From positions 1 through 34,018 of the forward strand of contig JAIPEW010000028.1 of NCBI GenBank assembly GCA_021736985.1: a stretch of DNA of 34,018 nucleotides. Reading direction: 5' to 3'. This DNA comes from Clostridiales bacterium (lineage in GTDB: Bacteria > Bacillota > Desulfotomaculia > Desulfotomaculales > VENG01). The position numbers and the translations under genes are program-made. Positions within the stretch are counted from its first letter, which is position 1; the number at the start of each line of letters is the position of its first letter. Shown in pieces: positions 1 to 34,018 of the stretch. The notes beneath the pieces are model-generated. The model searched no databases, was not told the DNA's origin, and saw nothing but the letters and a program-made list of their open reading frames with translations.

Positions 1-199
1 CGGCGGCACTCCGCCTAACCCTGTAGCGGGTTTTAACCACCAGTCGCAGTCAGGGGACGAGTGGAGTATCCCCTGGTGACCTATATCATTCCGGGCAACG
101 TAGCACTCGAAGTGCTTAGGCTAATCAACCGGGCTTGCAGCGTTACTCCTGCAAGCCCCCACTTCACGCCCCGTTAGGGGCTAAGTGGGGGTAGTTGAC
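1..199 (+). mobile_element. Right end of an IS200/IS605-family element (tnpB 3' end / omega-RNA region), partial
   Basis: The segment ends in a hairpin typical of the right end of IS605-type tnpB elements: CCCCCACTT (156-164) pairs with AAGTGGGGG (183-191), enclosing GCCCC-GTTA-GGGGC (168-181), followed by GTAGTTGAC. Just before it, GGGCTTGCAG (131-140) pairs perfectly with CTGCAAGCCC (149-158) and overlaps the final stem, so the two folds compete. In this family the region overlaps the 3' end of tnpB and is transcribed as the guide (omega/reRNA) scaffold, with the flanking DNA supplying the guide. A frame open from base 2 to a TGA at 77-79 could be the last codons of the transposon protein, but it has no recognisable motif. 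The left part lies outside the window, so family assignment rests on the right-end structure alone. The element joins a copy of the dispersed repeat at about base 200. Confidence 0.6.
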
Positions 200-373
200 T
201 AAACTACCGCGAGCTTCTTGCTCACAACGGAGTATGAAAACTCTTCTGACAGCAGGGTGGAGGCCCGGGGCAAAGGGCATAAGTGAGAAGTAAATTAATC
301 TCCCTGCCCTTTCAATTTGCAGATCGTTATCTGTGTTGAATACCACGAGCTTTTAAATAGAGTTTTCTGAATA
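200..373 (+). repeat. Dispersed repeat, copy 1 (variant middle)
   Basis: Begins with the family head, a GAGC-TTCTT-GCTC hairpin followed by ACAACGGAGTATGAAAACTC and the AGGCCCGGGGCAAAGGGC block. It then diverges and ends with GAGTTTTCTGA at 359-369. The middle (CCCTTTCAATTTGCAGATCGTTAT) is shared only with the copy near 20110-20150. It abuts the IS200/IS605-like right end. Confidence 0.75.
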
Positions 374-812
374 AGAATTAAAAAAATGACTGTTGCAACC
401 AAACAACTCCTATAGTAATATTAAGTTGGTAGTTTTATTCTATAATTATTTGAGTATATATTCAAATATTACTAGCAGGGAAATATATGCAATTAATTAA
501 CTTATAACTGTATATCTTTATATATTTTTGTATTTTTGTAAAATTACCTCTCACGCAAAGAAAATGAAAATTTCTCTTCTTGAATAAAGTAAATAAAAAT
601 TAATAAATCTCTTATCATAGGTCGTATATATAGCTTAATTGAAAAAATTGGGATATCTCTCGAGATATTTGCCATTTGAAACACTTGAAGTATATGCATT
701 TTTGTTATAAAGTTATTACAGGCAACTTTTGAATTTTTAAAAGGTTGTTTACTATTGCTCAATATTTAGTAAATTAAAATATCAATTATAAAGGGGTGTA
801 GAAACATAATTT
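374..812. other. AT-rich intergenic region, no gene recognised
   Basis: About 440 bases of very AT-rich sequence between repeat copy 1 and the methyltransferase. A 72-codon frame on the minus strand (544-762) has no ribosome binding site and no family resemblance and is not accepted. The region presumably contains the promoter of the downstream gene, but no -35/-10 pair stands out. Confidence 0.5.
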
Positions 813-1640
813 ATGTTAGCTAAGGATTATGTGAAGGTAACTAAAGAATATTATGACGGGATTGCTCACGAGGTGTATAAGGAAACCTGGGGAGGTGAAA
901 ATCACCACCTGGGCCTATTCGACAATACTGATGATTTCTGTGAAGCTGCTAAGAAGGCTAACGAAAACCTGCTCAAAAAACTTAATGCTTCCGGTAATGA
1001 AAAAATATTGGACGTTGGAAGCGGTTTTTGCGGCCTTCCACGTTATCTTGCCTACCAAACAGGCTGCCATGTAACAGGTCTTAACCTGTCTACTAAAGAA
1101 AATGATTATGCCAAGAATAAAAACAAGGAAGAGGGCCTGGACAATCTTATTACAGTAGTTGAAGGCGATTTTAACAATATGCCTTTTAATGATGGTGAGT
1201 TTGATGTACTGGTTAGCCAGGATGCCATGCTGCACAGCCCGGATAAAGTTAAGCTGCTGGAGGAATGTTCCAGGGTGTTAAAGCCCGGTGGACGTTTTGT
1301 ATTTTCAGAGATCATGGAAAATTCGGCACTGACTCCGGATGAAGCAAAAACAGTGTATGCAAGAATCAATGTGCCCTATATGGCCAGTTATGAATTTTAC
1401 AAGCGGAAGCTGCCTGAATTTGGCATTGAGGTTCGCGAGATTCAAGACCTGGGAAGTATTAACCTGGGCAAGTCTTATAAGGCTGTGCATGATAATTTAC
1501 TTGCAAAAAAGGATTACTTAATGAAAGAAAGAAATGTACCGGAAGATGTTATAAATAATACCCTTGAAGCCCTGATGTTCTGGGTGAATAAAGCATATAA
1601 GTATAAGCTTGACTGGGGATTATTTTCTGCACATAAATAA
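813..1640 (+). CDS. SAM-dependent methyltransferase, sarcosine/dimethylglycine N-methyltransferase-like
   Basis: A 275-residue class I methyltransferase. The SAM-binding motif I is ILDVGSGFCG (65-74), and a post-II VLKPGGRFVF block follows near 155-164. The N-terminal YYDG...WGGENHHLG (13-34) and the QDAMLHS segment (136-142) are the signature of the sarcosine/dimethylglycine methyltransferase branch, which methylates glycine derivatives to glycine betaine, an osmoprotectant. The substrate is inferred from these motifs; related anaerobe enzymes could act on other small amines. The ATG at 813 follows a GGGGTG sequence at 793-798, a rather long spacing. No glycine/sarcosine methyltransferase partner is adjacent, so this enzyme would need its substrate made or imported elsewhere. 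The gene is monocistronic and bounded downstream by a strong terminator. Confidence 0.72.
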   Translation: MLAKDYVKVTKEYYDGIAHEVYKETWGGENHHLGLFDNTDDFCEAAKKANENLLKKLNASGNEKILDVGSGFCGLPRYLAYQTGCHVTGLNLSTKENDYAKNKNKEEGLDNLITVVEGDFNNMPFNDGEFDVLVSQDAMLHSPDKVKLLEECSRVLKPGGRFVFSEIMENSALTPDEAKTVYARINVPYMASYEFYKRKLPEFGIEVREIQDLGSINLGKSYKAVHDNLLAKKDYLMKERNVPEDVINNTLEALMFWVNKAYKYKLDWGLFSAHK

Positions 1641-1769
1641 TATTATTTTTTTTCTATTAACCGGCAACTTGTGTGCTTAGACAGGTATGTTTAATAAGAT
1701 AATGTAAAAGTAAGTATAATACTCTACCTCCATTAACTCTTTAGTGGTATAATTATATATATATTGTAT

Positions 1770-1798
1770 CGGCGGGCTGATAAGCCCGCCGGTTTTTT
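1770..1798 (+). terminator. Intrinsic terminator
   Basis: CGGCGGGCT (1770-1778) pairs with AGCCCGCCG (1783-1791) around a GATA loop and is followed by TTTTTT. It lies 130 bases after the methyltransferase and about 105 bases before the DUF1015 gene, so it probably ends the methyltransferase transcript. Confidence 0.85.
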
Positions 1799-1903
1799 CA
1801 ATTAACTAGAGAAGGTTAATAGGAATAAAATATAGAAATCAAACAGCTGAGTATAAAACGGAATATATTTAATAAAAACAAAATAAACAGGAGGTTTAAG
1901 AGC

Positions 1904-3247
1904 TTGGCGACAATTATCCCGTTTTCGGGAACACGTTATAATGAAAATACAGCCGGTAAATTATCTGCTTTGATAGCACCTCCCTATGACGTGATTAACC
2001 AGGAAGAGCAGAAAGAATTGTATAATAATAATCCTTATAATGTAATACGCTTGGAATACGGTGAGACATATGATAAAGACAATGACAATGTAAACCAGTA
2101 TGCCAGGGCTGCAGGTTTCTTTAATGAATGGAAAAAACGCGGTATATTAATTAATGATGATCAGCCTGCATTGTATTTTTACCAGCAGGAATTTGAAGTT
2201 GCTGGGATGAAATTAACGCGTTCCGGTTTTTTTGCCGGGGTTAAGCTAGAACCTTATGAAAAAAAAGTAGTAGTTCCACATGAAGAAACTATCCCCAAGC
2301 ATAAAAAGGATAGGTTAGAACTTATGCAGAATTGCAAGGCTAATTTCAGCCCTGTATTCGGGCTTTTTGCTGATAAAGAAAAGTTAGTGGATAATTTATT
2401 ATTTTCTGCTTCTTCCAGTAAAAAGCCGGATGTAGAATTTATTGAAGGTGACCAGGTTCACCGCATGTGGTTAATAACAGATTCGGGTGTAATAGAACAG
2501 GTTCAGGGGTGTATGCAGCAGCGCCAGGTATTTATTGCAGATGGCCATCACCGTTATGAAACTGCGCTAAATTACAGGGATGAAAGGCGGCAGGAGGAGC
2601 CCGGGGCAGAACCAGGTACACGTCCTTATGATTATGTTATGATGACCCTGGTAAATCTTTATGATCCGGGTTTAATTATACTTCCTACTCACAGGTTGGT
2701 AAAAAGTGTATCGCAAATTGATAAGTTCCTGGATCTCCTGGAAGAAGACTTTAACATTGAGCAACTGGATTTACAAAAATATTATGCAGCACCGCATTTA
2801 TTAGAAGATACTTTAATGTCTCGAGCTAACATGACTTATAAATCATCTGTTAAAGATGCATTTGTTTTTGCATTGTATACCGGTAAAGATCTTTTTCTGC
2901 TTACTTTGAAGAGTAAAGATGTTCTCCGGTCTAAAATGCCCGGGGATAAATCAATGTATTGGAATGAACTGGATGTCTCTGTGCTGCACGAGCTGGTTTT
3001 ACAGAGACACCTGGGGATAGGGGCCCGGGAAAGAGCTTCCGGCGACTATTTAAATTATACTCGTGATGCTTCCGAAGTTTTCCGCGAGGTAGACAGCGGC
3101 AGCTGCGATATAGGGGTTTTCATGAATCCTACTATGACTTCGGAAGTTTTGCAGGTAGCCGGGCAGGGCGAGAGAATGCCGCAGAAATCTACATTCTTTT
3201 ATCCCAAGTTAATTACAGGCCTGTTAATAAATGATATATCAACCTAG
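1904..3247 (+). CDS. DUF1015 family protein
   Basis: A 447-residue protein matching the DUF1015 family throughout. Family landmarks are the N-terminal PFSGTRYN and APPYDVI segments, VVPHEETIPKHKKDR at about 123-138, and the conserved DGHHRYETAL (residues 214-223). Length is normal for the family. Its biochemical role is not established; in other genomes it is often found near serine biosynthesis genes, but no such neighbour exists here. The start is TTG at 1904, nine bases after a perfect AGGAGG (1889-1894). It is monocistronic and ends at a strong terminator. It appears soluble, with no signal peptide or membrane segment. Confidence 0.88.
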   Translation: MATIIPFSGTRYNENTAGKLSALIAPPYDVINQEEQKELYNNNPYNVIRLEYGETYDKDNDNVNQYARAAGFFNEWKKRGILINDDQPALYFYQQEFEVAGMKLTRSGFFAGVKLEPYEKKVVVPHEETIPKHKKDRLELMQNCKANFSPVFGLFADKEKLVDNLLFSASSSKKPDVEFIEGDQVHRMWLITDSGVIEQVQGCMQQRQVFIADGHHRYETALNYRDERRQEEPGAEPGTRPYDYVMMTLVNLYDPGLIILPTHRLVKSVSQIDKFLDLLEEDFNIEQLDLQKYYAAPHLLEDTLMSRANMTYKSSVKDAFVFALYTGKDLFLLTLKSKDVLRSKMPGDKSMYWNELDVSVLHELVLQRHLGIGARERASGDYLNYTRDASEVFREVDSGSCDIGVFMNPTMTSEVLQVAGQGERMPQKSTFFYPKLITGLLINDIST

Positions 3248-3266
3248 TCCAATATGTTATCACTCA

Positions 3267-3299
3267 GGAGAGGGCCTGGCTGCCAGGTTCTCTCTTTTT
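3267..3299 (+). terminator. Intrinsic terminator after the DUF1015 gene
   Basis: GGAGAGGGCCTGG (3267-3279) pairs with CCAGGTTCTCTC (3283-3294), with two G-T wobbles and a CTG loop, followed by TTTTT. Confidence 0.9.
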
Positions 3300-3423
3300 A
3301 CTTGCAGAAATAGTTGTTTGTGCAACATCATATTTATATATTGTACTTTATACTGTTTCCTTTGGTTATTGCTTATTATCTTATAGTTCTGCTAAACTGG
3401 TATAATATGAGAGTAAATACTAA

Positions 3424-3633
3424 TTAAACGTTCACGAGCTTTTTGCTCACAATAGAGTATGAAAATTTTTTTGACAGCCAGGTGAGGGCCGGGGGCAAAG
3501 GGCAGAGGTGTCACACTTCCCGCCTCCCACATCACACTTCGCAAATGACGGGCTACGCAGCGCACCCAGACTCCGCTACCTTCCGGAAATCCCCCGGCCC
3601 TGGCCGTAGTTTTCAGGGAGTTTTCTGATTAAA
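3424..3633 (+). repeat. Dispersed repeat, copy 2 (complete short form)
   Basis: A full short-form unit running from TTAAACG(T)TCACGAGC to TTTTCTGATTAAA. The GAGC-TTTTT-GCTC head hairpin, the TGAGGGCCGGGGGC block and the CACTTCGCAAATGACGGGCT tail are all present. AGGGCCGGGGG (3485-3495) is perfectly complementary to CCCCCGGCCCT (3591-3601), so most of the unit can close into one stem. It ends about 30 bases before the next gene. Confidence 0.88.
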
Positions 3634-3663
3634 TAAGTAATTATTAAAGCGAGGTAGGTGTAG

Positions 3664-4638
3664 ATGTCTCAGGTTGTAGGTATACCGAGAGCACTGCTGT
3701 ACTATGAATTATATCCTATGTGGAAGGCATTTTTTGATTCACTGGGTGTAAAGACTGTACTTTCACCACCAACGAATAAAAGAATACTGGAAGACGGTGT
3801 TAGAAATACTGTCGATGAAGTTTGTCTTCCAGTAAAACTGGCAGTTGGCCACGTGTTTGAATTAAAAGAAAAAACAGATTATATTTTTCTGCCTAAAGTA
3901 ATCAGTATTGTACCCGGGGAGTATAACTGCCCCAAGATTCTTGGCTTGCCTGATTTTGCCAGGTACTATCTAACTGACGGGCACCAGTTGATAGATACAA
4001 GTATTAATTTGCATGAAACCCGCCGCGATTTGTGGAAATTTTTCAGTGAAGTAGGCAGCCGTTTAGGGTTTAAACAGTTAAAAACAAGGCTGGCTTATGA
4101 AAAAGCGCGGCGTGCACAAAAAGAATATAACAAACTACTATTGCAGAATAATTACCCGGAAGAGGCCATGGATATATTACAGGGCCGGATGGTAGAAAGA
4201 AGAAAAGAGACTGCAGGGGATATTAACATAGCAGTTGTAGGACATTCATATGTTTTATATGATGAGTATATAAATTTAAGTGTATTTGAAAAGTTAAAAA
4301 AACAGGGTGTAAATATTTATACTCCTCAAGTACTGGCTGATAAAGTAATGCGTTCAGAAACTGCTTCTTTGTATAAAAGACTTTACTGGTCGCTGGCCCA
4401 GCAAGTACTGGGTGCAGCATATTATTATATGCAAGCGCCTTTTATTTCAGGTGTAATACATATTACTCCCTTCGGGTGTGGAGTAGATTCAATGATAGGA
4501 GAACTGATGGATAAGTATGTCGGGGAAGTGAAAAAACCTTTTATGAGATTGGTGCTAGATGAGCATACAGGTGAAGCAGGTTTTGTGACCAGGATAGAAG
4601 CTTTTCTGGATATGCTCAAAAGGAGGAAATTGCCGTGA
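3664..4638 (+). CDS. Acyl-CoA dehydratase activase-related protein (COG3580-type, DUF2229-like)
   Basis: A 324-residue protein related to the C-terminal, non-ATPase parts of the large 2-hydroxyacyl-CoA dehydratase activase-like proteins. The family opening VGIPRALLYYELYPMW (5-20) is present. Conserved cysteines lie at C54 (DEVCLP), C89 (EYNCPK) and C272 (PFGCGVDS), as expected for an iron-sulfur cluster. It ends in the LDEHTGEAGFVTRIEAF motif (298-314) shared with the next gene. Members are thought to take part in ATP-driven electron transfer to low-potential dehydratases or related enzymes, but the physiological reaction is not known. The ATG at 3664 follows GAGGTAGGTG. The stop overlaps the GTG start of the next gene, so the pair is translationally coupled. 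No ASKHA ATPase (activase) gene is adjacent. Confidence 0.78.
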   Translation: MSQVVGIPRALLYYELYPMWKAFFDSLGVKTVLSPPTNKRILEDGVRNTVDEVCLPVKLAVGHVFELKEKTDYIFLPKVISIVPGEYNCPKILGLPDFARYYLTDGHQLIDTSINLHETRRDLWKFFSEVGSRLGFKQLKTRLAYEKARRAQKEYNKLLLQNNYPEEAMDILQGRMVERRKETAGDINIAVVGHSYVLYDEYINLSVFEKLKKQGVNIYTPQVLADKVMRSETASLYKRLYWSLAQQVLGAAYYYMQAPFISGVIHITPFGCGVDSMIGELMDKYVGEVKKPFMRLVLDEHTGEAGFVTRIEAFLDMLKRRKLP

Positions 4639-5732
4639 GAATAACTTTTCCTCATATGGGGTACATGTGGGTTTGTGTAGAAGCAATGCTCAGTTACCTG
4701 GGGGTAGATGTCTGCGTTCCACCGCTTTCTACAAAAAGAACTCTAGATTTAGGTTCTAAGTATAGTGCTGAATTTATATGTATGCCCCTCAAGATAAACC
4801 TGGGAAATTTTATTGAAGCAGCTGAAAAAGGTGCTGATACTATAGCAATGGCAGGAGGAAAGGGCCCCTGCCGCTTTGGCTATTATGCACAGATCGAACA
4901 TGCAATATTACAAGAGCTAGGTTATGATTACAAGCTCGTGGTTTTAGAACCCCCGGAAAGACATATATTCGAATTATTAAATAAGATTCGCTATATTAGC
5001 GGGAACAGCTCATGGCGCAAAATATATAAAGGTATTAAATTTGGGTTTTTAAAGGCCAGGGCCGTAGATAAATTGGAAGAAAAAGCACACTGGCTAAGAC
5101 CCCGGGAAATTAAACATAAGTCAACTGATAAAGCTTTTAATCAGGCACTTCAGCAGATAATAAAGGTAAAAACCCCGGAAGAAATGCCTGCTGCAGAAGA
5201 AAATGCTCTGAACATAATGGAACAGGTCAGTGTGGATGAGCAGAAGCCGGTTGTAAAAGTAGGGATCATAGGCGAAATCTATACCTTGCTGGACCCGTTT
5301 TCTAACCATGATTTAGAAAAACAATTGGGGTATTTAGGTGTCGAAGTGGAACGTTCTTTATATTTAAGCGAATGGATAAATGATCATCTCTTGATGGGGT
5401 TTGTTAAGGATATGCCCAGTCATAAAGATATGGTTAAATATGCTTATCCGTATACAAAAGATGTAGTTGGCGGTCATACACGGGAAGGTATTGGTGCTGC
5501 AGTGAAATTTGCAGAACAGGGATTTAGCGGGATAATACATATACTTCCTTTTACCTGTATGCCGGAAATTGTTACTATGAGTATTCTTCCTGAATTAAGT
5601 AAAGACAAGGACATTCCTGTTATGACCCTTATAATGGATGAACAAACCGGCAGGGCAGGTGTAACAACTCGCCTGGAAGCATTCGCAGATCTGATTAAGA
5701 GAAAAAAAGCAGCACAGCAAAATATAATCTAA
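4635..5732 (+). CDS. Acyl-CoA dehydratase activase-related protein (COG3581-type)
   Basis: A 365-residue partner of the preceding gene. Cysteines lie at C14, C27, C49 (AEFICMP), C79 (GKGPCRFG) and C308 (PFTCMPE), several in the positions that ligate [4Fe-4S] in the 2-hydroxyacyl-CoA dehydratase fold. The carboxyl end repeats the motif MDEQTGRAGVTTRLEAF also seen in its partner, showing that the two share ancestry. The start is GTG at 4635, overlapping the upstream TGA (GTGA), with AGGAGG at 4621-4626. The product is probably a cytosolic subunit of a heteromeric iron-sulfur protein with the upstream product. In many Clostridia these two domains sit next to or fused with an activase ATPase; here transcription runs straight into a hairpin-rich gap, so any ATPase must be encoded elsewhere. 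Confidence 0.78.
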   Translation: MRITFPHMGYMWVCVEAMLSYLGVDVCVPPLSTKRTLDLGSKYSAEFICMPLKINLGNFIEAAEKGADTIAMAGGKGPCRFGYYAQIEHAILQELGYDYKLVVLEPPERHIFELLNKIRYISGNSSWRKIYKGIKFGFLKARAVDKLEEKAHWLRPREIKHKSTDKAFNQALQQIIKVKTPEEMPAAEENALNIMEQVSVDEQKPVVKVGIIGEIYTLLDPFSNHDLEKQLGYLGVEVERSLYLSEWINDHLLMGFVKDMPSHKDMVKYAYPYTKDVVGGHTREGIGAAVKFAEQGFSGIIHILPFTCMPEIVTMSILPELSKDKDIPVMTLIMDEQTGRAGVTTRLEAFADLIKRKKAAQQNII

Positions 5733-5769
5733 TCCAGGGACGATTTCTGACTTGAGCTGCTGTTTTCTA

Positions 5770-5810
5770 CAAGTCTTTAGCTCATAACAGAGTATGAAAG
5801 TTACCTGGAA
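5770..5810 (+). repeat. Dispersed repeat, copy 3 (head fragment)
   Basis: Only the head block AGCTCATAACAGAGTATGAAAG remains, directly before a long hairpin. It contains no gene. Confidence 0.65.
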
Positions 5811-5813
5811 GCA

Positions 5814-5850
5814 ACCAGGAGAGCCGGTGTTTTTCACCGGCTCTCCTGGT
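5814..5850. terminator. Perfect 16-bp hairpin downstream of the dehydratase-like pair
   Basis: ACCAGGAGAGCCGGTG (5814-5829) pairs base for base with CACCGGCTCTCCTGGT (5835-5850) around TTTTT. No T-tract follows on either strand, so it may be a transcript-stabilising or processing hairpin rather than a true intrinsic terminator. Confidence 0.7.
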
Positions 5851-5868
5851 GAATGTGAATATGTTTTA

Positions 5869-5900
5869 AATCAAGGTTATTTACATAAATAACCTTGATT
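5869..5900. terminator. Second perfect palindrome, probable bidirectional terminator
   Basis: AATCAAGGTTATTTA (5869-5883) pairs perfectly with TAAATAACCTTGATT (5886-5900) across a CA centre. The flanking A- and T-rich arms would support termination in either direction. It lies 18 bases after the preceding hairpin. Confidence 0.6.
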
Positions 5901-6023
5901 GCAGGGAAATTATTTATCATAGGACAATCCGGGTGTGTCGTATGTTTTAGTATTGACCCGTCATGCTAGCCTGGCACAACCAATGATGAAAATATAGCTT
6001 CGCTATTATTGTTTCAACCTGAT

Positions 6024-6300
6024 AAAGGCCGGTGGTACTCGGAGCGGACGTACGGAGGCGTATTTAGAGAGCGATTGAGGCCGAGGAAAAGCGCCGGGGC
6101 AAAGGGCGTGAGAAATGGGAAATTAGAAGTGGGAAAAAGAAAAAGTCTACGAAGCAGATTTCTCAAATTGTCACACTTCCCACCTCCCACATCACACTTC
6201 GCAAATGACGGGCTACGCAGCGCACCCAGACTCCGCTACCTTCCGGAAATCCCCCGGCCCTGGCCATAGTTTTCAGGGAGTTTTCGAATTAAAATAACAA
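6024..6300 (+). repeat. Dispersed repeat, copy 4 (long form with alternative head)
   Basis: Starts with AAAGGCCGGTGGTACTCGG (6024 onward), a head module otherwise seen only, inverted, at 14413-14430. It then has the shared CGCCGGGGCAAAGGGC block and a GTGGGAAAAAGAAAAAGTCT insert with a small apex hairpin (6143-6161). It closes with the common CACTTCGCAAATGACGGGCT...GTTTTCAGGGAGTTTTC tail. It ends 17 bases before the small gene upstream of the recombinase. Confidence 0.85.
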
Positions 6301-6316
6301 ACCCGGAGGTATCCTT

Positions 6317-6466
6317 TTGGCGTCCAAAAATATTAGAGATTTCCAGGTGGTTATACGGTATAAAGATGAAAAGAATATAGAACGGGACGTTCTTGCCGAG
6401 GCCAGGAGATTTGTTTTCTTTCAAGTTATGGAAAGACTTAAACAGGGGCAGGAAAAAATAAAATGA
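6317..6466 (+). CDS. Small protein translationally coupled to the recombinase
   Basis: A 49-codon frame from TTG at 6317, six bases after CGGAGGT, to a TGA at 6464-6466 that overlaps the recombinase ATG (ATGA). The predicted peptide is charged and helical, with DFQVVIRYKDEKNIERDV near the start and VMERLKQGQEKIK at the end, and has no known domain visible. The good ribosome binding site and exact stop/start coupling argue that it is real. Small genes of this kind precede serine recombinases in several clostridial genomes, but I cannot name a function; a helper or directionality role is speculation. The repeat copy ends just upstream, so any promoter must lie in or before the repeat. Confidence 0.65.
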   Translation: MASKNIRDFQVVIRYKDEKNIERDVLAEARRFVFFQVMERLKQGQEKIK

Positions 6467-7968
6467 CAGCTCTTATATATGTGCGTGTGTCCACTGAAGA
6501 GCAGGTAAAGCACGGGTACAGCCTGAGTGCACAGGAAGATGCCTGCCGCAAAAAAGCTCGTGAGCTGGGCGCAGATAAGCTGCTGGTTTTTGAAGATAAA
6601 GGTATTACCGGGTCTGTTTTAGAGCGCCCCGGATTACAGTCTGCACTGCAGGCAGTTAAGGAACCTGAATGCAGGTTATTCATTATATATGACCCGGATC
6701 GGCTTTCCCGTAAGCTGGCGCACCAGCTTATGCTGGTAGATACAATTGAAAAGAACGGCTGCCGGCTGGAATTTATTAATTTTGATTGGCAGGATACTCC
6801 CGAAGGCCGGCTTTTTTACAGTATGCGAGGTGCTGTATCGGAATATGAAAAAGAAAAGTTTCGTGCTCGTTCCCGCTTTGGAAAGCTTGCCAAGGCGCGC
6901 AAGGGTTTTTTTACTCATGATCCGGGAATTTACGGTTACCGCTATGTGCCGGAAAAAAATACATTGGACGTAGAAAAAGAAGAAGCAGATGTATATTATT
7001 ACATGGTAGAAATGGCATTATACGGGGCTTCTGCAGAAAAAATTGCCCTGCGGCTAAACGAAAAAGGGATTTCCGGGCCCAGGGGCAAAACGTGGTACAG
7101 GTCTACCGTGCGGCGCATTTTAAAAAATCCATCATATGCAGGCATTGTTTATTTAAACAAATACAATGCTAGCGGTGTAAAAGCTGCACGTGCAGCAGGT
7201 AGTGCAAACAGCTATAGTATGCGCCCGCAGGAAGAATGGATACCGGTTTCCATACCCCGGTTGATATCTCCTGAAAAGTGGCAGCAGCTGCAGTACCAGC
7301 AGAAAGTAGCTAAAAAGGGAAACAGGGGTAAACATATATATACTTATTTACTTTCCGGGCTGTTGTTTTGCGGTACATGTGGTTCTTTTATGCATGGGAT
7401 TCATACTAAAAAGGCGTGCGGCAAAATCTATCGTTATTATGTTTGTTCTAAAAGATACGGGTATAAAAAAAATGAAAAAAAATGCAACATGTTCCTGGTA
7501 AATGCAGGTGACCTGGAAGAAAAAATATGGAACAGCATTTACAATTTATTAAATGATCCTCCTGCCATGACCGGGGATGTGCAGGGCCCGCAATTTTTAA
7601 AAAATCTTCAAAACCAGGAACATGTATTGCGAAAACAACAAAGAGATTTAAATCGAGAGTGGGAAAGGATTGTAACTGCATACAGAAAAGGACTTTTGAA
7701 TATACAGCAATTTCAAAAAGAGAAAATAAATATTACTGGCAGGCAAAAAAATATAGAAGATAAATGTCTAGAAATAGAGCAGATGTTGCATAATAGCAGG
7801 AAACAGCAGGATAATGAATATCAGTCGGAGCAAGTAATAAATAATATGTACCTGTTAGATAATAATGATAAAAAATACCTGATAAGATTACTGGTAGAAA
7901 AGGTAATAGTAACTTTTGAGCAGGAAATTATAATTGAAATGAATTGCTGTTTGCCCGGCAATCAGTAA
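6463..7968 (+). CDS. Large serine recombinase
   Basis: A 501-residue site-specific recombinase. The resolvase catalytic domain occupies about 1-145, with nucleophile Ser10 in YVRVSTEEQ and the YDPDRLSR motif at 76-83. The recombinase DNA-binding domain follows at about 155-260 (IYGYRYV...RRILKNPSYAG). A zinc ribbon has C303, C306, C328 and C341, and a coiled-coil region of about 375-460 is typical of integrase-type enzymes. It would catalyse cut-and-rejoin between att sites through a phosphoserine intermediate. Its ATG overlaps the stop of the small upstream gene. No phage, conjugation or sporulation-element cargo lies nearby and no att core is recognisable, so it may be a remnant, a solitary domesticated recombinase, or one acting on a distant site. 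Confidence 0.9.
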   Translation: MTALIYVRVSTEEQVKHGYSLSAQEDACRKKARELGADKLLVFEDKGITGSVLERPGLQSALQAVKEPECRLFIIYDPDRLSRKLAHQLMLVDTIEKNGCRLEFINFDWQDTPEGRLFYSMRGAVSEYEKEKFRARSRFGKLAKARKGFFTHDPGIYGYRYVPEKNTLDVEKEEADVYYYMVEMALYGASAEKIALRLNEKGISGPRGKTWYRSTVRRILKNPSYAGIVYLNKYNASGVKAARAAGSANSYSMRPQEEWIPVSIPRLISPEKWQQLQYQQKVAKKGNRGKHIYTYLLSGLLFCGTCGSFMHGIHTKKACGKIYRYYVCSKRYGYKKNEKKCNMFLVNAGDLEEKIWNSIYNLLNDPPAMTGDVQGPQFLKNLQNQEHVLRKQQRDLNREWERIVTAYRKGLLNIQQFQKEKINITGRQKNIEDKCLEIEQMLHNSRKQQDNEYQSEQVINNMYLLDNNDKKYLIRLLVEKVIVTFEQEIIIEMNCCLPGNQ

Positions 7969-7990
7969 TATAGAGAGATTAAAAAAAATA

Positions 7991-8021
7991 GCGCAGGATA
8001 GTTTTTTATATTATCCTGCGC
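7991..8021 (-). terminator. Intrinsic terminator between convergent genes
   Basis: GCGCAGGATA (7991-8000) pairs with TATCCTGCGC (8012-8021). On the minus strand the stem is followed by TATTTTTTTT, so it serves the DUF1657 gene; it also lies just past the recombinase stop. Confidence 0.8.
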
Positions 8022-8036
8022 ATGCAGCTGCAGAGA

Positions 8037-8246
8037 TTACTGTTCTATAGTATACTGCGGTTCTTGACCTTCAACATAGTTTACTCTGTTTCTTAAATCC
8101 TTGTTTAAATTCTGCAGCTGCTGGTGCATGTTATTGTACATTTTTTTTGCCTCTTGATCCTGGGTTTCCAGGGCAAAAGACTGCAGGTTTGCAGCGGCTC
8201 CTTCTAACGAGGAAAGTGTTTGGTGCATGTTAGAACCAACTGTCAA
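8037..8246 (-). CDS. DUF1657 family small protein
   Basis: A 69-residue protein beginning MTVGSNMHQTLSSLEGA and ending EPQYTIEQ, which matches the DUF1657 family along its whole length. It is predicted to be all-helical and soluble. Relatives occur in spore-forming Firmicutes, often in operons with SpoVA-type and YetF-like genes linked to spore properties; the molecular role is unknown. Here it stands alone, with a strong AGGAGG ribosome binding site (minus strand, about 8253-8258) and its own terminator. A forespore promoter is plausible but not demonstrated by the sequence. Confidence 0.85.
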   Translation of the reverse strand: MTVGSNMHQTLSSLEGAAANLQSFALETQDQEAKKMYNNMHQQLQNLNKDLRNRVNYVEGQEPQYTIEQ

Positions 8247-8367
8247 ATTAATTCCTCCTTATTAATTGTTTTTATCGAGCCCAATAATATAATTTGCTCA
8301 AATGAAATAATATAAAACCAGTAAATATATTTAACTGTTCCATTTTTGACCTGAAAATGTGAAATTC

Positions 8368-8474
8368 GCCACGGTCCATAGCTCACAACAGAGTATGAAA
8401 ACTCTTCTGACAGCCGGCCCTTTTTTTATATTAAATTCCCACGAATACCTGCTCACAACGGAGTATGAAAACTT
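8368..8474 (+). repeat. Dispersed repeat, copy 5 (two truncated heads in tandem)
   Basis: Two head fragments, each with GCTCACAAC(A/G)GAGTATGAAAACT, at 8380-8420 and 8451-8474, separated by an AT-rich stretch. The second ends 34 bases before the PCMT-like gene, so it may overlap that gene's promoter or leader. Confidence 0.75.
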
Positions 8475-8508
8475 GAGTTTAAAATTTTGAAAGGAAGTTC
8501 ATCTATAT

Positions 8509-9129
8509 ATGAATAATATGCAAGAGCTGGTAAAACACATAAAAGATATAAATTATTTACAATCGGAGCATATAATAAATGCCTTTATGAAAGTAGACAG
8601 GATTAACTTTATACCTGCAGACTTTATTCACAGGGCATATGACGATATCCCGTTATTGATTGGAGAGGGACAAACTATATCACAGCCGCGCGTAGTGGCT
8701 TTTATGCTGGAGCTTTTAGATCCCCGGGAGGGGCACGAAATCCTGGACGTAGGTTTTGGTTCAGGCTGGACTACGGCACTTATGGCAGAAATAGCAGGTG
8801 ACATGGGCATAATCTGCAGTATAGAGCGAATTAAATCTTTAAAAGAATTTGGGGAAAATAATGTAAAGAAAGTTGGTTATAAAAATGTGAATTTTAAACT
8901 GGGCAATGGTTCGAAAGGATGGCCGGAAGACAAACTTTTTGACAGGATTCTTGTAAGTGCTGCCGGTAAAAGGGTGAGTGAAAAATTAAAAGAGCAATTA
9001 AAGCCGGGTGGAAGGTTGATAATGCCGCTGTCAGATCTTGAAGGTAATATTATTTTATTGGACAAGGTTGACGAGTATGAGTATAAGGAAGATTATTTCC
9101 CGGGTTTTGCTTTTGTTCCCTTGAAATAA
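8509..9129 (+). CDS. Protein-L-isoaspartate O-methyltransferase family protein
   Basis: A 206-residue PCMT-family enzyme. Diagnostic features are GQTISQP (54-60), a substrate-loop signature of this family, motif I ILDVGFGSGW (78-87), and the LKPGGRLIMPL segment (about 164-174). Family enzymes use SAM to methylate isoaspartyl residues in aged proteins and start their repair. Motif I reads DVGFGSGW rather than the more usual E(I/V)GTGSG(Y/W), so substrate range could differ. The ATG at 8509 follows GAAAGGAAG. It is monocistronic, with repeat copies on both sides. Confidence 0.82.
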   Translation: MNNMQELVKHIKDINYLQSEHIINAFMKVDRINFIPADFIHRAYDDIPLLIGEGQTISQPRVVAFMLELLDPREGHEILDVGFGSGWTTALMAEIAGDMGIICSIERIKSLKEFGENNVKKVGYKNVNFKLGNGSKGWPEDKLFDRILVSAAGKRVSEKLKEQLKPGGRLIMPLSDLEGNIILLDKVDEYEYKEDYFPGFAFVPLK

Positions 9130-9130
9130 T

Positions 9131-9330
9131 GCCCACAAGTCTCCAGCTTACAACGGAGAATGAAAACTCTTTTGATAGCTGGGTGGAGGGCCGGGGCAAA
9201 GGGCAGAGGTGTCACACTTCCAACCTCCCACATCACACTTCGCAAATGACGGGCTATGCAGCGCACCCAGACTCCGCTACCTTCCGGAAATCCCCCGGCC
9301 CTGGTCATAGTTTTCAGGTAGTTTTCTGAT
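9131..9330 (+). repeat. Dispersed repeat, copy 6 (complete short form)
   Basis: A clean short-form unit showing the nested complementarity best. TGAAAACT (9161-9168) pairs with AGTTTTCA (9309-9316), and inside it AGGGCCGGGG (9187-9196) pairs with CCCCGGCCCT (9293-9302). It runs directly into copy 7 through the shared junction CTGATTAAACG. Confidence 0.9.
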
Positions 9331-9678
9331 TAAACGCTCACGAGCTTAGAGCTCACAACGGAGTATGAAAACTCTTCTGACGGCTGGGTGGAGGGCCGGT
9401 CCGGCACTCAGTGCGCTTCTTAAAAAATTATTCTATAAGTAGTATATTTTTACTTCTGGCTTTTCTGCATTAGAGATGGGCTGAGTGCCGCACGTATTTT
9501 TACTGGGAGCATAGAGTATGTTTTAGATACCCGCTCTATGATATTACACAGCAAGTTTTTTACGCCCTTAGTAGCCGGGATTTCGGGATTTGACGGGCTA
9601 TGCAGCGCACCCAGACTCCGCTACCTTCCGGAAATCCCCCGGCCCTGGCCGTAGTTTTCAGGGAGTTTTCTGATTAAA
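9331..9678 (+). repeat. Dispersed repeat, copy 7 (middle replaced by foreign sequence)
   Basis: The head (GAGCTTAGAGCTCACAAC, then GAGTATGAAAACTC) and the tail (TGACGGGCTATGCAGCGCAC to TTTTCTGATTAAACG) are intact. About 190 bases between them are unrelated to other copies and include a segment bounded by inverted repeats (9402-9490). It is in tandem with copy 6. Confidence 0.85.
9402..9490. mobile_element. Small inverted-repeat-bounded insert inside repeat copy 7
   Basis: CGGCACTCAG (9402-9411) is the exact inverse complement of CTGAGTGCCG (9481-9490), bounding 89 AT-rich bases with no coding capacity. It looks like a miniature inverted-repeat element, or an unrelated hairpin, inserted into the dispersed repeat. 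Confidence 0.45.
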
Positions 9679-9993
9679 CGCTGGTTTGTGACCGGGAACA
9701 GCGCTGTGAGGCGCTGTTCCGTCTAACATGGCTATTTTTATAGACGGGATGACTATTCCGTCCAGGGAATCATTGTCTGAAGAACAGCAGTGATACTCTA
9801 CATCGTATCCCCTGTCCTGCATGGCTTCTCCAATTTTACCCATAAACGTTGATTTCCCAACCCCGGGCCCGCCTTTTATAACAAAGATGCGGGCAGCTTT
9901 TTCGGGCTCAATAATGTAATCATAGAAAGAATAAAATCCCCTGCTTGTATTTCCACCTGGAAAAACCTTTTTAAACTTTCCCCTTTTATTCAA
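9658..9993 (-). pseudogene. Truncated P-loop NTPase (PRK06851-type), N-terminal fragment
   Basis: The frame encodes 111 residues. The first 96 or so match the start of a family of about 360-residue P-loop NTPases: FPGGNTSRGFYSFYDYI (11-27), Walker A GGPGVGKST (41-49), and the HCCSSDNDSLDGIVIP block (68-83). After DGTAPH the sequence stops resembling the family and reads through a 10-bp inverted repeat into the tail of repeat copy 7, where it meets a stop. The C-terminal two thirds are missing and are not found nearby. The TTG start at 9993 with GAGGAGG upstream shows the expression signals are intact. It is almost certainly a degraded gene, although a short ATP-binding fragment could still be made. 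Confidence 0.8.
9695..9720. repeat. 10-bp inverted repeat at the NTPase breakpoint
   Basis: GGAACAGCGC (9695-9704) and GCGCTGTTCC (9711-9720) are perfectly complementary. The right arm is native NTPase coding sequence; the left arm lies where homology is lost, so a fold-back or template switch may have created the junction. Confidence 0.6.
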
Positions 9994-10023
9994 TTGAAAA
10001 CCTCCTCAAAATTAAATTATAAA

Positions 10024-10053
10024 AGCGCCATGAAAACTGTTTTTTCCATGGCG
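10024..10053. other. Hairpin in the gap between the NTPase fragment and the ANTAR gene
   Basis: GCGCCATG (10024-10031) pairs with CATGGCGC (10046-10053), extended by an A-run facing a T-run. Read on the minus strand it is followed by TTTTAT, so it could attenuate transcription into the NTPase fragment. Confidence 0.45.
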
Positions 10054-10188
10054 CCGTTGCCAATGGTAAATTATTTTGCTATATTCATATGCAGTACATT
10101 GTAGTTTTGTTATACCTTTTACAGTAATTATAATCTTTTTTAAAAAAATGTTAGAATAAATGAATAATAAATTTAGAAGGTGTAACTG

Positions 10189-10764
10189 ATGAACGGCACT
10201 CGCCTGGTTATAGCGGACAATGCGGAAGATTCCAGGAAAGCCCTGCGGGAACTCCTCAGGCGCGCGGGATACCTGGTAGTAGCTGAAGCAGAAGATGCTA
10301 AAACAGCTTTGCACCACATATCCAAGACTGAGCCCGACCTGGCAGTGCTGGATACGAGATTAAAGGGATTTGAAAACCTGCAAGTAATGAGGGTGTTAGA
10401 AGACCGGCGCACGCTGCCCCTTGTTCTAGCCATGGATTATGATTATAAACTTGTTTCTGAGATGGCGTCAGCAGGAGGGGTTTTCGGGCTGCTTGTTAAG
10501 CCGGTACAGGAAACTGCGCTTATTCCAACTATTGAATCGGCACTGGTCACTTTCAAGCAGGTAAAAGAACTGGAAAAAAAGAACCAGAAATTAACCAGTG
10601 AACTGGAAAATCGCAAGCTCGTAGAACGTGCCAAGGGACTGTTAATGGAAAAGAAAGGTGTGGCTGAAAAAGATGCTTACCGCTACCTGCAGAAATTAAG
10701 TATGGATAAGTGTATAAGTATGAAAAAAGCAGCAAAAAATATTATTTCATACTGGCAGAAATAA
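10189..10764 (+). CDS. ANTAR-domain response regulator (transcription antiterminator)
   Basis: A 191-residue receiver-ANTAR protein of the AmiR/NasT type. The receiver domain spans about 1-120, with the probable phospho-acceptor Asp55 (LAVLDTRLKG) and Lys104 (LLVKP); the acidic pocket is reduced to Asp10 (IADNAED) instead of the usual DD pair. A coiled linker (KQVKELEKKNQKLTSELENR) leads into the ANTAR domain (about 136-191, VERAKGLLMEKKGVAEKDAYRYL). ANTAR proteins bind paired RNA hexaloop hairpins and prevent terminator formation. The glutamine synthetase paralogue and its attenuator-like leader lie immediately downstream, and a strong ANTAR target precedes the canonical glnA at 14015, so these are the likely targets. 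No sensor kinase is adjacent. The ATG follows GAAGGTG. Confidence 0.9.
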   Translation: MNGTRLVIADNAEDSRKALRELLRRAGYLVVAEAEDAKTALHHISKTEPDLAVLDTRLKGFENLQVMRVLEDRRTLPLVLAMDYDYKLVSEMASAGGVFGLLVKPVQETALIPTIESALVTFKQVKELEKKNQKLTSELENRKLVERAKGLLMEKKGVAEKDAYRYLQKLSMDKCISMKKAAKNIISYWQK

Positions 10765-10850
10765 TTGTATACTATATTATTCACATACAGCTTATTGATT
10801 TTTTAGTGTTTTTTGATTATACTAAATAACTAGAGTAATATAATTATATG

Positions 10851-10917
10851 GTTTAGGGCAAAGGCGTCCTTTACCGGGGTAAAGTTTTTTCTAAACACCC
10901 GGAGAGGCGTTTTTTTT
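10851..10917 (+). promoter_or_regulatory. Attenuator-like leader of the divergent glnA paralogue (possible ANTAR target)
   Basis: GGGC (10856-10859) and GTCC (10866-10869) form a short stem with hexaloop AAAGGC (10860-10865), matching the ANTAR AxxGxx loop and identical to the first loop of the 14015 leader. A second hairpin, CTTTA-CCGGGG-TAAAG (10869-10884), has G at loop position 4 but C instead of A at position 1, so it is non-canonical. Both overlap a competing terminator, CCTTT-A-CCGGG (10868-10878) with CCCGG-AGAGG (10898-10907), followed by CG and eight Ts. The mutually exclusive design fits antitermination; ANTAR recognition is less certain than at 14015. Confidence 0.55.
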
Positions 10918-10950
10918 ATTTTTTATGGTAAATACTGGAGGGTGAATATC

Positions 10951-12270
10951 TTGGTATATACAAAACAGGATGTGTTGGAAAAAGCACGTGAAAATGATGT
11001 TAAATTTATACGCCTTCAATTTGCCAATGTGAATGGTGCTCTGAAAAATATTGCAATTACCATTGATGAACTAGAAAGGGCCTTGAACGGTAAAATATTT
11101 TTTGACAGCTCTGTAATTGAAGGTTTTACCGGTCACCGTGAAAAAAATATTTATTTGCTGCCGGATCCCGGCACATTTGTGATTTTTCCCTGGCGTCCCC
11201 GTGAAGGAGCTGTGGCACGCCTTATATGTGATGCTGTTGCACCCGGAGGAGAGCCTTTTGGGGCTTGTTCTCGTTCCCGGCTGCGCAGTGCGATTAAGGA
11301 ATACAGTGATAGAGACTGGGATTTGCAGGTTGGTGTTGAAATTGAATTTTTCCTCTTTCAGACTGATGAGCAGGGGAAACCTACTGTAAAAACTCATGAC
11401 CAGGCGGGGTATTGTGACCTGACCCCGGTAGATATGGGAGAGAATGCCCGCAGGGACATGGTGCTTACCCTGCAGGAGATGGGATTTGATGTTTCATCTT
11501 CGCATCACGAAATATCCCCGGGGCAACACGAAATTCTTTTAAAAGAAGATGATGCCCTGTCTGTGGCAGACAGCATTACTACCTTCAAGTTTGTTGTGCG
11601 TACTATAGCACAGCGTCACGGTTTGCACGCAACATTTATGCCCAAGCCGCTGGCAGGTTTTAACGGCTCGGGTATGCATATGTATTATACATTGTGGAGT
11701 GAAAATCAAAATATTTTCCAGGGAACAGATAAAAGCAGGTACAGCGATGTATTTTATAATTATGCTGCAGGTCTTTTGGCTCATGCACCGGCTGTTACGT
11801 CACTGGCTAACCCGCTTATTAATTCTTACAAGCGCCTTGCTTTAAATGATCTGGCGCCTGTTCTGGCTGCATGGTCTGAGGAAAACAGGAGTACAATGCT
11901 GCGGGCTGCATTGTTGGAACAGGGCCCCGCTGTACTGCTCAGAAGTCCTGACCCGGCATGCAATCCTTACCTGGCACTGGCTGCGAGCATGAAAGCCGGC
12001 CTGGACGGGGTGCATAAAAAATTACCCTGCCCGCAGGCGCTTGCTGATGAATGCGATTCTTTTTGCAATATTAAGCAGTTGAAGAAAAAAATAGGGCTGC
12101 CAGCATCGCTGGGTTCAGCTATTAACGCCCTGGCTGCGGATGAAGTTATCACCGGTGTTGTAGGTGATTATATATATAAAATTTTCCTGGAGGTCAAGGA
12201 AGACGAAATAGAAAGATATCACTGCAGTGTACATAACTGGGAACTGGAAGAATACCTCCAGAACTATTAG
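10951..12270 (+). CDS. Divergent glutamine synthetase paralogue, probably altered or inactive
   Basis: A type I glutamine synthetase fold, about 439 residues from the preferred TTG at 10951 (GGAGGG eight bases upstream); a GTG at 10942 would overlap the ribosome binding site. In numbering from that GTG, metal ligands E133, E135, E190, E197 and H246 are kept, as are R298, R316, R321 and R334. However, the YEAP flap is NDLAP, so the catalytic flap glutamate (Salmonella E327) is Leu304. The RIELR motif is VLLR, so the metal-ligand glutamate (E357) is Leu332. The RVPAKRG loop is also replaced (RAALLEQ). The paralogue at 14578 keeps all these residues. The protein may have a changed substrate, as in polyamine glutamylating relatives, or be regulatory. 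It sits between the ANTAR regulator and a glutamate synthase gene. Confidence 0.88.
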   Translation: MVYTKQDVLEKARENDVKFIRLQFANVNGALKNIAITIDELERALNGKIFFDSSVIEGFTGHREKNIYLLPDPGTFVIFPWRPREGAVARLICDAVAPGGEPFGACSRSRLRSAIKEYSDRDWDLQVGVEIEFFLFQTDEQGKPTVKTHDQAGYCDLTPVDMGENARRDMVLTLQEMGFDVSSSHHEISPGQHEILLKEDDALSVADSITTFKFVVRTIAQRHGLHATFMPKPLAGFNGSGMHMYYTLWSENQNIFQGTDKSRYSDVFYNYAAGLLAHAPAVTSLANPLINSYKRLALNDLAPVLAAWSEENRSTMLRAALLEQGPAVLLRSPDPACNPYLALAASMKAGLDGVHKKLPCPQALADECDSFCNIKQLKKKIGLPASLGSAINALAADEVITGVVGDYIYKIFLEVKEDEIERYHCSVHNWELEEYLQNY

Positions 12271-12338
12271 CTAAAGAGAGAGAGTATAAAACTCTCCAGG
12301 TAATAAACTAATTAAATATTAAATTAGGAGGATGGATA

Positions 12339-13919
12339 ATGAGTTATAGTAAAGGAATTAATGCCAGTGCAGCAACAAGAACCAAGCTGCGTACTGGAGA
12401 CAGTAATTGCCCTTTTAGCGGCATGTGTGTAACTTGCCTGGACGGCTGTCCAGGGCTCTGTGAGATTGGCAAATCAGCTGTTCGGGGTAAAGAAAGCCTT
12501 TATCCCCAGCCTTTTGGTAAAACTACTTCTGCTTCTGAAAAAGATTACCCGGTAGATTACTCTCATTTTAATATCATGGGTACAGCTGTTGGTGCTCATG
12601 GTATTGAGCCGGATTCCGATAAGGCTATTTTCCCTGCTGTAAGCCTGGAAACAGCAATAGGTGCGAATGAAGATCTCAAATTAGATCTCCCCATTGTTGT
12701 GGCTGGTATGGGTTCTACTAAAATAGCAGCCAATAACTGGCATCACCTGGCAGCAGGTGCTGCTATCTGCGGCGCTGGCATTGTAATTGGTGAAAATGTT
12801 AGTGCCATGGATCCCAATGTAGAAATCAAAAACGGCCAGGTAGTGCACTCTCCAAACCTGGAACGCAGGGTAAAGGACTTCCAAAAGTGGTCGCACGGCA
12901 AGGGCTTTATTGCAGTGCAGGCCAATGTTGAAGATACCAAGCTTGGGGTGCAGGAATATGCCCTGGATAAACTGGGCGTTGAAGCAGTAGAGATTAAGTG
13001 GGGACAGGGTGCAAAGGATATTGGCGGTGAAGTTAAACTGGGAAGCCTGGAAAGGGCCCAGCAGTTGAAGAGCCGCGGTTACGTTGTACTGCCTGATCCA
13101 GATGATCCTAAAGTACAGCAGTCCTTTAATGCCGGTGCATTTAAAGAATTTGAGCGTCATTCCCGGGTAGGCATGGTAGATTATGACGATTTCATGAAAC
13201 GTGTACAAGAGCTGCGCGACGCCGGTGCGAAGTATATAACATTGAAAACCGGTGCTTACAGGCCTGCAGACCTGGCACGTGCTGTGAAATTTGCTTCTGA
13301 TGCTAAGCTGGATTTGCTTACCGTGGACGGTGCCGGCGGCGGTACAGGTATGAGCCCCTGGCGCATGATGAATGAGTGGGGTGTACCTACTGTTTATCTG
13401 CAGGCAATGCTGGTTAACTGCCTGGATAGACTTGCTGCAAAAGGGGCATACATGCCTCCTGTAGCAATGGCCGGAGGATTTACCCTGGAAGACCACATGT
13501 TTAAAGGTCTGGCTATCGGCGCACCATATACAAAAGCTATCGGCATGGCCCGTTCAGCGCTTACTGCAGCCATGGTGGGCAAAACTGTGGGCGAAGGCCT
13601 TAAAGAAGGAAAAGTACCTGCAGAGTATAAAAAATACGGGGAAAACCTGGATCAAATATTTATCGCTGCTAATGAGCTTAAAGAAAAATTGGGAGCAGAT
13701 GATTTCAGCAAGCTGCCTGTTGGTGCGATCGGGGTTTACTCTTACTTTGAGCGCCTGGCACAAGGCTTGCGCCAGATGATGTGCGGCGCCCGTAAGTTTG
13801 GCCTGAATTACATGACCCGCGATGATGTTGTAGCCCTGACTAAGGAAGCTTCAGATATTACCGGTATCCGTTATATTATGGATGCTGATTCGGAAGAAAT
13901 AGATAAAATCATGTGTTAA
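12339..13919 (+). CDS. FMN-binding glutamate synthase family protein, stand-alone
   Basis: A 526-residue protein equivalent to the FMN-binding central part of glutamate synthase large subunits. An N-terminal cysteine cluster (C24, C30, C33, C37, C41 in NCPFSGMCVTCLDGCPGLC) likely binds an iron-sulfur centre. The FMN-site motif VDGAGGGTGM is at 329-338, and the barrel contains PVAMAGGFTLEDHMFKGLAIGA. There is no N-terminal class II glutaminase domain and no NADPH-binding small subunit next door, so the nitrogen donor and electron source must come from other proteins or free ammonia. The product presumably makes glutamate from 2-oxoglutarate. The ATG at 12339 follows AGGAGG (12326-12331), only 68 bases after the divergent glnA-like gene, suggesting co-transcription with it. 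A terminator follows. Confidence 0.88.
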   Translation: MSYSKGINASAATRTKLRTGDSNCPFSGMCVTCLDGCPGLCEIGKSAVRGKESLYPQPFGKTTSASEKDYPVDYSHFNIMGTAVGAHGIEPDSDKAIFPAVSLETAIGANEDLKLDLPIVVAGMGSTKIAANNWHHLAAGAAICGAGIVIGENVSAMDPNVEIKNGQVVHSPNLERRVKDFQKWSHGKGFIAVQANVEDTKLGVQEYALDKLGVEAVEIKWGQGAKDIGGEVKLGSLERAQQLKSRGYVVLPDPDDPKVQQSFNAGAFKEFERHSRVGMVDYDDFMKRVQELRDAGAKYITLKTGAYRPADLARAVKFASDAKLDLLTVDGAGGGTGMSPWRMMNEWGVPTVYLQAMLVNCLDRLAAKGAYMPPVAMAGGFTLEDHMFKGLAIGAPYTKAIGMARSALTAAMVGKTVGEGLKEGKVPAEYKKYGENLDQIFIAANELKEKLGADDFSKLPVGAIGVYSYFERLAQGLRQMMCGARKFGLNYMTRDDVVALTKEASDITGIRYIMDADSEEIDKIMC

Positions 13920-13936
13920 TAGCTATAATTTTTCAC

Positions 13937-13973
13937 TCCTCTACAGTTTTTTAACTGCAGGGGATTTTTTTTT
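13937..13973 (+). terminator. Intrinsic terminator after the glutamate synthase gene
   Basis: TCCTCT-A-CAGTT (13937-13948) pairs with AACTG-C-AGGGGA (13953-13964), with one A-C mismatch and a T-rich loop, followed by nine Ts. Confidence 0.82.
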
Positions 13974-14014
13974 ATAAAAACTGTGTTATACTAACAAAGT
14001 ATAAAATTGAATAA

Positions 14015-14106
14015 TAAGTACAAAGGCGTACTTACTGAAAAATAGGGCAACGAGGCCTGCATTTTTCAGGCGACCGCAAGGTCGTTCTGATGTGTGGGCT
14101 TTTTTT
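14015..14106 (+). promoter_or_regulatory. ANTAR-target antitermination leader of glnA
   Basis: Hairpin P1 is TAAGTAC (14015-14021) with GTACTTA (14028-14034) and hexaloop AAAGGC (14022-14027). Hairpin P2 has an inner stem GGGC/GCCT (14045-14048, 14055-14058) with hexaloop AACGAG (14049-14054), on a perfect outer 9-bp stem CTGAAAAAT/ATTTTTCAG (14035-14043, 14061-14069). Both loops fit the AxxGxx rule for ANTAR recognition. The 3' side of P2, GCCTGCAT (14055-14062), also pairs with ATGTGTGGGC (14090-14099). That forms a terminator with an internal CGACC-GCAA-GGTCG hairpin and seven Ts (14100-14106). P2 and the terminator therefore exclude each other, the classic ANTAR mechanism. The gene controlled is glnA at 14578, about 470 bases on, with an inserted repeat between. 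Confidence 0.85.
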
Positions 14107-14161
14107 CTTAAAACCCTGGTGGGGTGCTCATGGGGGGAGCAAAAAACTCTAGTGTTTTGCC

Positions 14162-14476
14162 AGGCCGGTGGAACTCTCCGCTCCCTACTCCGGCACATAA
14201 AATTGTCCGGGCTCAACCGGCCTCGGGCGCCGGAGAACCGTCATTTGCGAAGTGTAATGTGGGAGGTGGGAAGTGTGACAATTTGAGGAAGTCTGCTGCG
14301 TAGACTTTTCTTTTTCCCACCTCTAATTTCCCACTTCTCACCTCTGCCCTTTGCCCCGGCGCTTTTTCTCGGCCTCATTCGCTCTCTGAATGCGCCTCCG
14401 TACGTCCGCTCCGAGTACCACCGGCCTTTACGCGGTTGCTGAAAAAGTTTTATACTCTGTTGTGAACTCGTAAAGT
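14162..14476 (-). repeat. Dispersed repeat, copy 8 (long form, inverted, in the glnA leader)
   Basis: The only inverted copy. On the minus strand it reads from ACGAGTTCACAACAGAGTATAAAAC (14476 downward) through the AAAGGCCGGTGGTACTCGG module, the CGCCGGGGCAAAGGGCAG block and the AAGTCT-ACGCAGC-AGACTT apex hairpin. It continues to CACTTCGCAAATGACGG and then leaves the family consensus. AGGCCGGTGGAACTC (14162-14176) and GAGTACCACCGGCCT (14413-14427) form a 14/15 inverted repeat bounding 266 bases. It lies between the ANTAR terminator and glnA, so antiterminated transcripts must cross it. Confidence 0.82.
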
Positions 14477-14577
14477 AGGACGATTACATGAGATAAAGCA
14501 GTGGTGGTACTTGTATAGAGTGCTGTCTACTGGCAAAAATATTATTAATACAGTAAGAAAAGGAGAGTGTACTTCCC

Positions 14578-15909
14578 GTGTCTAAACTTACCAACGACGA
14601 TGTTAGAAAGCTAGTGCAGGATTTGAACGTAAAGTTTATCAGGCTGCAGTTTACTGACATTTTCGGCGTGCTTAAAAATGTCGCTATAACGGTTGATCAG
14701 CTGGATAAAGCCCTGGATGGAGAATTAATGTTTGACGGTTCTTCTATCGAAGGATTTGTACGTATTGAAGAATCTGACATGTATTTACTCCCGGACCCTT
14801 CTACTTTTGTTGTGTTTCCCTGGAAATCGCAAGAAGGGGCAGTTGCCCGTCTCATCTGCGACATATACGGCAGTGACGGAAAGCCTTTCAGCGGTGATCC
14901 CAGAAATGTGCTCCGCAGGGCAGTAGATGAAGCAGCGCAGTATGGTTACGAGATGTTTGTGGGGCCCGAAGCTGAATTCTTCCTTTTCCATGTAGACGAG
15001 AATGGAAAACCAACTACAAATACTCATGACCGGGCCGGTTACTTTGATATGACCCCCGTTGACCTGGGAGAAAATGCCCGCCGCGATATGGTAGTTACCC
15101 TGCAAAAAATGGGATTTGAGGTAGAGGCTTCCCACCACGAGGTGGCACCGGCCCAGCATGAGATCGATTTTAAATATTCTAATGCTCTTGATGTTGCAGA
15201 CATGGTTGTAACATTTAAATTTGTTGTGCGTACTATAGCACAGAGACACGGGTTACATGCTACATTTATGCCTAAACCTATATTTGGTATTGCCGGGTCA
15301 GGTATGCATTTGAACCAGTCCTTGAACAAAAATGGGGAAAATGCTTTTTATGACCCGAAAGCTGAAAACGGGCTCAGCCAGTGCTGTTTGAACTATATAG
15401 GTGGTATATTATCTCATTCCAAGGCTATTACAACAATAGCCAATCCTAACGTAAATTCTTATAAACGCCTTGTCTCCGGTTATGAAGCACCGGTATATAT
15501 AGCCTGGTCTTCACGCAATAGGAGTCCTCTTGTTAGAGTGCCTGCAAAACGCGGCGCGTCAACCCGTATTGAGTTGAGAAGTCCTGATCCTTCTTGCAAC
15601 CCTTATCTTGCCCTGGCTGCTTGCCTGAGAGCGGGACTGGATGGGATTAAGAATGGTATTCAACCGCCTCCGTCATGCGATCGTAATATATACGAGTTGA
15701 CCGGAGATGAGCGTGCTGACCTGGGTATAGATAACCTGCCGCAAAACATAGATGAAGCACTGCGGGATCTTTCTAAAGATGAAATCATCAAGGATACCCT
15801 GGGAGACCATGTCCTGGAGCGCTTTATCGAAGCTAAAAAAATAGAGTGGGATCGCTACCGCATGCAGGTACACCAGTGGGAGTTGGATGAATACCTTACT
15901 AAATTTTAA
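14578..15909 (+). CDS. glnA: Glutamine synthetase, type I
   Basis: A 443-residue GlnA of the Firmicute (I-alpha) type that makes glutamine from glutamate, ammonia and ATP in the cytosol. The metal ligands E131, E133, E188, E195, H244 and E332, the flap glutamate E303 in YEAP, and R297, R316, R320 and R334 are all present. The FDGSSIEGF motif (52-60) and [13 protein letters not shown] loop (314-326) are canonical. There is no adenylylation-type tyrosine region (residues 374-402 are short and unlike enterobacterial GlnA), as expected for the I-alpha class. The start is GTG at 14578 with AGGAGAG about ten bases upstream. Expression is probably controlled by the ANTAR leader at 14015-14106. The next gene has its own promoter. 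Confidence 0.96.
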
Positions 15910-15981
15910 AGGCGGGTGTGCATATTTTTGCCTCGTTCTAAAATAATAGCTTGCAATTTAATAATTAAGATATTTATTTAA

Positions 15982-16011
15982 TTGACAAGAAGCAGTGGTT
16001 AAAACTAGAAT
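15982..16011 (+). promoter_or_regulatory. Sigma-A-type promoter upstream of the ilvN-like gene
   Basis: TTGACA (15982-15987) and TAGAAT (16006-16011) are separated by 18 bases and lie 42 bases before the proposed GTG start. Confidence 0.6.
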
Positions 16012-16052
16012 AGTAATAATATTTAAACTATTTAAGAATGAGGTGTAGGCTG

Positions 16053-16553
16053 GTGACCCATACAATAGCTGTGCTTGTACTTAATAAGCCCGGGGTTCTG
16101 GCGCGTATTGCTGGTTTATTGAGCAGGCGTGTGTTTAATATTGAGAGTATTGCTGCCGGGCATACGGAAGAACCTGATGTAACGCGTATTACCATTGTAG
16201 TCAACGGCGATGAACAGGTATTAGACCAGGTAATTAACCAGCTTTCCAAGTTAGTCGATGTAATAAAAATACAAAAAATGGATGAAAGTCCTGCCTCAAT
16301 CGAGAGAGAACTTGCTATAATCAAGGTAAAAGTATGTCCGGAAAAAAGAAGAGATGTAGTAGATGTTGTTGAAATATTCAGGGCCAATGTTGTTGATGTA
16401 AACTCCGGGACAATGGTTATACAAATAATTGGTGATGTGCAAAAAATAAGTGCTTTTACTGGTGTTTTGGAGGAACATGGGATTGTTGAAATGGTACGTA
16501 CAGGGAAAGTGGCTTTATCCCGCAATCCTATAGCAGCAAAAGATGAAAAATAA
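16053..16553 (+). CDS. ilvN: Acetolactate synthase small (regulatory) subunit, orphan
   Basis: About 166 residues from GTG at 16053, preferred over the ATG at 16038 because GAGGTG (16040-16045) is correctly spaced for it and HTIAVLVLNKPGVLARIAGL is the usual beginning. The N-terminal ACT domain (about 1-75) carries the NKPGVL and RVFNIESIAAG motifs, and a C-terminal regulatory domain contains VEIFRANVVDV. The subunit binds valine and regulates the IlvB catalytic subunit in branched-chain amino acid synthesis. No ilvB, ilvC or leu genes flank it, so it is unlinked from its catalytic partner. It has its own TTGACA/TAGAAT promoter and follows glnA, possibly connecting branched-chain and nitrogen metabolism; that link is only positional. 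Confidence 0.9.
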   Translation: MTHTIAVLVLNKPGVLARIAGLLSRRVFNIESIAAGHTEEPDVTRITIVVNGDEQVLDQVINQLSKLVDVIKIQKMDESPASIERELAIIKVKVCPEKRRDVVDVVEIFRANVVDVNSGTMVIQIIGDVQKISAFTGVLEEHGIVEMVRTGKVALSRNPIAAKDEK

Positions 16554-16559
16554 GAGGTA

Positions 16560-16590
16560 TTGACAAATTTAATATAATTATGTATATAAT
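16560..16590 (+). promoter_or_regulatory. Promoter of the endoAI-endoA operon
   Basis: A perfect TTGACA (16560-16565) is followed by TATATA at 16583-16588 (spacing 17) or TATAAT at 16585-16590 (spacing 19), about 45 bases before the antitoxin start. Confidence 0.62.
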
Positions 16591-16636
16591 AGTATGTATT
16601 GTGGCGTTAATCACATAGTATAGGGGGTTATAACAG

Positions 16637-16909
16637 GTGTCACAAGTAAAACGCATCATGGTTAGCCTTCCCGGTAATCTCCTGGAAGAAGTGGATGACT
16701 TTGCAGCTGCAGACAGTCAGAACCGCAGTGAATTTATACGTAAAGCTATGAAACTTTATATCCAGGAGCGCAAAAGGCACCTGTTAAGAGAGCAAATGAA
16801 AAAAGGGTACAGAGAAATGGCTAAAATCAACTTGGCTCTGGCGATGGAACAGTATCGACTGGAGTCGGAGGTGTCACCGGCATTTGAGCCGGCAACGGAG
16901 GGTAAATGA
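16637..16909 (+). CDS. EndoAI/MazE-type ribbon-helix-helix antitoxin
   Basis: A 90-residue protein with an N-terminal ribbon-helix-helix DNA-binding domain ([19 protein letters not shown], then [18 protein letters not shown]). It has a charged C-terminal tail that in the Bacillus EndoAI (YdcD) system wraps the toxin. It would neutralise the downstream EndoA ribonuclease and probably autoregulate the operon through a dimeric operator near the TTGACA promoter. The GTG start at 16637 is preceded by AGGGGG (16622-16627). Its stop overlaps the toxin start (ATGA), so the two are translationally coupled. In Bacillus the pair sits beside alr; here the alanine racemase gene is absent and ilvN precedes it. 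Confidence 0.88.
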
Positions 16910-17262
16910 GTATGAATCTTCGCCGCGGCGATGTGTATTATGCTGATTTAAGCCCGGTGGTGGGATCAGAGCAGGGGGGGACGAGACCTGTACTTGTACT
17001 GCAAAATAATATTGGTAACCAGTACAGTCCCACCACCATTGTGGCTGCTATTACATCGCAAATTGCCAAGGCCAAGCTCCCTACGCACGTTGAAATGGGC
17101 CCCACGGACGGGGGGCTGAACCGAAACTCGGTAATTTTGCTAGAACAAATAAGAACAATTGATAAAAGCAGGATGCTCGAAAAAGTGACTTCTTTGAGCG
17201 AGGAAATGATGGAAAAAGTAGACCAGGCACTGGAAATAAGCGTGGGAATTATAAATATATAG
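16906..17262 (+). CDS. ndoA: EndoA/MazF-type mRNA interferase toxin
   Basis: A 118-residue MazF/PemK-family endoribonuclease, very close to the Bacillus EndoA pattern: [20 protein letters not shown], then TRPVL (6-30), [17 protein letters not shown] (47-63) and [15 protein letters not shown] (75-89). The catalytic arginine (R27) and threonine/serine (T50, S51) are present. Bacillus EndoA cleaves single-stranded RNA at UACAU sites; specificity here is assumed, not shown. ATG at 16906 overlaps the antitoxin stop; a second ATG at 16912 is also possible. A strong bidirectional terminator follows. Confidence 0.93.
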
Positions 17263-17291
17263 CTGTACATATTTTATCCTTATATTAACAT

Positions 17292-17331
17292 AAAAAATAA
17301 ATACACCCTTAACAGGGTGTATTTATTTTTT
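17292..17331. terminator. Bidirectional intrinsic terminator
   Basis: AAAAAATAAATACACCC (17292-17308) pairs with GGGTGTATTTATTTTTT (17315-17331) around TTAACA. It ends the toxin-antitoxin operon. Confidence 0.9.
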
Positions 17332-17366
17332 GTACCCATTTATATCTACTGTTCATATATATAATT

Positions 17367-17403
17367 AAGAAATAAGTTGGTGCCTGTCACCAACTTATTT
17401 CTT
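17367..17403. repeat. GTGCC-centred palindrome, copy A
   Basis: Sixteen perfect base pairs, AAGAAATAAGTTGGTG with CACCAACTTATTTCTT, around CCTGT. The centre GTGCCTGTCAC and the AATAAGT arm resemble the palindromes at 26917 and 31041. Confidence 0.75.
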
Positions 17404-17438
17404 GAGCTCCCGTGGGAGAAGTCAAGGAGGTGAGAATA

Positions 17439-18158
17439 ATGCGCCCGCTTATTGGAATTACATGCAGCCAGGATGACAATTCTAATAGTATATATACGGG
17501 AAGGGATTATATGCTGGGAGTGGAAAAAGCCGGGGGGGTCCCTGTGCTTTTGCCTGCAGGTGATGTTAATAATATAAAATACTTGCTGGAAGTACTGCAC
17601 GGCATTGTGTTTTCCGGGGGAGGGGATATAGACCCACACTTTTTTGGAGAGGAACCCCTGCCTGCGACTGGAGAAGTGGACCCGCGGCGGGATGAATATG
17701 AATTGGAATTAGCACACTTTGCACTGGCTTACAAAAAACCCTGTGTAGGTATTTGCCGGGGAATGCAGGTGTTGAACGTGGCGGCAGGTGGAACGGTTAG
17801 CCAGGATATAAATTTAAAAATATTAAACCCGCTTAAACATTTTCAAAGGGCCCCGCGCCCTTACCCGTCGCACAGTATAAAAATAGAAAAAAATACATGG
17901 GCTGCACTTATATTTAAGAATGATGTAATAAGGGTAAACAGCTTTCATCACCAGGTAATAGGCAGCCTTGCGCCGGGGTTCAAAATTTCGGCACGTTCCC
18001 CGGATGGAGTAGAAGAAATAATTGAGTATACAGGTGAGGATGAATTTGTGCTGGGTGTGCAATTTCACCCGGAAAATATGCTGCGACAAAATACCAGATT
18101 TTTAGAACTTTTTTCTATGCTGGTTCAGCAAGGAAAATATAAATACAAAAGAGAATAA
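17439..18158 (+). CDS. Gamma-glutamyl-gamma-aminobutyrate hydrolase-like (peptidase C26)
   Basis: A 239-residue class I glutamine amidotransferase-like hydrolase of the PuuD type. The ATG at 17439 is preferred over the upstream GTG at 17412 because AAGGAGGTG (17424-17432) lies just before it and MRPLIGITCS is the family start. The nucleophile is Cys106 in GICRGMQVLN, and the catalytic His lies in VQFHPE near the end, with GGGDIDP (60-66) and RRDEYE before them. Such enzymes cleave gamma-glutamyl amides, for example in putrescine breakdown. No other polyamine genes are adjacent. The divergent glutamine synthetase at 10951 could in principle make gamma-glutamyl amides, but that link is speculative. 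The amidohydrolase follows 44 bases later and may be co-transcribed. Confidence 0.85.
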   Translation: MRPLIGITCSQDDNSNSIYTGRDYMLGVEKAGGVPVLLPAGDVNNIKYLLEVLHGIVFSGGGDIDPHFFGEEPLPATGEVDPRRDEYELELAHFALAYKKPCVGICRGMQVLNVAAGGTVSQDINLKILNPLKHFQRAPRPYPSHSIKIEKNTWAALIFKNDVIRVNSFHHQVIGSLAPGFKISARSPDGVEEIIEYTGEDEFVLGVQFHPENMLRQNTRFLELFSMLVQQGKYKYKRE

Positions 18159-18201
18159 TATATAATCAAAAAAAATAAAAAAACATGAAGGGAATTGTAA
18201 A

Positions 18202-19344
18202 ATGCTGGCAATAGTTAATGCTAAAATTTACACGATTACGCAAGGAGAATATTACCATGCCGCAGTCCTTGTCGATGAAGGAAAGATAGTAGATGTGGGC
18301 CCGGATATTCAAGTACCTGGAGAAGCTGAAGTAATTAATGCGGGAGGCAAAACTGTGCTTCCCGGTTTTATAGATGCTCACTGTCACCTGGGTATAATGG
18401 AAGATATATTTCCTATAGAAGGTGACGATGGAAACGAGAATACAGATCCTGTAACACCTCAACTGAGGGCAATTGATGCTGTGAACCCTGATGATATTGC
18501 TTTTAAAGATGCAGTTGCCGGGGGAGTTACTACGGCAGTTGTTTCTCCCGGCAGTGCCAACGTAATAGGCGGTGAAATGACCGTAATAAAAACGTGCGGT
18601 AAAGTAATAGATGATATGGTTTTGCGTCCTGCAGGTATTAAAGCAGCGCTGGGGGAAAATCCAAAGAGAGTTTACGGTACAGATAAAAAAATGCCTGCAA
18701 CTCGCATGGCTTCTGCTGCCCTGTTAAGAGAAGCCCTGGTGGAAGCGCAGGATTACATAACAGGCAGTACACAGCAGGGCGAGAAAAAAGATGCAAAACG
18801 CAATCTTAAAATGGAATCGCTGGCCAGGGTGCTGCGCGGCGAACTGCCCCTGAGAGTTCATGCTCACCGCGCTGATGATATAATGACTGCTGTTCGCATT
18901 GCACGTGAATTTAACTTGTCTTTAATTTTGGAGCACTGCACAGAAGGACACCGTATTGCAGAATATATTGCCCGGGAATCAATTCCCGTGGTGACCGGGC
19001 CTGTAATTACAAGCAGGGCCAAGGTAGAATTAAAAGAGCAGTGTCTTGAGAATGCTGCTGTACTGGACAGGGCCGGGGTTCCGCTGGCAATTATGACTGA
19101 TCACCCGGTAGTGCCTGCGCAGTATTTATCACTGTCGGCAGGGTTAGCCTGCCGGGCTGGATTGTCTGAAGAACGGGCCCTGGAAGCGATCACCATTCAG
19201 GCAGCCAGGATTGCAGGGGTAGAAGACCGGCTGGGAAGTTTAGAGCAGGGAAAAGATGCAGATATAGTAATCATGGATGGGGATCCATTTAACCTGAGGA
19301 GCAGAATTGTCCAGGTATTTATAAAAGGGAAAAAATGTCTTTAA
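18202..19344 (+). CDS. Metal-dependent amidohydrolase (imidazolonepropionase-related)
   Basis: A 380-residue amidohydrolase-superfamily enzyme with the composite layout: an N-terminal beta-sandwich (1-52), a TIM barrel, and C-terminal GSLEQGKDADIVIMDGDPF closing the sandwich. Probable metal and catalytic residues are H60 and H62 (DAHCHLG), H220/H222 (HAHRADD), H245 (LEHC) and D300 (TDHPV). Members hydrolyse cyclic amides, imidazolones or N-acyl compounds; the sequence does not fix the substrate. It is probably cytosolic, with no signal peptide. The ATG at 18202 has AAGGGA upstream. The close spacing to the C26 hydrolase suggests a small degradative operon. Confidence 0.87.
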   Translation: MLAIVNAKIYTITQGEYYHAAVLVDEGKIVDVGPDIQVPGEAEVINAGGKTVLPGFIDAHCHLGIMEDIFPIEGDDGNENTDPVTPQLRAIDAVNPDDIAFKDAVAGGVTTAVVSPGSANVIGGEMTVIKTCGKVIDDMVLRPAGIKAALGENPKRVYGTDKKMPATRMASAALLREALVEAQDYITGSTQQGEKKDAKRNLKMESLARVLRGELPLRVHAHRADDIMTAVRIAREFNLSLILEHCTEGHRIAEYIARESIPVVTGPVITSRAKVELKEQCLENAAVLDRAGVPLAIMTDHPVVPAQYLSLSAGLACRAGLSEERALEAITIQAARIAGVEDRLGSLEQGKDADIVIMDGDPFNLRSRIVQVFIKGKKCL

Positions 19345-19481
19345 TAAAAAATAATAAAAAAATTATCTGAGCATGAAGGATTTTCTAATTTAATGTATAA
19401 ATTTACATTATATGTAACGAATGTATATAAATATTGTGCTCTATGTAAGGTGGATTTGTGTTTGAAGGAGGTTGTTAAATT

Positions 19482-19868
19482 TTGAAAGTTCTTGTGGTTG
19501 ATGATCAACAAGGTATAAGACAAGTGCTGAAAATTTTGGTCCATGAACTTGGAGATACTGCTGGAGAAGCCTGCAACGGTCACGAGGCCCTGGAAAAGGT
19601 CAAAAGCTGGCTGCCTGATGTAGTTTTCATGGATATAAGGATGCCTGGCATGGGGGGCGTAGAAGCACTGGAAAAAATAAAGATTTTATACGAAGAGATT
19701 CCAGTTATTATGATGACAGCCTATGGATCTGACGGAGTACATGATGATATGAAGAAAATGGGAGCGGCCATGTGTTTAACAAAACCTTTTGATGTAAATA
19801 TCATAAAAGAAATACTTGATGATTTACGCGCAAAAAAACGTTATAATAGTAAAGAAAATGTAGTTTAA
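19482..19868 (+). CDS. Single-domain response regulator, Spo0F-like
   Basis: A 128-residue stand-alone receiver domain: acidic pocket D7 D8, phospho-acceptor D51 (VVFMDIRMPG), switch T79 (MMTAYG) and K101 (LTKPF). There is no output domain, as in Spo0F, the phosphorelay intermediate that passes phosphate from sensor kinases to Spo0B/Spo0A. Sporulation genes elsewhere in the window (cotJABC) make that role reasonable, but CheY-like roles cannot be excluded. The TTG start at 19482 follows a perfect AAGGAGGT (19465-19472). It is monocistronic with a terminator 10-30 bases after the stop. The usual Bacillus neighbours (fba, ctpsA) are absent. Confidence 0.85.
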   Translation: MKVLVVDDQQGIRQVLKILVHELGDTAGEACNGHEALEKVKSWLPDVVFMDIRMPGMGGVEALEKIKILYEEIPVIMMTAYGSDGVHDDMKKMGAAMCLTKPFDVNIIKEILDDLRAKKRYNSKENVV

Positions 19869-19899
19869 ATAAGACTTACAACAGGTCTTATTTTTTTTT
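19867..19899 (+). terminator. Intrinsic terminator after the Spo0F-like gene
   Basis: AAATAAGAC (19867-19875) pairs with GTCTTATTT (19885-19893), followed by a T-run to 19899. The hairpin starts at the stop codon. Confidence 0.85.
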
Positions 19900-19929
19900 C
19901 CTATGGTAGTGTATAATAGAACTACACCA

Positions 19930-20217
19930 AAAGAAAATGAAAACTCTTTTGACAGCTGCGTGGAGAGCCGGGGCAAAGGGCAGAGGTGGGAAATGGGAAC
20001 TTAGAGGTGGGAAAAAGAAAAAGTCTTCACATTTCCAACTTCCCACATCACACTTCGCAAATGACGGGCTATGCAGCGTCCCTAGACTTCGCTGCCTTCC
20101 GGAAATCCACCAGCCCTTAAATTTGGCAGATTGTTATGTGCGTTCAGAATCATAGCGGGAGTTTCTGATTAAACTTCCACGGGCCATGGACCACAACGAA
20201 AAAAATGAAAACTACTA
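19930..20217 (+). repeat. Dispersed repeat, copy 9 (long form plus a second head)
   Basis: Contains the GAAAATGAAAACTC head, the GCCGGGGCAAAGGGCAGAGG block, the long-form GTGGGAAAAAGAAAAAGTCTT insert, the CACTTCGCAAATGACGGGCT tail, and the CCCTTAAATTTGGCAGATTG variant segment also seen in copy 1. It ends in GTTTCTGATTAAAC and runs into a further degenerate head (GGGCCATGGACCACAACG) at 20176-20217. Confidence 0.82.
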
Positions 20218-20322
20218 AGCTTGTTGACCCGGAGAGAGTGACTTGAACCGAACGAGGGTCAACGGCAAGCAGTTAAGACTAGCGTTTTCGTGTAAAACAA
20301 GTTATTAAAGGCGGTGCTGTTG

Positions 20323-21342
20323 ATGAATATATCCGGCTGGGGAGAAATGGCTTTAATAAAACACCTTGCGGAACAGCTGGAAACAAGTACACAGGTATTA
20401 AAGGGAATAGGTGATGATACAGCAGTATTACCTTCGCCCGAAGGGTATGATATATTATTTACTACGGACATGATGGTAGAAAATGTGCATTTTTCCCGGC
20501 AGTTTGGCAGTTTATACCAGGCAGGTAAAAAAGTAATAGCGGTGAATGCAAGCGATATTGCTGCCATGGGAGGCATACCGGGTTATGCTGTAATATCTGC
20601 TGCATTTCCGGAACATCTTGAAATGCAGGATGTGGACAATCTTTACCGGGGGATAAAAGAAATGGCAGCAGAGTATGGAATAGATGTAGTTGGTGGAGAT
20701 ACTGTGAAAGCAAGGGATATAATAATTAACGCGGCACTTACGGGAAAAGTGAAACATGGAAATGCTGTTTATAGAGATGGGGCCCGGGAAGGAGACCTGC
20801 TTTATGTAACTGGTTCCCTGGGCAAGTCTGCAGCCGGACTGTATGCCTGTCAATACCTTGCAGGTGAGAGTAACAATGCTGCTGCTGAGTGCGCGCGGAA
20901 ATACTACCTGGAGCCCCGGGCCCGGGTTGAAGCAGGCATGCGCCTGGGAGAAGCAGGTATGGTTACTTCAATGAATGATGTCAGCGACGGGCTGGCTTCA
21001 GAAATTACCGAGATATGCAGTGCGAGCAATAAGGGGTGCAGGCTGAATCTAAACGAAATTCCGGCAGCTCCAGAGGTGCGAGAGATTGCAAGCTGTGCTG
21101 GTAAAGATTTTATTGATTGGGCACTGTACGGGGGGGAAGACTTTGAGTTGATATTTAGCACGTACTCCAGCTGCAGAGAACAGGTAGATAAATTATTTGC
21201 TGAAATAGATTTGCCTGCTGCATGTATTGGAGAAATACTCCCGCCGGGAGAAGGAATATACGGTATAACTCCCGGGGGTAAAAAAGAGTATATTCAGCCG
21301 GGCGGTTATGAACATTTCTCTCAACCCGGGGACGGTTCTTGA
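20323..21342 (+). CDS. thiL: Thiamine-monophosphate kinase
   Basis: About 339 residues from ATG at 20323, with AAAGGCGG (20307-20314) correctly spaced; a GTG at 20314 is in frame but overlaps that site. It shows the ThiL/PurM-like ATP-binding signatures: GIGDDTAVL, TTDMMVENVHF, NASDIAAMGG, VVGGDTVKA, a NDVSDGLASEI segment and YGGEDFELIF. It phosphorylates thiamine monophosphate to thiamine diphosphate using ATP and magnesium. It heads a block with tsaE, tsaB and rimI, a common arrangement in Firmicutes. An 88-base gap after the gene carries a shrunken repeat copy, so co-transcription with tsaE must pass through it. Confidence 0.95.
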   Translation: MNISGWGEMALIKHLAEQLETSTQVLKGIGDDTAVLPSPEGYDILFTTDMMVENVHFSRQFGSLYQAGKKVIAVNASDIAAMGGIPGYAVISAAFPEHLEMQDVDNLYRGIKEMAAEYGIDVVGGDTVKARDIIINAALTGKVKHGNAVYRDGAREGDLLYVTGSLGKSAAGLYACQYLAGESNNAAAECARKYYLEPRARVEAGMRLGEAGMVTSMNDVSDGLASEITEICSASNKGCRLNLNEIPAAPEVREIASCAGKDFIDWALYGGEDFELIFSTYSSCREQVDKLFAEIDLPAACIGEILPPGEGIYGITPGGKKEYIQPGGYEHFSQPGDGS

Positions 21343-21354
21343 CTTGATTGCCAA

Positions 21355-21407
21355 TTGCGGCGGCTGGGTGAGGGCCGGGGCACAGCCCACATCACACTTC
21401 GCAAATA
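21355..21407 (+). repeat. Dispersed repeat, copy 10 (internal-deletion remnant between thiL and tsaE)
   Basis: GGCTGGGTGAGGGCCGGGGCA joins directly to GCCCACATCACACTTCGCAAAT. The head and tail of the unit are lost, leaving about 50 bases inside a likely operon. Confidence 0.75.
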
Positions 21408-21429
21408 TACTAGTACAGGGGTGAAATAG

Positions 21430-21909
21430 ATGCCGGAAATTAAAACAGGGTCACCCGGGGGAACCGAACTTGCCGGGGAGCACCTGGGGGCCCTGGCTGA
21501 ACAGGGAGATGTTTTTTGCCTGCACGGCGATCTCGGTGCAGGCAAAACATGTATGGCCAGGGGAATAGCCAGGGGACTAAATGTCAGGGGACAGGTTAAC
21601 AGCCCTACGTTTAACTTGATAAAAGAATATGAGGGGCGTATCCCTGTGTACCATATGGATGTTTACCGCTTGAACAGCCCGGAAGAAATGGAAGACCTGG
21701 GTTACGAGGAATATTTTTACGGCAGCGGGGTTACTCTTATTGAATGGCCTGCAAAAGTGCAAGAAATTCTTCCGGAGAACAGGCTGGATATATACATAGA
21801 AAAAGATTCTAACTGTGAACATATGCGAAAAATAATACTTATTGGAAAGGGCGGCAGGTACACCCGCCTGGCAGGGGAGTTGATAGATAATGTACATATT
21901 AGGAATTGA
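21430..21909 (+). CDS. tsaE: tRNA threonylcarbamoyladenosine biosynthesis ATPase TsaE
   Basis: A 159-residue P-loop ATPase of the TsaE (YdiB) family: Walker A GDLGAGKT (33-40), NSPTFNLIKEY (57-67), the HMDVYRL motif (74-80) and LIEWPAKV (103-110). It works with TsaB and TsaD to transfer threonylcarbamoyl to A37 of ANN-decoding tRNAs. The ATG at 21430 follows AGGGGTG. Its 3' end overlaps tsaB by 20 bases, indicating one transcript. The N-terminus is slightly short but complete in the conserved core. Confidence 0.95.
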   Translation: MPEIKTGSPGGTELAGEHLGALAEQGDVFCLHGDLGAGKTCMARGIARGLNVRGQVNSPTFNLIKEYEGRIPVYHMDVYRLNSPEEMEDLGYEEYFYGSGVTLIEWPAKVQEILPENRLDIYIEKDSNCEHMRKIILIGKGGRYTRLAGELIDNVHIRN

Positions 21910-22600
21910 TTCTGCTACGCCGGTGGCTGCAGTTGCAGTAACTGCCGGAGAGAATATACTGGCTGAGAGAATAGTAAATAACCGGAAGACGCATTCTATA
22001 AATTTGCTGCCCATGGTAAAGGCTTCCCTGGAAGATGCGGGGGTTGCTTTTTCTGACCTGGGAGGTATTGCTGTATCTTCCGGGCCCGGTTCTTTTACCG
22101 GCCTGCGTATTGGTATGACTGCTGCCAGGACGCTGGCGCATGTACTGGAAATTCCCATTGCCGGTGTGTCTACCCTGGATGCGCTTGCCCATAGATTTTC
22201 AGGGCCCGGCAGCCTGGTTTGTCCTATCTTAAACGCGCGAAGAAATGAAGTTTATGCGGGAATTTATCGTGGGGGAGAACGACTGGAGGGGCCCGCAGCT
22301 TCAGGTATAAAGGATTTGTGCAGCACTCTTTATAAATATGGAGACAATATACTCATGCTGGGTGATGGAGTTCCCCCATTTAAAGAAAAAATCATGGAGT
22401 ACCTGGGTGCCCGGGTTTGTTTTGTGCCGGAATCATCTTTTCTACCTGGAGGGACTGAAGTAGCGCACCTGGGATATAAAAAAATAAAAAATGATCAATA
22501 TACTACTCCTTTTAAATTGCTGCCCGATTATGTGCGGTTGTCCGAAGCTGAAATAAAATGGAGAAAAAAACACGGGAGCGGTGTTGAGTGTGGAAAGTAA
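21890..22600 (+). CDS. tsaB: tRNA threonylcarbamoyladenosine biosynthesis protein TsaB
   Basis: A 236-residue ASKHA-fold protein. The start MYILGIDSATPVAAVAV and the segment SSGPGSFTGLRIGMTAARTLA (63-83) are hallmark TsaB sequences. It is the scaffold partner of TsaD in t6A synthesis and lacks catalytic activity of its own. The ATG at 21890 overlaps tsaE, and its 3' end overlaps rimI by 20 bases. Confidence 0.95.
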   Translation: MYILGIDSATPVAAVAVTAGENILAERIVNNRKTHSINLLPMVKASLEDAGVAFSDLGGIAVSSGPGSFTGLRIGMTAARTLAHVLEIPIAGVSTLDALAHRFSGPGSLVCPILNARRNEVYAGIYRGGERLEGPAASGIKDLCSTLYKYGDNILMLGDGVPPFKEKIMEYLGARVCFVPESSFLPGGTEVAHLGYKKIKNDQYTTPFKLLPDYVRLSEAEIKWRKKHGSGVECGK

Positions 22601-23090
22601 AAAAAACAGGTTAAATTTTACCGGCATGCGCCTGGATCTTTTGGAAAAAGTAGTAAAAATTGAAAGGTCATGTTTTTCCTCACCATGGTCTTTTAGTATG
22701 TTCGTGTCGGAGCTTACTAATAACAACTTAGCCCATTACATTGCAGCATTCCTGGAAAATAAGTTAATTGGATACGGGGGAATGTGGTTGGTGCTGGATA
22801 CGGCTCATATTACATGTGTTGCTGTTGACCCGCAGTTCCGCAGCCAGAAATACGGTGCTGAAATCTTAAACGAACTTATTATGCAGGCCTTTCTTTTAGG
22901 GGCAAGTAAAATGACCCTGGAAGTACGTGTATCCAATATACCTGCAAGACACCTGTATTCCCGTTTTGGTTTTGAGGAACGGGGACGCCGTAAAGCCTAT
23001 TATTCAGATAATAATGAAGATGCCGTAATAATGTGGAAAGAAAATTTGTCAAATTATGCAGTTAATTTTAATATAGAAGCAGGAATTTAA
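22581..23090 (+). CDS. rimI: Ribosomal protein S18-alanine N-acetyltransferase-like GNAT
   Basis: A 169-residue GNAT acetyltransferase with PWSFSMFVSEL (35-45), THITCVAVDPQ-type motif A, acetyl-CoA loop RSQKYGAEIL (88-97; glycine-poor compared with the usual RxxGxG), and LEVRVSNIPARHLYSRFGFEERGRR spread over motif B. RimI acetylates the N-terminal alanine of S18; the Firmicute homologues in tsa clusters may have wider targets. The GTG at 22581 overlaps tsaB; a second GTG at 22590 is possible. The tsaD gene, which usually follows rimI, is not here. Confidence 0.88.
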   Translation: MLSVESKKNRLNFTGMRLDLLEKVVKIERSCFSSPWSFSMFVSELTNNNLAHYIAAFLENKLIGYGGMWLVLDTAHITCVAVDPQFRSQKYGAEILNELIMQAFLLGASKMTLEVRVSNIPARHLYSRFGFEERGRRKAYYSDNNEDAVIMWKENLSNYAVNFNIEAGI

Positions 23091-23170
23091 GTGTCCAATA
23101 TCAAATTAAGTTTCATGTGAATGAATGAATTAATTAATTATTTAGTATACAATGCTGTAATGGGAGCTGG

Positions 23171-24154
23171 TTGCTTTTGTTTTGGGACAAGTTTAAGTTC
23201 CCCTTTAAATTTGCTCGCTCTTTTACCCTGATGTTTGTACCTCACTCGCAGCAGTCTATTTACCGGATGCGGATACCGGTGCTTATATTAAAAGTATCCC
23301 TGGTAATCCTGGTATGCGCTGTACTTTCTATATCTTACTTTTCTGTCCGGTATTTAAATATGCAAGAAAATATGAAAGAGCTGCACGCGCTGCGTGAGGT
23401 TAATGATAAACAAAAGACAAAATTAAAGTCACTTGAAACAAAGACCAAAGAAATGCAGCAAAAAATGAGCAAGCTAAAAAGCCTGGAAAAAGACGTCAGG
23501 GAAATGCTCAAAGATGACAGCCTGTCAGGAAGGGGAGGAGGAAATTTACCCCGTTCTTATTATTCCAGGGTTAATATTACAGAAAATAATGCAAATCAAA
23601 ATGGATTGCCATCATTGTTTGATTCTTACCAGGATGAAATAGAAGATTGGAATAATAAATACTCTAAGGTACAAGATACTACTGTTAACCTGGCCGGTCA
23701 AATAGATGAAGTTAAGAAAGAATTGAGCACGCTAAAAAAAGATATTGCCGATAAAAAGGCGTATTTAGCTGCCCGGCCCTCAGGGTATCCCGTGGCTGGA
23801 AGAATAACATCCGGGTACGGCAGCAGGAGAAATCCAGTCACCGGGAGTTCTGAATTCCACTCTGCAATAGATTTTGCTGCTTCTTACGGAGTTCCCGTAG
23901 TAGCTACAGGAAAAGGAAGAGTGATTTTTGCCGGGTATAAAAGTGGTTATGGCTATACGGTTGTTATTGACCATCAATACGGGTTCAGGACCTTTTACGC
24001 TCATAATTCAAGATTAGCTGTAAACGTAGGAGACAGGGTGACCAGGGGTGAAGTTATTGCCCGGGTTGGCAGCAGTGGTCTCTCTACAGGTTGCCACGTT
24101 CATTATGAAGTCCACCTGCACGGGGTTGCGCAAAACCCTGCTAATTATCTATAG
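23171..24154 (+). CDS. Membrane-anchored M23 family metallopeptidase
   Basis: A 327-residue cell-wall peptidase. One membrane segment at about 34-58 follows a short cytoplasmic tail. An extracytoplasmic coiled coil occupies about 62-115, a second helical stretch about 152-198, and the LytM/M23 domain about 205-327. The zinc ligands are H230 and D234 (HSAIDFA) and H311, with H309 in CHVHYEV, so the enzyme looks active. It would cleave peptidoglycan cross-bridges; similar proteins act in cell division, elongation or sporulation. The start is TTG at 23171 with GGGAG upstream; a TTG at 23177 is an alternative. A bactofilin gene follows 27 bases later, a frequent and probably functional pairing. 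Confidence 0.92.
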   Translation: MLLFWDKFKFPFKFARSFTLMFVPHSQQSIYRMRIPVLILKVSLVILVCAVLSISYFSVRYLNMQENMKELHALREVNDKQKTKLKSLETKTKEMQQKMSKLKSLEKDVREMLKDDSLSGRGGGNLPRSYYSRVNITENNANQNGLPSLFDSYQDEIEDWNNKYSKVQDTTVNLAGQIDEVKKELSTLKKDIADKKAYLAARPSGYPVAGRITSGYGSRRNPVTGSSEFHSAIDFAASYGVPVVATGKGRVIFAGYKSGYGYTVVIDHQYGFRTFYAHNSRLAVNVGDRVTRGEVIARVGSSGLSTGCHVHYEVHLHGVAQNPANYL

Positions 24155-24181
24155 AAAGCATATTTACGAGCAAAAGGAGAG

Positions 24182-24622
24182 ATGCAGCTCTTGTTTGACA
24201 AAAAGAAAAACAAGCCTAACGAAAAAGTAGATACTATTATAGGTAATGGAACAAGTTTCAGCGGTAAATTGAATGTAGAGGGAAGCCTGCGTATAGACGG
24301 TAAATTTGACGGGGAAATTAACAGCAACGGTAATATAGTTATAGGGAAGACCGGCTATGTAGAGGCGGTAGTTAGAGGATATAATGCATCTGTTGCCGGG
24401 GAGCTTTATGGGAATATTTGCCTGGAAGGTAAGCTGGAAATAAACAATACCGGCAAAATATATGGTGATATAGATGTGTCCAAGCTGGTTATCAGTGAAG
24501 GTGCTGTTTTCCAGGGTGAAAGCAAAATGCACGAAAAAGGAAAGCAGGAAAGTAAAAAAGTGCTCTCGCAGCCAGCTCAACCAGAGACCAGTGCCCAGGA
24601 TAAAAAGAAGAAAGATACATAA
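24182..24622 (+). CDS. Bactofilin (polymer-forming cytoskeletal protein)
   Basis: A 146-residue bactofilin: a central beta-helix of glycine-spaced repeats (GTSFSGKLNVEGSLRIDGKF, then GEINSNGNIVIGKTGYVEAVV and similar), a short N-terminal basic tail that may touch the membrane, and a disordered lysine- and glutamine-rich C-terminus (about 118-146). Bactofilins polymerise without nucleotide and act as scaffolds for cell-wall enzymes. The adjoining M23 peptidase is the obvious client. The ATG at 24182 has AGGAGAG just upstream. Confidence 0.93.
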   Translation: MQLLFDKKKNKPNEKVDTIIGNGTSFSGKLNVEGSLRIDGKFDGEINSNGNIVIGKTGYVEAVVRGYNASVAGELYGNICLEGKLEINNTGKIYGDIDVSKLVISEGAVFQGESKMHEKGKQESKKVLSQPAQPETSAQDKKKKDT

Positions 24623-24657
24623 AAATTGTTCATAAAAAACAATAGAACTTGTTATAT

Positions 24658-24695
24658 CCCCCTTGAGTAGAGATAATACTAGTCTTTAAAGGGGG
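24658..24695 (+). promoter_or_regulatory. Possible ribosome-binding-site-sequestering hairpin before the lactate dehydrogenase gene
   Basis: CCCCCTT (24658-24664) is complementary to AAGGGGG (24689-24695), and the latter contains the Shine-Dalgarno sequence of the TTG at 24704. The loop is 24 bases. Pairing would hide the ribosome binding site; no ligand-binding fold is recognised. Confidence 0.4.
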
Positions 24696-24703
24696 AATTT
24701 TTA

Positions 24704-25726
24704 TTGCCTTATAATCTACGAAAGATAGGCATAATCGGTGTGGGTTCCGTCGGGGCTTCAATTGCATATGCCCTCATGATAAGCGGGCTGGCAAGTGAAA
24801 TGGTGCTCGTGGATTTGAATAAAGAAAGAGTAGAAGGCGAAGCAATGGATTTGTCTCACGGGGCATCTTTTATTAAGCCTATAAAAATTTATGCCGGTGA
24901 TTACGAGGATTGCCATGACGCAGATATTATAATATTTACGGCCGGTGCTAACCAGGAAGACGGTGAAACCAGGCTGGACCTTGTAAATAAAAATTACAAA
25001 GTTTTGCAGAGCAGCCTGCCTGAATTAATGCCCAAAGACAGCAAGTCAATATTGCTTATGGTTTCTAACCCGGTGGATATTTTGACTTATGCTGCAATAC
25101 AGATTACCGGTGTCTCTCCGAATAGAGTTATAGGGTCGGGAACTGTTTTAGATAGTTCCCGCTTCAGGTATTTGATCGGGGATTACTGCAATGTAGAACC
25201 ACGCAACGTACACGCGTATGTTATAGGAGAACACGGGGATTCGGAGGTACTGCTCTGGAGCAAGGCTAATATTGCCGGGATAACTATAGACGGGTACTGC
25301 CGCTACAGGGGGCTGCCGCTCATAAATAAGGATGAAATATCAAACCGGGTAAAAGAAGCTGCTTATGAAGTAATAAAGCGAAAAGGGGCTACTTATTATG
25401 CAATAGGTTTGGGAGTTAGAAAAATCTGTGAGAGCATACTCCGCAACGAAAATTCCTTTTTGACGGTTTCAGGTCTTTTGAGCGGAGAATACGGTATCAG
25501 TAATGTATGTATGAGCCTTCCTGCGATTATTAACAGGAATGGACGCGTGCAGGCATTCCCTATCCGGGTATCACAGGCAGAAAAAGAAGCGCTGCACAAC
25601 TCGGCACAGGTCCTGGGCTCTATAAACGAGAAAATAGGTTTTACAGGGGTTGATATTACCCGGGAGCCGCCTGTATGGTTGTTTAATAAGAATGATTTTT
25701 GCCCGGACCGCCCGCAGCTGCAATAA
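24704..25726 (+). CDS. ldh: L-lactate dehydrogenase
   Basis: A 340-residue NAD-dependent 2-hydroxyacid dehydrogenase of the LDH/MDH superfamily. The nucleotide-binding loop is GVGSVGAS (12-19). The specificity loop reads GANQEDGETRLDLV, with Gln84 at the position that selects pyruvate in LDH (Arg in malate dehydrogenases), followed by R90. The catalytic pair includes H177 (IGEHGDSE). It reversibly reduces pyruvate to L-lactate in the cytosol. The C-terminal tail (about 20 residues after TREPPVW) is longer than usual. The start is TTG at 24704 with GGGGG eight bases upstream. It is followed by a repeat copy and a terminator. Confidence 0.93.
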   Translation: MPYNLRKIGIIGVGSVGASIAYALMISGLASEMVLVDLNKERVEGEAMDLSHGASFIKPIKIYAGDYEDCHDADIIIFTAGANQEDGETRLDLVNKNYKVLQSSLPELMPKDSKSILLMVSNPVDILTYAAIQITGVSPNRVIGSGTVLDSSRFRYLIGDYCNVEPRNVHAYVIGEHGDSEVLLWSKANIAGITIDGYCRYRGLPLINKDEISNRVKEAAYEVIKRKGATYYAIGLGVRKICESILRNENSFLTVSGLLSGEYGISNVCMSLPAIINRNGRVQAFPIRVSQAEKEALHNSAQVLGSINEKIGFTGVDITREPPVWLFNKNDFCPDRPQLQ

Positions 25727-25732
25727 GTTAAA

Positions 25733-26000
25733 TACCTACGAGTTTTTTTGCTCATAACGAAATATGAAAAACTTACACGCTCACACGTTATCCCCCTACT
25801 CGCTCTGTTTACTTTGCAGGCCAAACTAAAGCTCAGGCTCAAGCTTTTGGGGAAATTATTCACTAAATTGTTTTTGTTAAAGAAAAGTTGTTCTGTTGTG
25901 GGGGGGGGTATGATTAACTCCCCACCTCCCACATTACACTTCGCTGCCTTCCGGAAATCTACCGGCCCTAGCCATAGCCTTTTAGGGAGTTTTCGGATAA
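25733..26000 (+). repeat. Dispersed repeat, copy 11 (diverged middle)
   Basis: The head (ACGAGTTTTTTTGCTCATAACG, then AATATGAAAAACT) and the tail (CTCCCACATTACACTTCG, CTGCCTTCCGGAAATC, TTTTAGGGAGTTTTCGG) are recognisable. About 150 bases between them are unlike other copies. The tail merges with the terminator at 26001. Confidence 0.75.
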
Positions 26001-26020
26001 AACGCAGCTGCGTTTTTTTT
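26001..26020 (+). terminator. Short intrinsic terminator
   Basis: The perfect palindrome AACGCAGCTGCGTT runs into eight Ts. It probably ends the ldh transcript before the convergent transporter gene. Confidence 0.7.
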
Positions 26021-26023
26021 ATA

Positions 26024-26899
26024 TTAGCAGGTTTTGGGTGTTTTGAGTTCGGATACCAGCATGCCGGCCAGGATAAGCAGGCAGCCGATTGCCTGCTGTG
26101 TATTTAGTATTTCCCGGGAGAGTAAGTGGGAGGACAGGGCGGCAAAAACCGGTTCCATGGTAAATATAATGGCCGTATGAGTTGGGGAAGTATATTTTTG
26201 CACGCTGTTCTGTATTAAAAATGCCAGCGAAGTAGCAGGTATGGCACAAACTATAAAAGCTGTCCATACAGGCCGGGTTAAGTGTGCGGGAAAAGTTTCT
26301 GTTCCCAGCGCCATGCCAAAGCTTACAATGCTAACTGCGGCAATTTGTATCATGGTGAGCAATACTGCATCATATTTTCCGGCAAAATGCCCCACGGCAA
26401 TAATATGCGATGCAAAGCAAATGGCACAAAAAAATACCAGCAAGTCGCCAATATTTAAATTGTGGCTGGTACCGTGCAGGGTTAAAAAGGACAGCCCTGC
26501 AGCAGCACAGGTGACTCCAATTACCCCCCACGGAGACGGGGGTTTTTTTGATAAGGCAGCGTAAATAATTGGTACCATTATAACATTCAGCCCGGTTATA
26601 AAACCGGCAGTGGCAGGGCCCGTGTATTTCAACCCCACTGTTTGAAACGCGTAGCCTGCAAATAAAAACAAACCTATAAAAACGCCGGTCTTTACTGTCT
26701 CCATATTTAAATATTTAAAACGCTTGTAATACACAGCGGCTAAAAAAATAAATGCCAGCAAGAAACGAATACCTAGAAAATAATAGACGCCTATACCGCT
26801 TAAAGCATCCTGGACTACAATAAAAGTGATTCCCCAGGAAAAAGCTACAAAAAGCAGGGCCAGGTCTGCCTTGATTTGCCGTGATTTTAAATGGTCCAT
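26024..26899 (-). CDS. EamA/DMT-superfamily transporter
   Basis: A 291-residue integral membrane protein with ten predicted transmembrane helices in two EamA repeats: LLFVAFSWGITFIVVQDAL at the start of the first, and FFCAICFASHIIAVGHFAG in the second. The family includes metabolite and amino acid exporters; the substrate cannot be deduced. The ATG at 26899 has AGGAGGC-like sequence (GGAGGC) upstream. It lies downstream of azlCD on the same strand, separated by a GTGCC-centred palindrome that probably terminates azlCD transcription. A shared role in amino acid export is possible from position only. Confidence 0.9.
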   Translation of the reverse strand: MDHLKSRQIKADLALLFVAFSWGITFIVVQDALSGIGVYYFLGIRFLLAFIFLAAVYYKRFKYLNMETVKTGVFIGLFLFAGYAFQTVGLKYTGPATAGFITGLNVIMVPIIYAALSKKPPSPWGVIGVTCAAAGLSFLTLHGTSHNLNIGDLLVFFCAICFASHIIAVGHFAGKYDAVLLTMIQIAAVSIVSFGMALGTETFPAHLTRPVWTAFIVCAIPATSLAFLIQNSVQKYTSPTHTAIIFTMEPVFAALSSHLLSREILNTQQAIGCLLILAGMLVSELKTPKTC

Positions 26900-26916
26900 A
26901 AGAAGCCTCCATCAGC

Positions 26917-26957
26917 AATAAGTAAAAAAATGTGCCAGGCACGATTTTTTACTTATT
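26917..26957. repeat. GTGCC-centred palindrome, copy B
   Basis: AATAAGTAAAAAA (26917-26929) pairs with TTTTTTACTTATT (26945-26957), and TGTGC with GCACG (one wobble), around the centre GTGCCAGGCAC. It overlaps the 3' end of azlD and, with T-runs on both strands, should act as a terminator. Confidence 0.8.
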
Positions 26958-27273
26958 AAACTGCACTGGTAATGATAACCATGATTACTGCAGCTCCCAG
27001 GCACAGCGGTATTTTTTTTGTAAAGTAAGCTGTTACTGCTGCAGTTAAAACTACTATTATTTCTTCCAGGTGTGCGCCGGGATTAATGCTGCCTTTATTT
27101 AAAAGCAGCGGGGGAGTTATCATGCTGGCAAAGATAACAATGGGAAGCAGGCGCAGCCATTCCTTTAACACCGGTGGTAAATTATTCCCGTTGATTAGAA
27201 AAAAGGGAAAAATTCGGGGGATAAAAGTTACTACAGCCATCCCGGCTATGATGAGCCAGATTTTCGTATCCAC
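26956..27273 (-). CDS. azlD: Branched-chain amino acid exporter small subunit AzlD
   Basis: A 105-residue membrane protein from GTG at 27273, with GGGGGTA just upstream; the longer open frame to 27408 lies inside azlC and is not used. Three to four hydrophobic segments and the motif TFIPRIFPFFLING near the start are typical of AzlD. It pairs with AzlC to export branched-chain amino acids or their analogues. It overlaps the end of azlC by 28 bases, so the two are translationally coupled. Confidence 0.88.
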   Translation of the reverse strand: MDTKIWLIIAGMAVVTFIPRIFPFFLINGNNLPPVLKEWLRLLPIVIFASMITPPLLLNKGSINPGAHLEEIIVVLTAAVTAYFTKKIPLCLGAAVIMVIITSAV

Positions 27274-27971
27274 ATATATACCCCCAATCCTATAAATGAT
27301 GATATCAAGCTGGAAGCAAGTACGGCTGAAGAACCGTACCCGGTTAAATTTAATATAACTGCAATTGATGCAGCCAGAAGTGCGATAATTATATCTGTGC
27401 GCTTGCATATGGAAAGAACCATAATAGACAGGAAAAGTGCATAAAGAATAGCCTCAATACCGGTATTTTGCAGCTGGGGCAGTATGTTACCCAGGTAGAT
27501 CCCTGAGAGCGTGGCTAATTGCCACTGTATGTACAGTGATACATTTATACCCAGTATAAACCAGGGGGATACAATTGTTTTAGAGGCACTCTGCTGCGAA
27601 GTTAAAGCGAACCCTTCGTCAGTTACCAGGGCCCCGGTAACTGTGCGCTGCAGTATACCGCACCTGGGAATTACACTGGCTACGAAGGAACTCATCAGTA
27701 CGTGGCGCAGGTTTATTACAAATACAGCCAGTATTATTGTACCGGCAGCTGCCCCGGTGTTTAACAGGTTCAGCGCCAGGAACTGGCTGGCACCGGCAAA
27801 AACAAGGGAAGACATTCCCGCGGTTTCAGCAGCTGACAGCCCTGCATCAATAGCAAGGGTGCCGAATAACAAACCCACGGGCAGAAATTCAATTATAAAG
27901 AAAAGAGCTGCGCTTATTCCACTTATAAATTCATTAAGTACCCGCGAATCCTGGTAAGCTTGAATATTCAT
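27246..27971 (-). CDS. azlC: Branched-chain amino acid exporter AzlC
   Basis: A 241-residue integral membrane protein of the AzlC/LIV-E family. FLPVGLLFGTLAIDAGLS, SLVFAGASQFLALNLL and the NLRHVLMSS motif are characteristic. It forms a two-subunit exporter with AzlD. The ATG at 27971 is the natural start. No azlB-like regulator accompanies the pair. The neighbouring DMT transporter, and the orphan ilvN elsewhere in the window, hint at active branched-chain amino acid handling. Confidence 0.93.
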   Translation of the reverse strand: MNIQAYQDSRVLNEFISGISAALFFIIEFLPVGLLFGTLAIDAGLSAAETAGMSSLVFAGASQFLALNLLNTGAAAGTIILAVFVINLRHVLMSSFVASVIPRCGILQRTVTGALVTDEGFALTSQQSASKTIVSPWFILGINVSLYIQWQLATLSGIYLGNILPQLQNTGIEAILYALFLSIMVLSICKRTDIIIALLAASIAVILNLTGYGSSAVLASSLISSFIGLGVYMWIRKSGSS

Positions 27972-28133
27972 TATGTTTTCACCACTCAGTTAAGTAAATG
28001 TTACTATAAGAATTAATCATTTTTTAGCAAAAAAGTCAATTAAAAAAATAATATAATATATTAACCAGCAGGTTATATACTGCATAAGACGAAATAATAT
28101 AATTATAGACAATCAATGAGAGGATTTTTTTGT

Positions 28134-28694
28134 ATGCACCCACAGGGCAGTAAACTCAGGCGTTTTTTGCTGGGATTGGCGGCTTTTGCCGGGCCCATCT
28201 TATTTGGAGCGCTAATTGTAAAACTCGGGGGTTTTTTAGCATTCTGGCTGCTTTGCTATCTTTTAATGGCAGGTACCCCGTTTATATTTATAATTTACCT
28301 GGTGTACAAATATATTTTCCAGATTAAGACGGAAAAGATAGAAGACAGGTATGAACAGGATGCAGAGGAATTTTTACGGCGACTGGAAGAAGATTATACT
28401 GTAATCAATGAATGTCTATGGAATCGTTCTATGCGGGAACGTTCCATGCTGGAACGCAAAAAGCCTTTTGACAGGATGGCGCTTTCAGTTTCAGAAGAAT
28501 GGCATCATCTAACAGGTGATGAAAAAGAAAAAATAATGAAAGAATTATCACAATATGTTTATAATTGGATTAGAGATAAAAACCTTGCTGTAAAAAATCA
28601 CGTTATAAGGCTTGATTTTTATACAGATTTAACTGACCCGTCTTCGCTGGTAGGGCGTTACAAAGGTGGAAAAATATTAATTGAGGAGCAATAA
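28134..28694 (+). CDS. Membrane protein of unknown function
   Basis: About 186 residues from ATG at 28134, ten bases after GAGAGG; an ATG at 28116 is in frame but overlaps that site. Two hydrophobic segments (about 12-33 and 35-62) are followed by a highly charged cytoplasmic region. This includes a short internal duplication (NRSMRERSMLERKK) in which SMRER and SMLER repeat, reflected in the DNA as GTTC(T/C)ATGC(G/T)GGAACG. No family is recognised. It is monocistronic, ending at a strong bidirectional terminator shared with the opposing tRNA gene. Confidence 0.75.
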   Translation: MHPQGSKLRRFLLGLAAFAGPILFGALIVKLGGFLAFWLLCYLLMAGTPFIFIIYLVYKYIFQIKTEKIEDRYEQDAEEFLRRLEEDYTVINECLWNRSMRERSMLERKKPFDRMALSVSEEWHHLTGDEKEKIMKELSQYVYNWIRDKNLAVKNHVIRLDFYTDLTDPSSLVGRYKGGKILIEEQ

Positions 28695-28724
28695 AAAAGC
28701 AGGGAAACCTGTTTCCCTGCTTTT
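28695..28724. terminator. Bidirectional intrinsic terminator
   Basis: AAAAGCAGGGAAA (28695-28707) pairs perfectly with TTTCCCTGCTTTT (28712-28724) around CCTG. It serves the membrane protein gene on plus and the tRNA on minus. Confidence 0.88.
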
Positions 28725-28727
28725 AAA

Positions 28728-28802
28728 TGGTGCGCCTGCCAGGATTCGAACCTGGGCTCCCGGCTCCGGAGGCCGATGCTCTATCCCCTGAGCTACAGGC
28801 GC
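28728..28802 (-). tRNA. tRNA-Arg, anticodon CCG
   Basis: On the minus strand the cloverleaf is complete. The acceptor is GCGCCTG/CAGGCGC, the D-stem GCTC/GAGC, and the anticodon arm TCGGC-CTCCGGA-GCCGG with anticodon CCG at 28769-28767. The T-arm is CCAGG-TTCGAAT-CCTGG, with discriminator A and an encoded CCA (28730-28728). It reads the arginine codon CGG. Confidence 0.96.
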
Positions 28803-29069
28803 AATATAATAACTATAATACCATTATAACGAAAATATGAGAATATGCAAGGGGAATTCACGCGTGAAAATTTTAGAATATTATTGCAAAATAACTTCTC
28901 TAATTATAAAATGTAATTTAAATAAAGGAAGTATGAAACTTCCTTTTTGAACAGTTAATTATTATACACACTGTCGAAAAGTGACCACGAAGGTCTCGCC
29001 ATGTATAATCGGGGGATACTTGTGGTTTTTTACTTATTAGATCTAAAAATATAAAAAAGTGGTGAAAAA
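28803..29069 (+). promoter_or_regulatory. Leader region of trmO with alternative hairpins
   Basis: This 267-base gap contains three structures. A hairpin AAAGGAAG/CTTCCTTT (28924-28946) is followed by Ts. A small hairpin GACC-ACGAA-GGTC lies at 28983-28995. A larger terminator-like fold pairs ACCAC-G-AAG (28984-28992) with CTTGTGGT (29019-29026) before a T-run. The last two share bases and exclude each other, as in attenuators. A TGTCGAA motif at 28972-28978 resembles a Spo0A box. No known riboswitch consensus is recognised. Confidence 0.4.
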
Positions 29070-29513
29070 ATGTCAGATACGTTTACTGTTAAGCCAATTG
29101 GTTACGTGCGTTCTCCGTACAAGAATAAAAGTGATGCACCCAGGCAGGGCAAATTTGAGCAGAAGACATCTTTTATAGATATTGATCCTGCTTATGTTGA
29201 CGGGCTTTTAAATGTAGACAAGGCCAGCCACCTGATAGTTCTCTACTGGGGTCATCAATCGAATCGCAAGGAATTACAGACTACAACTCCGTGGGGCCCC
29301 GACCTGCGCGGCGTCTTTGCCTGCCGGACTCCCAATCGACCTAACCCTATCTCACTGTGCGTCGTAGAACTTGAAAAACGCGAAGGGAGCTGCCTGGTTG
29401 TAAATAATTTAGATGCTATTGAAGGCAGCCCGGTACTGGATATAAAACCGTATTCTAAAAAAGTTGATTCTATACCTCATGCCGAGCTCTCCTGGTTTGA
29501 CGAGAAAAATTAA
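29070..29513 (+). CDS. trmO: tRNA (N6-threonylcarbamoyladenosine(37)-N6)-methyltransferase TrmO
   Basis: A 147-residue TrmO/TsaA (YaeB)-family protein: PIGYVRSPY (9-17), the SAM-binding DLRGVFACRTPNRPNPI block (about 78-94), and the DIKPY motif near the carboxyl end. It uses SAM to methylate t6A37 in certain tRNAs to m6t6A. This acts on the modification made by the TsaB/TsaE pathway encoded 7 kb upstream. In anaerobes some TsaA homologues have been linked to metal or radical-enzyme gene contexts, so other substrates are possible. The ATG at 29070 follows GGTG. The next gene starts 25 bases later. Confidence 0.88.
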   Translation: MSDTFTVKPIGYVRSPYKNKSDAPRQGKFEQKTSFIDIDPAYVDGLLNVDKASHLIVLYWGHQSNRKELQTTTPWGPDLRGVFACRTPNRPNPISLCVVELEKREGSCLVVNNLDAIEGSPVLDIKPYSKKVDSIPHAELSWFDEKN

Positions 29514-29538
29514 TACACCTTAAAAAGGGGGTATTCCC

Positions 29539-29910
29539 GTGAAGTGTGAACGCTGCGGCTGTGAATTTCCAGAAGAAGAAAAGTGTGAACATTATGGCAA
29601 GACATTGTGTGAAGATTGCTATATTGAAGTGATTCAACCGCCCAAGGCATGCGATCCTATTGCAGTGAACATTGCAGAAAACACGCGCTCACAATTGGGG
29701 CAAACAGGAACTGAAGGCCTGACTGACCTGCAGGCTAAAATCTATAATTTCCTTAAAGAAAAAGAGAAAGTGACAAAAGACCAGTTAGCAGAGGTTTTTG
29801 ATGTATCAAGTGAAGAACTGGAAAAACAGTTTGCCGTGCTGCGCCACTGTAAACTGGTACGCGGGTACAAGGAAGGCAAGCAAATATATGTAACAACAAT
29901 GGATGATTAA
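29539..29910 (+). CDS. Zinc-ribbon plus winged-helix protein of unknown function
   Basis: A 123-residue protein. The N-terminus has a treble-clef/LIM-like zinc site with C3, C6, C24 and C27 (extra cysteines C8 and C16). The middle contains the PPKACDPIAV segment seen in similar clostridial hypotheticals. The last 60 residues form a winged-helix-like fold (LQAKIYNFLKEKEKVTKDQL to QIYVTT), suggesting nucleic-acid binding or regulation. The GTG start at 29539 follows AAAGGGGG. It is probably co-transcribed with trmO. The stop lies within the arm of a very long palindrome. Confidence 0.72.
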   Translation: MKCERCGCEFPEEEKCEHYGKTLCEDCYIEVIQPPKACDPIAVNIAENTRSQLGQTGTEGLTDLQAKIYNFLKEKEKVTKDQLAEVFDVSSEELEKQFAVLRHCKLVRGYKEGKQIYVTTMDD

Positions 29911-29953
29911 CTAAATAATCTCGCCCTTTTAAGGCGAGATTATTTAGTTAATC
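29905..29953. terminator. Perfect 21-bp palindromic terminator spanning two convergent stops
   Basis: GATTAACTAAATAATCTCGCC (29905-29925 as 21 bp) pairs exactly with its complement at 29933-29953 across CTTTTAA. Each arm contains the stop region of one of the convergent genes. Confidence 0.9.
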
Positions 29954-30503
29954 AGGGGCCCTGTAAGTCCATTAAAACTTCTCCGAAACGCTGGAAGTGA
30001 ACAACTTCTCTCTGGCGCAGAAAGCGCAGAACATCTTTTACCTGGGGATCATCTGTCAGCTTGATGAGGTTTTCATAGACAGCTCGTGCTTTTTGCTCTG
30101 CTGCCAGGTTTTCATGCATGTCGGCAATGGGGTCGCCGGTTGCTGAAACATAAGCAGCTGCCCACGGTACCCCGCTGGAATTTATCCAGTAAAGCGCCTT
30201 GTCGTGTTCAGCAAAGTAACCTCCGGCATCAGCAGCTTTAATATCTTCTATAGAAGCTCCATCCAGGAGTTTGTAGACAAGCGTAGCCACTAACTCCATG
30301 TGGGCCATTTCTTCTGTCCCTATATCTGTGAGCGCCCCCTTTGCTTTATCCGTAGGCATGGAGTAGCGCATATTTAAATAGCGAAGTGCTGCGGAAAGTT
30401 CTCCTTCCGGCCCGCCGTACTGGGTAATAACATATTTAGCCATCCGCGGGTCAGGGCCTGATACGCGAACCGGGTATTGAAGCTTTTTTTCGTAAAGCCA
30501 CAT
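29952..30503 (-). CDS. cotJC: Spore coat manganese catalase-like protein CotJC
   Basis: About 183 residues from the ATG at 30503, giving the family start MWLYEKKLQYPVRV; an ATG at 30512 is too close to the AAAGGA site. It is a ferritin-like manganese-catalase protein, with the glutamate- and histidine-bearing helices (YGGPEGELSAALRYL, then TEEMAHMELVATLVYKL, and LRQREVVHFQRFGE) forming the dimanganese site. In Bacillus it is a component of the inner spore coat assembled with CotJA. It is the last gene of cotJA-cotJB-cotJC and presumably expressed in the mother cell under a late sigma factor. Confidence 0.95.
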   Translation of the reverse strand: MWLYEKKLQYPVRVSGPDPRMAKYVITQYGGPEGELSAALRYLNMRYSMPTDKAKGALTDIGTEEMAHMELVATLVYKLLDGASIEDIKAADAGGYFAEHDKALYWINSSGVPWAAAYVSATGDPIADMHENLAAEQKARAVYENLIKLTDDPQVKDVLRFLRQREVVHFQRFGEVLMDLQGP

Positions 30504-30529
30504 TGTTAACATATCCTTTCTGATTTATA

Positions 30530-30790
30530 TTAATAATTTATTTCCCATGGCCAGGGCCCTTCTATCCACTTCCAGTAATTCTGGGATGCAGGTGAATAGC
30601 CAAAATTGACCAGGGGCCCGTAATATTTCTCGTATTCCTGAACTGCCCGCATTAAATCACGATGTACTTTATTGTACATTGTCAGTGTCTGCTGGTCGTT
30701 GGGATGAGTGTCCAGGTATAAATTTAGTTCCAGGGCTGTGAATGACAGCTGCTGTATTTTAAACAATAATTGGTAACAACTATTATCCAT
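30530..30790 (-). CDS. cotJB: Spore coat protein CotJB
   Basis: An 86-residue protein with LLFKIQQLSFTALELNLYLD (8-27), the THPND motif (28-32) and the C-terminal WKWIEGPWPWE (73-83), all characteristic of CotJB. It is needed together with CotJA for CotJC deposition in the coat. ATG at 30790 with GAGGTG upstream. It sits 26 bases before cotJC in the same operon. Confidence 0.93.
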   Translation of the reverse strand: MDNSCYQLLFKIQQLSFTALELNLYLDTHPNDQQTLTMYNKVHRDLMRAVQEYEKYYGPLVNFGYSPASQNYWKWIEGPWPWEINY

Positions 30791-30807
30791 AACGAGTCAC
30801 CTCTGTA

Positions 30808-31002
30808 TTAATATTTATACGGCCTGCAAAGTTCCGGAAACAATGTACCGGCCTGCAGGGCCCGGGACGGAGGATATGTTTCTCCAAGCCTCTGAACTGG
30901 TATATAAACCTGTGCCAGTTTAAGTTCGGGACACGGCATTCCCGGAGCAGGCATATATTGTGCCTTACCCTGTTCCGTACCCTGCTTTTTTTCTTTAGGC
31001 AA
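30808..31002 (-). CDS. cotJA: Spore coat associated protein CotJA
   Basis: About 64 residues from TTG at 31002, six bases after a perfect GGAGGTG; the longer frame to 31017 would include that site. The LAQVYIPVQRLGETYPPSRAL segment and the GTLFPELCRPY ending identify CotJA. It is proline-rich, small and soluble, and is the first gene of the cotJ operon. Confidence 0.92.
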   Translation of the reverse strand: MPKEKKQGTEQGKAQYMPAPGMPCPELKLAQVYIPVQRLGETYPPSRALQAGTLFPELCRPYKY

Positions 31003-31040
31003 AGCAAACACCTCCAAACTTTGTTTATATTAACAATAAT

Positions 31041-31089
31041 ATGCAATAAGTAAAAAAATGTGCCTGGCACATTTTTTTACTTATTGCAT
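31041..31089. repeat. GTGCC-centred palindrome, copy C (24-bp perfect arms)
   Basis: Bases 31041-31064 are exactly complementary to 31066-31089 around a single central T; the centre reads GTGCCTGGCAC and the arms carry AATAAGT and a seven-A run. It lies between the cotJ operon and terC and overlaps the T-tract of the terC terminator. Confidence 0.9.
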
Positions 31090-31120
31090 AAAAAAACCGG
31101 CACCCGAGTGGGTAACCGGT
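31090..31120 (-). terminator. Intrinsic terminator of terC
   Basis: On the minus strand ACCGG-TT-ACCC pairs with GGGT-G-CCGGT around ACTC and is followed by TTTTTT. It lies 19 bases after the terC stop. Confidence 0.85.
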
Positions 31121-31138
31121 AGGGGTTGATATATTGTT

Positions 31139-31801
31139 TTAACTTCTTCTAAGTTTTTTTACTTTGTTTATTAAGTGTCCGGCAACAATTACAAGTGCAG
31201 CTAATAAATAAGGTAGTACTAAGTGTACAGAATGAGGAATTTCTATTGTTCTTAAAATCAACTTATCTGAAAGCATGATTTCACCGGCTGTATGACCTAT
31301 TACTGCTGCTCCAATGTAAATAATAATGGGCCATTTTTCCATCAAGTACAGCACTGCCTTACTTCCAAATACGACAATTGGTATACTCAATGCAATACCT
31401 ATAATTAAAATTAAGAAGTTGCCTTCTGCAGCAGCTGCTACGGCCAGTACATTGTCGAGGCTCATTATAAGGTCAGCAAAAATTATTACTTTCATAGCAC
31501 TCCATAAATTTTTGCCGCCCTTAATATCTTGTTCTTCGTCATCGTCAACCAGCAGGTTTATTCCTATCCAGATCAAGAGTACTCCAGCAAGAAATTCGAG
31601 CAGCGGCAGAGTTAGCAACCAGGCAGCAGCAAAGGTAAGGATTATCCTGAAAACAACTGCTCCTGCTGTACCCCACATAATTCCCTTGTTCTGAAGTTCT
31701 TTAGGTATTCCCCGCACGGCCATGGCAATAACTACGGCGTTGTCTCCGCTAAGCACAAGGTTTATAACCAGTATTTTTAGTAGGGGGCCTAAGTATTCCA
31801 A
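31139..31801 (-). CDS. TerC family integral membrane protein
   Basis: A 220-residue protein with about seven transmembrane helices. The paired motifs LVLSGDNAVVIAMA (16-29) and DLIMSLDNVLAVAAAAEG (about 109-126) carry the conserved aspartates of TerC/Alx-type transporters. Members export manganese or act in metal insertion for secreted proteins. A manganese link is attractive given the neighbouring CotJC manganese catalase, but the upstream region lacks a recognisable yybP-ykoY manganese riboswitch. The TTG start at 31801 follows GAGGGA. It has its own terminator. Confidence 0.9.
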   Translation of the reverse strand: MEYLGPLLKILVINLVLSGDNAVVIAMAVRGIPKELQNKGIMWGTAGAVVFRIILTFAAAWLLTLPLLEFLAGVLLIWIGINLLVDDDEEQDIKGGKNLWSAMKVIIFADLIMSLDNVLAVAAAAEGNFLILIIGIALSIPIVVFGSKAVLYLMEKWPIIIYIGAAVIGHTAGEIMLSDKLILRTIEIPHSVHLVLPYLLAALVIVAGHLINKVKKLRRS

Positions 31802-32322
31802 GTATGATCCCTCGCAGCATAAGATTTTTGGACGGGGCTTTGCTTCTGGAAGTTGTTTATGTATCTTTTGTATCTTATCCCTGGTAAAAAATTAATATTC
31901 CAGGCTAGTCAATTTTAGCAGTGCCCCTTGTTTGTTTTTTGTCCATGTTACATATTAAGCCTGTCCATCGTTTCAAGTCTTTACAAACAGCAGTTTTTTA
32001 ATTGTTATCTAATTATACATATTGTGATTCATTTCGACAAGATTAAAATTTTTATAACATAAAAAATTTTTTTTGCGGCAGCTGCAGTATGCTTAAAAAG
32101 TGTTTTTTAAAAGGTTTTAATAAGTGCTTATATTAAATTTAACAATTTAAACAAATTTATACTGGACTTTACGTAACATATTGTAATATAATACTTGAAA
32201 AAATAATGTCGAAATTTGTTCGAATATATTAAAAAATTTAAAAACGCGAAATAATGAATTAATTTTTCTTCTGCAGGTAATTAAATAGACACAAGAAAAT
32301 CAACCCTGGAAGGGGTGAAAAA
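31802..32322. other. AT-rich divergent intergenic region with Spo0A-box-like motifs
   Basis: About 520 bases without a gene between divergent terC and comER-like genes. TTCGACAA (32033-32040) is the exact complement of the Spo0A box TTGTCGAA, and TGTCGAA occurs again at 32207-32213. No RNA gene or riboswitch is recognisable; the rest is AT-rich. Confidence 0.45.
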
Positions 32323-33135
32323 TTGTCTAGAATAGGAATTATAGGTACAGGTAGAATAGGATCAATGCTGGTAAAAGGCCTGGTTAACAATGGTGCTTTA
32401 CAACCGGAAGAAATTATTGTTCAGAATCGATCCCGGGAAAAAATGCAAAGTCTTGCTAGAGAAGTCCCGGGAATAAAACAGATGCAAACTCCAAAAGAGG
32501 TATGGCAGGAAGCTGAAATAATTTTTTTATGCGTAAAGCCCCAGGATATTAAAGATGTTTTTGCAGAAACCGGGAAAACCGTTCCCGCGGATAAGCTGCT
32601 GGTATCAACAATGCTGGCACCCCCGCTTAGCCGTTTGGAAGAGTTAATAGAAGGTCCTGCGGCCAGGGTATATCCCAGTATTGTACAGGAAACCGGTAAT
32701 GGCGCGGCATTGTTTGCTTTTGGTCAAGAGGTTTCCATGGAAAAAAGAGATGAATTATTAAATCTTTTCCACCAGCTGGGCAGTACATATGAAGTTCCAG
32801 AAAATTTATTCCGGGTTTGTGGAGATATTACCAGCTGCGGGCCCGCATTCATGGCCTACATGATAGGTTCCCTGGCCAGGGTAGCTGAAAAAAGGGGTTT
32901 GGACGGAGATAAAGCCCGGTCCATGGCGTTAGAAACCATGCTGGGAACTGCGACCTGGATGCAGCAAAACAGGCTGACTTTTGGTGACCTTGTTGACCGG
33001 GTAGCTACACCCGGAGGCTGCACCGGAGAAGGGGTCAAAGTTATGGAAAAATTCCTGGACGATGGGATTGAGCAGGTTTTTGATACTACGGCTCAGAAAG
33101 AAAAAGATATAAATGATATTCTTGGAGATATTTAA
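32323..33135 (+). CDS. Pyrroline-5-carboxylate reductase-family protein, ComER-like
   Basis: A 270-residue oxidoreductase with an N-terminal Rossmann fold (GIIGTGRIGSM, 4-14) and the C-terminal ProC dimerisation region. The ProC signature appears as VATPGGCTGEGV instead of VxSPGGTTxxA. The CGPAFMAYMIGSLA segment and overall pattern fit the ComER branch, which in Bacillus-type spore formers influences sporulation/biofilm initiation rather than proline synthesis. True P5C reductase activity cannot be excluded. TTG start at 32323 after GGAAGGGGTG. Upstream Spo0A-like boxes are consistent with a sporulation link. Confidence 0.82.
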   Translation: MSRIGIIGTGRIGSMLVKGLVNNGALQPEEIIVQNRSREKMQSLAREVPGIKQMQTPKEVWQEAEIIFLCVKPQDIKDVFAETGKTVPADKLLVSTMLAPPLSRLEELIEGPAARVYPSIVQETGNGAALFAFGQEVSMEKRDELLNLFHQLGSTYEVPENLFRVCGDITSCGPAFMAYMIGSLARVAEKRGLDGDKARSMALETMLGTATWMQQNRLTFGDLVDRVATPGGCTGEGVKVMEKFLDDGIEQVFDTTAQKEKDINDILGDI

Positions 33136-33203
33136 CAAAGTTTTTAGCGTATTCATTTCACAGCCAGTGAGAAAAAATAAGTTAAAGGCAGGGGAGTAGT
33201 AAT

Positions 33204-33650
33204 ATGAAAGATCCGTATAAGGAAAATATGTTCAAAGCAAATCCTTATTATGCGCAGCGTGAAATAACAGGCAGATTAGCGGTTGTGTTAAAAGAAAAGC
33301 TGGAAAACAGGGGTTTGCAGCTAATGAAGCCTATTTCTAGAGCAGTGTGTAAAAATGATATTCACGAGCTCATCATCACCGACGAGGAGGTGGGGCCCGG
33401 AGACACTGTTCAAAAAATAGCTTATGCCGGTTTTTTTGAAGTTACTTCCGGTGGAGTAATAGTAAAAGGGAACCAGGTAAGCTGCGGCAGTACAGTTCTG
33501 GGCAAAATTGCTGGTTTTGATGAAACGCACTTACCTAATCACCTTAACATAGTAATATCTTCACCTAAAAGAATGGATGGTAAAGAATTAGGTCTTCGCC
33601 TGGAGTCCGAGATAAGAATTAAACAAATTGGAGATGATGAAACTGTTTGA
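33204..33650 (+). CDS. Conserved protein of unknown function (DUF6917-like)
   Basis: A 148-residue soluble protein with no known catalytic motif. Distinctive stretches are GRLAVVLKEKLENRGLQL, PISRAVCKNDIHELIITDEE, YAGFFEVTSGGVIVKG and GFDETHLPNHLNIVI; these recall the DUF6917 family, but I am recalling this without a search. ATG at 33204 with GGGGAG upstream. Its 3' end overlaps the start of the RidA gene, so the two are coupled and may share a pathway. Confidence 0.6.
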   Translation: MKDPYKENMFKANPYYAQREITGRLAVVLKEKLENRGLQLMKPISRAVCKNDIHELIITDEEVGPGDTVQKIAYAGFFEVTSGGVIVKGNQVSCGSTVLGKIAGFDETHLPNHLNIVISSPKRMDGKELGLRLESEIRIKQIGDDETV

Positions 33651-34018
33651 ACAAAAATTAAAAGAACTGGGCATAGAACTGCCGGAACCGCCGAAGCCAG
33701 TTGCTGCCTACGGTCCTGCCGTAAAAATGGACAACCTGGTATTCTCTGCCGGGCAGATCCCTATTGTAGACGGAGAACTTAAATACAAGGGTAAAGTAGG
33801 AGAGGAACTGACAGAAGAAGACGGCTACAATGCAGCCCGGACATGTATCTTAAACTGCCTCAGCGTAGTAAAAAGCGCAGCAGGCAGCTTAGACAATATT
33901 GAACAAATAGTAAAAGTAGTAGGTTTTGTAAACAGTGCCCCGGGCTACCAGAGGCAGCCATTTGTAATCAACGGGGCCTCAGAGCTGCTGGGAGAGATAT
34001 TCGGCGACGCTGGTTATC
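33634..34018 (+). CDS. RidA (YjgF/YER057c) family protein, 5' part only
   Basis: The window ends inside this gene. The visible 127 or so residues (from ATG at 33634 or 33637) read KLKELGIELPEPPKPVAAY, then NLVFSAGQIPIVDG, LKYKGKVG, and CLSVVKSAAGSLDNIEQIVKV. This is the longer RidA subgroup of about 150 residues with the PPKP N-terminal extension. RidA proteins hydrolyse reactive enamine/imine intermediates from amino acid metabolism, protecting pyridoxal enzymes; subgroup members may differ. It overlaps the preceding gene. The conserved active-site arginine lies near or beyond the window edge. Confidence 0.9.
   Translation, partial: MMKLFEQKLKELGIELPEPPKPVAAYGPAVKMDNLVFSAGQIPIVDGELKYKGKVGEELTEEDGYNAARTCILNCLSVVKSAAGSLDNIEQIVKVVGFVNSAPGYQRQPFVINGASELLGEIFGDAGY

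Follow-up and report, generated by a model that had tools for sequence, protein, structure and literature searches.

The window analyzed here, a stretch of 34,018 nucleotides, contains a glutamine synthetase gene, glnA2, preceded by an RNA leader at positions 14015–14106. The locus raises the question of whether this leader is a switch for an ANTAR regulator and, if so, which regulator reads it. We conclude with high confidence that 14015–14106 is the leader of glnA2 and an ANTAR transcription attenuator, whose reader is most likely of the RR2 type, a regulator encoded on another contig, possibly together with RR1, which is encoded in the window. The leaders, genes and repeat insertion of this part of the window lie on the forward strand.

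Architecture and specificity of the glnA2 leader

The leader comprises two hairpins, P1 and P2, and an intrinsic terminator. P1 (14015–14034) has a 7-bp stem, formed by 14015–14021 and 14028–14034, that closes the hexaloop AAAGGC (14022–14027), and P2 (14045–14058) has a 4-bp stem, formed by 14045–14048 and 14055–14058, that closes the hexaloop AACGAG (14049–14054). As read from the sequence, both hexaloops carry an A at the first and a G at the fourth position (A1/G4). An ANTAR dual-hexaloop RNA is defined by two stems of at least 3 bp with 6-nt loops, and the two stems here measure 7 and 4 bp with 6 nt in each loop. Folding predicts that the terminator (14055–14106) pairs 14055–14062 with 14092–14099 around an inner hairpin, followed by seven Ts at 14100–14106; it has the right orientation, and the segment 14055–14058 is common to the P2 and terminator folds. 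As the terminator takes the 3′ arm of P2, the two folds are mutually exclusive. The first-pass annotation had described the same coordinates, stems and hexaloops, and had read the 3′ arm of P2 as the 5′ arm of the terminator in exclusive folds, all of which is upheld by the sequence and the predicted folds. Its placement of the leader ahead of a glnA gene is likewise borne out: the gene at 14578–15909, presumably the regulated one, encodes a glutamine synthetase (PF00120/PF03951) with intact catalytic residues. The leader folds with a z-score of −4.86 compared to shuffles, and a candidate extended −10 box of a leader promoter, TGTTATACT (13987–13992), is suggested by the sequence upstream, with a predicted start near 14000.

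We propose that RNA polymerase would start near 14000 and that, when the active regulator is absent, the RNA would fold as the terminator and the transcript would stop at 14100–14106. An active ANTAR-protein dimer would contact P1 and then P2, keeping P2 closed and its 3′ arm out of the terminator, and the polymerase would then read through into glnA2. We infer that the protein binds this RNA, that binding acts in this direction and that the signal is nitrogen status.

No other pair of A1/G4 hexaloop hairpins precedes a T-tract on either strand of the window, even when stems of 3 bp are allowed. When the window was shuffled 100 times by block-wise dinucleotide shuffling, a dual hexaloop before a T-tract never appeared with stems of 7 and 4 bp or longer (one observed), and with both stems of 4 bp or longer it appeared at 0.04 per shuffled window, compared to one observed; at 3-bp stems the expectation rises to 0.63 per shuffled window, which is not significant. 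An Rfam search gave no match at 14015–14106. The covariance-model check that had been suggested for the leader was made with a model, R1, built from the P1–P2 segments of 52 relatives' leaders with the present genome excluded, and it returned a match at 14013–14063 of 37.1 bits (E=1.1e-5 genome-wide, E=1.3e-7 in the window), the second-best score within the window being 9.8 bits. In the 52-leader alignment all 416 of 416 pair cells are standard pairs, partly by construction because the rows were selected for pairing. Covariation is less affected by this choice than the per cent paired, and the P1 stem covaries, with 28 two-sided cells compared to 6.3 in shuffles.

The leader resembles those of the EutV system in the eut genes of Enterococcus faecalis (PMC3369931, PMC8934654), where two short stems likewise bear A1/G4 hexaloops, P2 overlaps an intrinsic terminator, and the regulator consists of a receiver and an ANTAR domain. 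The linker between P1 and P2 is 10 nt (14035–14044) with the 4-bp P2, compared to 5–12 nt published for E. faecalis eut, and the first loop bases of the two hairpins are 27 nt apart, compared to 24 in eutP (published numbering). Unlike in EutV leaders, the gene controlled here is a glnA, and P2 has a possible long extension.

Conservation of the leader and its separation from glnA2

The relatives surveyed were whole genomes of the same order together with named genomes of Desulfofundulus, Desulfoscipio, Pelotomaculum and Desulfotomaculum. The same leader precedes the glnA2 ortholog in about 30 related Desulfotomaculum-like genomes, arranged as promoter, P1 (GGTAC-hexaloop-GTACC), P2 (GGC-hexaloop-GCC), terminator and, usually 60–80 nt further on, glnA2. 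TATACT or TATAAT is equivalently placed before P1 in most of these glnA leaders. Loop position 1 is a G in a few of the relatives' glnA2 leaders, and P1 is degenerate in L101 and in G001, the sole relative of the same family. The relatives' RR2 gene and the glnA that follows it are also preceded by dual leaders. Genome-wide, R1 found four sites up to E=1.5e-4, followed by a gap to E=2.3; these precede RR2, the RR2-adjacent glnA (both on contig C46), glnA2, and an operon for a 4Fe-4S protein and an FAD oxidoreductase on contig C16 (C16:10877-10924, L172). ANTAR regulons including nitrogen genes were predicted in 2012 in Desulfotomaculum reducens and D. acetoxidans (PMC3369931), which are related bacteria with the same classes of nitrogen-assimilation genes (glutamate and glutamine synthases). 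The dual leader confirms and extends this known regulon and is of a kind already described at that time.

The gene order in G001 is RR1, glnA1, glutamate synthase, RR2 and glnA2. In the window, RR2 is absent from this place, and the leader directly follows the gene for a glutamate synthase-like protein of the same conserved cluster (12339–13919, PF01645). The roughly 470 nt between the terminator and glnA2 are mostly multi-copy repeats, including a nested insertion (14130–14466) in which a second repeat interrupts the outer element; the stretch 14107–14577 has 57 matches genome-wide. A search by tblastn for an RR2 remnant between the terminator and glnA2 gave no convincing match, the stretch consisting of repeats. 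Repeats also occur at 6015–6211 and at 9160–9400, the latter likeness being judged by eye only. A HEARO RNA match lies at positions 1–199 of the window on the minus strand, where it is cut by the contig end; its 72.8 bits fall short of the gathering score that Rfam sets, 83.

Two readings would deprive the leader of a regulatory partner or of its gene. In one, the leader would be a relic uncoupled by the repeat insertion, and transcription of glnA2 would begin inside the repeats or downstream of them. The unusually wide gap to glnA2 fits it, as do a promoter-like match (14427–14456) and a weak terminator-like hairpin (14287–14309) in the insertion; however, both matches are at chance level, and the leader itself shows no decay, with a full model score and intact loops, and we regard this reading as very unlikely. 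The other takes the leader for a plain terminator or for an attenuator that works without a protein, and it draws on the possible 9-bp extension of P2 (14035–14069, pairing 14035–14043 with 14061–14069), which emerged from folding only. P1 plus the extended P2 are predicted as the first fold, at −21.3 kcal/mol by 14072, and the protein-free antiterminator with extended P2 is predicted at −31.0 kcal/mol compared to −34.9 kcal/mol for the terminator. The extension, if it forms, would self-fold and set a constant read-through; it would leave almost no linker, and the leader modeled in this way might leak. This possible leak and the weak terminator-like hairpin beyond the switch also count against the ANTAR attenuator that we favor. 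Against a protein-independent attenuator, the 9-bp extension is not evident in the relatives' leaders as read, those hexaloop bases that are not part of the terminator stem are kept among them, and the presence of the leader tracks ANTAR genes, so that this explanation appears most improbable.

The probable reader of the dual leader

The genome encodes two ANTAR regulators, RR1 in the window and RR2 on contig C46. RR1 (10189–10764) possesses a receiver and an ANTAR domain (PF00072, PF03861), as expected from the earlier identification of the gene at 10189 as an ANTAR response regulator, and its nearest solved relatives are Rv1626 and EutV. The RR1 receiver keeps Asp55 and Lys104 and has an Ala at the Thr/Ser switch position, whereas RR2 of this genome has a Glu in place of the phospho-acceptor Asp.

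The two families were told apart by family models across 113 genomes of the order, 99 with an ANTAR gene and 14 without. Dual leaders occur in 92 of the 99 ANTAR-bearing genomes compared to 2 of the 14 ANTAR-less ones (Fisher p=8e-10); the genomes share kinship and are not independent, so this Fisher value, like the one below, overstates significance, though the direction is clear. In nature, the presence of RR2 suffices for dual leaders to be retained, because 15 of the 16 RR2-only genomes have them. By this co-occurrence RR2 is most likely the better candidate for reading the 14015 leader, with RR1 possibly acting alongside; the main reader is probably not RR1.

The first-pass annotation had inferred recognition of the leader by the phosphorylated product of 10189. 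Its ANTAR-type attenuator is strongly supported by the covariance model, the conserved position and the co-occurrence with ANTAR genes, whereas its choice of regulator gives way to RR2, and an assignment to RR1 would probably be incomplete. That RR1 in phosphorylated form reads the leader nevertheless has points in its favor: it is encoded near the leader, its ANTAR domain is intact, Asp55 is kept, and the dual leader is still found in five of the six RR1-only genomes. But RR2-only genomes retain dual leaders all the same, and RR1 instead tracks a single-hexaloop leader (described below), which is found in 74 of 78 RR1 genomes compared to 5 of 21 that have ANTAR genes without RR1 (p=7e-11). 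We therefore consider this reading unlikely.

As to the phosphorylation that the reading invokes, the receivers of both families are often degenerate, and RR1 has lost the Thr/Ser switch and kept Asp55 and Lys104. Fourteen of 25 RR1 and 10 of 25 RR2 sequences retain the phospho-acceptor Asp, which is replaced in the remaining 11 and 15, respectively. Since about half of the related regulators lack this residue, a dependence on phosphorylation seems doubtful as judged from sequence, and at least some members of the lineage are likely to use a route of control other than phosphorylation. At this locus, RR1 has no histidine kinase seen next to it; this and the frequent loss of the phospho-Asp in the lineage are differences from EutV.

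The single-hexaloop leader and the glnA1 product

A further leader (10851–10914) lies between RR1 and glnA1. It has a single hairpin, AGGGC-AAAGGC-GUCCU, with a stem of 10855–10859 and 10866–10870, the hexaloop AAAGGC at 10860–10865, and a 3′ arm that forms part of an overlapping terminator. A model, R2, built from 16 relatives' single-hexaloop versions with the window left out, scored this site at 41.6 bits (E=3.5e-8 genome-wide), far above the next match. The relatives' RR1–glnA1 intergenic regions consist of a TGTATACARTATT box, a promoter, 20–35 nt without P1, the hairpin and the terminator; the hairpin has a hexaloop with A or G at position 1 and G at position 4, and its 3′ arm GUCC is nearly constant. 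The leader occurs in 79 of the 113 genomes and is absent from all 14 ANTAR-less ones, and RR2 shows no link to it. It still stands before glnA1 in L097, where RR1 has the opposite orientation. In several relatives a leader of this type also precedes the 4Fe-4S/FAD-oxidoreductase operon, whose leader in the present genome is dual. RR1 may bind these single-hexaloop leaders.

Two simpler accounts of the glnA1 hairpin were set aside. For a hidden P1 ahead of it, the dual model gave no convincing match in the RR1–glnA1 intergenic regions of those relatives that were searched, and a direct scan yielded at most chance matches. That the hairpin is a mere terminator foot is less likely, given the conservation of the loop bases and the 5′ arm, parts not used by the terminator, and given that the orthologous 4Fe-4S/FAD-oxidoreductase operon has a single-hexaloop leader in several relatives in place of the dual one of this genome.

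The product of glnA1 (10942–12270) matches glutamine synthetases and is a predicted pseudo-enzyme that lacks the flap Glu and E357. Its flap reads NDL compared to GYE in active enzymes, and the position that we take, by motif, to be E357 (Salmonella numbering) is occupied by a Leu, with loss of a metal ligand. E357 is missing from 16 of 21 copies. None of the 20 readable RR1-linked copies has the flap Glu, which 75 other readable synthetases retain; one further loss is that of L097, beside its divergent RR1. The missing flap Glu corresponds to the catalytic Glu304 of Gram-positive enzymes (B. subtilis; PMC9249791). Judged by these residues, the glnA1 product possibly serves as a sensor and not as an enzyme. 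Literature searches for an inactive glutamine synthetase that is paired with an ANTAR regulator found none.

Known systems suggest how such a sensor could act on RR1. In AmiC-AmiR and in NasS-NasT (PMC3795266 for the latter), the ANTAR regulator is under the control of a protein partner instead of phosphorylation, and both are possible parallels for RR1 and glnA1; however, AmiC and NasS are ligand-binding proteins of other families, and the RR1-glnA1 partnership is hypothetical. In the glutamine synthetase-GlnR circuit of Gram-positive bacteria (PMC9249791), the synthetase doubles as the nitrogen sensor for a regulator, but that synthetase is active and GlnR binds DNA, whereas here the flap Glu is missing and the neighbor is an RNA-binding regulator. 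By analogy with these three systems we hypothesize a sensor role of the glnA1 product for RR1. A scheme of two parallel circuits, in which RR2 would read the dual leaders and RR1 the P1-less single attenuators, and in which RR1, its receiver eroded, would be governed by its constant neighbor, a dead glnA1 product that senses glutamine or nitrogen status, is offered tentatively, as a possibility that we consider less probable than not.

The single-hexaloop leader and the glnA1 pseudo-enzyme are the more novel part of the locus; the main text of PMC3369931 contains no split of two regulators, no single-hexaloop leaders and no pseudo-glutamine synthetase. From the EutV structure, Walshe and co-workers defined in 2022 a single hexaloop as the minimal ANTAR target, found that EutV antitermination requires both hairpins, and asked that bioinformatics and experiments address the possible use of single-hexaloop sites (PMC8934654). 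Single-hexaloop terminators that are conserved in many genomes with one ANTAR regulator, beside a predicted pseudo-glutamine synthetase, make this question testable.

Upstream of the glnA1 promoter, the window carries a TTGTATACTATATT box (10765–10778), conserved as TGTATACARTATT in relatives, where the box also precedes some glnA2 and glutamate synthase operons. It resembles an operator, and the protein that binds it may be a GntR-type regulator such as the one whose gene adjoins the C16 operon (L172 1821-2546).
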